A DNA stretch of 64,000 nt. It comes from Methanococcus voltae PS. Lineage in GTDB: Archaea; AGJL01; Methanococci; Methanococcales; Methanococcaceae. The stretch lies in assembly GCF_024807035.1 (NCBI RefSeq), contig NZ_JANUCQ010000001.1, positions 433,990 to 497,989 of the forward strand, written 5' to 3'. This document shows, in pieces, positions 1-64,000 of this stretch. Every line of letters starts with the position of its first letter. Within the stretch, counting starts at the first letter, position 1. The notes under the pieces are model-generated. The model searched no databases and was not told where the DNA came from. It was given only the letters and a program-made list of their open reading frames with translations. The position numbers and the translations under genes were made by a program.

Positions 1-107
1 ATCACGAAAAAAAGAAAATTAAATGTTTTTTATTATTTTATTATTAGTTATTTTATTATTTTAGTATTTTTATTATTTTAGTATTTTTATTATATTCTTT
101 CTTTTAA

Positions 108-1550
108 TTATCCTTTTACAACCCCTAAAGGTTTCAATCTACTTACTTTAAGTGCAATACCTGAATTATTACATACATCCGCAACTGCTTCGATATCCTT
201 GTATGCTTCAGGGCATTCTTCAGCAATAACCCCTTTAGAGTCAGCCATTACTAAAATACCTTCTTTTTCTAATTTCTGTTGAATATCTTCACTATTATAC
301 ATTTTGAGAGCTTTAACTCTACTCAATGTCCTACCTGCACCGTGTGCAGTTGAGCCGAATGTTTTTTCCATTGCTAAATCTGTACCACTTAATAAGTATG
401 AAGCAGTGCCCATATCTCCAGGAATAATCACTGGTTGACCTACGGCTTTATATATATCTGGTATTTCAGTATGGTTCGGTCCGAAAGCTCTAGTAGCTCC
501 TTTTCTGTGCACAACAACTGATTTTTCTTTTCCATCTACAATATGCTTTTCCTTTTTAGCAATGTTATGAGCAACGTCGTAAACTATTTCCATGTCCATA
601 TCTTCATAGGAAGTTTTGAAGACTTTTTCGAAGGCTTCTCTTACCCAATGGGTAATTAATTGTCTGTTTGCCCAAGCGTAGTTAGCACCACAGGACATAG
701 CTTTAAAGTAAGCTTCTCCTTCTTCTGAATTAATTGGAGCACAAGCCAACTGTCTATCTGGAATATTTATATTGTATTTTCTCGTAGCGTTCTCCATTTT
801 TCTTAAGTAATCCGCACATATTTGGTGACCAAGACCTCTTGAACCAGTGTGAACCATAATCATAAGTTGGTCTTTTTCAACGCCGTAAACTTTTGCGGTT
901 TCATCGTTAAATATTTCATCCACGTATTGAATTTCTAAGAAGTGGTTTCCACTACCTAATGAACCTAGTTGTGGCTTTCCTCTTTTTTTAGCACTTTCTG
1001 AAACAAAACTAGCGTCTGCTTCTTTCATCCTACCGTTTTCTTCTATTCTTTCAAGGTCTCCTTTTAAGCCGTAACCTTCGTTGATTGCCCATTCGACACC
1101 TTCTTCTAAAACAGTGTCAATTTGGTTATTATCAAGCCTAATTTTACCTTTGCTACCTAATCCGGATGGTACATTGACGAATATCTCGTTTAAAAGTTCT
1201 TTTAACTTTGCTTTATCTTCTACATCTTTTTTGAATAAATTGGTTTTTATTAATCTAACACCACAGTTAATATCAAAACCAACTCCTCCTGGACTTATAA
1301 CACCAGTCCTTTCATCAAATGCAGCAACACCGCCAATACAAAAGCCATAGCCATAGTGGCAATCAGGCATTGCTAAAGAATATTTCTGAATACCCGGAAG
1401 GCAAGCAACATTAGCTATTTGCTCAAATACGTCTTTTTGAAGTCCTTCGTATAATTCATCATTTAAATAAACGTTTCCCTTTACTTTCATTCCTTTTTTG
1501 TAAGTTTCAGGTAATTCCCATACATTTTCGTTAATTTTTTGTAGTTCCAT
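108..1550 (-). CDS. rtcB: tRNA-splicing ligase RtcB
   Basis: RNA 3'-phosphate/5'-hydroxyl ligase that joins tRNA exons after intron cleavage, using GTP and Mn2+. The 480-residue length fits intein-free archaeal RtcB. Visible active-site elements are GFDINCGVR with Asp93 and Cys96 (metal ligands), [24 protein letters not shown] and, near the C-terminus, the STAHGAGR segment holding the histidine that family knowledge says is guanylylated. The ATG is preceded by GGTTGAT, an acceptable ribosome binding site. It stands alone on the minus strand, with the next minus-strand gene about 240 bp upstream, so it is probably monocistronic. Function is very secure. Confidence 0.97.
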
Positions 1551-1791
1551 TTTATCAACCTTATAATACGATTGTTTTATTTTTAATTATATACTAATAA
1601 ATGTGTTATAAAGATATCTATTAATTTTTTTACCTATATATTATTTTTTGATTTTTCACATAATTACACTAAAAAAATAATTAGCGAATAAGTTAAAAAA
1701 ATAAATCAAAAATCAAAAATCAAAAATATGGAATATAAAATATGGAATATAAAATATAAAATAATTCACAATAATATTAAAATTTGCAATA

Positions 1792-2445
1792 TTATAATTC
1801 ATGTGTTAAAGTGCCGTAAAAGCCATATATCGTATAGGATATAAGGCATAATACCAACGGAATTGGTTGTCCAAGTACTCCAATCAATAATGCTAATGAA
1901 AATACTGATAGGTACACTCTACGAGGATACTTTGGATATCTTATGTCGCAAATCATCAACAACCCGGCCACTAAATAAACAAATAAAACAATATAACCTA
2001 AAGTACCACTTAAAACATTGTTATATAGTAATGCCGCATGTAATATTGAACAAGTAAATAAAGCTCCTGCAGGTATTGGTAATCCAATAAATCCTTTTAC
2101 GTCTAAAACTCCAAATCTTGCTAATCTTAAAGCACCACAACATACGAATATTGATGCTAAAATTACACCCCATATATTTAATTCTGGCGATAATGTACTA
2201 ATATTTGCATATAATAAGTAAGCTGGAGCTACTCCAAAACTTACAACGTCACAAATGCTGTCTAATTCCGCCCCAAAGTCGGAAACCGTGTTTGTTTTTC
2301 TTGCAACCATTCCATCTAACGCATCAAAAACAACTGCAACGTATACGAATGCAAAGTCGTTTAACAATATTGCCATAAGTCCTAAAACAATATTTATCAA
2401 AGTTACGTAATCAGAAATCGTTAAAATTTCCCTAATTTTAAACAT
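1792..2445 (-). CDS. pssA: CDP-alcohol phosphatidyltransferase, probable archaetidylserine synthase
   Basis: Membrane enzyme expected to swap CMP of CDP-archaeol for L-serine, giving archaetidylserine. The CDP-alcohol phosphotransferase signature is complete: Asp41, Asp44-Gly45, Ala48-Arg49, Gly58, Asp62 and Asp66 follow the D-x2-DG-x2-AR-x8-G-x3-D-x3-D pattern. The remainder of the 217 residues is a series of hydrophobic helices (about five or six membrane segments). The start has GTGATAAA directly upstream of ATG. The head-group specificity (serine rather than inositol phosphate or glycerol phosphate) is inferred from overall resemblance to methanococcal archaetidylserine synthases and is less certain than the family. 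Confidence 0.85.
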   Translation of the reverse strand: MFKIREILTISDYVTLINIVLGLMAILLNDFAFVYVAVVFDALDGMVARKTNTVSDFGAELDSICDVVSFGVAPAYLLYANISTLSPELNIWGVILASIFVCCGALRLARFGVLDVKGFIGLPIPAGALFTCSILHAALLYNNVLSGTLGYIVLFVYLVAGLLMICDIRYPKYPRRVYLSVFSLALLIGVLGQPIPLVLCLISYTIYGFYGTLTHEL

Positions 2446-2582
2446 TTTATCACAATTAAATTTTTGTCTTAAATTATTTATTATCTATTATTTCTTATTT
2501 CTTATTTCTTATTTTTAGTTATTTAGGTATTAATTTTAAATTATCCCTTATATTTTATTAATTTATCAATATTTGCGAATAA

Positions 2583-3110
2583 TTATATTTCATAAGTTAC
2601 CAAACTTTGAATATCGTATTTATTTAGTTTTTTTCTACCTTCAAGTTCCGTTAATTCTATAATGAAGTTCAAACAAGCAACTTCTCCACCAACTTTTTCC
2701 ATTAATCGACTAGTGGCAAGTGCAGTGCCTCCTGTAGCCAAGAGGTCGTCAACTACGGCGATTCTTTGACCTTTTTGAATTCCATCAACATGAACCTCTA
2801 ATTTATCAGTACCGTATTCTAAATCATAATCTACGTTATGGGTTTGAAAAGGCAATTTTCCTGGTTTTCTGACGGGAACAAATCCTAAATTTAGTTTAGT
2901 GGCAATAGGAACTCCAAATAAGAATCCTCTGGCCTCAGGCCCTACAATTATATCAACTTTTTTATCTTCAATATAATCGGACATTTCATCTATTGTATAT
3001 TTCAAAGCTTTTGGGCTTTTCAATATCGTGGTAACGTCCTTGAAGCTAACTCCTTTTTTTGGAAAATCTTTAATAACCCTTATTTCTTTCTTTAAATCTA
3101 TTTTACTCAT
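2583..3110 (-). CDS. apt: adenine phosphoribosyltransferase
   Basis: Purine salvage enzyme making AMP from adenine and PRPP in the cytoplasm. The PRPP-binding loop VVDDLLATGGTA lies at residues 119-130, and the flexible-loop region with RKPGKLP (residues 81-87) and the GPEARGF segment (57-63) are typical of Apt. The length of 175 residues is normal. It is separated from the downstream lipid gene by about 137 bp and faces a 500-bp divergent gap upstream, so it probably has its own promoter there. Specificity for adenine rather than another base is inferred from the Apt-type motifs. Confidence 0.93.
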   Translation of the reverse strand: MSKIDLKKEIRVIKDFPKKGVSFKDVTTILKSPKALKYTIDEMSDYIEDKKVDIIVGPEARGFLFGVPIATKLNLGFVPVRKPGKLPFQTHNVDYDLEYGTDKLEVHVDGIQKGQRIAVVDDLLATGGTALATSRLMEKVGGEVACLNFIIELTELEGRKKLNKYDIQSLVTYEI

Positions 3111-3613
3111 GGTACCACTCGATTTACATACATAATTGCTTAAATGCTCGTACTTGTGAAGATTTATTATTATAAATATGATAATGTTACATAGTATAAT
3201 ATCGCATATATTAACATATATATTCGTAATATCTATATTATTTCGTAATATTGCTAAATATAAATAGAAATAATTGAATATATCGTAATATGATTAATAA
3301 ATCTTTTTAAATGAATCGAACATAATTTAATTTATATTTATAAATTATCATACGATTATAAAAATTAACTATAAAAACCATATAATATATTTTATATCAA
3401 TAACTATAATTTGATAATCTTTAATTTGATAATCTTTATAATGTTTTAGTAAAATTTAAAAAATAGTTTCTAAATTTACAACAATATTTAAAATTTGATA
3501 TGTATTCGCACAAGTATAATTTTAACTTAGAATTAATTTATAACTAATTTAGAATTAACTTAGATGTTTGAATATAAAATTACCACATTGTATGGTACAT
3601 TCAAAGGGGTAAT
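3111..3613. other. divergent intergenic region apt / DUF373
   Basis: About 500 bp of very AT-rich DNA between two divergent genes. It contains several TATA-like stretches (for example TTTTATATC near 3390) that could serve either gene. There is no open frame with a ribosome site, no tRNA-like sequence and no clear hairpin. I see only promoter DNA here. Confidence 0.5.
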
Positions 3614-4870
3614 ATGAGTTTTGAACCTTTAAATTCTAAAAAAATTAGTAATGATATTGTAAATATCGAGAGTATTATTGTTAATTATAGCAATGATAGT
3701 GTTAATCAAAATATGAATAATACAAGTAATACAAATAGTACAAATAATAATACAAATAATGGCAATGATGGTATTGATGGTAAGAACATAGATTTAAACT
3801 ACAGTACTGAAGATAAAAAATATTTGATAATCGTTGTAGATATGGATGATGATGTAGGGCGTAAAGCTAATATCTCAAGTCCTATATTGGGTAGAAATGA
3901 AAATATCTCTGCAGCTGTAAAATTGGGTTTAGCAGACCCTGGAGATAGTGATGTTAACTCTATACTCGGAGGGGTAAAACACTACGACTCACTAAAAAGG
4001 GAAAATAGGGATGTTGAATTAGCAACAATCACTGGTGCAAAGGATGTAAACTCTGAAGAGTGCGCAATAAGAATTAAAGAACAGTTGGACTTTTTAATTT
4101 ACCTATACGAGCCAGATTTTATATATATAGTATCCGATGGAAAAGAAGATGAAACAATATTAAAATATTTGGAATTAAAAGATATTTTTGTTTGGAAAAA
4201 GAGAATAGTTATAAAACAAAATGAATCATTGGAATCCACCTATTATTTGATACAAGAGTTTATTAATAAAACAATGTCAAGATATATACCACTTATATTT
4301 GTTTCAATAGGGTTTGTATTGATACTTTATGCGGTATTCCAAGATTTGGGTTGGAGAATAATATCTGGACTTTTGGGTATATATGTCCTATCCGAAGGGG
4401 CTGGTTTAACTGAAAATATCAAATCCAAAATTATGGAGAGTAAAGAAGGTCTACAAGTTGGTAAGATATCGCCTGCAGGGGGTATAATATCCCTTTTAAT
4501 CATTATAGTAGGTGGTATTTATGCATATAGAGTTTCAGAAGACCCTGAATGGATTTTATTTGTTGGTAAATTTTTGTTGAATATTGCAAGCCCGTTAACG
4601 TTGTCCGTTGCAATATTGGTATGTGTACACTTCATAGATGATTTAGTCCATACAAAAAAGAACATATTAAACCTATTAAAGGCTTTATTCTTCCAAATAA
4701 TAACTGTATTAATGGTCAGACAACTGTTGATTGTATTTTCAACGTACTTATTAGGTTCTGGTTCATTTAACGAGATAATAGTTTATATTGTAGTATATAT
4801 AGCAATATTAATTATATTATCTGCAGTATTATTCTATAATTCAAAAAATAGTAGGAAAGATGAAAAATAA
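3614..4870 (+). CDS. DUF373 family membrane protein
   Basis: Conserved archaeal membrane protein of unknown function. Residues 1-60 are an Asn/Ser/Thr-rich, probably disordered leader. Residues about 70-215 form a soluble domain that begins with a LIIVVDMDDDVGRKA segment and includes YEPDFIYIVSDGKEDE. From about residue 225 to the end there are five to six hydrophobic helices. The start is set by AAAGGGG before ATG. The Asn-rich leader looks lineage-specific, as the family domain starts after it. The gene is monocistronic and converges on cheR. No function is proposed. Confidence 0.85.
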   Translation: MSFEPLNSKKISNDIVNIESIIVNYSNDSVNQNMNNTSNTNSTNNNTNNGNDGIDGKNIDLNYSTEDKKYLIIVVDMDDDVGRKANISSPILGRNENISAAVKLGLADPGDSDVNSILGGVKHYDSLKRENRDVELATITGAKDVNSEECAIRIKEQLDFLIYLYEPDFIYIVSDGKEDETILKYLELKDIFVWKKRIVIKQNESLESTYYLIQEFINKTMSRYIPLIFVSIGFVLILYAVFQDLGWRIISGLLGIYVLSEGAGLTENIKSKIMESKEGLQVGKISPAGGIISLLIIIVGGIYAYRVSEDPEWILFVGKFLLNIASPLTLSVAILVCVHFIDDLVHTKKNILNLLKALFFQIITVLMVRQLLIVFSTYLLGSGSFNEIIVYIVVYIAILIILSAVLFYNSKNSRKDEK

Positions 4871-4953
4871 ATAATTAAAAACTAAAATACAACTAATAAA
4901 AATAATAAATAAAATAATAAATAAAGTAATTAATTTTTTAACCCATTATAATT

Positions 4954-6471
4954 TTATTTTTTAGAATTTCTTAAAGATTGTAGCGATTTTCTAATTTCTT
5001 TTAAATCTTTTGGTGAGTCTTGTTCTTTTTTCTTAGTAGATAGTAATGAAGAAGATTTCTTAACAGTTTTAGATTCTCTTTTTTCTTTATCTTTATTTAT
5101 ATTTTCTCTTGTAGTTAATCGTGTTTTTTCACGTAAAGTTCTAGAAGATTCAGATTCAGATGTTTTAGATGAAATACCGGTTCTTTTTACTTCAGTTCTT
5201 GACTTTAATCTATCTTTATTAGTTCTATCATTATCTTTGGTATCCTTTTTAATTAATCTAGAGCTAGAAGTTGTGGAAGATGTTAACGTTCTCTTAGTCC
5301 TTTCTTCTTTATCTGATTTTACTTCATTTTTAGATGAATATCTCGATAATCTAGACACTGGTTTATCGGTAGATTTAATTGTAGATTTGGTTTTACTTGT
5401 CAATCTATTTGTAGTTTTAGCTGATGAATTTAACCGATTTGTACTTTCATTATTATTTTTACTATTACTTCTAATATTACTACTATTATCCACACTACTT
5501 CTAGTACTTCTAGTACTTCTAGTATTTGCCGTAGATTTTAAGCTTGACTTTACTTCAGAACTTTTAAGTCTTGATTGAGTATTTGTATTTTTAACAATAT
5601 CCTGGTTATTTTTAACTGATACTGAGGAACTTTCTGTACTATTTTGACCCATTCTTTTGTTTTTACCCACTATCTTTTGATATATTCGCTCCCTATGATT
5701 GTGAGGTATAAACATTTCTCGAGGTTCTCCATGCAACATCTCAGTTCTGCCCAATATCAGGTAACCTCCATCCGAAAGACCTTCATAATATTTATTGAAT
5801 AAAATTTCTTGAATTTCTTTTCCAAAGTAGATTATAACGTTTCTACATAAGATAAAATCCATTTCATAAATTGGTGGTTCCTTAATTAAATCGTGATTTT
5901 TAAATGTGACCATTTTTTTAATATCACTAGATATTTGATAGTGATTTCGGTCTATTTTAGTAAAATATTTGTTAATGGTGTCTTCGTCCATATTTTTAAA
6001 CTGTTTGTCAATATATATACCCTGTCGTGCCTTTCTGACAATTTCTTTATCTAAATCTGTGGCATTAATTGTTATTCTTAAAAATTTTCTAGAGTATTGC
6101 TCACAAAGTTCTTTTAATATTATGGCTAATCCATAAGGTTCCTCTCCAGAAGAACAACCTGCACTCCATATTTTTATGGATTTTACCCGAGAATCTTTTA
6201 CTTTTTCCTCAAATATCTTTTTTATTTCTCGGTATACGGTTATATCTCTCCAAAATTCCGTAACATTTACTGTTAATGTATTTTCCAGTTTTTCATATTC
6301 TTCAGGTGTCTTTTTTAAAAGTTCTAGGTACTCCCTGTAGCCTTTACATTTTGTAAGTCTCATACGAACTGAAACTCTTCGAGCAATGTATGAATCTTTA
6401 TACTGGTCGATATGAATTTTTAATTCGGATTTTATTAGGTCTTTAATTTTATCGAAATATATATCACTCAT
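4954..6471 (-). CDS. cheR: chemotaxis protein methyltransferase CheR with long basic C-terminal tail
   Basis: Transfers methyl groups from S-adenosylmethionine to receptor glutamates during adaptation. Residues 1-75 form the helical CheR N-domain. Residues about 80-265 are the methyltransferase, with IWSAGCSSGEEPYG (SAM-binding), NATDLD and the CRNVIIYF strand. Residues about 270-505 are a Ser/Thr/Lys/Arg/Asn-rich, low-complexity tail with no bacterial CheR equivalent (no TPR, no pentapeptide-binding domain). The tail includes a DNA-level 9-bp tandem repeat encoding repeated Ser-Thr-Arg near 5500-5527. SD GGTGA sits 4 nt from ATG. It is the last gene of the minus-strand che cluster, 370 bp beyond cheC, so it may be transcribed separately. 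Confidence 0.93.
   Translation of the reverse strand: MSDIYFDKIKDLIKSELKIHIDQYKDSYIARRVSVRMRLTKCKGYREYLELLKKTPEEYEKLENTLTVNVTEFWRDITVYREIKKIFEEKVKDSRVKSIKIWSAGCSSGEEPYGLAIILKELCEQYSRKFLRITINATDLDKEIVRKARQGIYIDKQFKNMDEDTINKYFTKIDRNHYQISSDIKKMVTFKNHDLIKEPPIYEMDFILCRNVIIYFGKEIQEILFNKYYEGLSDGGYLILGRTEMLHGEPREMFIPHNHRERIYQKIVGKNKRMGQNSTESSSVSVKNNQDIVKNTNTQSRLKSSEVKSSLKSTANTRSTRSTRSSVDNSSNIRSNSKNNNESTNRLNSSAKTTNRLTSKTKSTIKSTDKPVSRLSRYSSKNEVKSDKEERTKRTLTSSTTSSSRLIKKDTKDNDRTNKDRLKSRTEVKRTGISSKTSESESSRTLREKTRLTTRENINKDKEKRESKTVKKSSSLLSTKKKEQDSPKDLKEIRKSLQSLRNSKK
5498..5527 (-). repeat. 9-bp tandem repeat inside the cheR tail
   Basis: About three copies of a unit reading ACTTCTAGT on the plus strand encode consecutive Thr/Arg/Ser triplets. 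The unit length keeps the reading frame, so copy number could vary without a frameshift. Confidence 0.7.
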
Positions 6472-6841
6472 AAAATCACCAGCAGATAAAACTGCCTAAA
6501 CTTATTATTTTGGAATAAAGTAATTAATATAATTTATAAATTATAATTTAGATTAAAAGTAGAAGAATTTTAATATTTTATAGCTTAGTTTTATTTTTAT
6601 ATTGCTTATCTTTAAAATCAATATATCGTATCAATAATATATGTGCGTAGTAGTATATATTACCTTATATTGAGAATAATTAAGTAAATTAAGTAAATTA
6701 AATAAAATAATTTTAATTAAAAAGTAGATTGTAATAAATATACTATAATATTAAATTACAGTATGATATTATAATTATTAAAATGAAGTATTAAAGTATT
6801 AAAGTATTAATGATATTTTATAAATTAAGAAGATTAACTTA
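6472..6841. other. intergenic region between cheR and cheC1
   Basis: A 370-bp AT-rich gap with short direct repeats (TAAGTAAAT and TTAAAGTAT iterations). On the minus strand several TATA-like runs could drive cheR. No open frame or RNA-like structure stands out. Confidence 0.45.
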
Positions 6842-7456
6842 CTAGGAATATAAGTTATCTAAATTATCTATAGTTTCAGGATTTATCATAATTAAAATGT
6901 TGCAGTTTAACGGGAATCTACCTACAACTTCTATTTTTGTATCAAAAACTAAAGCGTATTCCACATTTTTTTCCATTAGTTCAATAACTAATGATTCTAC
7001 AATGTTGAAACCAGCATCTTTAATGAATTTTGGAGTAGTTATGTTTATTTCGCCGTTTAATTCATTTGCAAAAACATTTAAAAATGCAGCTAAAACTATG
7101 TTCGCAACTTCATTTATAACGGAACTTTCCATTTCTCTATATTCTGGCATTTCTGTTTTATTTGTTAGGCTATCCCATATCATATCCAATAACAATAGCT
7201 TTTCGAGCTTTACAGCATCTACTTCAGGAAGTATTAACATAGAGTTACCAGATAATACCCCATCAAAATCTATTTTGGTTATTTTGCAGTAATCTTCGCT
7301 AAATTGTTCAGGTAATCGTTCTAAAGGCACAAAGCGAGTACCTAAAAAACTTACGTCTGTATTTTGCCCGGTTAATCCCGTGAAGGAGTCACCTACATTT
7401 TCTGCGGCTTCTTGACCTATGTCCGTGATTTTTTTAATGGCCTCAATAATACCCAT
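6842..7456 (-). CDS. cheC: chemotaxis phosphatase CheC (paralogue 1)
   Basis: CheY-P phosphatase of the CheC/CheX/FliY family, also a regulatory partner of CheD. The second active-site motif is intact: S-V-I-N-E-V-A-N followed 23 residues later by Pro, matching S-x3-E-x2-N-x22-P. The first, N-terminal half-site near DIGQEAAENVG lacks the usual acidic/Asn pair, so only one catalytic site is expected. The length of 204 residues is normal. SD GTGGTGG precedes ATG. It lies 167 bp downstream of a second cheC on the same strand, suggesting duplication and division of labour. Confidence 0.88.
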   Translation of the reverse strand: MGIIEAIKKITDIGQEAAENVGDSFTGLTGQNTDVSFLGTRFVPLERLPEQFSEDYCKITKIDFDGVLSGNSMLILPEVDAVKLEKLLLLDMIWDSLTNKTEMPEYREMESSVINEVANIVLAAFLNVFANELNGEINITTPKFIKDAGFNIVESLVIELMEKNVEYALVFDTKIEVVGRFPLNCNILIMINPETIDNLDNLYS

Positions 7457-7580
7457 ATTACCACCACGTTAATTTTGTATAATATAAATCCATATGAATA
7501 ATGATTAATAAGTTATTTTAATTAATAATTTATTTTTAGTTTGGGCTATTAATTATTTAGAATTTGTATTCCTGGTCTAT

Positions 7581-7618
7581 TTTATTTTAATCTATTTTAA
7601 TCTATTTTAATCTATTTT
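7581..7618. repeat. 10-bp tandem repeat between the two cheC genes
   Basis: Nearly four copies of TCTATTTTAA end just beyond the stop codon of the upstream cheC paralogue. On the coding (minus) strand it reads A-rich, so it is not a typical oligo-T terminator. Confidence 0.65.
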
Positions 7619-7623
7619 TTAAT

Positions 7624-8319
7624 TTATTCTAGTTTTTCAGACAATTTGGCTGTAGATTCGGGATTCATAGCCATAAATACTTCAAAACTTGAATCAATAC
7701 CTTTGGAAACTAATTCACTTTCAAATGTAAAGATTAAGTCATCATTATTAATATCGTAATCTTTTAAAGCTTCATTTAAAAAGCTAGCCATGTCATTTAC
7801 ACAGTAGTTTGGGGGAGTCATAGATAGTGAAGTTTCCATGTAGTTTGCAAATGTATCTACAAAAGCAGAAACTAATAAATTACAAGTTTCATTTATCGCA
7901 GATATTTTTAATTCACTTAATACGTCTACTTCGGGGTCTTCCATGAACATACCTTTTAACATAGAATCACCCATTTTAATAGCATCTTTCTCAGTGAATA
8001 TTAAAACACCCATTCCTGATAACATACCGTTAAAATCAATTTTTGTAAACACTTTTTTATCTTCAGAGGCTTCTGATAGCAGTTTGTTCAATGATGTTAA
8101 TTTTATTTTGAAAACATTGACATCTACATCTTCACCGCTCATATCCATTACAAAACTTGCAGCTCTTGTAGCCGCTGCTTTTCCAATAGTTTCTAGTGAT
8201 GAAAAATCTTTGATAGGACCACCTTTTTTGGGATTTTCTAAATCAATAATTATTTCTCCACCAAGTTCCTCTTCAATTATGGTCTTTAGAATTTCTAACC
8301 ATTGTTCTTTTGAGAACAT
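7624..8319 (-). CDS. cheC: chemotaxis phosphatase CheC (paralogue 2)
   Basis: Second CheC-family protein of the locus. The C-terminal active site is intact (S-A-I-N-E-T-C-N, then Pro after 22 residues). The N-terminal pseudo-symmetric site around SSLETIGKAAA lacks its catalytic Asn. I take the ATG at 8319 (231 residues, MFSKEQW) because GGGTG lies 8 nt upstream; a longer frame starting at 8352 has its first 11 codons covering that ribosome site. Family knowledge says archaeal CheC proteins contact CheD and CheF, both encoded here. It sits between cheY and cheC1, so it may share a transcript with cheC1. Confidence 0.87.
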   Translation of the reverse strand: MFSKEQWLEILKTIIEEELGGEIIIDLENPKKGGPIKDFSSLETIGKAAATRAASFVMDMSGEDVDVNVFKIKLTSLNKLLSEASEDKKVFTKIDFNGMLSGMGVLIFTEKDAIKMGDSMLKGMFMEDPEVDVLSELKISAINETCNLLVSAFVDTFANYMETSLSMTPPNYCVNDMASFLNEALKDYDINNDDLIFTFESELVSKGIDSSFEVFMAMNPESTAKLSEKLE

Positions 8320-8704
8320 AATATAAACACCCAAGTATGTAAAATCAACCAAGTGGCTAATTTATCCATATTTTAGTATTTCAATAGAAAATATATGTTA
8401 TATCTAATATCTTTATTCCATACTCTCTATTTTATATATTTTAATACAAATTTATTAAAAATTATTAAAAACTATTATATTCAAAATTATTAATTTGAAA
8501 TATACCATAGTAAATTTAAATAATGATTATTTAACCTAAATATTATTACATATAAATTTTTTAATGATAACTATGCGATTGTCATAAAACATAATCAAAT
8601 ACTTAAATACTTAAATAATTAAAAATTAGTGTATAATAAAGGTTAAAAAGCTATATCTGAGTTATAAGTATAATTAACCGAAATGGGTTTAATTAAATAA
8701 ATTA
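8320..8704. other. intergenic region between cheC2 and cheY
   Basis: Very AT-rich gap of 385 bp. A TATA-like AAATATATG run near 8390-8400 could serve cheC2 on the minus strand. No open frame with a ribosome site and no stable hairpin were found. Confidence 0.4.
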
Positions 8705-9076
8705 TTAGGGGAATAATTTATTAAATTGTTCGAGAATTTTTGGAGCTTGAAATGGTTTAACAATGTAACCATCAGCACCTGCGTTAACCGCTTCAATCAT
8801 TTTTTGTTCTTGGTCTACAGAGGTACACATTACCACTTTTATTCCAGGGAACTTTTCTTTTATTTCTTTCGTAGCTTGGATACCATCTTTTTCAGGCATA
8901 ACAATATCCATGCTTATTAAATCAGGAGATAATTCTTCAGCTTTTTTAACTGCGTCATTGCCGTTTTCAGCTTCTCCTACAACAACGTACTTGTTTGTAG
9001 TGGACAATATTCTTTTTAATATATTTCTCATAAATGCTGAATCATCAACAACTAATGTTTTTACAATAGTTGACAT
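8705..9076 (-). CDS. cheY: chemotaxis response regulator CheY
   Basis: Single-domain receiver phosphorylated by CheA; in archaea CheY-P reaches the archaellum motor through CheF. All receiver residues are present in the 123-residue protein: Asp11/Asp12, phospho-acceptor Asp57, Thr85 and Lys107 (in YIVKPF). A strong SD, GAGGTGA, lies 4 nt before ATG. It has 350-430 bp gaps on both sides, so it is likely transcribed alone and strongly, as suits a protein needed in excess over CheA. Confidence 0.96.
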   Translation of the reverse strand: MSTIVKTLVVDDSAFMRNILKRILSTTNKYVVVGEAENGNDAVKKAEELSPDLISMDIVMPEKDGIQATKEIKEKFPGIKVVMCTSVDQEQKMIEAVNAGADGYIVKPFQAPKILEQFNKLFP

Positions 9077-9506
9077 GTTTTCACCTCAATCCGACAAAAC
9101 ATAATTATATAATAGATATGTTTACTTCATAGTATTTTAATTTTTTATGTAGGTAATTTATGAATTTATGATTGTGTTGTTAATACTTATAACTTTCGTA
9201 AAATGGTAATTTTCGATATTTATCTTTTATTTTATTAGATTATTTTCTATTATACCATTTATTCAAATATTTCTATTATTTAATTTTTTAGTGGTACATA
9301 TGACCATTAATAAACATATTACCATACTATGTGTTTATTTTATATTAATATATTGATTGTAATTTTCGTCATAACGGTTTTATAGTAATTTAGTCGAAAT
9401 ATCATAAAATAATAAACTAATGGGCTAATAAAAAAGAAATAAATAAAAAAGAAATAAATAAAAAAGAAATAAATAAAAAAGAAATAAATAAAAAAGAAAT
9501 AATGAA
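9077..9506. other. intergenic region between cheY and cheF
   Basis: A 430-bp gap. The cheF-proximal end is the five-copy T-rich repeat annotated separately; the cheY-proximal part is AT-rich promoter-like DNA. There is no open frame of note. Confidence 0.5.
9430..9500 (-). terminator. five-copy 15-bp oligo-T array, probable cheF terminator
   Basis: The 15-bp unit AAAAAAGAAATAAAT is repeated five times on the plus strand, which is T6-CTTTATTT-like on the transcribed minus strand. It starts only a few bases past the cheF stop codon. Archaeal transcription stops at U-rich tracts without a hairpin, so five serial T6 tracts should make a very strong terminator. Guanines recur at 9436, 9451, 9466, 9481 and 9496. 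Confidence 0.65.
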
Positions 9507-10553
9507 TTAGAAATTAGTAATAATATAGTTTGTAACTGCCCTACCGGTTTCAGTCAAGTCAGTTTCTTTTCTAATTCTTACTAAGTCTAAAAATCCTTTA
9601 TCAATTAAGCTTTCAAGAACTTTTTCTACTTCATCAACTTCTAAACCCATCATAGATGGTAATTCTAATGAATCAATACCTGTATAGACGGCAGTCAATA
9701 TCTCCTGTTCTTCAGGTGATAATTTCTCAACTTCACCTTTTAACTTTTCACCGCTCCAGTTTTCAGCAGAAGACTGTGATACGAGTTCTTCAGATGATTT
9801 AGGGAGTAATTTTTCAACTGTTTTATGATACTTTGTTAATAATGATATGTATCTTAAGATATACAATATTTTAGTATCTTCTAAATAAATGTAAGAATTA
9901 ACCGTTTCTTTTCCTTTCAATTGCTTAATTTCAATAACGTCTTTTTCTTCTTCATTAACCATCTTCTTCTCAGTTGAAACTGATTCGATATTGGAAAACA
10001 AATCATAAACTTTTGGTTTACCCATTGTTTGCACAGCTATTGCTAAAACTAAATCTTCAATAACTGTTACACCTTTTCTGATTGGTTTTTTAGCAAAAAC
10101 TAAATTTCCATCGTTCCACTGTACTTCAGGATTTACCGAACCGCCAACAATACGGGCATATTGTATTTTTATATTCTTCTTATACAATAATTCTTGGAAG
10201 AGGCTTTTTAAAAATTTATTAATTGTGGTTTTACCATATATTGACGTTTCTGGTGCAAATCCGATACTCTGTGCTTCTTCATCAGGCAATTTAAATGTAA
10301 TTGAACCGTAGTCGGCAATATCGTCTAATGAATTTTTGGCTATCTCTATAATTTTTCTAGGCAACTTTATTCCTATATCTTCGATTTGCTCGTATTCTAC
10401 TTCTACAATATTTCCTTCAATATCAAATCTAAGACTATCGTCGTAAAGGTATATTTTTATTTTTTTCCATTTTGTGAAAGGGTCTCTTACTGTGTATGTA
10501 TTTATTAAAATACCCTTACCTTCAAAAGTTGCTATAACTTTGGATTTGCTCAT
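9507..10553 (-). CDS. cheF: archaeal taxis protein CheF (DUF439)
   Basis: Archaea-specific adaptor linking the bacterial-type Che system (CheY, CheD, CheC) to the archaellum switch. The 348-residue protein has an N-terminal beta-rich region (about 1-250, with many short strands such as KIKIYLYDDSLRFDIEG) and ends in a winged-helix-like domain from about residue 275 (LSPEEQEILTAVYTG to the C-terminus). I chose the ATG at 10553 because AGGTG lies 7 nt upstream; a GTG two codons earlier is also possible. It belongs to the che cluster but is flanked by gaps, and the divergent neighbour is an unrelated gene. Family assignment is from overall sequence and context. Confidence 0.88.
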   Translation of the reverse strand: MSKSKVIATFEGKGILINTYTVRDPFTKWKKIKIYLYDDSLRFDIEGNIVEVEYEQIEDIGIKLPRKIIEIAKNSLDDIADYGSITFKLPDEEAQSIGFAPETSIYGKTTINKFLKSLFQELLYKKNIKIQYARIVGGSVNPEVQWNDGNLVFAKKPIRKGVTVIEDLVLAIAVQTMGKPKVYDLFSNIESVSTEKKMVNEEEKDVIEIKQLKGKETVNSYIYLEDTKILYILRYISLLTKYHKTVEKLLPKSSEELVSQSSAENWSGEKLKGEVEKLSPEEQEILTAVYTGIDSLELPSMMGLEVDEVEKVLESLIDKGFLDLVRIRKETDLTETGRAVTNYIITNF

Positions 10554-10857
10554 AATCACACACCTATAATTTAATACATAATTTAATACATAATTTAATT
10601 ATATATTTATATTATCTAAAAACTTAAAAAATCCAAATATAAAATATATAATATAATTATGTTAAGTCGAATATATATAGTCATAATATATTTGGAATTC
10701 TTTATATATAATTCTTTATATTCTTATTTGAAAGCAGTAACAATTATGAATTAAATGTAGTGACTAAATTAGACAATATAAAATTAAAATAACTAAAATA
10801 GATAAAATAAATAATATAACTAAAAATAAATTAAAAATAGTATAGCGCGTGATTTAA
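10554..10857. other. divergent promoter region cheF / hcgF-like
   Basis: About 300 bp between divergent genes. It carries three copies of a 12-bp AATTTAATACAT-type repeat at about 10567-10603, a TATATATAG run near 10672-10680 that may serve cheF on the minus strand, and the plus-strand TATA box listed separately. Confidence 0.5.
10701..10710 (+). promoter_or_regulatory. TATA box candidate for the HcgF-like gene
   Basis: TTTATATATA matches the methanococcal box A. Initiation about 25 bp downstream would give a leader of roughly 120 nt before the GTG start. No experimental support. Confidence 0.4.
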
Positions 10858-11391
10858 GTGTCTCATAAGGAAGAATCGTCTGAAAAATTGATTACAATAG
10901 CAACATCGGAATGTTTTACACTAGGTAGGATAGGAGTAAATATCCATAAGATAGCAAGTAAGTATCCTGAAATGGAATGTTTTTTACAAGAAAATCCCGA
11001 ATACAAAATATTACACAATTCAAAAGTTTTAACGGCAATGTTTATGCCTTCAAAAGAATGTGCCCAAACTTTTTTAAATATATCTCTTCCACAATCGGAT
11101 TATAAGTACAATTATTCTAAAGCTTATACTCAATCTAATGACGAATTAGTAGCTGAATTAATGGCTAAGAGCTTAAAAAATATTACAAAATGTAATATTG
11201 CAATAGGTACGACCGCAGGTATTGGAAAAGGAGCAATCTGTATTGTTACAGACTATAAAATTTATAAATTCACGTCAGACATTGAAGCAAACCTATTGGA
11301 TAAGCAAAATGTATCGGAACGTCAAAAAAACGCTATTGAAAAAACTATTAAAAAAATTTTGAAAATATTAAAAGAAGAATATGATTATTAA
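10858..11391 (+). CDS. hcgF: UPF0254 protein, HcgF-like (FeGP cofactor biosynthesis)
   Basis: Matches the UPF0254 family: it starts with a beta strand leading into TSECFTLGRIG and has IAIGTTAGIGKGAICI near residue 120. From memory, HcgF of methanogens belongs to this family and binds the guanylylpyridinol precursor of the [Fe]-hydrogenase cofactor as a thioester on the Cys of this ECFT motif; here it is Cys19 because of a ten-residue N-terminal extension. The 177-residue gene starts with GTG, preceded by CGTGA. It sits alone on the plus strand inside the minus-strand chemotaxis cluster, with no other hcg gene or hmd in the window. The family is fairly secure; the HcgF role is transferred knowledge. 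Confidence 0.65.
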   Translation: MSHKEESSEKLITIATSECFTLGRIGVNIHKIASKYPEMECFLQENPEYKILHNSKVLTAMFMPSKECAQTFLNISLPQSDYKYNYSKAYTQSNDELVAELMAKSLKNITKCNIAIGTTAGIGKGAICIVTDYKIYKFTSDIEANLLDKQNVSERQKNAIEKTIKKILKILKEEYDY

Positions 11392-11484
11392 GTAATATTA
11401 TTTATTAAAATAATGAATTAAATAAGAATTAAATAATAATTTTTAATTCTTATTATTCCTTAAACTTAAACTTAGACTTAAAAC

Positions 11485-12876
11485 TTAAACTTTGAAAACT
11501 TTTATATCTTCATGAACTCCTTCGATAAACTCGGTTATTTCTTCGCTTGATTCATCTAAATTTTGAACAAATGCGTCCAACTGTTCTGCAGAGGCAGTAA
11601 CCTCTTCAGCAGTAGCTGCAAATTCTTCGGAGATTGACGCGATGTCTTGAACGTTTTTAAGTGCTTCAGCGGTATTGTCTACAGCAATTTTAGCACCACC
11701 TTTTATATCGTTGATTTGAGTAACTGTTTTATCGATACTTTCTTTAATTTTCATAAAAGCACCGTTAACATCGTCAATGGCAATAACTCCATTATCAACT
11801 TGTGCTTTACCTGCCGAACTTAATTCAATGGTTGATTGAACTTTTTTGTTGATACCAACAATCGTATTATTAATATCTTCGACAGATTTTTTGATTTCTT
11901 CAGCTAAGCCTTTAATTTCACTTGCCACAACTGCGAAACCTTTACCCGCTTCCCCTGCGCGAGCTGCTTCAATACTAGCGTTTAATGCTAAAAGACCGGT
12001 TTGTTCTGCAATATCTTTGATTAAAACCGTAACTTCGTTGATTTTTTTACTTTCTTCACCAAGTTCTTCGATGGATTTACCTAGCTCATCAATCACATTT
12101 GTGATTTGTTGCATTGTTTCAACGGCATTTTCTATTTTATCCACGCCAACTTCTGAATTTTCTTCAACTTCCATAGCTGATTGGTGACCATCTTCTGCAG
12201 TATGATACACACCTTTTGCTACATCGTTAGCTTTTTCAACTAACTCTGTAACTTCTTGTAATTTAGTTGATTGGTCAGCAGCAGCCATTGCAACTTGTGA
12301 GGCAGCATCTGTAATTTGTTCTGATGATAATTTTGCTTTACCAATATCTTCTGCTATTGAACGAGCACTATCTTCCAAAGTTTCAATATTCTCTTTTAAT
12401 TTACTAATTAATTCTGAAACTTTGCAAATCGCCATATTCAAATTTTTTTGGAATCTATTATTTTTCCCACTTTCGTCAGCCCTGACGGAATAATCCCCTC
12501 GCCCTAAGGCTTCGGTAACTTGACCAATATTGTCAAATAAACTTTTAATACCTTTTCTAAAGTCATCGTATGTCTTTAAGTCCTTACTTGCTTTTTGTAA
12601 TATTTTAGTCAATTTTTCTTTTTCTTCAGGCGTTTTAAAGCTCAATTCTTTTCCAAAACTTTCGGATAACACTGCCAATAGTTCTTTGTCACTAGCTGAG
12701 CTTTTTGAAGCTACATTACCCATAATAAACCCGATGGCTAATGCTAAAACCAATCCCGCGCCTAAATATAATATGTTACTTCCAAAGGTTGCAGGATTTG
12801 TAATATAGCTAACTATGAAGAACAAAATTGCTACCACAACAGAATTTATTAACATATTTAACATTATTTTATTCAT
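11485..12876 (-). CDS. methyl-accepting chemotaxis protein with minimal extracellular part
   Basis: Receptor that controls CheA through CheW. Residues about 6-26 and 34-54 form two membrane helices joined by a short loop (TNPATFGSN), so there is no extracellular ligand domain. A HAMP-like or linker region follows to about 180, then a long methylation/signalling coiled coil with the conserved hairpin tip [20 protein letters not shown] and [18 protein letters not shown] place the start at 12876 (463 residues, MNKIMLN) because AAGGTG lies just upstream; a longer frame reaches 12951 without a ribosome site. It follows cheD by about 190 bp. Likely input is internal (energy, redox or a cytosolic partner), which is inference. 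Confidence 0.92.
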
Positions 12877-12997
12877 AAAAACACACCTTTTAAATTTAAA
12901 ATACGCCAAATTTAAATTATATTTATTAGATAACTTTTTCAATATTTTCAATATTTATAATAATTTCCAATTACTGATTAATTTAAGTTATTATCCT

Positions 12998-13030
12998 AAT
13001 TTTGGTAATTTTGGTAATTTTGGTAATTAT
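12998..13030. repeat. 9-bp tandem repeat upstream of the receptor gene
   Basis: About 3.5 copies of TAATTTTGG lie between the cheD stop codon and the chemoreceptor start. It could lie in the receptor's 5' leader or promoter. Confidence 0.6.
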
Positions 13031-13062
13031 TGATTTTTTAAATTATTTATAATATTTTGATA

Positions 13063-13527
13063 TTACAATATTCGAATATCATTTTTATTTCTTATTTTAA
13101 CTTCCCCATCTTTTAAGTTAAAATAAACAGTTCTACCATTGGTCCCACCCACATCTTCGGCAAATGTTCGTACTCCAACTTTTTTCAGTTCTAATTTACA
13201 AGAATTTATATTTCTCTTGCCAATATCCATGGTCTGAGAATTGCAATCGAACATAGCCGCACCACCCACCAATTTAGCAACTATTTTATCCTTTCTGGCA
13301 CCAAGTCTTGTCATATCATTTAATAGTGCAGTAACTGCCGTATCTGCATATTTACCTGGGTTCCTATGTGCCATTGAGTTTGATTTGGGCAACATTACAT
13401 GTGCCATACCCCCTATTTTTTTACCCCTATCGTATAGTATTATTGCAACACAAGAACCCAAAAGGGTTTCCATGGTCTCTAACCCTTTAGAAACTTCATA
13501 ACCGCCCATTTTAACTTTTAAAACCAT
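13063..13527 (-). CDS. cheD: chemoreceptor glutamine deamidase CheD
   Basis: Deamidates receptor glutamines to glutamates and exchanges between receptors and CheC. The 154-residue protein carries the catalytic triad-like set: Cys26 in LLGSCV, His43 in GGMAHVMLP and Thr21. These align in spacing with the well-studied Thermotoga enzyme (Cys27, His44, Thr21). Start ATG at 13527, with AGGTACG about 6 nt upstream. It lies 140 bp downstream of cheA on the same strand and is followed by the receptor gene, so substrate and modifier are neighbours. Confidence 0.93.
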
Positions 13528-13667
13528 GATATCGTACCTATTAGTGGTTACATTGTGTATTATATATTTCCATAATTACGCTAGTTAATATTTAGTATTC
13601 TTAATAATTTTAATAAGTTTTGTAATAAATATAACAATAATAATAATAATAATAGGTAATAATTGGA

Positions 13668-16600
13668 TTATAGATTATTTAAATCCAATATTAACGCAAC
13701 TTTGCCGTCTCCAAGTATTGTAGCACCTGCAAGACCGTTGATATTCTTTAAAATACCTGTAAGTGGTTTTACAACAATTTCATCCCTTCCTATTACTTCA
13801 TCGAGAATTAAACCTATTTTACCTTTGTTTTTCTCAACTACTACCACATATATTTCTTCTGAAGAGCAATCGTTATATTGATGCAAAGCATCGCATAACC
13901 AAGTAACTGGCAAGATATGGTCTCGATAAATAATTGCTTCTTGACCTTCCAAATTATTTATTTCTTCCTTATTTACTGAAACAACATCTAAAACGCTTGT
14001 TAGTGGTAAAGCATAGATTTGGTCTTTTAATTTTACTAATAACGTTTGTATAATTGCCATTGTTAATGGTAAGTGTAATACGATTTCCGAACCTTTTCCA
14101 ACTTCTGAATGTACTGAAACAGAGCCACCCAAAGACTCTATTTTAGTCCTAACAACGTCCATACCTACACCCCTTCCAGATACATCGGAAACTTTTTCCG
14201 CAGTGCTGAAACCTGGTAAGAATATTAAGTTAATAGCTTCATTGTCCGTTAATTTGTCAACTTCATCTCTTGACATTAAGCCTTTTTTAACAACGTTGTT
14301 CCTTATACCGTCAGGGTCTATACCTTTACCATCATCTTTAATAACAATATTTACCCTATCTCTTTCTCTTGTAGCAATAAGCTTTAAAAGACCTTTTTCA
14401 GGTTTTTTTGCCTGTTTTCTGACTTCAGAATGTTCAATACCGTGGTCAAGGGAGTTTCTTATCAAGTGAGTGAGTGGTTCTGCAAGTTCATCTAAAACGG
14501 TTCTATCGAGTTCGATTTCGGAACCTTCAATTATAAAGTCTATTTCTTTATTAAGGGCTCTAGCAGTGTCTCTAACCGTCCTAGGGAACCTATTAAATAC
14601 AAATGCTACAGGAATCATACGCATACTCATAACTTCTTCCTGTAATTCTGTTGAGAGCATGTTTAATCTACCAACAGCGTTATGTAATTCCTTAAGGTCG
14701 TATTTTGTAGCAATTTGTGTGAAGTTTGCCCTATTTATAACAACTTCGCCTACTAAATTCATTAATTTGTCCAATTTTTCAATATTTACTCTAACAGTTT
14801 GGGATTTTTTGGATTCCGATTTTTTGGATTGACCTTCTTTTCGCTCTGATTTTCCAGAACTTTTAGAATCTTCTGAATCTGAATCTTCAGAGGAATTTTG
14901 AATGGCTGATTGATTATCTTTTTTATTTGAAGTTACGTCTATATTTTTGATTTCAGGCGTTTTTACAATGGTATCTTCCACAGTATCAATATCTGCACGA
15001 GTATTAAAGTATACTTCAACTTGGTTAATAATGGAATCTCCTGCTTTTATCCTATCAAAAGATGGGCATGAATCCACGATGGCACCAATTTCTGATAAAT
15101 CTTTTAAAACCATATATGCACGAACTGATTTTAAGGCACATTCTGGGTCTATTGAAAATCTTATCTTATAATCGCAAGAAATTTCTTTATTGTCCAAATT
15201 GCAATCTAATGAATCCGTTAATTCGGTCATATTCCCTATTTCGTCAGTATTAATTTCAATACCTACTTTAACAGCCTTGGAATATTTCATTTCACAAGCA
15301 GAATTTAATATAGATTCTAATTTTTCTTCACTTCCCGAATACGCGTACAATATATCTAAATTATCGTAACTGACATTTTTTAAATCGTCAATTGTGGGTA
15401 TGGATTGTATAATTTTACCGTCCGAATCATTTTCCAATGAATTTAATAACATTGTAAATCGAACTGATTTTAACATACAATCTTCTTCGATTTCAGATTT
15501 AATATGCCAAATATTTGAATTATTATCTATTTCTTTGGCTAATTTGTTTAAATTTTTAAGATAATCAAATATTGTATGGTCAAATTCAATTTCAATTTCT
15601 TCAAAAGCTCCATTAACAATATCATTTTCAATATCATTTTCAATTTCAATTTCCTTGGTATCTACATTTGAATTTTTTAATTCGACTTTTTGGGATACAA
15701 AATTATCTAAATTATTTATATCGTCATCATTTCCATATTTTTGAACTTCTTCTTTATTTTCAATTGATTTGGCAATAGAATTCATAATTGACAATGATTT
15801 GTTAATCATTTGTAATACATCTTTATCCATATCAATTTTTTTATCCAAAACAGACTTAGTAAATCTACTAATCTTTTTTGTTGAAGTTTGAAGCTCTGGA
15901 AGTTCTAAAGCTCCAGAAATAGCACACAAAGTATTAGAAGATTGATGCATTTGTGCTAAAATTTCGTCAATATTTTCTGGAACGTTTAATTTGCTATTGT
16001 CCGTATTAATATTTTTATCTGTATCATTATTACTTTTATCAATTTTTGAATTAACGTCAATTTCGTCATTGATATCCAATTCAGAAACTTCGTTTTCTTC
16101 ACAATTACAATCGATATCTTTTTTTATTTCAACTATTACAACAGTTTTTTCATTTTTCAAAGAATAAGACTGTTTATTGGATACGGATACCGAATTTCCA
16201 TTAGTTTCACAGGAAACCGTATTTGCAACGGCATTTGCACTATTAACGTTTGCAGATACTTCAGATGAAGGCGTAGATTCAGGCACAGGAGATGCAGAAT
16301 TTCCAATATTTTCAACATTTCCACCTAAATGCTTATTTTTTAAATTTTTAATGATATCGATGATACTTTCGTAATCGACAGTGGTTTCATTTTCACCATT
16401 TGCAATTTCGCCAACCATTGTTTCTAGCGCATCTAAACATTTAAACAATAAATCCATGATTTCGTGATTAACCGGAATTTTGCCGTCCCTTATATTATCT
16501 AATATATCTTCCATGTGGTGTGTTAATTGAGATATATGTTCAAAACCAAGGGTTCTTGCTGAACCTTTTAAAGTATGGGCAGAACGGAATATTAAATTTA

Positions 16601-16715
16601 TAATATCCGTATTTTCGGGGCAATTCTCTAAATCGACAAGGTTTTGATTAAGGGACTGTAAATGTTCTTCAGCTTCGGTCATAAACAATTCCCTATACTG
16701 TTCCATCTCATCCAT
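13668..16715 (-). CDS. cheA: chemotaxis histidine kinase CheA, enlarged, with two P2-like domains
   Basis: Central kinase of the pathway. Domain order over 1015 residues: P1 Hpt (1-125, phospho-His47 in SAHTLKGSA); a low-complexity acidic/Asn/Ser linker (about 125-245); a helical stretch (about 247-330); two homologous P2-like modules at about 400-485 and 513-595, both with a C/A-LKSVR(F/A)-M core; a Ser/Lys linker; P3 dimerisation (about 640-700); P4 ATPase with HLIRNSLDHGIE (about 745-757), DDGKGID (about 795) and GRGVGMDVV (about 845); and P5 CheW-like to the C-terminus. It is some 350 residues longer than typical CheA, all in the linker/P2 part. It begins 2 nt after the cheB stop, so the two genes are translationally coupled. 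Confidence 0.95.
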   Translation of the reverse strand: MDEMEQYRELFMTEAEEHLQSLNQNLVDLENCPENTDIINLIFRSAHTLKGSARTLGFEHISQLTHHMEDILDNIRDGKIPVNHEIMDLLFKCLDALETMVGEIANGENETTVDYESIIDIIKNLKNKHLGGNVENIGNSASPVPESTPSSEVSANVNSANAVANTVSCETNGNSVSVSNKQSYSLKNEKTVVIVEIKKDIDCNCEENEVSELDINDEIDVNSKIDKSNNDTDKNINTDNSKLNVPENIDEILAQMHQSSNTLCAISGALELPELQTSTKKISRFTKSVLDKKIDMDKDVLQMINKSLSIMNSIAKSIENKEEVQKYGNDDDINNLDNFVSQKVELKNSNVDTKEIEIENDIENDIVNGAFEEIEIEFDHTIFDYLKNLNKLAKEIDNNSNIWHIKSEIEEDCMLKSVRFTMLLNSLENDSDGKIIQSIPTIDDLKNVSYDNLDILYAYSGSEEKLESILNSACEMKYSKAVKVGIEINTDEIGNMTELTDSLDCNLDNKEISCDYKIRFSIDPECALKSVRAYMVLKDLSEIGAIVDSCPSFDRIKAGDSIINQVEVYFNTRADIDTVEDTIVKTPEIKNIDVTSNKKDNQSAIQNSSEDSDSEDSKSSGKSERKEGQSKKSESKKSQTVRVNIEKLDKLMNLVGEVVINRANFTQIATKYDLKELHNAVGRLNMLSTELQEEVMSMRMIPVAFVFNRFPRTVRDTARALNKEIDFIIEGSEIELDRTVLDELAEPLTHLIRNSLDHGIEHSEVRKQAKKPEKGLLKLIATRERDRVNIVIKDDGKGIDPDGIRNNVVKKGLMSRDEVDKLTDNEAINLIFLPGFSTAEKVSDVSGRGVGMDVVRTKIESLGGSVSVHSEVGKGSEIVLHLPLTMAIIQTLLVKLKDQIYALPLTSVLDVVSVNKEEINNLEGQEAIIYRDHILPVTWLCDALHQYNDCSSEEIYVVVVEKNKGKIGLILDEVIGRDEIVVKPLTGILKNINGLAGATILGDGKVALILDLNNL

Positions 16716-16717
16716 AG

Positions 16718-17881
16718 TTATCTACTCCCTAATTTTTGAACGTATCTTTCAACGCATTTTTCTATCTTTTGAGGTATTTGGCTTGGTGGTAAAACGTCAT
16801 TTAACGCATTTAATTCGTAAGCAGTTTTAGGCATTCCGTAAACAATGCAACTCTCTTTATTTTGACCTATCGTGTACCCACCTTTTTCTTTAATGTTCCT
16901 CATTCCTACTGCACCGTCTTTTCCAATACCCGTTAAAATAATTCCTAAAGAATTATTTCCATAAATATTTGCAACGTATTCAGCGGTAATGTCCACAGTT
17001 GGTTTTGTACCGTGAAGTTTAGGCATGTTTGGGTCTATTTCTATATATTTGTTATTTCCCCGTCTTTTCAATAGCATTTGGGTATCGCCTGGGGCAATAT
17101 ACACGTGATTAGGTTTTATTAACGTACCATTTGAAGCTTCAACAACTTTTAATTTTGATATCCTATCAATTCTTTCCGCAAAAACTCTTGTAAATCCTGC
17201 AGGCATGTGTTGAACAACAAATATTGGGGGCATTCCCATAGGTAATCTTGAGATTATTTCCGAAACTACTGGGGGGCCACCTGTGGATGAGCCCATCATA
17301 ATTCCAATTTTAGAAAGGGTATTTTCCAAATTTGGATTATTCAATCCTGCATTTTCGCGCTCGAGCCCTAGATTATTGTTAGTGTCAGAGTTCGCATTTG
17401 TATTAAACTTCTTTGAAGTAATACTTTCTGCTTTTGAAGTTACTGGAGACTGTATTCTTGCAAATTTCAATGGTCTAACTGTTGATTTTGAAACTTCCTT
17501 AACCTTTTTAATAATTTTTTCAGATATTTCACGAATATCTAGGGATATGGAGCCAGAAGGTTTCTGTATAAAATCTACTGCCCCATTTTCAAGAGCTTTC
17601 AATGTAGTTTCTGAACCATCGCGAGTTACTGCAGAAAGCATAAGAATTGGTGTAGCACAAGTCTGCATTATATTTTTAGTTGCTTCAATACCATCCATAA
17701 TAGGCATTTCGACATCCATTGTTACAATATCAGGTTTTAATTTATTTACCAATTCAACTGCTTCTTTTCCATCTTTTGCAGTACCTACAACTTCAATTTC
17801 TGAATCTGTGTTTAATATATCTTCTACAACTTTTCGCATGAATGCGGAATCATCTACAACAATAGCCTTTATTTTCTTCAT
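16718..17881 (-). CDS. cheB: chemotaxis methylesterase/response regulator CheB
   Basis: Demethylates and deamidates receptors when phosphorylated by CheA. Residues 1-120 form the receiver (Asp10/11, phospho-acceptor Asp56 in TMDVEMP, Lys in FIQKPS). An Asn-rich linker around 150-185 is followed by the methylesterase with Ser in MGSSTGGP, His in QHMPAGF and Asp in TGIGKDGAVGM. Length 387. SD GGAGAGG precedes ATG. It forms an operon with cheA (2-nt gap). The Asn-rich linker is longer than usual, like other linkers in this genome. Confidence 0.96.
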   Translation of the reverse strand: MKKIKAIVVDDSAFMRKVVEDILNTDSEIEVVGTAKDGKEAVELVNKLKPDIVTMDVEMPIMDGIEATKNIMQTCATPILMLSAVTRDGSETTLKALENGAVDFIQKPSGSISLDIREISEKIIKKVKEVSKSTVRPLKFARIQSPVTSKAESITSKKFNTNANSDTNNNLGLERENAGLNNPNLENTLSKIGIMMGSSTGGPPVVSEIISRLPMGMPPIFVVQHMPAGFTRVFAERIDRISKLKVVEASNGTLIKPNHVYIAPGDTQMLLKRRGNNKYIEIDPNMPKLHGTKPTVDITAEYVANIYGNNSLGIILTGIGKDGAVGMRNIKEKGGYTIGQNKESCIVYGMPKTAYELNALNDVLPPSQIPQKIEKCVERYVQKLGSR

Positions 17882-18145
17882 AATTTCCTCTCCAGATTAC
17901 CATATGCGAATTAAATTATATTATTAGATAATTAGTTAACACCGTCTTATATTAGCCCATATATTTGAATTATATCTATTTTATTATTTATCCAAAACTT
18001 AATTTTAAAATTATTTATTGAGTATTAATACGTCATATTATATTGTCGTTATATTTACTGTTCAATACAAAATTGATTAAATCTCAATTTGATTATTATC
18101 TTAACATCTTAAAATTTAGACTTTATTATCCGTATTTTATCAGTA

Positions 18146-18586
18146 TTAGAACTCTTGGGGGTCAATTAAGTTTTTAATATTTAATATAATGATTAACCTA
18201 TTGCCAATTTTAGCAATTCCTTCTATGTATTCTCCACTTGAATTTTTCTTAATTCCTTCGATTTCTTCGATATTTTCGGAGGAAATTTGCATAACGTCAC
18301 TTACGAAATCAACCAAAATTCCGATAGGTATGCCATCTATTTCAACAACCATGACTAGCATATCGCCTTCTGGCGTATCAAGGCTATCAAATAGATTTAA
18401 TTTTTTCCTTAAATCTATTATTGGCATAATTTCGCCCCTAATGTTTGTTACACCAGAAATATAACTTGGGGTGTTCGGAATTGCCGTAATATCTTGAAGT
18501 TTTAAAACTTCCCTTACTTCATTAACCCTTAAACCATATTCGTTTGTAGAAAGCTTGAATACTACAACTTTTGGAATATCTTCCAT
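18146..18586 (-). CDS. cheW: chemotaxis adaptor CheW
   Basis: Scaffold that bridges the receptor tip and the P5 domain of CheA. A single CheW domain of 146 residues with VVFKLSTNEYGLRVNEV, ITAIPNTPSYISGVTNIRG and the INIRGEIMPIIDL-like core expected of the family. SD GGTGATAAT precedes ATG. It lies 264 bp upstream of cheB on the same strand, and is the first gene of the che cluster in transcription order. Confidence 0.95.
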   Translation of the reverse strand: MEDIPKVVVFKLSTNEYGLRVNEVREVLKLQDITAIPNTPSYISGVTNIRGEIMPIIDLRKKLNLFDSLDTPEGDMLVMVVEIDGIPIGILVDFVSDVMQISSENIEEIEGIKKNSSGEYIEGIAKIGNRLIIILNIKNLIDPQEF

Positions 18587-18852
18587 ATTATCACCATGGG
18601 GAATGTATCGTCTTATAGATTTGAGATTGTAAAATTATAAACATAATTAATAATTAATATTTAATAATTATTATCAAATTGATATAAATATTATATAACT
18701 AGTATCTAATTAATATCTAACTAATATCTAATTAATATACGTAATATAATTGATAAATAATCAATATAGATAATAAATATTAATTAATAAGTAATTAATA
18801 ACTAATTAACAGGTAATTAAGAAATAACTAATAAATATATACAGAATAAACA

Positions 18853-19470
18853 TTATTTTTTTAATTTATCTAATGCATTGTGCATTAAAATTATACAATG
18901 GTCAGCGTGTAATTCTACCGGTGATAAAGAAATTCTTTCAGCCCCTAATTCATCTAAAAACTTCTCATCTTCTTCGCCTATACCAATATGGTCACCAAGT
19001 ACGAATAATACGTCTTCATCGTTACCATTATCTTTATCTAATTTTAAATTATATTCTTCAAGGGGTTTACCATTCAAATGCAAATAAAATATCCTATAGT
19101 TTTCGTTCTTTTTTTCAACGATTATATCTCTAAATTCTTTTTTAGCAGTATAGATTCCAGATGTACTTTCTTTCCATAGTTTGGAACTATCTTTTTCGAG
19201 AGCTTTCTTTATAAAAAGAGCAATACTTCTTTCATCAGGGCTTAATCGTTTTAATTCGTCACCTATAAATTTCAAAGCAACCGGTGCATTAGGCTCACCG
19301 TAATGAACGCTATAGAATACCGTATCTCTTCTTAAATCGTGGGAGAGAAAGAACGAACTATTTACGCATCTGCAAACTAAATCCAATCGACCTGCACTCC
19401 CAGGCAAGTCTTTAATATTTATATCGCCAGATGTAGCTGATTTATTGGCTTTAAGTATGAATTCTTTCAA
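18853..19470 (-). CDS. trmY: tRNA pseudouridine-54 N1-methyltransferase TrmY
   Basis: SPOUT-class enzyme making N1-methylpseudouridine at tRNA position 54 of archaea. The knotted C-terminal half is visible as [12 protein letters not shown] followed by [13 protein letters not shown], and the N-terminus [20 protein letters not shown] is characteristic. I place the start at a TTG at 19470 (205 residues, beginning KEFILKANK) because GGTGA lies 4 nt upstream and family members begin exactly here. A TTG at 19506 would add 12 codons that overlap this ribosome site. Monocistronic. Confidence 0.93.
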
Positions 19471-19689
19471 TATTTCACCAGTATTTATTTTTAAAATTCG
19501 TATCAATTAACAAATGATGATACAATATTAATACAAATTATACAATATATACAATATTAATGTAATAAGTATATTATACTCAAAACAAAATTTAATTTTT
19601 AAATATGTTAAATAGTATTATATATTTTTTAAATAATATATTTTACTATTCGTTTAGCGCAAAATGTTTTAACCAACAGAATGCTTAAA

Positions 19690-20505
19690 TTATTCATTAA
19701 GTCCTAATACATCAAAAGTGTTGTATATTCCTGCTTTTTTACCAACTATGTATCTAACAGCAATTAATGCGCCAGATATAAGCGGTTGTCTACTACATGC
19801 TTTATGGCTTAATTCTAATCTCTCGCCTTCTTCTGTAAATATTACGGTGTGGTCTCCAACTACATCGCCACCCCTTAAAGCGTGTATACAGATTTCTTCC
19901 TTAGCCCTAGCACCAGTTATGCCTTCTCTTCCGTATATAACGTTCGAATCCCTATTGAGGTTTTCTTGTATGATTTCAGCAGCTCTTAAAGCTGTTCCAC
20001 TTGGTGCATCTTTTTTATGTTTGTGGTGCATTTCTACGATTTCAATATCGTAATTGCTTAATTTGTCAGCCAATAATTCCAATGTTTTAAAGAATATGTT
20101 TACCCCAATGGCATAGTTTTGGGAAATTACTGCAGAAACACCGTTTTCTTTAATGGCGGTTTCCATTTCAGCTCTCTGTTCATCAGTAAACCCTGTGGTT
20201 CCAATTACTAAGTTTATACCTAATTTTGAAGCTGTTTTAACTGTACCAACGCAAGGAGCTGGTGCTGTGAAGTCTACAAGTACGTCAGGTTTAGCTTCAC
20301 TTAGTACTTTTTCTAATTCGTCAGCTGTAGAAACAGGAATTCCGAGTTTTCCAACACCGATAACTTCACCAATATCTAAACCTTTTTTAGGGTTTCCAGG
20401 TGCTTCAATACCTGCAACTAATTCCATATCTTCGCTTTCCAAGATATTTTTTATTATGCCGCTTCCCATTCTACCTACGGCGCCTGTAACTGCTATTTTT
20501 ATCAT
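19690..20505 (-). CDS. dapB: 4-hydroxy-tetrahydrodipicolinate reductase
   Basis: NAD(P)H-dependent step of diaminopimelate/lysine synthesis. The 271-residue protein has the N-terminal Rossmann motif GAVGRMGSGI, DFTAPAP, the signature EMHHKHKKDAPSGTA with the catalytic His and Lys, and a C-terminal ALRGGDVVGDHTV segment typical of DapB. SD GGTGG lies 4 nt from ATG. The partner enzyme DapF is encoded 6 kb away at 26888-27865, so the lysine genes are dispersed rather than in an operon. Confidence 0.96.
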   Translation of the reverse strand: MIKIAVTGAVGRMGSGIIKNILESEDMELVAGIEAPGNPKKGLDIGEVIGVGKLGIPVSTADELEKVLSEAKPDVLVDFTAPAPCVGTVKTASKLGINLVIGTTGFTDEQRAEMETAIKENGVSAVISQNYAIGVNIFFKTLELLADKLSNYDIEIVEMHHKHKKDAPSGTALRAAEIIQENLNRDSNVIYGREGITGARAKEEICIHALRGGDVVGDHTVIFTEEGERLELSHKACSRQPLISGALIAVRYIVGKKAGIYNTFDVLGLNE

Positions 20506-20852
20506 TTTACCACCTATTTCCTACTTAATTTTTATTTAATATTATATAATTTATTTTTTATTTTTTATTTTTTAATTTATTTGGATTTATTTATAATTAT
20601 TTTTATTTACTTGTTTAATATTTTAATATCCGTGTATTACTATATATTTTAGTTATTTTAATTATATTATTTGTTTATTAGAATTTATATTATTCATTAG
20701 TATTAATGACATAACACAATATTTATGAGTTTAAATATACAATACAACTATTTAACTATTATTACTATAAATACCGTTTTAATATTCTTTAAATTGAATT
20801 TGGTGGTAATTTAATAATCTATATTAATAATCTATAACCTATAAATTATAAT
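20506..20852. other. intergenic region dapB / coiled-coil gene
   Basis: About 350 bp of A/T-only-like DNA with T-rich tracts near 20530-20590 and mixed AT repeats elsewhere. No open frame, RNA-like sequence or clear palindrome was found. Confidence 0.4.
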
Positions 20853-21440
20853 TTAATATCCTGCAATACCTTCATCATCAGAATTCATGTAGCTATCAAT
20901 TTTAGTTTTTAAATTGTCAACAACATTTGACGCTTTGGTCATATTTTTCATATTCATATCAGAAAGTAAACCCTTAATCTCTTGAATACCTTCTAATATA
21001 TCTTGTAATAGCTCTAATAAATTGTCAAATCTTGCGTTCTGATTTTCAAAGTTTGCCATAATTAAATCAGCGCTTTTATCGATTTTTATAAGCATATCGT
21101 CGATATCTTCGCTTATTTTTTTAAGCATAAGATTTTGCTCATCTTTTGCATCTATTAAAACATCTAATTTGTTATTTATTATTTGTAATATTTCAGAATT
21201 CATTTCTAAAGATTCATCAGCTTCAGAATTGGAAGAAATTTTACTTATATCTTCTTTTACGGACTTTAAATCTTCATCATCATTTTGAACAGCGAATTTT
21301 ATTTTATTTAATATACTATCCATAGAATGCTTTAAACTTTCAGCTTGGGTGTTTAGTTCACTCGCCATGCCGTTTTCTAATTCCTCTAAGTCTAAACCAG
21401 CATCTATATTTAGTTCCTCAACACTATCAGACATATTCAT
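20853..21440 (-). CDS. hypothetical acidic coiled-coil protein
   Basis: I do not recognise a family. The 195-residue product is acidic, has no membrane segment or cysteine, and is almost entirely predicted helix. Heptad-like stretches occur at about 85-120 (LQIINNKLDVLIDAKDEQNL) and 125-175 (ISEDIDDMLIKIDKSADLIM and onward), separated by short Ser/Asp breaks. The start is ATG 21440 with only a weak site (GCTGAT); an in-frame ATG two codons on is possible. It stands alone between dapB and pyrK. A soluble scaffold role would fit, but nothing in the sequence proves it. Confidence 0.7.
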   Translation of the reverse strand: MNMSDSVEELNIDAGLDLEELENGMASELNTQAESLKHSMDSILNKIKFAVQNDDEDLKSVKEDISKISSNSEADESLEMNSEILQIINNKLDVLIDAKDEQNLMLKKISEDIDDMLIKIDKSADLIMANFENQNARFDNLLELLQDILEGIQEIKGLLSDMNMKNMTKASNVVDNLKTKIDSYMNSDDEGIAGY

Positions 21441-21582
21441 TTTATCAGCTCTGTAATTGTATATGTAAATTTCTTATGCTCATTATATACTATATGTTTT
21501 TTGTGTAGTATCTTGTGTAGGTAGATATATGTTTAGCTATAAATTTAATAAACTATGAAATAAAATAATAAAATGCTAAATA

Positions 21583-21612
21583 ATAATAATAATAATAATA
21601 ATAACAATACAA
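21583..21612. repeat. AAT trinucleotide repeat downstream of the coiled-coil gene
   Basis: Roughly eight to nine AAT triplets with one ACA interruption. Located between pyrK and the coiled-coil gene. A similar shorter run is at 13636-13653. Confidence 0.6.
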
Positions 21613-21642
21613 ATAATAAAAAAAGAGTAATAAAATAAATTA

Positions 21643-22449
21643 TTAAATTTTTGCACCACTAGCATCTCTTCTGTATTTTCCAAATTCTTTTATCATATTC
21701 AATTTGTTGTCCCAAAATACAGGTCCATCTTTACATATGCAGTAACCTTCGTCATCAACGCTACATTGACCACAGATGCCTATTCCACATTTCATATATC
21801 TTTCTAAAGACAATTGAACAGGTATATTGTAATTTTTAGCTATTTCTACGACTTTTTTCATCATAATTTCGGGACCGCAGGTAATTAGACAATCCGTCGA
21901 AATATTTTCTTCTTTTCTCTGTTCAAGAATTTCCATAAGCTTATTTGTTGTAAAACCATTGTATCCAAAAGTTCCGTCGTCAGTACATGGAATTGTATTG
22001 CTTGCATTCTCAAATCTATCTAAGAATAATAATTCTTCCTTAGTCCTACCGCCCAAAATCGTAGTTACATCTATATTCTGTTTTGCAAATTCTTCAACGG
22101 TGGGGATTATTGGGGCTGAACCTATACCTCCGGCTACAGCTATTATATTATCTCCAAAAGTTTCAAAGCCATTTCCATAAGGTCCTCTGATACCCAGGAG
22201 TTCTCCTTCTTGCATTTCGTGCATTTTTGACGTAGTTCTACCTACATTTGCAACACTAAAGCCGTTTTTATTTGAAAATCCGAAAGGTTTTTCATCGTAT
22301 TCTGGTACCCAAACCATTGCAAATTGTCCGCCTTTAAAATTAAATTCTTTGTTTAATATAAACGTTTTTACGGTGGGACTTTCCTTTATAATTTCTTTAA
22401 TTTCGCACATTTGCGGTCTTTCCAGTGTTCTAGTCTCAGTGTTCTTCAA
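21643..22449 (-). CDS. pyrK: dihydroorotate dehydrogenase electron-transfer subunit PyrK
   Basis: Carries electrons from dihydroorotate oxidation by PyrD to NAD+ via FAD and a [2Fe-2S] cluster. Residues 1-100 form the FAD-binding barrel, and GIGSAPIIP opens the NAD domain. The cluster ligands are KCGIGICGQC plus the Cys of CKDGPVFW. The start is a TTG with GGTGA 4 nt upstream, clearly the used start. Length 268 is normal. No pyrD is adjacent, so the subunit genes are unlinked. Related sulfide-dehydrogenase-type subunits share this fold, hence slightly less than full confidence. Confidence 0.88.
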   Translation of the reverse strand: MKNTETRTLERPQMCEIKEIIKESPTVKTFILNKEFNFKGGQFAMVWVPEYDEKPFGFSNKNGFSVANVGRTTSKMHEMQEGELLGIRGPYGNGFETFGDNIIAVAGGIGSAPIIPTVEEFAKQNIDVTTILGGRTKEELLFLDRFENASNTIPCTDDGTFGYNGFTTNKLMEILEQRKEENISTDCLITCGPEIMMKKVVEIAKNYNIPVQLSLERYMKCGIGICGQCSVDDEGYCICKDGPVFWDNKLNMIKEFGKYRRDASGAKI

Positions 22450-22766
22450 ATTATCACCTATTCGTCCGAATTATAGTGCTTATGCCACAAATAATTATTA
22501 AAATATTAAAATATTATATGTATAATATTAATTTTGTAAAATATTATTTATGGATATATATGGGTTATTTTAAATTACTTATTTTTTAATAAACAATATG
22601 ATAAACAATATAATAAACAATATTAAAATTATCGAGATTATTAAAACTATTACAATTGTAATCCTAATATCGCCTGATAATATAAATTATTATTTGCTGT
22701 AATATAAAATTAAAATAAAATAAAATAAAATAAATTTAAAAAAATAGATTATAGATTATACTTAAA
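22450..22766. other. intergenic region pyrK / ahcY
   Basis: About 320 bp of AT-rich DNA. Near 22700-22735 a TAAAA pentamer is repeated four to five times; on the transcribed minus strand this is a TTTTA array just past the downstream end of the hydrolase gene and may be its terminator. Nothing else is recognised. Confidence 0.45.
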
Positions 22767-24014
22767 TTATGTTCCTTCTTTCCAATCATTTAAGTACTTT
22801 TTCTGTTCAGGGGTTAATTCGTCAATTTCTGAACCCATTGATTTTAATTTTAAGAGTGCTATTTTTGCATCTTGCTCGTATGGGATTTCATAGACGCTAT
22901 TTTCCATATTCTTATGGTTTTCAACGATGTTTTTTGCACCTAAAGCCTGGTTTGCAAAACTCATGTCCATAACTTCACAAGGGTGACCATCTGCACAAGC
23001 TAAGTTTACAAGTCTTCCTTCACCTAACAAGTAGATTCTTTTGTTGTTTATATTATATTCTTCAATATTATTTCTAACAACGGTTACTTCACTTGCTAAG
23101 TCATTTAAGTTATTTTTATCGATTTCATTATCGAAGTGTCCTGCATTTGATAAAACCGCACCATCTTTCATTAATAAGAAGTGTTCGGTTCTTAAAATAT
23201 CTTTACATCCTGTAGTTGTAACAAATACGTCACCTAATTTACAAGCTTCGCACATTGGCATTACTTGGTATCCATCCATTCTTGCTTCGAGTGCTCTAAT
23301 AGGGTCAACTTCGGTTACAATAACATTTGCACCGTGTCCATCTGCCCTCATTGCTACACCTCTACCGCACCAGCCGTAACCTGCTACTACAACAGTTTTT
23401 CCAGCCATTAATAAATTAGTGGTTCTTAAAATACCGTCGAGTGCACTTTGACCAGTTCCATATCTGTTATCGAATAAGTGCTTTGTATCTGCATCGTTAA
23501 CGTTGATAACAGGGAATTTTAAAGCTCCTTCTTGCGCCATTGCTTTTAATCTAATTACTCCAGTAGTGGTTTCTTCACAACCGCCCATTATTGAGTCCAA
23601 TAATTCGGTTCTTTTTGTGTGCAATAAAAAGATTAAATCTGCACCGTCATCAATAACTACATCAGGTTTTGCATCCAAAACTTTGTTTAAGTTTTCGTAG
23701 TATTCTTCGTTTGTTTCGCCTCTCCAAGCGTAAACTTCCATTCCACGTTCGACACAAGCCGCAGCTACATCATCTTGGGTTGAAAGAGGATTGCAACCGG
23801 TAATAATAATTTTAGCGCCACCTTCCATCAAAGTTTCTGCAAGAATTGCAGTTTTTGCTTCAAGGTGTAATGCCATACCTAATTTAACACCTTCGAAAGG
23901 TTTTGTTTTCTTAAATTCTTCTCTTATGGAAGCTAAAACTGGCATGTGGTTTTTTGCCCATTCCATTTTCATATGTCCTTCTTTCGCAAGGCTCATATCT
24001 TTTACTTTGCTCAT
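22767..24014 (-). CDS. ahcY: adenosylhomocysteinase (S-inosyl-L-homocysteine hydrolase type)
   Basis: Removes the product of SAM-dependent methylation. NAD-dependent hydrolase of 415 residues with [34 protein letters not shown] and the NAD motif [12 protein letters not shown]. Like other archaeal members it is short at the C-terminus and lacks the bacterial/eukaryotic extension. In M. jannaschii the homologue was reported to act on S-inosylhomocysteine after deamination; I transfer that only as a possibility. The start at ATG 24014 (MSKVKDM) is set by GGTGG 4 nt upstream; a TTG at 24026 overlaps that site. Confidence 0.94.
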
Positions 24015-24292
24015 AGTTTCCACCAAATTTTAAAATTTCAAAGTATATGGATTTACTTATCTATTTATTCATCGGTTTAATATAATTTAATATAATTTAA
24101 TATAAGTTCGATATAAATTTAATATAAATTTAATATAAATTTAGTATCTATTTAATACCTATTTTTATTATTGAATTACCAAATAATCCCATAATTTTAA
24201 AGTATAATTTATTACATAGTACATAATAAATTATATAATATATAATAATATTGTATATGTATCAAATAAAAAGTAATAATTATTGTGAAAAA

Positions 24293-24709
24293 ATGCGGAA
24301 AAGTAAAAAAGCGAATCAAAATTTAAGAAACATTGTAAATGAGAGAATTGACATTTTAATGAATCTTGCTGAAAAAGAAACCAAAAGGGGAAACACGGAC
24401 AGGGTAAAAAGATATGTTACTTTAAGTCGAAAATTAGCAATGAAAATTAGAATGTCATTTCCTAAGCGATGGAAAAGACACATATGTAAAAATTGTGACT
24501 CTTTCTTAATTTATGGATTAAATGCTACCGTTCGTACAAATCCAAAAGAGTCTTGCGTAACTATAACTTGCTTAGAATGCGGTAATATTGTTAGAATTCC
24601 ATATTTAAAAGAGAAAAAGCTCAAAAGACAATTAAAATATAAAGAAAGGACTGAAAATTCAAATCCAAATCCAAATCCAATTGAAAATTCTATATTGAAT
24701 AATAATTAA
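24293..24709 (+). CDS. rnp4: ribonuclease P protein component 4 (Rpp21/Rpr2)
   Basis: Protein subunit of archaeal RNase P, which trims tRNA 5' ends; it pairs with Rpp29. The N-terminal helices (IVNERIDILMNLAEKE) are followed by a zinc ribbon with Cys65, Cys68, Cys93 and Cys96 (ICKNC and CLECG), and the RYVTLSRKLAMKIR helix is characteristic. I choose ATG 24293 (138 residues) because TGTGA lies just upstream; an upstream in-frame ATG at 24257 is possible. The C-terminal tail ends with repeated Asn-Pro (NPNPNP), a local low-complexity addition. Confidence 0.9.
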   Translation: MRKSKKANQNLRNIVNERIDILMNLAEKETKRGNTDRVKRYVTLSRKLAMKIRMSFPKRWKRHICKNCDSFLIYGLNATVRTNPKESCVTITCLECGNIVRIPYLKEKKLKRQLKYKERTENSNPNPNPIENSILNNN

Positions 24710-25066
24710 ATATTTTTATACATTTTATAATTTGTTCCATACTTTATTCTTATAATTTATTTAATTTTTAATTTTTAATTTTCTTTTTTATAAATAGGTA
24801 TATATAAAATAAGCTACTTATAACTGAAAACTACATTAAATACACGATATTTCGATATTAGACAAACTAATGACGAATTCATATATTAACGCCTGAATTA
24901 AATATTGATAGTTATAAATATGATAACTTAAATAAATAGATTAACAAATAAATAACTAATAAATAACTAATAAATAACTAATAAATAACTAATAAATAAT
25001 TACTAATGTAATTAATAAATTGGTAAAAAAATAACAAAAAAACAAATTTATTTTTGTGTGAGTGAA
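24710..25066. other. intergenic region rnp4 / asnB
   Basis: AT-rich gap of about 350 bp. T-rich DNA at 24760-24790 follows rnp4 and likely terminates it. Its right part is the 11-bp repeat annotated next. A GTATATATAAAATAAG stretch near 24799-24814 is a possible TATA element for asnB. Confidence 0.45.
24950..24999. repeat. 11-bp tandem repeat upstream of asnB
   Basis: About 4.5 copies of ATAACTAATAA lie within the 5' region of asnB, roughly 70-115 bp before its start codon. The unit is not shared with other repeats in the window. Confidence 0.7.
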
Positions 25067-26809
25067 ATGTGTTCAATAACTGGAGTAATCTCAAAAGATG
25101 ATGACCCCTCGAGTAGTCGTAATACAGAGAGGCTGCTTTTAACAATGACAAAAATACTGAAGCATCGGGGTCAGGATATGTCAGGTATGATGCTTGATGA
25201 CGATGTAATCTATTTTAAGAATTTTAATGAATTAGAAGACGAAAGTATACATAATTCAAAGTTTAGTTCAAGTAGAGTTCATTTAGGTCATAATAGGCTT
25301 GCAATAGTGGGAGAAGCTGTTCAACCATTACCTAATTGTGATGAATCCATATGGATTGTATGTAACGGTGAAGTTTACAATTATATAGAATTAAACGACG
25401 ATTTGTGTGAAAAACACTGTTTTAAAACTGATACTGATACTGAAGTGATATTACACGCGTATGAAGACCATACCGAAGATAGACTCGACGGTGATTTCGC
25501 ATATGCAATATATGATAAGGAAAAAAATATTGTAGTATTACGTAGGGATTTAATGGGTGTCAAACCACTTTATTATATAGATTTAGAAAATCATTTCGTA
25601 TTTGCATCTGAAAAGAAGGCTTTATATTACGCATTAATGAAATTGGAAAATTATACGTATGAAGAAGCATTTAATTCAGAGTTAATAAAGCGTTTAGACC
25701 CAAATAGTGAATTAATTTATCATTTGGATAATAATGAAATTGCAATTCATGTAAATTTGGAAGAAATCGTTACAGAATATTATAATTACAATTATAATAC
25801 AGTAAATTATGATTATAACTATTGTAGAAATGAATTAAACAACGTACTTAATCAAGCGGTAAGTAAACGTGTAAGGGGCTTGGAAAAAGTGGGTATTATC
25901 TATTCTGGTGGTGTAGATAGTACTCTCGTAGCAAAACTAGCCTCTGAAAACTGCAAAGAAGTTATACTTTATACCGTAGGTACCGAAGGTTCAGAAGACG
26001 TTTATTATGCAGAAAAAGCTGCAAAGGACTTAAATTTAAAGCTTAGGAAGAAAACATTAACTGAAGATGACTTTGAAAAGTACTTACTAAAAGTTGCTAA
26101 CGCAATTGACGAATTAAACGTTATGAAACTTGGCGTAGGTATCCCAATATATGCAGCTTCAGAAATGGCAAATGAGGACGGAATAAAGGTTGTATTATCC
26201 GGACAAGGTGCGGATGAGCTTTTTGCAGGTTATAATCGTTATAAGAGAACATTAGCTGAAAAAGGAAAAGAAGGGCTGGAAAAAGAGCTTTATCACGATT
26301 CTATGAATATTTATAAAGTTAATTTGGAAAGAGACGACCACTGTACCATGGCAAATGGCGTAGAATTGAGAGTTCCATTTTTAGATAAAAACGTTGTAAA
26401 TGTGGCTCTTTCAATGCCTGTAGAGTATAAAATTACAAAAGACGAAGATGCTGAAAATAGTAAAAACGAACACTGGAAAAGAATTCTTAGGGATGTTTCA
26501 AGGGATTATGTACCGGATTATATTGCAGACCGTCCAAAAAAAGCGGCACAGTACGGTAGCGGAAGTGAAAAAACCATTTACCACGTCGCAAGGACTCACG
26601 GTTATTCAAAAAGAAATATTGAAAATTTCTTAAAAGAGTACGTATTCGGTAAAATGGAAGAAAACATAACTCAATATTTAAATTCTGATAATCAAGACCA
26701 AGAATTTGAAAGTTCTGAATTTTTAGATTCAAAAAATATGGACAAAATAAATAATTTGAAAAAATCAAATAATTCAAAAGTAGTTAAAGATGGCATTAAG
26801 TATGCCTAA
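25067..26809 (+). CDS. asnB: asparagine synthetase (glutamine-hydrolysing)
   Basis: Makes asparagine from aspartate, ATP and glutamine. The start must be ATG 25067, because class II amidotransferases need Cys as residue 2 (MCSITG) as the N-terminal nucleophile; a GTG three codons earlier supplies the ribosome site (GTGTGAGTGA). The glutaminase domain shows KHRGQDMSG, GHNRLAIVG and CNGEVYNY. The synthetase domain has the pyrophosphatase loop YSGGVDSTLVAKL near residue 280 and SGQGADELFAGYNRY. Length is 580; the last about 60 residues are an Asn/Lys-rich tail beyond the catalytic fold. Confidence 0.93.
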   Translation: MCSITGVISKDDDPSSSRNTERLLLTMTKILKHRGQDMSGMMLDDDVIYFKNFNELEDESIHNSKFSSSRVHLGHNRLAIVGEAVQPLPNCDESIWIVCNGEVYNYIELNDDLCEKHCFKTDTDTEVILHAYEDHTEDRLDGDFAYAIYDKEKNIVVLRRDLMGVKPLYYIDLENHFVFASEKKALYYALMKLENYTYEEAFNSELIKRLDPNSELIYHLDNNEIAIHVNLEEIVTEYYNYNYNTVNYDYNYCRNELNNVLNQAVSKRVRGLEKVGIIYSGGVDSTLVAKLASENCKEVILYTVGTEGSEDVYYAEKAAKDLNLKLRKKTLTEDDFEKYLLKVANAIDELNVMKLGVGIPIYAASEMANEDGIKVVLSGQGADELFAGYNRYKRTLAEKGKEGLEKELYHDSMNIYKVNLERDDHCTMANGVELRVPFLDKNVVNVALSMPVEYKITKDEDAENSKNEHWKRILRDVSRDYVPDYIADRPKKAAQYGSGSEKTIYHVARTHGYSKRNIENFLKEYVFGKMEENITQYLNSDNQDQEFESSEFLDSKNMDKINNLKKSNNSKVVKDGIKYA

Positions 26810-26812
26810 CTA

Positions 26813-26870
26813 ATATTTTATTTTTATTCTATTTTTCTTATATTTTTATTCTATTTTTTAAAAATATTAC
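26813..26870 (+). terminator. T-rich terminator region after asnB
   Basis: A run of TTTTATTTTTATTCTATTTTT-type tracts starts right after the asnB stop codon, the usual archaeal oligo-T arrangement, in a convergent gap with dapF. Confidence 0.5.
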
Positions 26871-26887
26871 CTTATTTGAGATAGATA

Positions 26888-27865
26888 TTATAAATTTTTA
26901 AGTATTCCATCGTAGGAGATTTCTGCACCGCCTTTCATATAAACGTCGTTACCATTATTTACGATTTCGATTTCTAAGTCTCCACCATCGAGATGTGCAA
27001 GTACTTTGCAACCAGTTTTACTTAATTTTTCACAAACTGCAACAGATGACGTTGTACCAGTACCACAAGCGGTCGTATAGCCAGCACCTCTTTCCCATGT
27101 GATTATCTGTATTTCATTTTCATTAATTAGGTTTATAAAGTGTACGTTTATCTTTTCAGGGAATGCAGGGTGGCATTCCATGTAACCACCTAATTCATTT
27201 AAATTTTTACGTATAAATTCTACATCCAAGTTGTTTTCTTGAAGGATTATAACTGCGTGAGGGTTCCCAACATTTGCTACACTAAGTTTTAAAGCTTCTT
27301 TACCGATTTTTTTAAGACATTCGCAATTTACAGGTAATTCTAAGTTCATGAATTCCAAATCTTCTGCAATATTCTCAATAGCCATTGGAATATCTTTCAT
27401 AGCATATTTTGGATTACCCATATATACTCTAACATTTTTCACGAAATCTTTGTTTGATTCATCAAATTCCATTTCAGAAATCCTTAAACCACCTTCACTC
27501 TGAACTCTTAATGGATTATTTTTAAAGTCGGTTCTTTCGTGCACATATTTAGAAAAGCATCTTATACCATTTCCACACATCTCCGCTTCGCTTCCATCAC
27601 TGTTAAATATCCTAAATCTAACGTCTGCATCGTAATCGATTTCGATTTTTGAAGGCTTTTGAACAAATATTACTCCATCGGCACCAACTGAAAAACCTCT
27701 TTTACATATTTTATTTGAGAATTCGCCTTTTAATTCTTCAGGAACTACCAAACTATCTAATTCGTTGAATACAATGTAGTCATTTCCAAGTGCGTGCATT
27801 TTCGTAAATTCTAAATTAATATATTTTTTTGATTTCATAAATTCATTAAATCCTATAGATTCCAT
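26888..27865 (-). CDS. dapF: diaminopimelate epimerase
   Basis: Interconverts LL- and meso-diaminopimelate in lysine synthesis. The two catalytic cysteines are visible in MCGNGIRCFSKYV and GAGYTTACGTGTTSS, with FTKMHALGNDYIV at the beginning of the domain. The protein has an N-terminal extension of about 20 residues before that motif. ATG 27865 has GGTG 5 nt upstream (325 residues); an ATG at 27838 would remove most of the extension. Its convergent neighbour is asnB. Confidence 0.94.
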   Translation of the reverse strand: MESIGFNEFMKSKKYINLEFTKMHALGNDYIVFNELDSLVVPEELKGEFSNKICKRGFSVGADGVIFVQKPSKIEIDYDADVRFRIFNSDGSEAEMCGNGIRCFSKYVHERTDFKNNPLRVQSEGGLRISEMEFDESNKDFVKNVRVYMGNPKYAMKDIPMAIENIAEDLEFMNLELPVNCECLKKIGKEALKLSVANVGNPHAVIILQENNLDVEFIRKNLNELGGYMECHPAFPEKINVHFINLINENEIQIITWERGAGYTTACGTGTTSSVAVCEKLSKTGCKVLAHLDGGDLEIEIVNNGNDVYMKGGAEISYDGILKNL

Positions 27866-27990
27866 AATTGCACCGTCCAATAATTATTATTTTTTAATAC
27901 TTATCTGAGCATATATTATATTTATATATTGAATTAAAGTACTATTAACTAATTTCAATATTTAAAATTATCTAAATTTAAAATGCAAAT

Positions 27991-28044
27991 AACGATAATA
28001 ACGATAATAACGATAATAACGATAATAACGATAATAACGATAAT
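27991..28044. repeat. 9-bp tandem repeat AACGATAAT, six copies
   Basis: Six perfect copies directly upstream of the DUF371 gene, ending about 12 bp before its ATG, so the array should lie in the 5' leader or core promoter. No mismatches between copies, which suggests recent expansion. Confidence 0.85.
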
Positions 28045-28056
28045 AATGGTAACACT

Positions 28057-28500
28057 ATGATTAATAAAAATTTAAAACTAGAATTTAAAGCAAAAGGTCA
28101 TAAAAACGTTAAATCAACACATAAAAGTACTTTAGAGATAACAAAAGAAGATTATTTAACACCTACAGGGGATTGCATTGTGGCGATAAATTCAAATATT
28201 GCAATAAATGATTTGCCCGAGGAATTTAAAGAGCAATTAAAGCAAGGTAAATCTTTAAAAATTACGTTAGAATGCAAAGATAGCAAAACTAACGAAATTT
28301 ACAAGGATACAATTATTTCAAAAGGTTCAAAGGATTTAATTCTTAATCACAACACAGACATGGTCATAAGAAAAAGTACGCACATATGCCCAAGGACTTT
28401 ATCAATAAACGCGGATAAAAGTGCAAAAGACTTAAATAGGGATTTAATAGACTGTTTAAAACAAGAAAGTGAATTATTGATTGAATTTGAAATAATTTAG
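28057..28500 (+). CDS. DUF371 family protein
   Basis: Small conserved archaeal protein of unknown function. The 147 residues match DUF371 by the AKGHKNVKSTHKSTLEIT opening, TPTGDCIVAINS, and a C-terminal part with cysteine in STHICPRTLSINADKSA. It is soluble with no membrane helix. ATG 28057 is preceded by GGTAACACT, a weak ribosome site, immediately after a six-copy 9-bp repeat. It converges with aroD. I propose no activity. Confidence 0.85.
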   Translation: MINKNLKLEFKAKGHKNVKSTHKSTLEITKEDYLTPTGDCIVAINSNIAINDLPEEFKEQLKQGKSLKITLECKDSKTNEIYKDTIISKGSKDLILNHNTDMVIRKSTHICPRTLSINADKSAKDLNRDLIDCLKQESELLIEFEII

Positions 28501-28524
28501 ATATATAGAATCGTTATAATGATA

Positions 28525-29268
28525 TTAACGATAATATCTTTCCCAAATTTCAAATAAGTCATCAATATGTAATTGACCAGGTGCAGAGGCTTTTTCTTTA
28601 GAAACTGTGCAGAATGTAAGTATAGAACCAAATTGAGGTCCATGGACTCGAGTAATTTTCCCCAACTTTCCCATCCCTATTGCAATTATATTATGTTTAT
28701 ACTCGCTACAAGCTTTAAATATATTGCAATTATCCATATTTTCACATACTGAGGTTGCTATTTTAGCAATATCTCCATATCTAAATTCTTCTTCAATAAT
28801 ATTTTTTAAAATTGAATAATCATCGGTTTTCATAAAATTATGGTATGAAACTATGATTTTAGTATTTGAGTGCACATTATCCCGATAATCTCTAAGCCCC
28901 TGCTTTACCCCTTTCAAATTTTTATGCTCTATATCAATATAGTTTACATTAAAGTCTATTGCACGCTTTAAAATATCCAAACAACCCAATACACTTTCTT
29001 TTTCATTATTCCATGTTCCCCCTTCCCAATTCCATCGAACAGTAATTATTTTCTCACAATCACATTTAAAAATTTTTTCAACGTTTTCAATGGATAATTC
29101 GCTTTTATGTAAACAATCTAATCTAAATTCGTACATATGTGGTACATTTTTAGAATATACCTTATTATGAACATCTTTTACAAATTTTAAAGATTTTTCA
29201 ACGGTTTCTTCCATAACTGGCACGCAAATCTTATAAAGTTCTATATCTTTTTCAACTTCAATTTTCAT
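28525..29268 (-). CDS. aroD: 3-dehydroquinate dehydratase, type I
   Basis: Third step of the shikimate pathway, forming 3-dehydroshikimate through a Schiff base. The 247-residue protein has YEFRLDCL (Glu/Arg of the active site), IVSYHNFMKTDD with the catalytic His, and GDIAKIATS with the Schiff-base Lys, ending in GPQFGSILTF and APGQLHIDDL as in other type I enzymes. SD GGTGG lies 3 nt from ATG. It follows hef on the same strand with a 22-bp gap, so they may be co-transcribed. Confidence 0.94.
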   Translation of the reverse strand: MKIEVEKDIELYKICVPVMEETVEKSLKFVKDVHNKVYSKNVPHMYEFRLDCLHKSELSIENVEKIFKCDCEKIITVRWNWEGGTWNNEKESVLGCLDILKRAIDFNVNYIDIEHKNLKGVKQGLRDYRDNVHSNTKIIVSYHNFMKTDDYSILKNIIEEEFRYGDIAKIATSVCENMDNCNIFKACSEYKHNIIAIGMGKLGKITRVHGPQFGSILTFCTVSKEKASAPGQLHIDDLFEIWERYYR

Positions 29269-29290
29269 AATCCACCTATTAATTATCTAA

Positions 29291-31759
29291 TTATTCATCG
29301 TCTTTATCTTTATTTTTCGAGTATTCTGGTTTACTAAATTTATTTGTGACCACTTTTCTAATATTTTTGGCAGTAATCTCCCCAACTCCTTCAACAGCCA
29401 TTAATTCACGTTCTGAAGCCGTAAATACTTCTTCTACAGTATCAAATTTCGTCAATAGATTTTCAGCCATTATCGGACCAACATCGGGAAGCCCTTCAAC
29501 GAGGAATTTTTGACGTTCTTTTGTTGACATAGGTCTTTTACCATATCTAATGGCAATTGGTCTTTTTTCTTTAAGTTGCTCTCTTTCTGCTATCCTGACA
29601 AGTGTATCAACCGTTTCTTGAACATTTTTGGTAAATATTATTGGTATTCCATAATCTACCATGATTGAAAGTATCATACCAGTAATCGCATTTTTGTTTA
29701 ATCTGTAAAATTCGTCCCCTTCTATGATTAGCAATGGCTTTTCATATTTTTTTAAATCTCCAAGCTGTTTAAATAACCTTTTATCAATAATGGAGCCTTC
29801 AAAGTCTTCTGCAGTTTTTCTTTCAATCGCAACTCTGTCACTTAATATATAGTCCCCTATTTCAAGAGTTTTAAATTCTACGTTTGCTTTATCTAAAAAG
29901 TACCTACCTACGCCTCTTTCCCTAGTATCTACAATAATTGTGGCTATTTTGGCATTTTTAGCGTTTTTAGCTTTTAAAGTTTCATTGGATATATTTTCCA
30001 CTTTTTCTAATTTTTCTAATTTTTCCAAATCTTCTTTTTTATTTTTTTCATCTTTTTTGACATTTTCAGATTTTACAACGTTCATTAAATCAAGATATTT
30101 GGGTTTAGATTCCTCTTTTTCATCAATAATAACTGTTTTTTCAATTTCTTTATTTTCTTTATATTTTTTAATATCTTGAATCTGGTCAATTTTACATTGT
30201 TCAATTTCGTCTAATTCATTATTTTTAAGCTTTTTAATCTCACATAGCTTCTCATTAAGTGTTTTTTGCATATCTTTAAGTATGTTCTTCATACTCTTCT
30301 CTTTAGCAATTGCAGCCCTGTAATAACCTTCGTCACGCGTTCCTTTTGCAATAAGGATTATTACTTCTCCCCCTTCTCCTCTCATAACACGTCCACGACG
30401 TTGAATAAATCTAATTTCTGAAGGCACCGGCTCATAAAATACCACGTAGTTAACCGCAGAAATGTCCATACCTTCCTCGGATACGCTAGTAGATACTAAA
30501 ACGTCTATTTCTCCTTTAAATTTAGCAATCGCTTTTGATTGCTCTTTTTGAGACATTCCCTTACCATCTTTGTTACTTTGACCTACAAACATTAATGCAG
30601 GAATACCACGTTCTTTTAAACTATCAACAATCTTTGAAACCGTATCTCTATATTGTGCAAAGACAATAACTTTTTCTTTCTGTGCAACAGCTTCTGAAAC
30701 AACTTCTAAGAGCGATTCTAATTTTGGGTGTTCGATATCTGTTTCATTTATCATATCCACTATTTTTTTAATATCGCGGTCGTGATATATTTCTTTTGCA
30801 GATTTCGTGTTTTGAGATGCTAATTTATCATAGTAGTTCAAAAAAGCATCTTTTCCCTGCGTTTCAAGTGTTTCAATGAGATAATCTATTTTTATGGCTT
30901 CAGAATTTACTTTCAATAATTGAAACTTATTTTTATCATCCATCATCATTATTTTTTTATTCAATACTAATAAATCCGTTTTATTTACATTAATGGTATA
31001 TATGGCGTTATGCTCTTTGAGTACTTTTAATCGTTGATTCAATGATTTTTTTAGTAGTTTTAAAGCTTCGTTATATTCTTCAGGAAGTTCTACACGTTTA
31101 GGTTTTAATTTGGCTTTAGCAATGTATTGCTTAACGTCTAAATCATCTTCAGTACGTATTTCAACATGTTCAATACCTAAATTCTCGCATACTTCAAGAA
31201 TTCTTTCAATATTGGAGCCTGGAGACGCGGTTAATCCTAATATATGGGTTTTTTCCCTAAATACGTTACCTACAAACGTGTATGAGTGATTACCTGTAGT
31301 GTGGTGTGCTTCATCTGCCACGAGTATTGAAAAATCATTTGGGTTTAATCGTGTAGCGATAATGTCATTTTCCACGACTTGAGGTGTAGAAATAAATATA
31401 CGCCCGTTTTCCCATAATTCCTGACGTTTTAATGGTTGAACTTTCCCGTTTAAGATTAATATCTCATCTTCAGGTACGTTTAAGAATTTTTTAAGACTTT
31501 CAAAGTGTTGTTCTACAAGTGGACGAGATGGTGCAATAATAAGAGCTTTACCGCCTTTTTTATGCAAAATACCTGCAATTGTTAATGTCGCAATCGCAGT
31601 TTTCCCTAAGCCAGTACCTAAAACACATAACGTATTGGTTTTCAAGGCATTTGCTACAATCATCTGCTGATATATCCTAGCTTGGATTTTATTTTTCTTT
31701 ATAAAAGGATGAGTATTAATAAAATTGGGTAATTCTTCTTTTGAGTTTGAATTTTTCAA
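29291..31759 (-). CDS. hef: Hef helicase/nuclease (archaeal XPF/FANCM homologue)
   Basis: Processes stalled replication forks. The N-terminal superfamily 2 helicase has GTGLGKTAIATL (Walker A), VADEAHHTTG (DEAH), and motif VI IQRRGRVMRGEGG near residue 450. A Glu/Lys-rich linker (about 505-600) precedes the XPF nuclease with GDYILSDRVAIERKTAEDF (ERK-x3-D-type core), and tandem helix-hairpin-helix motifs follow at the end (LPDVGPIMAENLL, VEGVGEITAKNIR). The TTG start at 31759 has GGTG 6 nt upstream. 822 residues is standard for full-length Hef. It is probably co-transcribed with aroD. Confidence 0.95.
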   Translation of the reverse strand: MKNSNSKEELPNFINTHPFIKKNKIQARIYQQMIVANALKTNTLCVLGTGLGKTAIATLTIAGILHKKGGKALIIAPSRPLVEQHFESLKKFLNVPEDEILILNGKVQPLKRQELWENGRIFISTPQVVENDIIATRLNPNDFSILVADEAHHTTGNHSYTFVGNVFREKTHILGLTASPGSNIERILEVCENLGIEHVEIRTEDDLDVKQYIAKAKLKPKRVELPEEYNEALKLLKKSLNQRLKVLKEHNAIYTINVNKTDLLVLNKKIMMMDDKNKFQLLKVNSEAIKIDYLIETLETQGKDAFLNYYDKLASQNTKSAKEIYHDRDIKKIVDMINETDIEHPKLESLLEVVSEAVAQKEKVIVFAQYRDTVSKIVDSLKERGIPALMFVGQSNKDGKGMSQKEQSKAIAKFKGEIDVLVSTSVSEEGMDISAVNYVVFYEPVPSEIRFIQRRGRVMRGEGGEVIILIAKGTRDEGYYRAAIAKEKSMKNILKDMQKTLNEKLCEIKKLKNNELDEIEQCKIDQIQDIKKYKENKEIEKTVIIDEKEESKPKYLDLMNVVKSENVKKDEKNKKEDLEKLEKLEKVENISNETLKAKNAKNAKIATIIVDTRERGVGRYFLDKANVEFKTLEIGDYILSDRVAIERKTAEDFEGSIIDKRLFKQLGDLKKYEKPLLIIEGDEFYRLNKNAITGMILSIMVDYGIPIIFTKNVQETVDTLVRIAEREQLKEKRPIAIRYGKRPMSTKERQKFLVEGLPDVGPIMAENLLTKFDTVEEVFTASERELMAVEGVGEITAKNIRKVVTNKFSKPEYSKNKDKDDE

Positions 31760-31833
31760 AATAACACCTGATAAATACTAATTAATTATAATAAACATAT
31801 GTTAGTATATTTTATATTTTTACTATTAAATAT

Positions 31834-31842
31834 ATTTATATA
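31834..31842 (+). promoter_or_regulatory. TATA box candidate for aroC
   Basis: TTTATATAT within an A-rich context about 65-70 bp before the aroC start; predicted initiation near 31865 gives a short leader containing the GGTGA ribosome site. Confidence 0.45.
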
Positions 31843-31905
31843 TGTAATTTATTTTATTTAACAATAGATTTAACAATAGATTAAACTTAAAATTACGGTG
31901 ATATT

Positions 31906-33078
31906 ATGAATACATATGGAAATTTATTTAGGGTTACGGTATGGGGAGAAAGCCACGGAAAAGCGCTGGGTGCAGTAATAGACGGATGCCCCTCGAATTT
32001 AGAGCTTTCTGAATATGATATTCAAAAAGAATTAAATAGGCGTAGGCCTGGCTATAGTATTTTTTCAACGCCCCGTAAGGAAGAAGATAAGATAGAACTT
32101 CTTTCTGGAATTTTTGAGGGCAAAACTACGGGAACGCCAATATCTGCAGTGGTATATAATACCAATCAAAAATCGAAGGATTATTCGGCTTTAAAAGATA
32201 CTCCAAGACCTGGACATGCCGATTTAAATTACATACTTAAGTATGGAAACTACGATTACAGGGGTGGTGGTCGTACAAGTGGTAGGACTACAATCGGGCA
32301 CGTTATTGGTGGAGCAATAGCAAAAAAATTATTAACTAGAGAAAAAATAATAGTATTCGGGCATTCTGTCAAAATTGGAAAAATTAAAGGAGATATAACT
32401 TACTACGATAATTTATATAAAAATTTGAATAATAATAATGATAATACTAAAGATACCGATAGTAATAATATTAATAACAACAATTACATTGACAAAATTA
32501 TAAATGATTTAGACAATAACCCACTTAGAACTTTATCAAATAATTATAAAGACATGGAGAAATACGTTTTAAACGCAATGGATAATAATGATAGCGTAGG
32601 TGGGGTAGTAGAGTTAATAGTTTTAAATTTACCACAAGGAATCGGCGAACCATTATTTAATAAGCTAAATGCTAGAATTTCAGAAGCTTTAATGTCTATA
32701 AATGCCGTTAAAGGTGTTGAAATTGGACGAGGTTTTGAAGTATCTGAGCTTTATGGTAGCGAAAATAACGACGAATATTATTACAAATCTACTGAAAATA
32801 ACGAAAACGATAATCAAATAAATTATAAGTCCAACAACTGTGGTGGCGTAATTGCAGGAATAAGCACAGGTACGCCCATTGTAGTTAGGGTGGCAATAAA
32901 ACCAACTCCGTCCATATTCAAAGTACAGGATACTATAAATTTAAAGACTAAAACAAACGCAAAACTTAAAATAGAAGGTAGGCACGACCCTATTATAGTT
33001 CCTAGAGTCATACCTGTTTTAGAAAGTATGATTTCCATAGTACTCGTAGATTTGTTAAAAGAAGCTAACAAAATTTAA
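31906..33078 (+). CDS. aroC: chorismate synthase with Asn-rich insertions
   Basis: Last common step of aromatic synthesis, converting EPSP to chorismate with reduced FMN. Conserved elements are FRVTVWGESHGKALG at the N-terminus, RPGHADLNY, GGGRTSGRTT, DSVGGVVELIV and the GRHDPIIVPRVIPVLESM end. The 390-residue length is above normal because of two Asn-rich insertions, at about residues 172-200 (NNNNDNTKDTDSNN) and about 287-308. They lie between conserved blocks, so activity should be kept. SD GGTGATATT precedes ATG. Confidence 0.95.
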   Translation: MNTYGNLFRVTVWGESHGKALGAVIDGCPSNLELSEYDIQKELNRRRPGYSIFSTPRKEEDKIELLSGIFEGKTTGTPISAVVYNTNQKSKDYSALKDTPRPGHADLNYILKYGNYDYRGGGRTSGRTTIGHVIGGAIAKKLLTREKIIVFGHSVKIGKIKGDITYYDNLYKNLNNNNDNTKDTDSNNINNNNYIDKIINDLDNNPLRTLSNNYKDMEKYVLNAMDNNDSVGGVVELIVLNLPQGIGEPLFNKLNARISEALMSINAVKGVEIGRGFEVSELYGSENNDEYYYKSTENNENDNQINYKSNNCGGVIAGISTGTPIVVRVAIKPTPSIFKVQDTINLKTKTNAKLKIEGRHDPIIVPRVIPVLESMISIVLVDLLKEANKI

Positions 33079-33079
33079 T

Positions 33080-33165
33080 ATTTATTCTTTTTAAATTTTT
33101 TTATTATCTTTTTTATTACTTATTATTTTATTTTTAATTTTTAATTTTTATTTCATAATAAATTT
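33080..33165 (+). terminator. T-rich terminator region after aroC
   Basis: Several T5-T7 tracts follow directly after the aroC stop codon, the typical archaeal oligo-T termination pattern. Confidence 0.5.
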
Positions 33166-33240
33166 TTAGTTTAATTGATAAATTATATTATATAAATACT
33201 ATGATTAATATAATTTATTATGAATATGAGGGGGATAGCA

Positions 33241-33708
33241 ATGACTTATACATCAAGAAAATTAGAGGACATAAGGCATAGTATTAAAAAAGAAAAGGCT
33301 TCTATACTCAGAATTAGAGTTTTAAGGGTGGTTATAGGCATATTGATATTAATAATAGCTTATTTGTTGACTAACGATATAGGTATATATTCTTGGCTAG
33401 GTGCAATTTTCATAATTTTCATAATTTGGGCTTATATATCGAGTAAACTTTCGGAACGATGTAAAATGGTTGAACATCTTAAAAATCTGGAATTAATGCA
33501 CATTGAAGAAAAAGAAGACGATTTGTTTCGAGAAGAGGGCGAGACTTCAGAACTAGCTCTAAAATCAGAAGAAAAAGAAGACGACGCTACAAAAGATGAC
33601 GAAATAAAAAAAATAGAAGATATTGAAAACATTGAAAACATTGAAAACAATGGGGAAATTAAAGAAGAAAAAGAAGATATAGACATATTAAATTCTAAAA
33701 AAGAATAA
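33241..33708 (+). CDS. hypothetical small membrane protein with acidic tail
   Basis: No family recognised. The ATG at 33241 is preceded by AGGGGGA, a strong ribosome site, giving 155 residues. Residues 1-25 are basic and helical (SRKLEDIRHSIKKEKAS), then two membrane helices (about 27-45 and 52-70) form a hairpin with a short loop, and the C-terminal 80 residues are highly charged and acidic with Ile-Glu-Asn repeats (NIENIENIENN). Topology would put both ends in the cytoplasm. It converges with the AcnX small-subunit gene. A real gene by ribosome site and composition. Confidence 0.75.
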   Translation: MTYTSRKLEDIRHSIKKEKASILRIRVLRVVIGILILIIAYLLTNDIGIYSWLGAIFIIFIIWAYISSKLSERCKMVEHLKNLELMHIEEKEDDLFREEGETSELALKSEEKEDDATKDDEIKKIEDIENIENIENNGEIKEEKEDIDILNSKKE

Positions 33709-33804
33709 TTAATAGAATCTAACATACCTATTGATATTAAATTATAATATTAAATTATAAACATATATTTTTTTCACGTATCTATTTTATAAAATTGTTA
33801 TTTA

Positions 33805-34194
33805 TTAGTTTTCGACTTTAATAATTCCATTATTTCCATCAACGATAATTTTATCGCCATTTTTCAATTTGGATATATCAACATGGTCTACAAGCGGTAT
33901 TTTACCTAAAATAGCGCCTGTAGCCACAATAGGCTCACAATCTTGGTTAACAATACCTTTAAGCAATCCTTTTTTTGCAAGTCCGTATATAACATATGAG
34001 CCCACAGTGCTACCTTTTCCAGTAGGGAATACAAATATTTTGTTTGCTATGCTTTTTCCGTATAATTCGTTCTCTTTATCGGTTACAATACCTTCTTCAC
34101 TAACCCCTCCTAAAAAGGAAATAGGACTATTGGATATAATAATTTCTCCCTCCACATAGCCTTTTGAAATAATTCTACCTTTTAATTCTTCCAA
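33805..34194 (-). CDS. phosphomevalonate dehydratase small subunit (AcnX swivel domain, DUF126)
   Basis: Small swivel subunit of the AcnX-type dehydratase that forms trans-anhydromevalonate 5-phosphate in the modified archaeal mevalonate pathway. The 129-residue product shows the family pattern: GRIISKGYVEGE, SFLGGVS, FPTGKGSTVGSYVIYGL (with the conserved Ser) and CEPIVATGAILGKIPLVD. I favour the TTG start at 34194 (GTGATAAT upstream); a GTG at 34206 is an alternative. The large subunit is not in this window. Confidence 0.87.
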   Translation of the reverse strand: MEELKGRIISKGYVEGEIIISNSPISFLGGVSEEGIVTDKENELYGKSIANKIFVFPTGKGSTVGSYVIYGLAKKGLLKGIVNQDCEPIVATGAILGKIPLVDHVDISKLKNGDKIIVDGNNGIIKVEN

Positions 34195-34259
34195 ATTATC
34201 ACACACCTATATTTTATTAGTTTATTCTAATTTAAGTTTAGTTTTAAATTAATTTTAAC

Positions 34260-34742
34260 TTACTCCTTTAACTCTTCTAACACCATTTCAACAGCATTTT
34301 CAAGCGAATTTTTAACTTCATCAGTTAATCCAACTTCTATATCGGGCATGGTAACTCTTTTAGCCTGACAACCAATGATTACGACTTCAATACCTGCTTC
34401 TTTAGCTTTTAATAAATAATCAGACAATGGCATGTCGTGAGCATCAAAATTATATTTATCGATTTTAGTCAAGTTTTTGATACCTAATTTTTTCAATGTT
34501 CCAGGTTCTAATTTAAAATCAATAATATCCACGACGATTATTTTTTCAACAGGGCAGTCTTTATCCATAATAGACATAAGATAGTAAGGTGCCCCCGTAC
34601 CTGCATCAATTACCCCTACATCTTCGGGTAATTCCATATTTTCGAGTAAACTTATAACTTCGTAACCAAATCCATCATCGGCAAATAGCATATTACCACA
34701 GCCCATAACGAGTTTTTTAAATTTTAAAGAGTCTGGTATCAT
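34260..34742 (-). CDS. hydrogenase maturation protease, F420-hydrogenase (FrhD) type
   Basis: Endopeptidase that trims the C-terminus of a NiFe-hydrogenase large subunit after nickel insertion. The 160-residue protein has VMGCGNMLFADDGFGYEV with the metal-binding Asp, DAGTGAPYYL, VVDIIDF and DAHDMPLSDYL, which are the HycI/FrhD-type motifs. SD GTGATATT precedes ATG. No hydrogenase structural gene is nearby, so its client cannot be told from context; methanococci have several F420-reducing and F420-non-reducing enzymes. Confidence 0.85.
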   Translation of the reverse strand: MIPDSLKFKKLVMGCGNMLFADDGFGYEVISLLENMELPEDVGVIDAGTGAPYYLMSIMDKDCPVEKIIVVDIIDFKLEPGTLKKLGIKNLTKIDKYNFDAHDMPLSDYLLKAKEAGIEVVIIGCQAKRVTMPDIEVGLTDEVKNSLENAVEMVLEELKE

Positions 34743-34993
34743 AATATCACTTAATTAGTCCATAATTTAATAAGTCCAATAATTTTAATCTTTAAATATA
34801 TATAATTATGATTATAATATATGCAACATTTCATATAATAATAACTAATAATAACTAATAACAAGTAATAATACTTATTATTAACGAGAAATATACCTAA
34901 ATGATTATATTGGAAATTTGGATTAGGAATTTAGAAGTTATCATATTCAAATATAGATTAAATACATGTAAAATTATTTAAATCGGTGAATTT

Positions 34994-36442
34994 ATGGAAA
35001 TAATACCAATTAAGGATATAGAAAGTTTCAACAACGTTATAAATTTGATAAAATTAAAAATAGACAATTATAATGGCACTATACGGCTAATTACGCATCA
35101 CGACCCCGATGGACTTACATCAGGGGCAATATTAATCAACATGTTAATGAGAATTAACAAACAATTTCATATAACCGTGATAGAAAATTTAAACGATGAA
35201 AAAATCGAAGAATTTAAAAAGGAAGCAACCTGTAAAAATGACCAACTGTTTATATTTTCCGATATGGGAAGCGGACAGATTGATAAAATCTTAGATGCTA
35301 AGTTAAACGCTATTATTTTAGACCACCATCCCGTTAAAATAAAAAAATATATAATTGACCGGGAAAATAGCCAAAATAGCCAAAATAGCCAAAATAGCCA
35401 AATTTTACAGTTAAACCCCATACTAATGGGAGTAGATGGCTCAAGAGAGCTTTCAGGTAGCGGAACTTGTTATTTAGTAGCAAGAGCTTATGGTTTTTGT
35501 GATTTAGCACCTATTGCATTAATTGGAGCTATTGGAGATATGCAACACAAACCATTTTTGGGTTTAAATAAGTTCATACTAAATGAAGCAAGGCAAAATA
35601 GACATATAAAGATAATGAGGGATTTAATATTTAATTGCTTTAACATAGAAATCAGTAAAACAATTTATTACTCTACACAGCCTTATTTAAATTTAAGCAA
35701 TGGGGAAATTGTCGAAATATTGAATAACGCTGAAATTAACCCAAATTGTAAAGCACTTACAATAAACGAAAAAGAGAATTTAATAAATGAATTAAATAGA
35801 CATTTCCTGAATAGATTACCTATAGAATGTAAAAATTCAGATATAATTCAAAAGATAAATGAAAATAAGTTGAAAGACTTAATTATAGAGCGAATTTTGA
35901 TAAACACAGAAAGTAAAGAATTAGGGGCTTTTAAAAATATAGGAATAAATGATGCTTACTATTTATCTGAGATTTTAAATGCTTGCGGTAGAAAAGAAGA
36001 AACAGCATTGGGCTTAAGCATATTACTTGGAGATAAAAAAGCAGTCGAAAAAGGAAAAGAATTGTTCAGGGAATATAAAATTGAAGTTATAAATGATTTA
36101 AAAACTACTGAACTCAAAGAAATGGAAAATTTAAGATATTTCATAGGTAATAAAGGAAAAACTGGTATAATTGCGTCATTAATGGTTACCGATAAACCAG
36201 TTTTAGGTTTTAATGAAGAAAACGATATTTACAAGGTATCTTCTAGGGGAAACCGAGAATTAGTTGAAAATGGATTGAATTTATCTGAAGCTATGGGTTT
36301 AGCTAAAAAATACGGTGGAGACGGTGGAGGGCATAACGTAGCCTCAGGGGCAGCCATTAAAAAGACAGAGATGGAAAATTTTTTAAATGAAGTCAATGTT
36401 TTAATTGGAAAACAGGTGAAAAAGCAAACTGAAAAAAATTAA
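34994..36442 (+). CDS. recJ: DHH-family RecJ-like single-strand nuclease
   Basis: Phosphoesterase of the DHH/DHHA1 superfamily, related to RecJ and the archaeal GINS-associated nuclease. DHH motifs are ITHHDPDGLTSGAIL (motif I), IFSDMGSG (motif II), IILDHHP (motif III) and GAIGDMQHK; the C-terminal DHHA1 domain ends in KYGGDGGGHNVASGA. Length 482. A 9-bp DNA repeat inserts four Asn-Ser-Gln triplets just after the DHH motif. SD GGTGAATTT precedes ATG. Whether it acts at the replisome or in RNA decay cannot be told from sequence alone. Confidence 0.88.
   Translation: MEIIPIKDIESFNNVINLIKLKIDNYNGTIRLITHHDPDGLTSGAILINMLMRINKQFHITVIENLNDEKIEEFKKEATCKNDQLFIFSDMGSGQIDKILDAKLNAIILDHHPVKIKKYIIDRENSQNSQNSQNSQILQLNPILMGVDGSRELSGSGTCYLVARAYGFCDLAPIALIGAIGDMQHKPFLGLNKFILNEARQNRHIKIMRDLIFNCFNIEISKTIYYSTQPYLNLSNGEIVEILNNAEINPNCKALTINEKENLINELNRHFLNRLPIECKNSDIIQKINENKLKDLIIERILINTESKELGAFKNIGINDAYYLSEILNACGRKEETALGLSILLGDKKAVEKGKELFREYKIEVINDLKTTELKEMENLRYFIGNKGKTGIIASLMVTDKPVLGFNEENDIYKVSSRGNRELVENGLNLSEAMGLAKKYGGDGGGHNVASGAAIKKTEMENFLNEVNVLIGKQVKKQTEKN
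35364..35399 (+). repeat. 9-bp in-frame repeat inside the RecJ-like gene
   Basis: Four perfect copies of AAAATAGCC encode consecutive Asn-Ser-Gln triplets. They lie shortly after the catalytic LDHHP motif, in a position likely to be a surface loop. Confidence 0.8.
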
Positions 36443-36524
36443 TTGAAAAAATAAGTTACACTAATTTGTAATATTTATAACATTTTTACTTCTTATTTTT
36501 AATAGATAATCTATAGTATGTAAT

Positions 36525-36534
36525 CTATATATAC
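36525..36534 (+). promoter_or_regulatory. TATA box candidate for sucC
   Basis: CTATATATAC about 70 bp before the sucC start, giving a predicted leader near 40 nt that includes the GGTGA ribosome site. Confidence 0.35.
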
Positions 36535-36599
36535 AAAAAAGTCAAATATCTATTTAAATCATTTTAAATCATTCAAAATTTAAGTCAATTGGTGAATTT

Positions 36600-37691
36600 A
36601 TGAAATTACACGAATATGAAGCAAAGGCAATATTCAAATCATATGGAATCCCCGTTCCAAATAGCAAAGTTACAGACAAAAAAGTAGAAAATATCGATAA
36701 TCCGGTTGTTGTAAAGGCTCAAGTACTTGTAGGTGGTAGGGGAAAGGCAGGCGGAATTTTATTTGCAAATAACACCCAAGAAGCAAATGAAAAAATCGAA
36801 GAATTGTTAAATAAGGATATCAAGGGCGAAAAAGTAGAAAAAGTACTTCTAGAAGATATGATAAACATTGCAAAAGAATATTATGTCGGTATTGTTATAG
36901 ATAGAAACAATAAACAGGCTGTAGTAATGTTCTCAACTGAAGGCGGTGTAGATATTGAGCAAGTGGCTGAAAAATCCCCTGAGAAAATTATAAAATACTA
37001 TGTTGACTTTGATAAAGAATTCCAACCATATATGGCAAGAAATATGTTAATAAGAGCAGGAATTCCTTCAAAAGAAATCTCAAAAATTGCTACAATTATA
37101 TCAAAGCTCTATAAAGCATTTGAAGATATGGACGGCTCTTTAATTGAAATTAACCCGTTAGTAGTTACAAAAGAGGAAACAATAATTGCAGCAGACGCAG
37201 TATTTAATTTAGACGATGATTCCTACTACAAACACGATTTTGCCAAATTTGAAGAATACAGCAAGCAAGAAAAATCAGAATTCGCATACGTTGATTTGGA
37301 TGGAGACATAGCAGTAATTGGAAATGGTGCAGGTTTAACACTAGCATCTATGGACATCGTTAAAAATTCTGGTGGCGAACCATCCTGCTTTTTAGATGTG
37401 GGTGGCGGTTCAAACAGTGAAACCGTTCAAAAAGCATTAAGAAGAGCTTTATCAAAAGAAGGAATTAAAGGCGTATTTATAAACATTTTGGGCGGTATTA
37501 CTAGATGTGACGAAGTTTCAAAAGGTATCGTAGAAGTTTATAAGGACTATCCAAATGTTAAGTTTGCCGTTAGATTAATGGGAACAAATGAAGAAGAAGG
37601 TAGGAGAATATTGAATGAAAATGGAATTTCATTTGAAACTACAATGGATAATGCAGCTAAAAAATTAATGGAAATCATACAATCTGAATAA
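36600..37691 (+). CDS. sucC: succinate-CoA ligase beta subunit
   Basis: ATP-grasp subunit that forms succinyl-CoA, in methanococci feeding the incomplete reductive TCA path to 2-oxoglutarate. The 363-residue protein shows MKLHEYEAKAIFKSYGIPVP, VKAQVLVGGRGKAGG, LIEINPLVV and GGITRCDEVSKGIVE. SD GGTGAATTT precedes ATG. The alpha subunit (sucD) is not adjacent, so subunits are encoded apart. Downstream gene starts 200 bp later and probably has its own promoter. Confidence 0.95.
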   Translation: MKLHEYEAKAIFKSYGIPVPNSKVTDKKVENIDNPVVVKAQVLVGGRGKAGGILFANNTQEANEKIEELLNKDIKGEKVEKVLLEDMINIAKEYYVGIVIDRNNKQAVVMFSTEGGVDIEQVAEKSPEKIIKYYVDFDKEFQPYMARNMLIRAGIPSKEISKIATIISKLYKAFEDMDGSLIEINPLVVTKEETIIAADAVFNLDDDSYYKHDFAKFEEYSKQEKSEFAYVDLDGDIAVIGNGAGLTLASMDIVKNSGGEPSCFLDVGGGSNSETVQKALRRALSKEGIKGVFINILGGITRCDEVSKGIVEVYKDYPNVKFAVRLMGTNEEEGRRILNENGISFETTMDNAAKKLMEIIQSE

Positions 37692-37891
37692 ATAAATCAT
37701 ATTAATTCTTAATTCTTAATTATTACTTATTAATTCTTAATTAGTAATTTATTATTTACTTTTTTTAGTGTTAAATTAAATAATTAATTTTATATCCTTA
37801 AACCACAAATATATTTTAAAATTTATTTTTATAAATTACTAAATTATGAATAATATTGCGAATAACAATATTGACTCAATGAGGCGGGATT

Positions 37892-39016
37892 TTGTCACAA
37901 AAAACTGAAAAAGCAAATATATCAAGAAATATACCAATTGCTAAGCCATTGGTAGGCGAAGAAGAAATACAAGCGGTTACTGATGTATTAAAAAGTGGAA
38001 TGTTAGCACACGGCGCAGAAGTTGAGAAATTTGAAAAAGAATTCGCCAATTATCAGCAAACTAAATATGGTATCGGCGTTACGAGTGGAACTGTGGCTTT
38101 AGACCTTGCTTTAAAAGCTTTAAAGCTATCACATGGTGATGAAGTTATAACAACACCATTCACATTTATAGCTTCAAGTAATGCTATATTATATCAAGGT
38201 TCAAAAGCTGTTTTCGCAGACATTGATGAAAAAACCTATAATATTGACCCTGAACAAGTAATGGAAAAAATAACACCAAATACGAAAGCAATAATCGCAG
38301 TTCACCTTTTTGGACAGCCTGCAAATGTTAAAGCCCTCAAAGAAATTGCTGAAGACCACAATATTTATTTAATTGAGGATGCAGCACAAGCACATGGTGC
38401 AGAATATAATAATAAGAGAGTTGGAGGATTTGGAGACTTTTCAACATTTAGTTTTTATCCTACAAAGAATATGACTACTGGAGAAGGCGGTATCGTATTA
38501 ACAAACGATGATGAGTTATGCAATAGGGCCAAACTTATCAGAAATCACGGACAATCTGAAAAATACTTACACACTGAATTAGGTTATAATTTTAGAATGA
38601 CAAGCATATCTGCAGCAATTGGAAGAGTGCAACTTAAAAATCTCGGGGATTGGACAGAAAAAAGAATAAAAAACGCCAAATTATTAAATGATGGTCTTAA
38701 AGATGTCGACGGTATTATAACACCATTTAAAGATAAACATGTAAAACACGTTTATCATCAATACTGCATTCGCGTAGAAGACGAATTTAAATTAAAAAGA
38801 GACGAATTACAGGAATACCTAGCTGAAAAAGGCATTGGTACGGGTATTCATTATCCAATACCTGTGAATTACCAGCCTATTTATGAAAAATTAGGATATG
38901 CTAAAGACTGTGACAAATCAAAATACGCATCAGAACGGATTTTGAGTTTACCAGTTCATCCATCAGTAACAGAAGTGGATATTGAATATATATTGGATGT
39001 TTTTAAAAATATTTAA
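37892..39016 (+). CDS. DegT/DnrJ/EryC1 family PLP-dependent sugar aminotransferase
   Basis: Fold type I aminotransferase acting on nucleotide-linked sugars, for cell-surface glycans or N-glycosylation of archaellins and S-layer. Features: IPIAKPLVGEEEIQAV start, VTSGTVALDLALKAL, EDAAQAHGA, SFYPTKNMTTGEGG with the PLP-binding Lys, GYNFRMTSISAAIG and THYP-like GIHYPIPV. The start is a TTG at 37892 with GAGGCGGG upstream; no ATG fits before the conserved N-terminus. Length 374. Its substrate cannot be derived. The surrounding genes (sucC, valS) give no pathway clue. Confidence 0.88.
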   Translation: MSQKTEKANISRNIPIAKPLVGEEEIQAVTDVLKSGMLAHGAEVEKFEKEFANYQQTKYGIGVTSGTVALDLALKALKLSHGDEVITTPFTFIASSNAILYQGSKAVFADIDEKTYNIDPEQVMEKITPNTKAIIAVHLFGQPANVKALKEIAEDHNIYLIEDAAQAHGAEYNNKRVGGFGDFSTFSFYPTKNMTTGEGGIVLTNDDELCNRAKLIRNHGQSEKYLHTELGYNFRMTSISAAIGRVQLKNLGDWTEKRIKNAKLLNDGLKDVDGIITPFKDKHVKHVYHQYCIRVEDEFKLKRDELQEYLAEKGIGTGIHYPIPVNYQPIYEKLGYAKDCDKSKYASERILSLPVHPSVTEVDIEYILDVFKNI

Positions 39017-39018
39017 TA

Positions 39019-39116
39019 AATTATTTTTTATTTTTTATTTATTATTTATTTTATTTATTATTTATTTTATTTATTATTTATTTTATTTATTTTATTTTAT
39101 TTTATTTTATTTTTTT
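39019..39116 (+). terminator. T-rich 16-bp tandem repeat, probable terminator of the aminotransferase gene
   Basis: Begins at the stop codon and contains about three copies of ATTTATTTTATTTATT followed by repeated TTTTA. All copies are T-rich on the transcribed strand, matching the multi-tract terminator seen after cheF on the other strand. Confidence 0.55.
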
Positions 39117-39317
39117 AATAAGTTTGTTTAAATAACCATATTTTTTACGATGTTGTTCATTAAATTTCGTAGATTTTATTAATCTTTATATAATATAAAT
39201 AGCAATTATTAAAAATACAATTAAATTATATTTATAAAACAAATAGTATCAAAAATATTAAAAATATTAAATATATTAAAGTAATACTCGATAATTAATT
39301 ATATTTGAGGGCTATCA
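39117..39317. promoter_or_regulatory. valS promoter region with TATA box
   Basis: TTTATATAA at 39185-39193 is a good box A. Initiation near 39217 would give a leader of about 100 nt that is A-rich and has no obvious structured T-box-like element. The rest of the 300-bp gap is the repeat annotated to the left. Confidence 0.4.
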
Positions 39318-41999
39318 ATGGAAATTAAAGAAGAATATTCTATGGAAGTAGAAAAAAAAATTCAAGAAAAATGGGAAGATGAAAAATTATATAAGTTTAT
39401 GGAAGATGAAAAAAGACCTCCTTATATAATCGATACACCCCCACCATACCCAACAGGTAAAATGCACTTAGGACACGGTTTAAACTGGACATACATGGAT
39501 ATTATAGCAAGATTTAAGAGAATGAACGGCTATGATGTTATGTTCCCACAAGGTTGGGACTGTCACGGCTTACCAACCGAAGTAAAGGTTGAAGAAATCC
39601 ACAATATCACTAAATCCGGCGTAGATAGGCAAGAATTTAGAAAAATGTGTATTGACCTCACTGAAGAAAATATCGATAAAATGAGGGAACAAGTACGTTC
39701 ATTAGGTATTTCAACAGATTGGGATAGGGAATACATCACAATGACCCCAGAATATGTTAAAAAGTCACAAACTGCTTTTTTAAGAATGCAACAAAAAGGT
39801 CTCATATACAGAGGAAAGCACCCTGTAAACTGGTGCCCAAGGTGTGAAACCGCCATTGCTTTCGCAGAAGTTGAATATCAAGAAAGAACCTCTAAATTAA
39901 ACTATGTAAAATTCCCTTACGCAGCAAACGATGGAAAATACTTAGAAATAGCTACATCAAGACCGGAATTAATGGCTGCTTGTGTAGGAATCGTAGTTCA
40001 CCCGGAAGATGAAAGATACAGCGACGTAGTAGGAAAAACCGTAAGGGTTCCATTATTTGACCAAGAAGTAACCGTTTATCCTGACGAAGATGTAGAGAAG
40101 GATTTCGGTACCGGTGTCGTAATGGTATGTACTTTTGGGGACAAAACCGACGTTACATGGGTTAACAGACACAGTTTAGAAGTTAAAAAAGCAATCGACG
40201 AAAAAGGACAATTAACCGAAATTGCTGGAAAATACCAAGGTTTAAAATCTGAAGAAGCAAGAAAAGAAATAATTGGCGATTTAAAGGCAAACGATTATAT
40301 GATAAAACAAGAACCTTTAGAACAAAATGTAGGTTCCTGCTGGAGATGTAAAACACCTATTGAAATCATCGTTGGAGACCAATGGTTCGTAAACGTTACT
40401 AAAATGCTCGAAGAAGCAGAAAAAGCAACAAATGAAATTAAATGGATTCCAGAACATATGAAAGCAAGGCTTTTAAAATGGATTGAAGACATGGGCTGGG
40501 ACTGGTGTATCAGCAGACAAAGATTATTTGCAACCCCTATTCCAGTATGGTACTGTAAAGATTGTGGAGAAATCATTTTCGCAAAAGAAGAAGATTTACC
40601 AATTGACCCTACAAAAGAATCACCATATACTTGTAAATGTGGAAGTAAAAACTTAAGAGCTGAAACAGATGTTTTAGACACCTGGATGGATTCGTCAATA
40701 ACCCCTATGGTAATTGCAGGCTGGTTGGAAGATGAAGAATTCTTCAAAAAATACTACCCTGTCCAATTGAGACCACAAGGTCACGATATAATCAGAACTT
40801 GGGCATTTTACACAATAGTAAGGTCATTGGCCTTAACAGGTGAAAAGCCTTGGGACGAAATCGCTGTAAATGGCATGGTTTTCGGTGAAGATGGATTTAA
40901 GATGAGTAAAAGTAGAGGAAACGTTGTAGCACCTTCAGAAATTACTGATAAATATGGTGCAGATTCCCTTAGATTATGGGCTTCAAACAGTACATTAGGT
41001 AAAGATGTTCCTTTTGCTTGGAAAGAAGTCGAATACGGAAACAGATTCTTAAGAAAAGTATGGAACGCAAGTAAATTTGCAAAAATGAATATCAGCGATG
41101 ATGTAATTGCTACCATAAAAGCAAAAATGAACCCAAAAATAAATGAAAGCGAAAAAATAGAAATTACAAATCCTGTAGACCTTTGGATTTTAAGTAAATT
41201 AAATAAATTGGTAAAAGAAGTAAGTGAAGACCTCGAAAACTACAAATTCAACGCTGTTGCAGATATTCAAAAATTCTTATGGCACGAATTCTGTGATAAC
41301 TACATCGAATTAGTAAAACATAGGCTTTACAATAAAGAAGAAACTGAAGAAGCAAACAACGAAAGATTTATGGCACAGTACACACTTTATAATGTTATTA
41401 CAGAGTGTACAAAAATGTTAGCTCCATTTACACCGCACTTCTCGGATTTAGTTGGTGAAATTTACGAAATCGATGACTTACATTTCACCTGGGCAACGTT
41501 GGATGAATCATTCATCAGCGAAGAAAATGAAGAAATGGGAGAAATGGTTAAAAATGCCGTAGCTTCCTTAAGAAGATACAAATCAAACAAAGGTATGCCA
41601 TTAAATGCGGAATTATCCAAAGTGGAAATTTATGCTGAAGAAAAAGAGTTCAATGCGCTAAATACTACAAAAGCGGATATTTCAGGTTCCTTAAAAATCA
41701 ATGATTTGGTAATAACAATGGGTAAGCCATCTTTGGAGCAGAAAATATCCGAAGTAACACCAAATAAATCAAAAATCGGTCCTGAGCATAAGCAAAATGC
41801 TGGAAAGGTAATGAACTTTATTAAAAATGCAAATGCTGAAACTATTGAAAAAATATTAAACGAAGGTTTTGAATCTGAATTTGGTATGCTTACAAAAGAA
41901 CACATCAAAGATGTTAAAAGAGCAATGTATGCAAACGGTGAAGAAGTTGAAACCGTAAGTATTGACGGAGCAGTTGACACAATCGCTATAATTCAATAA
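39318..41999 (+). CDS. valS: valyl-tRNA synthetase
   Basis: Charges tRNA-Val. Class Ia synthetase of 893 residues with [17 protein letters not shown] (HIGH motif, residues about 46-60), FKMSKSRGN (KMSKS, about residue 526), an editing domain with [18 protein letters not shown], two zinc clusters ([12 protein letters not shown] and CWRCKTPIE, plus CKDCGE with CKCGS), and an anticodon-binding domain beginning near [18 protein letters not shown] precedes ATG. Codon use is high-expression-like (A-ending and C-rich compared with neighbours). Confidence 0.98.
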
Positions 42000-42003
42000 A
42001 AAA

Positions 42004-42060
42004 TATTTTATTTTTTTATTTTATTTACTTTATTTTAAGTTATTTCTTTTATTTTATTAT
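42004..42060 (+). terminator. T-rich terminator region after valS
   Basis: T7 and several T4-T5 tracts start within 15 bp of the valS stop codon. Confidence 0.5.
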
Positions 42061-42285
42061 TTTATATATTATATTCTTTTATTATTTTTATAGCATTAAT
42101 GTATATAAATATTTATATATTTAAGTTAATATCCTCAATTTATCATTATTTTTAATTACAAATACGTTAAAATTAGCCTTTTTGTTGTAACTTAATTATT
42201 TTAAATTTATATATGAAATGACCTTTTAATGAAACTAATTATTTATGTTGTTCATCATATATACATTTTATGACACCGCGCGCTA

Positions 42286-42304
42286 TCCCAAAGGATATAA
42301 TAGG
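42286..42304 (+). other. short hairpin in the GC-rich 5' leader of the CBS gene
   Basis: TATCC-CAAA-GGATA forms a five-base-pair hairpin with a tetraloop, immediately preceded by the GC-rich ACACCGCGCGC. It would lie in the leader about 45-60 nt before the start codon. Function unknown. Confidence 0.35.
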
Positions 42305-42349
42305 GAAAAAACAAAATATATATCATGGATTTAGGCGGGGTGAAATTTG

Positions 42350-43588
42350 ATGAGCAAGCTCGTTAAAGATATTTCTACAAAAGACGTCGTTATTGTAACG
42401 CCGGAAACCACAGTTTCCAAAGCAATTAGTATGATGGAAACTAATAGATTCCACAATTTACTCGTGGAGAAGGAGGGTGTAATTTACCTTGTAAATATTC
42501 ACGATTTGTTACTTTCAAATTCTGTAGGTCAACCAATCGGCGATTTAATGTACAAACCACATGGAGTTCTTGAAGACGCGACAGTTATAGACGCATGCTT
42601 TGACATAGTAAATAGCGGTCAGAGGGTAGCTCCAGTTTATAATAGCAAGAATAACATTGCAGGAATCATAACTGATTATGATATTATAGAAGCCGTTTCA
42701 ACTTCAGATATTTTGAAAGACGTCTCAGTAGACGAAATAATGACCAAAAACCCCATAACAATAGATAAAAATGAAAATGTAGGTAAGGCAAGGAATTTAA
42801 TGTCTAAATATGGCATAGGAAGATTAATCGTATTAGATGAAGATGGCGAGCCTGAGGGTATCGTCACAGAAGACGACATAATTAAAAAAATATACAAACC
42901 AAAAGTTAAAATGACAATCGGTGATATAAAAGGCGAAAAAATATCAAGAATGTCTCAATCCGTTTCTTCAATAATGAGTTATCCTGTAGTTAGCGCAGAA
43001 TTGACGGATTCAATACCTGAAGTTGCTAGAATATTAAAAGAAAATGATATTAGAGGAATGCCTGTCTACAAGAATGGTACTTTAAGGGGCATAATTACAA
43101 GATATGACATACTTAAGTATATCTATGACCTTAAAGCAGAATCAATGATTGAAGTAGAAATTAGGGGCGAACTAGAAGAGGAACAACGAGAGCTTGCAGA
43201 AAGAATTTTAAGTTCAGAAGTTAACAAGATAGTGAAATATTCCAGACAGTTGCAATGGATGAAAATATCCATTAAGAAAGAACGTGATAAAGGGGGTAGT
43301 CCATTTTATAACGTTAAGGTTTATGTAAAAACTCCTCGAAAGTTGTTTGTTGGTGAGTCAAAGCCTAAATTATCATCAACCAAGAGATATGAGTTCGATG
43401 GAGAAGATATTGAATTAATTGCAGAAAAACAAAGATGGGATTTCATAGAAGTTTTAAAAGATGCCTTAGAATCTGTTAAAAAGCAAATAGAAATGAACAG
43501 ACAAAGAGGTAGGTCTAAAAATTTAAATCAAAATAAAAAAGAAATTCTTGCAGAACTTGAAGAACTAGAAGATAACATAATCAAGTAA
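42350..43588 (+). CDS. four-CBS-domain protein with HPF/RaiA-like C-terminal domain
   Basis: Residues 1-262 hold two tandem CBS pairs (adenine-nucleotide sensors): repeats begin near DISTKDVVIVTPE, IGDLMYKP, SVDEIMTKNPITID and SVSSIMSYPVVSA. Residues about 265-395 are a separate domain with strand-helix-strand-strand-strand-helix order (MIEVEIRGEL; a helix; WMKISIKKER; YNVKVYVKTP; KLFVGES; then WDFIEVLKDALESVKKQIE). This resembles the hibernation-promoting-factor fold, so a ribosome-binding, energy-sensing role is plausible; that is inference. ATG 42350 has GGGGTGA 6 nt upstream. Monocistronic, with a long leader. Confidence 0.85.
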   Translation: MSKLVKDISTKDVVIVTPETTVSKAISMMETNRFHNLLVEKEGVIYLVNIHDLLLSNSVGQPIGDLMYKPHGVLEDATVIDACFDIVNSGQRVAPVYNSKNNIAGIITDYDIIEAVSTSDILKDVSVDEIMTKNPITIDKNENVGKARNLMSKYGIGRLIVLDEDGEPEGIVTEDDIIKKIYKPKVKMTIGDIKGEKISRMSQSVSSIMSYPVVSAELTDSIPEVARILKENDIRGMPVYKNGTLRGIITRYDILKYIYDLKAESMIEVEIRGELEEEQRELAERILSSEVNKIVKYSRQLQWMKISIKKERDKGGSPFYNVKVYVKTPRKLFVGESKPKLSSTKRYEFDGEDIELIAEKQRWDFIEVLKDALESVKKQIEMNRQRGRSKNLNQNKKEILAELEELEDNIIK

Positions 43589-44081
43589 CTTAAATAAATC
43601 AAATAACTTAAATAACTTACATTATTATTCTTAAATTTTTAATCTTTAAATAATTTATATATGCCAAAATTTAATGAAATAATCATCATGATTATATTTT
43701 ATATTTTATAGTAGTATATTTGTCTATATTTTGCATTCGCACCAATAATAACTAGAATAACTAGAATAACTAAAAATAAGAGTTAGATATTTAGAATAAA
43801 TTCCCCCCATTCCCCTATTACTAAATATCACCACGTATTGATAATATTAATATTAATATCAATATCAATATTTTATATTTATATTTTTGTAAGAGTCTTA
43901 TACTTTAATGTATTATTTTTTAGGATGCCATATACAATATAGTAATGCAGAAAATACGGTGCAATTTATAATTAATATACTCAAAATTCTATTTTTAATT
44001 TTTAGTTTTAAATTTTAATAATTGCAATATTATAAACAATATTGTAAAAAAAGTATTTTTAAATATTTAAATGATTAATCA
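43589..44081. other. intergenic region downstream of the CBS gene
   Basis: A 490-bp gap between converging genes. It includes a pyrimidine-rich block TTCCCCCCATTCCCC at 43801-43815 and ATATCACCACG nearby, which on the minus strand reads as a ribosome-site-like GGTGATATT followed by a stop codon instead of a start. No open frame over about 30 codons. Confidence 0.4.
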
Positions 44082-44291
44082 TTAGTCTGTTATTCTATAT
44101 TCGGTTCTGTCTTTACTGAATGACAAATCGTCATTATACCACTCTTCCCAACCTATTAGCATATATCCATCAACCATAACTGATTTTCTTATTTTTTCAA
44201 GAACTTCTATATTTTCTTCGGCGTTCATAACTTCTATCCATATATCTTCGTCTTTTTTAAAATATAACTTTACAAAACGTCTTGTTGCCAT
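44082..44291 (-). CDS. hypothetical 69-residue protein
   Basis: No family recognised. A good ribosome site (ATGGGGA) lies 4-5 nt before ATG, and the sequence is compositionally normal, with a basic N-terminus (MATRRFVKLYFKKDED), a short central helix (ENIEVLEKIRKSV) and two tryptophans in IGWEEWYND. No membrane helix, signal or cysteine. It is isolated between gaps of almost 500 and 320 bp, so it has its own promoter. The reading frame is too regular for chance in such AT-rich DNA. Confidence 0.7.
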   Translation of the reverse strand: MATRRFVKLYFKKDEDIWIEVMNAEENIEVLEKIRKSVMVDGYMLIGWEEWYNDDLSFSKDRTEYRITD

Positions 44292-44613
44292 ATTTTCCCC
44301 ATCTTTTACTATATTTGGCTAATAAATATATATTTAATATTTTAACTATATACATATGTCGAAAATATGTCGAATTTAAATAGCGTTAATTTATATAATT
44401 TACATTCATATAATATATTATGAAGTAATTATGTTTTATCGATTATTATAAAATACAAGATATTTAAATTACTATATTTCAAAAGTGATACAGTATGTTA
44501 TAAATACATTAATTAAATTATAACATGTATTGTTTAAATTAAGTCCATAACTATAAGTATTTATATCAAAATATTATTTATATAATCAGTTAGTGAAATT
44601 GGGAGGCATACTT
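44292..44613. promoter_or_regulatory. divergent promoter region for the 69-aa gene and the PRC-barrel gene
   Basis: AT-rich DNA of about 320 bp. A TATA-like TATTTATAT at 44568-44576 would start transcription almost at the GGGAGG ribosome site of the PRC-barrel gene, giving a very short leader. Nothing else recognised. Confidence 0.35.
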
Positions 44614-44868
44614 ATGGCGATTAAAATAAGTGATTTATTGAATAAGAAAATCTACACAACTGAAGCTATTTATGTTGGTAAAGTTTTTGATGCAATGATT
44701 GACACAGAGAAGTCAACCGTAGGGGGAATAGTTATTGCAGATGTGGCCAACGGATGTTTAAAGGAAACAATAGAAGACCCATCTAAAAAAGTAGTTTTAC
44801 CATTCCAGTTAATAACCGCTATAGGTAACATCATATTGATTAAACCACCTATAACATCTAAATTTTAA
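44614..44868 (+). CDS. PRC-barrel domain protein
   Basis: Single PRC-barrel of 84 residues: [38 protein letters not shown] and a final [18 protein letters not shown] strand pair. PRC-barrels of this stand-alone type occur in archaea, where some have been linked to cell division (CdpB proteins) and RNA processing; which applies here cannot be told. ATG 44614 is set by GGGAGG. A GTG 21 bp upstream would contain that site in its coding region and is rejected. Monocistronic. Confidence 0.85.
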
Positions 44869-45099
44869 TTATATTCTATAATAATTAATTATATTTTATA
44901 TTGTTGAATTTTAGTATTAAATAAATTTATTTTTTATCTTCTATTTTTAGTTTATATTTATTCTATTTTTATATTTTTTTATATTTTTTTATATTTTATT
45001 TTATATACTATAAAGATATATTATAAAATAATAATTAAAAATACAAATAATGACAAACAATAAATTAATCAATAAGCAATTAAAAATATAGTGAGTAAA

Positions 45100-45921
45100 A
45101 TGTTAAAAATAGGTATCGTCGGGTGCGGAGCAATCGCATCATTGATATGCAAGGCGTTAGAAACCGAGCGAGTTAAAAAAGCTGAAGTTATAAGTTTGTA
45201 CGATACAAATTATCAAAAATCGTCAGAACTTGCAAGAAAAACTAATTCAGAATCTTATGAGACTTTAGAGGGTTTCTTGAATTCAAACATTGATTTGGTT
45301 GTAGAATGTGCTTCCGTAAATGCTGTACAGGATGTAGCTACAAAATCATTAAATTCAGATAAAGATGTCATAATAATGAGCGTAGGAGCTTTAGTAGATA
45401 AAGAACTATTTATTAAATTACGTGATTTAGCAGAAGAAAACAATAAAAAAGTTTATGTTCCCTCCGGAGCAATTGCAGGCATAGATGCAATAAAGGCAGG
45501 CTCTTTGGGACATATCGAAAAAGTTGAATTAATTACTACCAAGCCAGTGTTTGGTTTAGTTAACGCACTATTAAAAAACGGAATGACCGAGGAAGAAATA
45601 TCTGAAATTCAAGAAAAAGGGGAACCTACTGTCGTATTTGACGGAACTGTATTCGATGCAATTTCAAAATTCCCACAAAACATTAACGTTTCTGTGGTTT
45701 TATCATTAGCTTCGAAAGTACCTGCAAATGTGAAAATAGTTGCAGACCCTACTCTATCTACAAATAAACACGAAATATATGTTAAAGGTTCCATTGGCAC
45801 AATAAAAACTTGTGTAGAAAATAATCCTTGTAAAGATAACCCAAAAACATCAGCTTTAGCAGCTTATTCGGTTATCCTGTTAATAAAAGACTTATCCGAA
45901 CCCCTAAGAATTGGAACTTAA
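45100..45921 (+). CDS. nadX: L-aspartate dehydrogenase
   Basis: Oxidises aspartate to iminoaspartate for quinolinate and NAD synthesis, in place of NadB. The 273-residue protein has the Rossmann motif [58 protein letters not shown] and KVELITTKP, all matching the DUF108/AspDH family. ATG 45100 is preceded by GTGAGT; a GTG three codons earlier overlaps that site. No nadA or nadC is adjacent. Confidence 0.92.
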
Positions 45922-46447
45922 TTTAAAATTATACATATATTATCTCTAATTTTATTTTCTTTGATTTTATCTTTAACTTTAATATTATTCAATTAATACA
46001 ATTTTAGTTTTACCTTTACGTTTACTTTTAATCTTATTTTTAATCTTATTTTTAATCTCGTAACTAATTAAATTAATTATGTCTCAATATTATCCTTATC
46101 GTATAGACATTTATTCTTATAGTATTATATATTTCATAATTTTTCTCATTATGTTCCTTCTTTATAAATATGATAATATCAAATTAAAAATATATAAAAA
46201 GTTATAAATTAGGTAAGTGAATATATTATAGTATACTGTATTATATCAATAATAAAATATGGATATCATGGATTAAGGTATAATAAAGTATCTAGATATA
46301 TGAATGTTGAAAATATAATCAATACTATTGTTTGCACAAGATTAACAAGTTTAAAAGGTTTAAAAAGTTATAATCTATCTTAAATTTGTTACTAGTAATT
46401 TAGTTTAGTATTGACATTTACCTAATAATTTCATACGGGGGGAAAAT
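45922..46447. other. intergenic region upstream of the MJ1244-like gene
   Basis: A 526-bp gap. TTTTAATCTTATT is repeated about three times near 46022-46058 in a T-rich stretch that probably terminates nadX. TATA-like runs occur around 46170-46250. A 27-codon frame beginning at 46300 (MNVENIINT) has no ribosome site, so I do not call it. No RNA-like structure seen. Confidence 0.4.
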
Positions 46448-46783
46448 ATGAAATTGTTGATAAAACTATTTATAGAATCAAAAAATATCGGTAAAGCGAT
46501 AAATGCACTTTCAGAAGGGGGAATCTCGGGATTTTATATTAAAGAATATGCCGGATTGTCGCCTTACGATTGGCAAGGTTTCTTGTTATCTGAAGAACCG
46601 GAACTCGCAATTAATTTTGTAAAACAATTATCTCAAAATACGTTACTTATAAATGCAGTTGTTAATATGGATGTCGTACCATCTCTTAAGGAAAAAATAC
46701 ACGAAAGACTTGAAGATGAAAAGTACACCATGATTATGATGCCTGTTTTGGGTATGACAATAAATAACCCTGAACTAGATTAA
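46448..46783 (+). CDS. MJ1244-like conserved protein, PII-like fold candidate
   Basis: A 111-residue methanogen protein resembling the MJ1244 family of unknown function. It starts with a strand-helix (LLIKLFIESKNIGKAINAL), has GISGFYIKEYAGLSP, and ends with a helix and strand (EKIHERLEDEKYTMIMMPVL), an arrangement like the ferredoxin-like fold of PII signalling proteins. No T-loop signature is visible. A strong ribosome site (GGGGGGA) precedes ATG. It stands alone between two gaps of about 500 bp. The family is likely, the fold is inference. Confidence 0.6.
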   Translation: MKLLIKLFIESKNIGKAINALSEGGISGFYIKEYAGLSPYDWQGFLLSEEPELAINFVKQLSQNTLLINAVVNMDVVPSLKEKIHERLEDEKYTMIMMPVLGMTINNPELD

Positions 46784-47290
46784 TCAATGAATACATATTT
46801 AATTTTATTATTTTATAGTTTGAATTATTTTATAACATATATTATAATTATATACTATACGTTTTATGTTATTGTTAAATTAAGCCATTAAATTATAAAT
46901 TAGTAGATTACTGAACTTATTATATTTTAAATCATAATACGTTAATATATAGTTACGCCATATAAGCCATTTAGTTTTAAATTTAATTTTCTTTGTTGGA
47001 TTATTTAATCTCTAAATTGAATATAAATAACCTGGCAGTTTTATTTCTTTTTTAAATAATAAGTCGCATAATATACATAATTAAATTAAAATAGATTATT
47101 AATAACAATTAGATTAATAAACTACTAACACAAATATATAGTATATATGCAACTATATGGTTTTAGATTGATATTATATGAGTATATCCCACAATAGTCA
47201 ATAATAATCAATATAATAATCAATAATAAGTTTAAAATTTAATAAATACGCATATGTTTGATAATTTGATGATGAATTACTGTTGATACT
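46784..47290. other. intergenic region upstream of the DUF134 gene
   Basis: A 507-bp gap of AT-rich DNA. The end nearest the gene has overlapping repeats of AATAATCAATA (47205-47225). ATATAGTATATATGC at 47139-47153 is a possible promoter. No open frame or tRNA-like sequence. Confidence 0.4.
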
Positions 47291-47839
47291 ATGAAAAAAA
47301 ATGAAAGTAATATTTGTATTGTAGATGAATCTAAAGAAGGCAAAATTGACGATAGTGACTTGGATAATCAAAAATGCCTTAAGAATGAAAAAGAAAATAA
47401 AGAAAATAAAGAAAATAATAAAGAAAAAGAAACTGAAAAAAAGATAGATGCAAAGCCTGATGAAAAAAAGGGTAGGCCAAAAATACCTAGGTTAATAAGT
47501 GAAGAACCAAAATTTGAAACTTTTAAACCATTAGGAACGCCAAGATATGATTTAGAGACCTTAAAATTAACTGTTGAGGAATTAGAAAGTATAAGACTTG
47601 TTGATTATATTGGATATGCTCACGAAGATGCAGCAGCCTCAATGGGAATATCTAGACGTGTTTTTTGGAATATTTTAAAATCTGCAAGGCAAAAGATTTC
47701 AGATGCTTTAATAAATGGTAAGATGCTCCAAATTGGAGGCGGACATTATAGGTTAAGAAATTGTGGAAATACTTGCAGTGGCGGTAGATGTAGTTATAGG
47801 GTACGTCAATGCAATTGGAAGGATAGAAAAGACATATAA
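47291..47839 (+). CDS. DUF134 / UPF0251 DNA-binding protein with charged N-terminal extension
   Basis: The family domain runs from about residue 62 to 165: GRPKIPRLI, FKPLGTPRYDLE, LTVEELESIRLVDYIGYAHE and a sigma-like helix-turn-helix (DAAASMGISRRVFWNILKSA). It ends with a Cys-rich stretch (CGNTCSGGRCSYRVRQC) that could bind a metal. Residues 1-60 are an unusual Lys/Glu/Asn-rich extension (ENKENKENNKEKE). The ribosome site is weak (GTTGAT). The protein may be a redox- or metal-responsive regulator, but targets are unknown. Confidence 0.83.
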   Translation: MKKNESNICIVDESKEGKIDDSDLDNQKCLKNEKENKENKENNKEKETEKKIDAKPDEKKGRPKIPRLISEEPKFETFKPLGTPRYDLETLKLTVEELESIRLVDYIGYAHEDAAASMGISRRVFWNILKSARQKISDALINGKMLQIGGGHYRLRNCGNTCSGGRCSYRVRQCNWKDRKDI

Positions 47840-47903
47840 TGCAGATTATTATTAAATTAATTTAAATAATGATATTTATGAAAGTTATATTTTTATTTAT
47901 CGG

Positions 47904-47973
47904 ATAATTAATAAGTAATAATTAATAAGTAATAATTAATAAGTAATAATTAATAAGTAATAATTAATAAGTT
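47904..47973. repeat. 14-bp tandem repeat ATAATTAATAAGTA, five copies
   Basis: Five almost perfect copies (the last base of the last copy differs), ending about 210 bp before atwA. Unit sequence is found nowhere else in the window. Confidence 0.85.
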
Positions 47974-48133
47974 AGAACCAATAATGTAAATGAAAAAATT
48001 TAAATAACCCTATAGTTTTATAATATGTGCACTTATGGGTAAAATTCATATACTATGTTAAATATTAATTATATATGTTATTTGTTTACCTGCGGGATAA
48101 TATCACATTTATGATAATTCTTTAGATTATACA

Positions 48134-48142
48134 TTTATATAA
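48134..48142 (+). promoter_or_regulatory. TATA box candidate for atwA
   Basis: TTTATATAA within ACATTTATATAATTTG, 40-48 bp before the start codon. Initiation near 48162 would leave a leader of about 20 nt holding the AAGGTGA ribosome site. Confidence 0.5.
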
Positions 48143-48181
48143 TTTGTAATTTTATGTTTATATTAATTTTAAGGTGATTTT

Positions 48182-49789
48182 ATGCGTTTAATAGAAGTAA
48201 AAAACGTTACTAAGAAATTTGGAGACCATACCGTTTTAAAAGATATTAATTTTACTCTCGATGAGGGGCAAGTTTTAGGTGTTTTAGGGAGGAGTGGTTC
48301 AGGAAAATCTGTTTTATTACACATGTTAAGGGGTATGGAAGGTTACGAACCTACATCCGGTAATGTTATCTATCACGTTGCAGTATGTGACAAGTGTGGT
48401 AGAGTTGAAGTTCCATCAAAAGTTGGGCAACCATGCCAATGTAACGAAGAGCAAGTTGGAGAATTCAAGGCAAAAGCAGTCGATTTCTGGGAAAATGACG
48501 AAATGACCTACAATTTAAAGAAGAAAATTGCAATCATGTTACAAAGAACTTTCGCACTTTATGGTGAAAGAACCGTTGCAGAAAACATTTTAGAAGCTTT
48601 AAGAAACGCAGGCGTAGAAGGAAAAGAAGCAAGTGACAAAGCACTTGGTTTAATTAAAATGGTAAAGTTAGAGCATAGAATTACCCACATTTCTAGAGAT
48701 TTAAGTGGTGGAGAAAAGCAAAGGGTAGTTTTAGCAAGACAAATTGCAAAAGACCCAGTTATATTTTTAGCAGATGAACCAACAGGTACTTTAGACCCTA
48801 AAACAGCCCAATTGGTACACACAGCATTAGCTGAAACAGTTGTTAAGCATAACATTGCAATGGTTATCACGTCACACTGGCCAGAAGTTATCGAAGAACT
48901 CTCACAGTCCACAATATGGCTCGAAAACGGCGAAGTTAAGATGTTTGACGAGAGTAAAAAGGTAGTAGATGAATTTATGAAAACCATAACATCTATGAAA
49001 AAATTTGAAGACGTGGAAATAAAAGACGAACTTATTAACTTGAAGGATGTTGAAAAAAGATATGTTTCAGTTGAAAGAGGTATCGTAAAAGCTGTAAATG
49101 GTATAGATATCTCAGTAAATGAGAAAGAGATATTCGGGCTCGTAGGTTTAAGCGGTGCAGGTAAAACAACCTTATCAAAAATAATTGCAGGTATTCTCCC
49201 GCCTTCCAAAGGTAACTATTCATTTAGACTTGGAGAAGAACTCGTAGATATGACAAAGGCAGGACCTGCTAATAGAGGAAGAGCACGAAGATACATCGGA
49301 ATTTTATTCCAGGAATACAGTTTGTACCCCCACAGAACAGTACTTTACAACTTAACCGAATCAATAGGTCTCGAAATGCCAGCTGAATTTGCAAAAATGA
49401 AAGCAGAGCATACTTTAGTATCAGTAGGTTTCACAGAAGAAGAAGCTGAAGGTATGTTGGACAAATACCCTAAAGAATTGAGCGTAGGGGAAAAACACAG
49501 AGTTGCTTTAGCTCAGGTTTTAATCAGAGAACCTCACTTAGTATTATTGGACGAACCAACAGGTACAATGGACCCTATAACAAGAAACATGGTTGCAGAA
49601 TCAATTCAAAACTCCAGAAAAGAACTTGACCAAACATACATCATAGTTTCACACGATATGGACTTTGTTTTAAACGTATGTGACAGAGCAGGTCTCGTAA
49701 GAGGCGGTAAATTGGTAAAAATGGGAAAACCTTCTGAAATTGTTGATATATTATCATCTGAAGAAAAGAGCGAAATGTTAAATGAATAA
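48182..49789 (+). CDS. atwA: methyl-coenzyme M reductase system component A2
   Basis: Tandem ABC-type ATPase that supplies ATP-dependent energy for reductive activation of methyl-CoM reductase (F430 nickel to Ni(I)). Two nucleotide-binding domains: Walker A GRSGSGKS (36-43) with signature LSGGEKQRVVLARQ and FLADEPTGTLDP, and Walker A GLSGAGKTT (about 320) with LSVGEKHRVALAQV and LLDEPTGTMDP. Residues 69-87 hold a four-Cys insert (CDKC and CQC) unlike transporter ATPases. No membrane partner is encoded nearby, as expected for a soluble component. SD AAGGTGA precedes ATG. Confidence 0.95.
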   Translation: MRLIEVKNVTKKFGDHTVLKDINFTLDEGQVLGVLGRSGSGKSVLLHMLRGMEGYEPTSGNVIYHVAVCDKCGRVEVPSKVGQPCQCNEEQVGEFKAKAVDFWENDEMTYNLKKKIAIMLQRTFALYGERTVAENILEALRNAGVEGKEASDKALGLIKMVKLEHRITHISRDLSGGEKQRVVLARQIAKDPVIFLADEPTGTLDPKTAQLVHTALAETVVKHNIAMVITSHWPEVIEELSQSTIWLENGEVKMFDESKKVVDEFMKTITSMKKFEDVEIKDELINLKDVEKRYVSVERGIVKAVNGIDISVNEKEIFGLVGLSGAGKTTLSKIIAGILPPSKGNYSFRLGEELVDMTKAGPANRGRARRYIGILFQEYSLYPHRTVLYNLTESIGLEMPAEFAKMKAEHTLVSVGFTEEEAEGMLDKYPKELSVGEKHRVALAQVLIREPHLVLLDEPTGTMDPITRNMVAESIQNSRKELDQTYIIVSHDMDFVLNVCDRAGLVRGGKLVKMGKPSEIVDILSSEEKSEMLNE

Positions 49790-49935
49790 TTGATATTATA
49801 AAATAAATATATTATTCAATTAATTATATTTTATTTTTTATTCTAATTTTAATTTAATTTTTTAAACTTATTTTATAATATTTTTTTATTTTTATAGTCT
49901 CTGTATTTCAATAATTTAACATAAAATCGTATGTA

Positions 49936-50205
49936 TTAATCTATATCATCTATTTTTTTAACTAAATTCATTACTTTAATGCCCTTATTTGTAATATTAT
50001 AGTATACTTTATCATTTCTTTTAACACCTTCTTCACATCTTGAAACTAAACCTGCTTCATTTAAACATTCAAGAGCTCGGTAGGTGGTAGAACTGTTAGA
50101 ATGAGTTATAACTACGATTTCACTAAAGTATGACTTATCTTCATTCATAAGGTACTGCAATATTTCAATAGCTTTACTTTTATTTAGTGCTTTAATGATT
50201 TTCAT
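49936..50205 (-). CDS. small winged-helix transcriptional regulator
   Basis: An 89-residue winged helix-turn-helix protein of the ArsR/MarR type. Helix-turn-helix FSEIVVITHSNSSTTYRALE is followed by LNEAGLVSRCEE and the wing DKVYYNITNKGIKVMN. It has a single Cys (Cys57) and no effector domain. It converges with atwA. Its promoter lies at about 50283-50300 with an 18-bp perfect palindrome directly upstream, so autoregulation is plausible. ATG 50205 with GGGATAAATT upstream. Confidence 0.8.
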   Translation of the reverse strand: MKIIKALNKSKAIEILQYLMNEDKSYFSEIVVITHSNSSTTYRALECLNEAGLVSRCEEGVKRNDKVYYNITNKGIKVMNLVKKIDDID

Positions 50206-50282
50206 AATTTATCCCATTAATTCTATTATCTAATTTTTAATTATGTATTGATTAATTTTTTAGTATCAGGAGTTGGTTTAAT

Positions 50283-50330
50283 GCGTTATATAATATACTA
50301 TTAAGAAACTTTTTAAAAAGTTTTCTTTAA
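50283..50330 (-). promoter_or_regulatory. promoter and palindromic operator of the small regulator
   Basis: On the minus strand TATA-like TAGTATATTATATAACGC (50283-50300) is the candidate box A. Immediately upstream, 50306-50323 is a perfect 18-bp palindrome (AAACTTTTTAAAAAGTTT) extended with one-base slips to 50301-50330. Palindromes abutting the TATA/BRE region are typical sites for dimeric archaeal regulators. Confidence 0.5.
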
Positions 50331-50819
50331 GACAACCATATTGGTAAATGCAATAAGTATTATACATTATGATTGCTACTATTATATAATCTATTTAGTA
50401 ATATTTATATGGTCTTTATATTTAAATAAGTTACATATAAATTATTAATTTTTTTAAATATATACGTTTATTTAAATTTGAAAGATATTCCAAAAATGGA
50501 AAGTAATATATATTAGATGTACCAAATCAAAAATGGGATATTATTCCCATTATTGCCCTATTATTTGTCAAGATGTTATGACGAATAAATTATGTTATGG
50601 ATAAAATTTAGTCTTATAGCTGAAATATTAATTCATTCTATTCGGATTTATGGAATGAATATATCTTAAATAAATCGAAGAACGTAAATAATCTTATATT
50701 TAGTATTTGGGGTAAATACACTTTACATATATGCCCATATAACGTAATATATACTAGTTTAATCACTATTATCAAGTTGATAAGGAATTTACATTATGTC
50801 ATTAAGTTTCTTTATTAAA

Positions 50820-50829
50820 CTTTTATATA
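50820..50829 (+). promoter_or_regulatory. orphan TATA box inside the 1.2-kb gap
   Basis: CTTTTATATA, overlapped upstream by the inverted repeat AAGTTT-N7-AAACTT (50804-50822). The nearest plus-strand gene is about 550 bp away, so this promoter must serve something else, probably the RNA below. Confidence 0.45.
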
Positions 50830-50839
50830 CTTACAATGT

Positions 50840-50936
50840 TAGTGTAATCTATTATCCAAACCCAACACTACGTGCGAATGATGGTATACTATTATTCAAG
50901 GTATATCCATTTTCCACTTATTATTTTATTTTTTTA
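50840..50936 (+). ncRNA. candidate small noncoding RNA
   Basis: Follows a TATA box at the proper distance and ends in a T7 tract (50929-50935). Two potential stems: TAGTGT (50840-50845) with ACACTA (50865-50870), and GGTATAC (50883-50889) with GTATATCC (50901-50908, one bulge). The CCAAACCCAACACTACGTGCG part is less AT-rich than the surroundings. No ribosome site or open frame. Prediction from sequence layout only. Confidence 0.35.
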
Positions 50937-51381
50937 AACCTAATAAACTGTTTTAGCTTAATATATATTCAATAAATTATTTTATTTAGATATATGACAT
51001 TGTAAAGTGATTAGATATTTGTCGAATAATAATAAAATAGCTTAAAATTTATCTTATATACTTGTTAAATATCGTATAAGAATATAAAATTTATATTGGC
51101 AATTAATTAATATATATTTTAGGATAAAATAAAGGTAAATTTTGCACAATAAGGAGAATATTTAATATAATAAGAATGGGTCGTAGGTGTAATAACCAAA
51201 AACTATATATAAAATCATGGGATATTAGTATTTTGTTTAATAAATTGGGACTTGACTATATAAATGGTATTTTTGGTGATGAATGTGCTTTTTTATAGTT
51301 TTTGAGGTTCCAAGTTAGTTAAATAAACCCCTATATTAAAATAGCTATAGAATATTTGAATTAAATAAACGTGGTGACAAT

Positions 51382-51792
51382 ATTACTCAAAAAATAATTG
51401 AAAATGTGGATAGAATTTTAGTTCAAAACATTTCAAACTTGATGGCAAGTGAAGTTAGAGCTAAGATATATATATTCCTTAGAAAGTTTGAAAAAAGTAC
51501 TGTAGAGGAAATTGCTAATGGTACAGGTATATACCCATCAACTGTAAGGGAGTCCATTCTCGAAATGTACAATTTAGGGTATGTGAACAGAGAAAAAATG
51601 AAAAAAGAAGGTTTGGGTAAAAAACCATACATTTATTCAGCAGTTGAACCTTCAGCAATTATTCAAAAGATTTCTGAAAAAGTTCAAGAAAGATTAAATG
51701 ATTTAATCGATATTGATGATAGAATCGAGGGAAAGCCAGCTACAATTAACGGTCCTATTAATATTGAAATTAATATTGCTAGCGATAAGTAA
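51382..51792 (+). CDS. ArsR/TrmB-type winged-helix regulator with possible ATT start
   Basis: Dimeric-type transcription factor of about 136 residues. The DNA-binding part is EVRAKIYIFLRKF, STVEEIANGTGIYPSTVRES, and ILEMYNLGYVNREKM with wing; the C-terminal 45 residues form a helix (KISEKVQERLNDLIDIDD) plus an Ile/Asn tail. A strong ribosome site, GGTGA at 51373-51377, lies 4 nt before an in-frame ATT at 51382; the first conventional codon is GTG 51406, which has no ribosome site. I therefore annotate from 51382 with low certainty of the start. It is upstream of a long gap and could regulate itself or neighbours. Confidence 0.8.
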   Translation: MTQKIIENVDRILVQNISNLMASEVRAKIYIFLRKFEKSTVEEIANGTGIYPSTVRESILEMYNLGYVNREKMKKEGLGKKPYIYSAVEPSAIIQKISEKVQERLNDLIDIDDRIEGKPATINGPINIEINIASDK

Positions 51793-52125
51793 TTACCGTT
51801 TATTTAGATAGTTAGCTATCTAATTTGGAATAGAAATTAGTTATCCAATTAATTAACCTTAATTATAGCATTCTTATGATTTACGTGTGGCCTATGATGG
51901 CATTAAACTCAAAATACCAATTAAAAATACTAAGAAATTATAAAATAATCTAAACTAAATAAATTAAATAATCTAAATAAACTAAAATAAAAAGTTCTCT
52001 CATTACTCATATAATTATAAAATATATATTTTATAAAATTTGAGTATTTTCTTTTTTATATTTAAAATAAAATTTAAAAATTTAAAATGCAAGTTAAGTG
52101 CAATAATTGCCTTAAAAATGATATT
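51793..52125. other. intergenic region winged-helix gene / SRP19
   Basis: A 330-bp gap between converging genes. T-rich and A-rich runs at 52020-52090 could terminate either gene. AGTTAGCTATCTAATT at about 51810-51825 has weak dyad symmetry. No open frame. Confidence 0.4.
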
Positions 52126-52419
52126 TTATGCCGAAAGTTGTTTACCTATTTTAAGTAATATTTCATATTTGCCAATACTTTCGGAATCTTCTTCTTTTTT
52201 AATTTTAATTTTTAAATGACCTACATTTTCCCAGGGTTCTTTAGGGTATGCCTTTGAATTTACCTGTTCGTATGAATAACCCAATTTTTTAGCTGCAGAC
52301 ACCAAATCTTTTAATTTAACATTTCTAGTGCAAAACTCTTTATTTAATTTTCTACCTTTTGAACGGCTATTTTGAATATCAAAGTAAGCAGGCCATATTA
52401 CAAATTCCTTCTGGGTCAT
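52126..52419 (-). CDS. srp19: signal recognition particle subunit SRP19
   Basis: Binds helices 6 and 8 of 7S RNA so that SRP54 can join, for membrane protein targeting. A 97-residue protein with the signature FVIWPAYFDIQNSRSKGRKL and the late KLGYSYEQVNSKAYPKEPWE helix-loop. Of two consecutive ATGs the second (52419) is 4 nt from GGTGA and is preferred. The 7S RNA and SRP54 genes are not in the window. Monocistronic. Confidence 0.92.
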   Translation of the reverse strand: MTQKEFVIWPAYFDIQNSRSKGRKLNKEFCTRNVKLKDLVSAAKKLGYSYEQVNSKAYPKEPWENVGHLKIKIKKEEDSESIGKYEILLKIGKQLSA

Positions 52420-52600
52420 CATTTCACCAAGTTATAGTATATAGTTTTAGTTTTTTAGCATTTGTATATTTAATTTTTAATTTATCTTTATCTTTATTTT
52501 TATCGTTATATTTGTCTTTAATTTTCATATTATATTATATTATATTATAAATTTTTATCTTATTTTGATATGAATATTATATTTTCATATTTTCAATTAG

Positions 52601-53554
52601 TCATCTTATCCATTTTTCCTTAATGAAAATATACATAACCACAATAATTAGAATTAATGAAATGAACAATATAATCCAGAAACCATTGGGGTCTTCAGAA
52701 AATGGCAGATATTTAAAGTTCATACCATAAATTCCCGTAATCCAGACTGGAACGGCAAAAAGTGCAGTAACCATTGTCAAAATTTTCATAATCTGGTTCA
52801 TTTTTATATTTTCAATTGATAAGGTCATATCCATCATTGAAGATAATAATTCCCTATATGTCGTTTCCATATCTATCAACTGAATAATATCATAATAAAG
52901 GTCTTCAAATTCCCATCTATCTTCCTGGGTAGTAATTGGAAGGTATTTACGTTTTAAAAGTGAAATAACATCTTTATTGGATATAAGAGCCTTATGGAAG
53001 TATACGAGCATTTTTCTAAGCTGTAATATGTCATCCGTAAGGTTTTTGTTGTGGTCTTGAAGAATTCTATCTTCTAAAATATCCAAATCATCTTCTACTT
53101 TAACCAATACTTTCGAATAACTACTTATAATTTGATTTAAAAGGGTATATATAAAAAACCCGTTTCCTTTATCCAATACGTTACGTGGCTTTTTATAACT
53201 TATTGCTCTATGTAATTTACCTATTGCTTTAATTTTATCTTTATGTATCGTCAAAACAATGTTATTTTTTACAAAAATACCAAATGAAGTTGTTGTAATA
53301 TCTTCCTCGAATAACGGAGCTTTGAAAACTATTAAGTAGTAATTTTCTTCCTCTTCTACCCTTGGAACTTCTTGTTCGTCGAGACCTAACGCTAATTCAT
53401 CAGTTTCGATATCCAGTTTTTTAGATATGGCCAACAATTCTTCGTCAGAGGGGTCATAGCAATCCATCCAAATTAATTTATAGTCTTCGTCCAGGATTTG
53501 ATTAAATTCCATTTTTCGAACATCTTTTTCAACGTAACCAAGAATTTCAAGCAT
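52601..53554 (-). CDS. corA: magnesium/cobalt transporter CorA
   Basis: Pentameric divalent-cation channel of the inner membrane. The 317-residue protein has a long cytoplasmic N-terminal domain and two C-terminal membrane helices, the first ending in the selectivity motif YGMN followed by the FKYLPFSEDPNGFW loop. A basic end (KEKWIR) follows the last helix. SD GTGATAAT precedes ATG. It is monocistronic. Specificity for Mg2+ rather than Co2+ or Ni2+ is not decided by sequence. Confidence 0.93.
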   Translation of the reverse strand: MLEILGYVEKDVRKMEFNQILDEDYKLIWMDCYDPSDEELLAISKKLDIETDELALGLDEQEVPRVEEEENYYLIVFKAPLFEEDITTTSFGIFVKNNIVLTIHKDKIKAIGKLHRAISYKKPRNVLDKGNGFFIYTLLNQIISSYSKVLVKVEDDLDILEDRILQDHNKNLTDDILQLRKMLVYFHKALISNKDVISLLKRKYLPITTQEDRWEFEDLYYDIIQLIDMETTYRELLSSMMDMTLSIENIKMNQIMKILTMVTALFAVPVWITGIYGMNFKYLPFSEDPNGFWIILFISLILIIVVMYIFIKEKWIR

Positions 53555-53786
53555 ATTATCACAATAGGTTCCTTTTAATTCTATTATGTATTGTTATCGA
53601 TTGTTATAATAATTATTTTTCATTAATTGTTTTACAATTGTTTCACAGTATATTTTCTATAATATATTATTTATTTTTCCATAATATTATAAATTGTTAT
53701 TTATTAAGTTGTTAAATCATATTTAAATTAAAAATAAATAAAATAATAGTTAATTAAATTAGAATATGTAATTATAATATTTTAAA

Positions 53787-55043
53787 TTAAATTTTATATC
53801 TTAATATCGCAGCAATTCCCCTGAAAGCTTTTGATATCTGATTTCCTTCTTCGGTATCGGTTGAAACAACAACAATATTTGAGCCGTTTACATTACATAA
53901 TTCTGCTAAATATTCAATTATATCCATTTCTTCCGCGATGGTTAATGAACCTTCACAGTTTGGACAAGATTTTGACTTAAGTTCTTCTTCAAACTTGTAT
54001 AGTTCGTTATTTTTCACATTTATATTTGTAATGGCTTCACAGTTGTTACATTTAATGGTTACTCTAGTCGTGTTTAAGTCTTCAGTTACGATAAGAGTGT
54101 CGATTGCGCCCATATCAAGATATTTCATAACTTGTTTTTCACCGTAAGCTGCAAGGCCTCCCTCATCTTTGATTAATTCCTTAAAGAATTTTTGAATAAT
54201 TACCTTTTCTTTCATTAAATCCATATCTCTAAGTAATTCGGAAGCTTTATCCAATAATTCCCTAATTCCAAATTCCTCGGTGTAACATAAGTCGAAAGTA
54301 TCGATAACTTTTTTACCCAATTCGTGGTGTAAAAATCCTTTTTCAACGAATTCGTTTTTAGTGTTTCCAGGACCGCCAATTAACAATCCTTTCAATTTTT
54401 TCTCTTCTAATATTGGCATAAATGATTCGTTGGAGTACTCCCCAATTCTTACCATGAATTGATGGGCTGCATCGTCGATTAATCTTTCCAATCTTCTTGC
54501 AGATTGACCTCCCGCTTTAAATTTACCCGGTACACCACTTGTTAATTTTTTTAACACAGTAATAGTTTTTCCTTTAACTGTACCGATTGTAGCTTCGTTT
54601 CTATCTACAAGAATAACGCCGTAAACTTCTTTATCTTGGATAAAGTCTTCAAGTGGGTCTGTGAAAAATTGAGAATCACACCTATATATAAATGTTTTAA
54701 CCGCTTCAGGTGGCTCTAAAACGTAAACTTCCATTTTTTCAGTACCTGGACCGCCTCTAGGAATCATTCCTGCAAATATAATTGCACCATTTTCCAATGG
54801 TTCTTTTAAGAGTTTTAACCTTTGTAAGATTACTTCAATGGCTGACTGAACGTTTTTCATCGTAGCTTTACTCTTAATATTTGAGGATTGTGACAATTCC
54901 TGTCTTAAGTATTGGGATATATCGGACACTCTTCTGCCCGCAGGTACGTAAACGCTAATTAATTCAGTACCTTTTCCTTTTTTTCCTTTTAATTCTTTGA
55001 GGGATTTTTTAAATAAATATGCTTCTGTTGAGGTTTGGCTCAT
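53787..55043 (-). CDS. prf1: archaeal peptide chain release factor aRF1
   Basis: Reads all three stop codons and releases the peptide. The NIKS motif is at residues 55-58 and the catalytic GGQ at 178-180 (KFKAGGQSARRLER). The C-terminal domain binds aRF3/ABCE1-type partners and holds a zinc ribbon (CNNCEA and CPNCEG). Length 418 is standard for aRF1. SD AAGGTG lies 7 nt before ATG. Confidence 0.96.
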   Translation of the reverse strand: MSQTSTEAYLFKKSLKELKGKKGKGTELISVYVPAGRRVSDISQYLRQELSQSSNIKSKATMKNVQSAIEVILQRLKLLKEPLENGAIIFAGMIPRGGPGTEKMEVYVLEPPEAVKTFIYRCDSQFFTDPLEDFIQDKEVYGVILVDRNEATIGTVKGKTITVLKKLTSGVPGKFKAGGQSARRLERLIDDAAHQFMVRIGEYSNESFMPILEEKKLKGLLIGGPGNTKNEFVEKGFLHHELGKKVIDTFDLCYTEEFGIRELLDKASELLRDMDLMKEKVIIQKFFKELIKDEGGLAAYGEKQVMKYLDMGAIDTLIVTEDLNTTRVTIKCNNCEAITNINVKNNELYKFEEELKSKSCPNCEGSLTIAEEMDIIEYLAELCNVNGSNIVVVSTDTEEGNQISKAFRGIAAILRYKI

Positions 55044-55814
55044 AACTTATACACCTTAAATTGTTATATTTGCTTTACATATGCAATTAAAATAAATTAA
55101 TTTAAACTAAAATAATTACCTTAACTTAATTTAAATTAATTTAAGTTATATTAAATTATATTAAATTAGATTGTTTTAAAAATTAAATTATATTACAGAA
55201 TATTTATTTACTATATTTTCAGATTATATGAAAAATCTATAAAATAAAAATATAAAAAACAAATAAGGCAAGTGTTTCATATTTTAAGTAATACAGTTTT
55301 TAAAGTTTTAAAATATAAGTCAAAGTCTAATTTTAAATTCATAATTTCACGTTTTTAATAGATACATACATAAATATGGGTTAAATCAACGATTTTATCG
55401 GTGAGTGTCATTAATTTTAAAATAAATGCTATTTGAATTATAATTTAGAGTTTTAATAGTCGTTTTTAATTTCCATATGCGCTATTTTCATCGTCATATA
55501 CTATGGTTTAATAATATATAAACCTAAGGCGTTATTCTATACCTTAAAATTCACTGTTAAATAGATATAAAATAATATTATAAATTTAAAAATAAATATG
55601 GTAAATACAATACAATATACCAATTATAACAATTATATCAAAATATAACCTAATAGAATAGAATAAGATAGAATAAACTATAAATTAAATAACTACTTAT
55701 CAAAATTAAAAATGAATAATAAATAATAAATAAAAAGAAAGCAAGATTAACAATAAAATATGGATTATTAAGTCTAATAATCTATAGTACGTTTAAATAA
55801 AATTATAGAGATTT
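55044..55814. other. 771-bp gap between prf1 and the coiled-coil gene
   Basis: Long AT-rich gap. GGTTTA-N8-TAAACC (55503-55522) and TAAGG-N12-CCTTA (55524-55545) form adjacent inverted repeats around an AATATATAA TATA-like core, usable on either strand. GGTGAGTGTCATTA near 55400 looks like a ribosome site but opens only a six-codon frame. No larger open frame or tRNA-like sequence. Confidence 0.45.
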
Positions 55815-56420
55815 TTACTCTACACTATCTTGCGAAATTTCCTGAAGTTTTAGATTCTTCAGCTGTTCATGAAGTTCTGAAGCTTTTGATTTTAATTGAT
55901 TTATCTCGTTGTACGCCAATAATAACTCTTGGTGCTTTTCCGCACTAGTTCGCGCATTTTCTAAAACTTTTTTATGCTCATCTGAAGATTCATTTACCAA
56001 TACTGAAATATTATCTGACATTTCTTTAATGGTTTCATTTAATTCCTCTAATTCAGAAGCTCTTTTGTATAATTCCTGATATGATTGAATCTGAGCTGCC
56101 AAAGCTTGTTCTCTGTCCATATCCGTAGCACTAGTTTCAAGTTGCATTTCCAATTGTTCAATTTTTTCAGCAATTTGATTTTTGGTTAATTTCATCATCT
56201 TAAATTCTTCAAGAAGTCCTGCCCTTTTCTGTTTTAAGTCCCTAATTTGTTCAATTCTATTTTTTACGTCCGTATTTATGGCTTCTCGAGTCTCTTTAAA
56301 TTCCTTAACCTTTTCGTTTGCGTCGTCTCTTATTTTCTTTAGTTCTTTAGCTTCTTCGTATAATTCTTTTATTTTAGTATTTATCTTATCAAGTTGAGTT
56401 TTTATAGGTTCATATTCCAT
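55815..56420 (-). CDS. archaeal coiled-coil protein
   Basis: A 201-residue protein that is helical and highly charged throughout, with clear heptads (IKELYEEAKELKKIRDDANE; RIEQIRDLKQKRAGLLEEFK; QIAEKIEQLEMQLE; INQLKSKASELHEQLKNLKL). It resembles the uncharacterised archaeal coiled-coil proteins grouped with SMC-like annotations (COG1340 type), but lacks any ATPase motif and so is not an SMC. The ribosome site GGTG lies 5 nt before ATG. No partner is suggested by the neighbours. Confidence 0.75.
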   Translation of the reverse strand: MEYEPIKTQLDKINTKIKELYEEAKELKKIRDDANEKVKEFKETREAINTDVKNRIEQIRDLKQKRAGLLEEFKMMKLTKNQIAEKIEQLEMQLETSATDMDREQALAAQIQSYQELYKRASELEELNETIKEMSDNISVLVNESSDEHKKVLENARTSAEKHQELLLAYNEINQLKSKASELHEQLKNLKLQEISQDSVE

Positions 56421-57135
56421 TTTTTACACCAATCCCTCGTTTGGGTAGGGCATGTAACCCTCATATATATAAATTTGTAAATTTGGGTATTTATTATTTA
56501 TTATTTAATTCCCACATACCTCAAATTTCTAAATTTTATTGACTATTTATTTATGTATTTGTTAATTCATCCATATTTTTTGGAGTTTTTAAATGCGCCA
56601 ATAATTAATTTATGTATTACTTATGAATTAATCTACAATATAATTCTACAATATAATATTTGATATATGCCCTTTATAAACCATTCGAAATTTAAATTAT
56701 ATTGTATTCATTATTTGAAATTCAAAGTAATGTGGCTATCTAGCATAACTATATATATTAAGTGATAAAACATCTATTAGGTTATAAAACCGAATTGAAT
56801 ACTTTCTTTAAAAATTCGATTTAAACGATTTTAAAGTAAATAAACAAGAAAAACGTTAAATATTAAACTAAATATTAATAACTAAAAAAGAATGGTTTTA
56901 ATTGTATATTATTATTAATTAGATATTATTAATTAGATATTATTAATTGATTAATTACAATTTAAATAACGATTAAATCGTAATTACCATTCGTAAACAA
57001 AAAAGTCCAATTACTACATAAACAAAGGATATGGCATATATCATATGTTATAAACAAGTTTTTAGTATTTGGAAAACATGTGAAAAGGCTTTATTTTTCG
57101 AAAGTCAAGAACCCACTATTTTGGAGGAAAAAAAC
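56421..57135. other. 715-bp gap upstream of rps2
   Basis: Left end is the promoter of the coiled-coil gene on the minus strand. ACTATATATATTAAGTG near 56748-56764 is a possible plus-strand promoter for rps2. A TATTAATTAGA repeat lies at about 56910-56950. The frame before ATG 57136 stays open back to 57031 by chance, but has no ribosome site and the S2 N-terminus starts at 57136. Confidence 0.45.
56463..56472 (-). promoter_or_regulatory. TATA box candidate for the coiled-coil gene
   Basis: On the minus strand TTTATATATATGAGG lies about 45-55 bp before the start codon, inside AAATTTATATATATG. Initiation near 56440 gives a leader of about 20 nt. Confidence 0.45.
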
Positions 57136-57792
57136 ATGGCAGACGATAACCTATTAACATCGTTGGACACCTACTTAGCATCAGGTATCCACATCGGTAC
57201 ACAGCAAAAAACCGAAGACATGAGAAGATTTATCTACAGAGTTAGAGCTGACGGTTTATATGTATTAGACGTTAGGAAAACTGATGAAAGATTAAGATTA
57301 GCTGCAAAATTCTTATCAAACTATGAACCAGAACAAATTTTAGCTGTTTCAAGAAGAGTTTATACAGTAGGACCATTAGAAAAATTCGGTAAAACAACAG
57401 GAATCAAAACACTCGCAGGTAGATTTGTGCCAGGTACATTAACAAACCCTGCATCAAGAAAGTTCATGGAACCAGAAGTTTTATTCTTAAGTGACCCTAG
57501 AGTAGACAAACAAGCATTAAAAGAAGCTATTGAAGTTGGAATACCTATTGTAGGTATGTGTGACACAGAACACTTAACCTCACACATTGACTTTATCATC
57601 CCTACAAACAACAAAGGTAGAAAGTCAGTATCTTTAATGTACTACTTAATCGCAAGAGAATACATGAAAAACAGAGGATTAATTGGTGACGAAGTACCAT
57701 TTAAATATGATGACTTCTTAGAAAAATCAATGAATACCAAAGTTAAAATGAAAAAGAGACCACATAGAAGACAAAACAGAAGAAGAAGATAA
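57136..57792 (+). CDS. rps2: 30S ribosomal protein S2 (uS2)
   Basis: Small-subunit protein at the head/body interface. The 218-residue product has [48 protein letters not shown] and [12 protein letters not shown], with the basic archaeal tail ([13 protein letters not shown]). ATG 57136 is preceded by TTGGAGG, a strong ribosome site. Codon use is like other highly expressed genes here. Downstream by 118 bp lies a zinc-finger gene on the same strand. Confidence 0.97.
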
Positions 57793-57910
57793 TTAATAAA
57801 CACTATTAATAAAAACTATTAATATTGTCAATTAACAATCTAACTAATTATCAATCAAGTAATAAAGTATTACAAAATATCATACTTATATAAATAGAAA
57901 CAGTGGTAAA

Positions 57911-58579
57911 ATGAGCGAGAACCAGAACAAAACTTACGAAAATGAATACGACGATGAATGCGAAACATTTGAAGAGCAGTTATATTTTGAATGTCCTGCA
58001 TGCAATGATATTACTCCTCACGATTTAATCAAAAAAGTTGAATCAAAAAAACTTTTGAGATATACGGTAAAATGCCAAGATTGTGGAAATGTGCACAACA
58101 TCGAAAAAAGATGTAAACTACAACATATTAAGGTTGTAGTCAGTAGATATAACCAATCTGAACAATTCACTATCGATATTCCTGACGATGAAAAGTTGAG
58201 CGTTGGCGACACAATTGAAGTAAAAGGCGAGAATGTTGAAATAACTAGTGTAGAACTTGAAGGTTCAAGAAGAGTGGAATCTGCATTTGCAAAAGACATT
58301 AAAATGATATGGGCTAAATCTTTAGACGTTCCTAAAAAAGTCAATATTTCTGTTAGTGCTGGTGGAATAACCCGTTCTTTTAGCGTTTTAGTTTCACATA
58401 ATCAGGCTTTTGAGGAAGACCAGGTATATAGGGCAGGTGAACTGTTTTTCAGGATAAAGAGAATAAAAACAGAAAAAGGATATTTCACCAGAGAAGTTGC
58501 AAGGAAAATCGTGAGAATTTACTCGGAACCTGTAAGTCCTATGAGGGATTTCATTGATTTAACCGATTATGTAATTTAA
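57911..58579 (+). CDS. HVO_0476 family zinc finger protein
   Basis: A conserved archaeal protein of unknown role. The N-terminal zinc ribbon has ECPACNDITPH and KCQDCGNVHNI. Downstream are beta-rich segments (VSRYNQSEQFTIDIPDDEKL; VGDTIEVKGENVEITSVEL), a basic middle part and an RIKRIKTEKGYFTREVARK region, which suggests RNA or ribosome contact. Its position between two ribosomal protein genes agrees with that. SD GTGGTAAA precedes ATG. 222 residues. The name follows the Haloferax family; function is not known. Confidence 0.85.
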   Translation: MSENQNKTYENEYDDECETFEEQLYFECPACNDITPHDLIKKVESKKLLRYTVKCQDCGNVHNIEKRCKLQHIKVVVSRYNQSEQFTIDIPDDEKLSVGDTIEVKGENVEITSVELEGSRRVESAFAKDIKMIWAKSLDVPKKVNISVSAGGITRSFSVLVSHNQAFEEDQVYRAGELFFRIKRIKTEKGYFTREVARKIVRIYSEPVSPMRDFIDLTDYVI

Positions 58580-58766
58580 TTATTATAATATAATTAAATA
58601 TATTGGATTATAAGTAATGATTATAAGTAATAATTACTACTAACGATTAATATCAATAAATAATATGATTTAAAATTTCATTTAATTCATTTTAACTTAT
58701 AACGAAATACGAAACATGAGATATTCATTGAATTCAAAAATCAGAATTCATATTTGAGGTGTAACC

Positions 58767-59435
58767 ATGGCAAGAATGAAAGCAAGGTCAACCAAAGGAA
58801 AAAGAATGACCAGAGATACTTGGAAAACCAAAGTATGGTATAATATTGTTGCTCCTAAATCCTTTGGAGGGGCAGAAATAGGACAAACACCTGCAAACGA
58901 CCCAGCAGGTTTAATCGGTAGAGTTTCAGAAATCAGCTTAAAAGATTTAACAAACGACCACTCAAAACACTCAATCAGAATGCAGTTCAAAGTTGATTCA
59001 GTAAGTGGTAAAAACGCTGTTACTCAATTTGTAGGTCACGACACTACAAGAGAATACTTGAAATCACAAGTTAGAAGAAGAAGAAGCAAAATTACAACAA
59101 TCATTGATGTAAGAACAAAAGATGGCTTCAAATTAAGAGTTAAAGCTTTAGTTTTAACAGCTGTTAGAGCAAGAGACCACCACAAAACAGAAATCAGATT
59201 AAAAACAGAACAAATCATCAGAGACATGTCAAAAGAATTGACTTTCCCTGAATTCGTTCACGCTATGTTAATGGGAGCTATGGGTTCAAAAATCTACGGC
59301 GAATGTAAAAAATTATTCCCATTAAGAAGAGTAGAAGTTTACAAATCAGATGTTATGGAAAAAGGTGTATTAGCACCAGTCGCTGAAGAAAAAGCTGAAG
59401 AAGAAAAAACAGAAGCTAAAACTGAAGCGCAATAA
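58767..59435 (+). CDS. rps3ae: 30S ribosomal protein S3Ae (eS1)
   Basis: Archaeal/eukaryotic small-subunit protein near the mRNA exit. Visible: KRMTRDTWKTKVWYNIVAPK, the FGGAEIGQTPANDP segment, HSIRMQFKVDSVSGKNAV and KLRVKALVLTAVRARDHHKT. The C-terminus ends in an Ala/Glu/Lys-rich tail. Length 222. SD GAGGTG lies 6 nt before ATG. High-expression codon use, like rps2 two genes upstream. Confidence 0.97.
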   Translation: MARMKARSTKGKRMTRDTWKTKVWYNIVAPKSFGGAEIGQTPANDPAGLIGRVSEISLKDLTNDHSKHSIRMQFKVDSVSGKNAVTQFVGHDTTREYLKSQVRRRRSKITTIIDVRTKDGFKLRVKALVLTAVRARDHHKTEIRLKTEQIIRDMSKELTFPEFVHAMLMGAMGSKIYGECKKLFPLRRVEVYKSDVMEKGVLAPVAEEKAEEEKTEAKTEAQ

Positions 59436-59462
59436 GATTTTAACATTTAAAGTCTAAATTTT

Positions 59463-59484
59463 AAAATCTTATCTTATTTTTTTT
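59463..59484 (+). terminator. oligo-T terminator after rps3ae
   Basis: A T8 tract at 59477-59484 about 45 bp after the stop codon, in the convergent gap with the MBL gene. Confidence 0.55.
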
Positions 59485-59570
59485 AAAAACAATTAGTAAT
59501 ATAAAGTAAAATAAAATATATAATAAAAATAAGAATAAAAGCTTTTTTTAAAATTAATCAATCAAAAATC

Positions 59571-60422
59571 TTAAAATTCTAAAACTGTACCTGCAGATAA
59601 TTCTTTTAATGGATTTTCTTGTGCAAGTCTAATTTTTGAATTTAAATCCGTGCAATGGCAAGCATATAGTGATTGCAAATTTAAACTTTTCAAATAGTCG
59701 CAGGTTTTAGTGATTCTATCTTCTGAAGGCTCTATTAAGTGAAAGCCACCAATTGCACTACTAACGGGATAATCTCCGATTAACTTTTTTGCCATTTCGG
59801 TGGTGTTACAGATGCCAGAGTGTGCACAACCAGTGATTATAACCAATTCTTTTTTATCATCATCACCTTTAATGTATGCAAGGGAGCTATCATCTACTAA
59901 ATAATCGTCTACATATACATTATTGCCATTTTCATCTTTAACAAGTTTTTTATAAGGGTCTACAGTTTCAAAATCGTTATTCCTTTCAATTTCCCCTAAA
60001 AAATAAAAATTTTCAGTTATTTTTTGCATTTTTTTAGATAATTGTACGTTAAAAGCTTTTTTAATATCTTTTATATCTACGGTGCAACCAATTTCTTCGC
60101 TTCCTTTAAATTTCCTATCAAATACTGCGTCATGAGCAATTAATACAGGTTTTTGTTTTTTAGTTCTAAATTCGCTCATGTATTCGATTAAATATTTTAA
60201 ACCACCGGTGTGGTCATTGTGACCGTGAGATAATACCAAGTAATCGATATTGGCTATATTAATACCTAATTCTTCGGCATTTTCTATAAATAAATCTGAA
60301 AATCCAGTATCGTGTAAAATTTGTTTATCGTCAACTTCAATAAATTGGGATAATCCGTGCTCCCCACATATATCCCTACTTAATAGTTGGGCATTATTAT
60401 CTACTAAAACAGTTAATTTCAT
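59571..60422 (-). CDS. MBL-fold metallo-hydrolase (dihydropterin ribofuranosyl-aminobenzene phosphate synthase-like)
   Basis: Metallo-beta-lactamase fold protein of 283 residues with the metal motif SHGHNDHTGGLKY, HDTGFSD before it, GCAHSGICNTTEMA and a final ACHCTD. It is of the class typified by MJ0301 (7,8-dihydropterin-6-methyl-4-(beta-D-ribofuranosyl)-aminobenzene-5'-phosphate synthase in tetrahydromethanopterin synthesis). That assignment comes from family likeness; the actual reaction is unproven. Ribosome site GAGGATA precedes ATG. Convergent with rps3ae. Confidence 0.75.
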   Translation of the reverse strand: MKLTVLVDNNAQLLSRDICGEHGLSQFIEVDDKQILHDTGFSDLFIENAEELGINIANIDYLVLSHGHNDHTGGLKYLIEYMSEFRTKKQKPVLIAHDAVFDRKFKGSEEIGCTVDIKDIKKAFNVQLSKKMQKITENFYFLGEIERNNDFETVDPYKKLVKDENGNNVYVDDYLVDDSSLAYIKGDDDKKELVIITGCAHSGICNTTEMAKKLIGDYPVSSAIGGFHLIEPSEDRITKTCDYLKSLNLQSLYACHCTDLNSKIRLAQENPLKELSAGTVLEF

Positions 60423-60547
60423 ATTTTTATCCTCATTATTTTATTAATTTAGTCAATTATTCAATATTACCTATTTCCCACATATGATATAAATGTGATA
60501 GAATTATGTTAAAATACAATATACCTCACAAACAACATACACAAAAA

Positions 60548-60556
60548 TTTTATATA
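60548..60556 (+). promoter_or_regulatory. TATA box candidate for the small TPR gene
   Basis: ATTTTATATAGTC, about 140 bp before the start codon; leader prediction about 110 nt. Confidence 0.35.
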
Positions 60557-60697
60557 GTCTCATAAGGCATAATTAGACTTAACAATATATATCAACAATA
60601 TTACAACAATATCATTATAACGTCATGTCATAAAATCGAGCCCAAATATACGTTTATTATAGATTTTGTGTATATTTATATTGTCCCAGGTGTTAAT

Positions 60698-61036
60698 ATG
60701 GAAGATACAGTAGTAAATTGGTTTGAAGAAGGAATTTTGAATTGTAACTCAAATAAACCGGATTACGAAAAGGCTTTAATCTGCTTTAAAAGAGTAATTT
60801 CTTCAAGAAAAATGGCTGAAAGTGAATACGAAATATGGAATCTTATGTCTTCAATATATCATGAGTTAGGAAAGGACAAACTCGCAATGCAATGTATCAA
60901 AAACGCATTAGACCTTGCCCCTGAAAATTCCAAACTATGGATACAAAAAGCACAATTATTGCAAGATGATGACCCTGAAGAAGCCAAAAACTGTTTTAAA
61001 AAAGCTCTAGAACTTTCAGAAGTTCTTGAAATATAA
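60698..61036 (+). CDS. small TPR-repeat protein
   Basis: A 112-residue soluble protein built of about two and a half tetratricopeptide repeats: YEKALICFKRVISSRKMAES, YEIWNLMSSIYHELGKDKLA, MQCIKNALDLAPENSKLWIQ and AKNCFKKALELSE. Such repeats bind protein partners. ATG 60698 is set by AGGTG 7 nt upstream; a GTG at 60668 lacks one. It precedes a second, larger TPR gene and a flippase on the same strand, so a shared role at the envelope is possible. No other domain. Confidence 0.85.
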   Translation: MEDTVVNWFEEGILNCNSNKPDYEKALICFKRVISSRKMAESEYEIWNLMSSIYHELGKDKLAMQCIKNALDLAPENSKLWIQKAQLLQDDDPEEAKNCFKKALELSEVLEI

Positions 61037-61198
61037 TAAATTTATTTATTTCTTTAAATTATTTTGATTATATATTATTTTATATTATTTTATATTATTA
61101 CATATTATTTTATTTTTCTTTTTATTTATTAGTATATCGATATATTAATTTATTTAATTTAATAGATTAAGATAGTTACCTCACGTATTATATAAAAT

Positions 61199-61208
61199 AT
61201 TTTATATA
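61199..61208 (+). promoter_or_regulatory. TATA box candidate for the large TPR gene
   Basis: TTTTATATAC in a TATAAAATATTTTATATACTATC context, about 85 bp before ATG. Confidence 0.35.
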
Positions 61209-61291
61209 CTATCATGGCTATAATTATTATGTCTATATATGCCCATCATAAAGTGGCACCTATAAATGAGAGCATAGTGGGAGTGAGTTAA

Positions 61292-62797
61292 ATGCCCTCG
61301 AATCAACAAACTTATAAGTTATATGTTCAAGGAATCGCGTATTACAATGATAGAAAGTATTCAAATGCAATTGGTTACTTTAAAAGGATATTAAGGATAA
61401 ATTCAAGTGATTTTTTAGCACTTTTCGGCATGTGTTTGGTATATACTGCAATTGAAGACTATGAGGTTGCACTCGATTACGCAAATAAATGTTTGTATCA
61501 CAATTCTCAATACCAGCCCGCAATAATATATAAAAATAAGCTGGGAAAAAAGATTGAAACATCAAATATGGAAAAATACGAACGTTGGAGTAAATTGGGG
61601 CTTAAATATTACAAAGATAAAAACTATTTAAAATCTCATTACTATTACGAAAAAGCTTACGTATGCAATCCAAATTCAAAAATTGCATTAAAAAATTTAA
61701 AATTTGTTCAAAATCTTTTAAAATCACGATTACCGTACGAGTGGAACGCAAAAGCACTCGAGTTTTACAAGCAAAGACAGTATGAAAAAGCTAGAGTATG
61801 TTTAAAACATGCTTTGTCATTAAACCCTAATTCTCAATCAATAAAAAATAATATTGTTAAAATTTCTAAAATTATAGATTCTAGAAAGGCAAAAGCCTTG
61901 GAACTTAATAGGGAACTCAAATCAGTCGAAAATATGACTGAAACTAGTGTTAACCCAAATAATGGTAATATTATCAGTATTAGTAATAATGAACATGATA
62001 AAGATTGTGAGGATATAAAGTCTAACACAGAATATATGGAATTAAATAATTTAATAAATAATTTAATCTATGATACCTTAGAAACACAAATAGATTTTGA
62101 AGAAAAGATTACTGAAAATGTGGAACCTATAGACGTAGGGGAAATTGATATCAACTATACCGAGGATAGTATTAGTATAGAAATTGAAAATAATAATATT
62201 AAAAATATTAAAAATAATATTGGTATTAATGGTAGTAATACAGATAATTTAAATAAATCAGATTCTGAATCTTTTATCAAAAAAGAAGAATTAGAAAAGG
62301 AAAAATTAAAAGAAAAAGAAGAAAAAGAAGAAAAAGAAGAAAAAGAAGAAAAAGAAGAAAAAGAAGAAGAACTTAAAAAAGCTTCCAATGATACAGAACT
62401 TGAAAATAATAATATAAATAATAATAAAAAAACCAAAGAAAATAAAATTAGAAGAGATTTAATACCTTTTAACACAGATATGGGTGTAGATTTATCAAAA
62501 TTACCCGGAAATACTAGAAGAAATAAAAATGTAACTACCTATAAAGACTCATATAGTAGCCCTTATGAAAACATATATAAAAATAAAGAGTCTTTTGGAA
62601 AACAAGGACATGAACTCGAATACGAACACCATGATTCAAATGAGGACAATTTAATGGTGGTAAATTTAAATAATGAAGAAGTTCAAAAAAATAATAACAA
62701 GAATAAACTTCCTAAAAATAATTATGAAGATGATAAAGATAAATTTGAATACTATATTGATGATGTCTATGAAGATTACGAAGAACCAATATTCTAA
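61292..62797 (+). CDS. large TPR protein with disordered charged C-terminal half
   Basis: A 501-residue protein. Residues 1-210 are four or five tetratricopeptide repeats (GIAYYNDRKYSNAIGYFKRI, YEVALDYANKCLYHN, YYKDKNYLKSHYYYEKAY, FYKQRQYEKARVCLKHALSL). From about 215 to the end it is Asn-, Glu-, Lys- and Ser-rich with no predicted fold, including a perfect EKE repeat from 9-bp DNA copies (62308-62371). No signal peptide or membrane helix. Ribosome site GGGAGTGA precedes ATG. The final 29-38 bp overlap the start of the flippase gene, suggesting translational coupling. Confidence 0.82.
   Translation: MPSNQQTYKLYVQGIAYYNDRKYSNAIGYFKRILRINSSDFLALFGMCLVYTAIEDYEVALDYANKCLYHNSQYQPAIIYKNKLGKKIETSNMEKYERWSKLGLKYYKDKNYLKSHYYYEKAYVCNPNSKIALKNLKFVQNLLKSRLPYEWNAKALEFYKQRQYEKARVCLKHALSLNPNSQSIKNNIVKISKIIDSRKAKALELNRELKSVENMTETSVNPNNGNIISISNNEHDKDCEDIKSNTEYMELNNLINNLIYDTLETQIDFEEKITENVEPIDVGEIDINYTEDSISIEIENNNIKNIKNNIGINGSNTDNLNKSDSESFIKKEELEKEKLKEKEEKEEKEEKEEKEEKEEELKKASNDTELENNNINNNKKTKENKIRRDLIPFNTDMGVDLSKLPGNTRRNKNVTTYKDSYSSPYENIYKNKESFGKQGHELEYEHHDSNEDNLMVVNLNNEEVQKNNNKNKLPKNNYEDDKDKFEYYIDDVYEDYEEPIF
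62308..62371 (+). repeat. 9-bp in-frame repeat GAAAAAGAA in the large TPR gene
   Basis: About six copies, encoding Glu-Lys-Glu triplets. Frame is kept, so copy-number change would lengthen or shorten the charged linker. Confidence 0.75.
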
Positions 62798-64000
62798 AAA
62801 TAAATTAAAAAGACTTAAGCAGATTAAAAATTCAGAAGATAATCTTTTTAAAGATAGTTTTTATATGATATTGTCAAATCTCTACTCAAAATTAATTCTA
62901 TACTTATTTTTTTGGTTAATCCCTTTTATCGTTGGTACAGAAGGTTTTGGTATCATTAGGGGTTTATTACCTATTGCTGACACGATTGTAATCTTTTTTT
63001 GCTCGGGAATCCCTCCTGCAATGGCTAAATTTATATCTGAAAATAAATCAAAGACACAATTGGAAAAAATACAGCAGGAAAAACTTAATAAAACCGATTT
63101 TACAAATTTAAATGACGCAAATAATGAAAATAATCTTTGGGAATTTGATATATTAAAGTATATGGTTTTATTTTCCTTTGTTGGGGCTTTATTTGCAATT
63201 TCTTTGAAATACATATTAGGTGGGGATTATTCAACATTACCTGATATTTATTACTATGCGATAGCTTTATCTATACCCTTTTCAGCTATTATATCATGGT
63301 CAAGGGGTATATTACAAGGTAATTTAAAAATAAGGCAATTATCGCTAACATGGGTGTTAGAACATACTTCAAAAGTTATATTTTTAATACCTTTGGCGTT
63401 ATTTTTTGGTGTAACTGGGGCTTTGTTGTCGATTTCTGTAGGTTACCTATTAGGTGGTCTTTTAGGGCTCTATATAATTTTTAAATATATACCTCGTTAC
63501 AAAAATAAAAAATCAGAAATAATTTCAACATCTGATTTAAAATTAAATAATGAAATTTCCAATACCTTAGTACGTAAAGTAATGATTTACGCCTTACCAA
63601 TAGCTTTAACAGCTACTTCATATCGTTTATTAAATGATTTGGATAGTATATTCATAATGAGTATGTTAGGCGGTTACGATAATGGTTTATACGGTTATGC
63701 GTCATTAATTTCTAAGCTACTATTCTTATTTGCAGCATCTATTTCAACAGTACTAATTCCAAGAATAGCTAAATCTAATTCAGAAAATTTAAATGAAAAT
63801 AATTCGAAAGATTCGAAGATATTAAAAGGTTCAAAAGCTTTAAATTATTTAAAAAAATCCATATTATTGAATTTTATAATATTACTGCCGTTATTGACAA
63901 TTTTCGTAATATTTGCAAATGATATTTTGAAATTATCTTTTGGAGTTTCAAATATTGACGTTTCAAATAGTTTGATAATATTGTCATTTTCTGCGTCAGT
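62760..64000 (+). CDS. polysaccharide/oligosaccharide flippase, MOP superfamily (partial, cut by window end)
   Basis: Membrane transporter for lipid-linked glycans. The frame is open from ATG 62760 (62763 and 62769 are also in-frame ATGs) to the end of the window, at least 413 codons. After a basic N-terminal stretch there are hydrophobic helices beginning LYSKLILYLFFWLIPFIVG, then EGFGIIRGLLP, FFCSGIPPAMAKFIS, a polar Asn-rich loop, WSRGILQGNLKIRQLS and further helices, matching the Wzx/RfbX pattern. The gene starts inside the end of the large TPR gene. Likely used for S-layer or archaellin N-glycan export; substrate unknown. Confidence 0.85.
   Translation, partial: MMSMKITKNQYSKNKLKRLKQIKNSEDNLFKDSFYMILSNLYSKLILYLFFWLIPFIVGTEGFGIIRGLLPIADTIVIFFCSGIPPAMAKFISENKSKTQLEKIQQEKLNKTDFTNLNDANNENNLWEFDILKYMVLFSFVGALFAISLKYILGGDYSTLPDIYYYAIALSIPFSAIISWSRGILQGNLKIRQLSLTWVLEHTSKVIFLIPLALFFGVTGALLSISVGYLLGGLLGLYIIFKYIPRYKNKKSEIISTSDLKLNNEISNTLVRKVMIYALPIALTATSYRLLNDLDSIFIMSMLGGYDNGLYGYASLISKLLFLFAASISTVLIPRIAKSNSENLNENNSKDSKILKGSKALNYLKKSILLNFIILLPLLTIFVIFANDILKLSFGVSNIDVSNSLIILSFSAS

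Follow-up and report, generated by a model that had tools for sequence, protein, structure and literature searches.

One or two probable small RNA genes in a long intergenic gap of Methanococcus voltae and two sister species

What does the longest intergenic gap in this part of the Methanococcus voltae genome contain? Spanning 1200 bp (50206-51405), this gap exceeds all others in the window, by which we mean the whole 64-kb stretch of DNA that was analyzed, and in this the preliminary description of the locus was right. That description also placed two transcription factors on either side, and both neighbors do encode HTH proteins: a small ArsR/EarA-like gene on the minus strand to the left and a TrmB/MreA-like gene on the plus strand to the right. 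We conclude that one or two unannotated small RNA genes, limited to three closely related species, are probably present in the gap. An unannotated small RNA had already been proposed and is still the best reading for the gap, but the element singled out for it, unit B (50803-50936), is not the strongest candidate. That is block A (50472-50740), which lies about 300 bp upstream and is far better conserved and more structured than unit B. G+C content is 27-28% at the two candidate RNAs, A and B, versus about 17% elsewhere in the gap. The next plus-strand gene, put at 550 bp from unit B, is that far only when measured from nearer the start of the unit; from its end, the distance is about 450-470 bp.

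Seven species of the genus were compared, the window genome (G000) and six others (G001-G006). The gap is kept in two sister species, G002 and G006; no counterpart was found in the other four, G001, G003, G004 and G005. In these four, the genes bordering the region do not stay together; G005, for example, has atwA near 347 kb but SRP19 and the closest relative of the right-hand gene near 1590-1595 kb. Gene order at the site of the gap thus varies within the genus.

The two neighbors have features of their own. For the right HTH gene, the start codon appears to be AUU (51382), which follows a GGTGA ribosome-binding site at a distance of 4 nt. In G006, GTA replaces the GTG at 51406, no in-frame ATG, GTG or TTG occurs upstream in any of the three species, and relatives of the gene in other species start with GTG at the matching place. 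If true, this would be an unusual case of a regulator gene with a conserved non-standard start codon. On the other side of the gap, 50391-50430 is conserved and includes a minus-strand TATA-like box, TTTAAATATAAAG, from which the left HTH gene is probably transcribed, its 5' leader then measuring nearly 200 nt.

Block A stands out both by its conservation and by its fold. Over a run of 160 bp (50466-50625), identity to G006 in 50-base windows is at least 85%. No longer run of this kind occurs in the 39 aligned gaps, and just one other intergenic run exceeds 150 bp at that identity, adjoining a gene start. No other window among 4478 intergenic ones in the native sequence folds as stably as block A, nor does any among 3384 in the consensus, a count in which conserved windows have an advantage. 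Its four hairpins (P1-P4; Table 1) keep 97% of pair cells in the three species. Because only three species were compared, these near-invariant pairs show no covariation at all, and those of unit B show little. The consensus energy of P1-P3 is biased toward the plus strand (z -4.3 versus -2.7), and G-U pairs in P2 and P3 are kept on that strand only; P4 scores equally well on the minus strand and does not discriminate between the two. Upstream, the expected start that follows from the TATA (50505-50512), itself kept in the relatives, falls at the foot of P1, and the palindrome TTCCAAAAATGGAA that abuts the putative promoter is a possible operator. Block A has no terminator of its own, with no U-tract before 50924; it may be the principal RNA gene here or form the 5' portion of a longer transcript.

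Elsewhere in the window, a second isolated intergenic stretch (44179-44298), 120 bp at 85% or greater identity to G006, lies in the second-longest gap (43589-44592); the next plus-strand gene begins about 295 bp away.

Table 1. Coordinates of features in block A and unit B, numbered from the first letter of the window
Feature	Position	Strand	Remarks
Palindrome TTCCAAAAATGGAA	50489-50502		touches the BRE of block A from upstream; identical in three species
BRE/TATA-like putative promoter of A, AAAGTAATATATA	50500-50512	+	identical in three species; archaeal spacing would put the start near 50533
Candidate RNA A, core	50531-50665	+	conserved sequence continues to about 50740
Hairpin P1 of A	50532-50551	+	
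Hairpin P2 of A	50561-50588	+	
Hairpin P3 of A	50594-50620	+	
Hairpin P4 of A	50631-50660	+	
24-nt block GAATTTACATTATGTCATTAAGTT	50785-50808		invariant in three species; directly upstream of the putative unit B promoter
BRE/TATA of unit B, AAACTTTTATATA	50817-50829	+	perfect; expected start about 50850
Candidate RNA B	50850-50935	+	about 85 nt; unpaired 5' segment ATTATCCAAACCCAACA, one hairpin, U-rich 3' end
Hairpin of unit B	50872-50917	+	conserved pairing; second stem of the preliminary description
Double U-tract TTTTATTTTTTT	50924-50935	+	likely terminator; contains the T7 run and is better than first described

No conserved reading frame covers either candidate: frames that span A or B are shifted or shortened from one species to another. 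Unit B had been thought to have no open frame, which is incorrect, as a 59-codon ATG frame (50796-50975) crosses it; in the relatives that frame is shifted and cut to 28 and 14 codons. In block A, the alignment contains single-base indels flanked on both sides by conserved sequence, which argue against coding. The best case for a peptide is a leaderless mRNA starting at 50533 and encoding the 23 residues MGYYSHYCPIICQDVMTNKLCYG. Its ATG falls at the expected start site and the three species agree in its first 13 residues. In G006, however, the net loss of one base shifts the frame (leaving 15 residues), although conservation of the DNA continues past that point, and there are no synonymous changes. 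We regard this peptide as very improbable, and a small-protein explanation in general was rejected because reading frames are not kept among the three species.

Unit B had been presented as a promoter, an RNA with two hairpins and a T7 terminator. Its outer parts are present. The inverted repeat AAGTTT-N7-AAACTT lies at 50804-50822 and the TATA box, TTTATATA, at 50822-50829. The full BRE and TATA, AAANNTTTATATA, has only 4 copies in the intergenic DNA of the window, one of them in unit B, and in only two cases does a gap contain a BRE/TATA with T6 or more no further than about 160 nt downstream. By alignment, this element is identical in G002 and takes a weaker form, TTTTATAAT, in G006. The operator-like inverted repeat is lost in the third species of the alignment and was rejected as a conserved feature. 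The usual archaeal spacing from TATA box to start puts the start of RNA B near 50850. The first of the two proposed stems (50840-50870) therefore straddles the expected start, and both the inverted repeat and this stem fall in or before the promoter. The raised G+C that had been pointed out is also there (27.8% over the 90 nt from 50845, in the top 4% of 1002 intergenic 90-nt windows).

At the other end of the unit, the T7 run (50929-50935) belongs to a double U-tract that is kept in G002 and reads TTTTTTATTTT in G006. In M. maripaludis, binding of aCPSF1 needs a minimum of two U4 tracts (PMC8716108), which the double U-tract fits, making it a likely terminator. On sequence evidence, then, unit B has the promoter and terminator of its own that are expected of an itsRNA, and both are kept in the relatives. 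A separate hairpin with U-tracts on both strands lies between two convergent genes at 51993-52072; six of its pairs are changed on both sides in the three species, and it may be a two-way terminator.

Only one of the two stems of unit B survives comparison. Stem 1 (50840-50845 with 50865-50870) is broken in G002, a relative with 93% identity, where ACACTA has become ACAGATA; this stem was rejected because it is not conserved and begins before the expected 5' end. Stem 2 holds: 87% of its pair cells are standard in the three species, and four pairs are changed on both sides, although this number of double changes is not unique in the window, being reached at a few other gap locations. The result was reached by 8 of 500 shuffles and was destroyed by sliding the partner. 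On the plus strand, just 10 of 500 column shuffles reached its consensus energy, against 74 of 500 on the minus strand, where it is not special; the structure tested was, however, the consensus fold of those same three sequences. Conservation of pairing, which had been proposed as a test, thus gives a qualified yes: stem 2 has compensated pairs, but the sequence identity of unit B to G006 is at the intergenic background level, and the G006 hairpin alone does not fold significantly. The candidate RNA B as a whole folds with a z of -3.2, and ATCCAAACC, in its single-stranded 5' segment, is kept in all three species of the alignment. With the compensated hairpin, the promoter and the U-tracts all kept, a small RNA gene at unit B is plausible but not proven, and the chances that it is a real sRNA gene are about even.

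Might these features belong to DNA rather than to RNA? Block A could be double-stranded regulatory DNA, with palindromic operators for the flanking HTH regulators, and the features of B could have arisen by chance in A+T-rich DNA. The perfect palindromes in block A, TTCCAAAAATGGAA and AATGGGA-N6-TCCCATT, would suit such a role, as would the HTH proteins encoded on both sides, the background level of conservation of B and the strand-indifferent P4. Operators would, however, have to explain why conservation continues without a break for 160 bp, well away from both start codons, as well as the plus-strand bias in the energy of P1-P3 and in the G-U pairs of P2 and P3, and chance would have to explain the conserved hairpin and terminator of B. 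We consider this reading rather unlikely.

A further alternative concerns the number of RNAs. One transcript of about 400 nt, from about 50533 to 50935, would make B its 3' hairpin and terminator, perhaps processed. On the plus strand, 50533-50820 contains no run of T4 or longer, where 3.1 are expected (P = 0.013; 0.011 in G002 and 0.05 in G006), and the first strong U-tract comes only at 50924. The lack of T4 runs favors one RNA, but weakly, since within this gap a T4-free stretch on the minus strand is longer still. Conversely, B has its own conserved, near-perfect promoter with the invariant 24-nt block upstream, which favors two RNAs, and the stretch between A and B (50751-50790) is not conserved. 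A single transcript seems to us unlikely.

The explanation that we prefer, with roughly balanced confidence, is a plus-strand noncoding RNA locus confined to the three sister species and most likely made up of two tandem RNA genes, whose promoters, ends and transcription we infer. RNA A would start near 50533 from the TATA at 50505-50512, extend for 130-210 nt and form four hairpins. RNA B would start near 50850 from the BRE/TATA at 50817-50829, extend for about 85 nt and consist of a single-stranded C-rich 5' segment, one hairpin and the double U-tract, at which aCPSF1/FttA-type termination would end it. A bolder form of the proposal is that A and B are one new, highly structured ncRNA of about 400 nt, or a functional RNA pair, which regulates in trans and arose in the clade where gene order differs from that of the sister species; this we think doubtful.

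Covariance models of A and B match only G000, G002 and G006, once each and in the same gap. Neither was found by these models in the four other species of the genus; B was not found in the rest of the family, nor A, the only one searched order-wide, in the order. Weak matches in G020 (E 0.04) and G008 (E 0.24) were taken as chance. The covariation search first suggested for other methanococci thus adds two sister species, with matches in the same gap, but nothing beyond the three. No Rfam family reached its gathering score; at E 10 there was one unrelated match, outside A and B. A tRNA scan gave nothing relevant, and neither tRNA nor tmRNA models matched. Exact-match scans of public genomes and viral contigs returned none, though near genomes may be left out of those collections. 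A C/D box guide RNA was also rejected: conserved C (RUGAUGA) and D (CUGA) boxes were not found, and the only CUGA of A (near 50620) is lost in G006, as read from the alignment.

By analogy of type only, RNAs A and B might regulate in trans as antisense RNAs, with the conserved unpaired segment ATCCAAACCCAACA of B forming the pairs. The complement of the 5' segment of B, TTRGGTTTGGAT, showed no clear excess over a reversed control in the three genomes; its perfect matches lie inside unrelated frames and are not shared between species. When duplex energies of A and B were ranked against 54 gene starts, a crude test, the flanking genes were not special: the left HTH gene came 18th with A and 6th with B, and the right one 43rd and 34th. 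Masking of the ribosome-binding site of a neighboring regulator, of the sRNA162 type, was rejected on these crude ranks.

The M. mazei sRNA162 is an intergenic regulatory sRNA in a 739-bp gap beside an ArsR-family regulator gene, and its homologs were detected only in two close relatives (PMC3510493); a narrow distribution is therefore not unusual for archaeal sRNAs. The present locus resembles it in lying in a long gap (1200 bp) beside an ArsR-type regulator gene, in having several stem-loops and in its restriction to close relatives. The two differ in that sRNA162 pairs with the mRNA of the neighboring regulator, whereas no such pairing stands out for A or B, and in that its expression is proven, whereas that of A and B is predicted; no sequence relation is expected. 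The likeness is a resemblance of position and anatomy, not membership. ncRNAs have also been found by G+C bias in the A+T-rich archaea M. jannaschii and P. furiosus (reviewed in PMC3432209). Like them, A and B are structured intergenic candidates with locally raised G+C in an A+T-rich genome, but they match no Rfam family and their rise in G+C is modest. The double U-tract at the 3' end recalls M. maripaludis noncoding transcripts ended by U-tracts and aCPSF1 (PMC8716108); unlike those, A and B were not found in the four other species of the genus.

Overall, this appears to be a good small RNA locus, ordinary in kind and as yet unproven, on which the preliminary description was mis-centered. 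The case illustrates that a single-genome reading can find the right gap but the wrong element. To our knowledge, the regulatory RNAs of Methanococcales are poorly catalogued. With the good genetics available in the genus, a stable, conserved candidate RNA beside two transcription factors would be directly testable.
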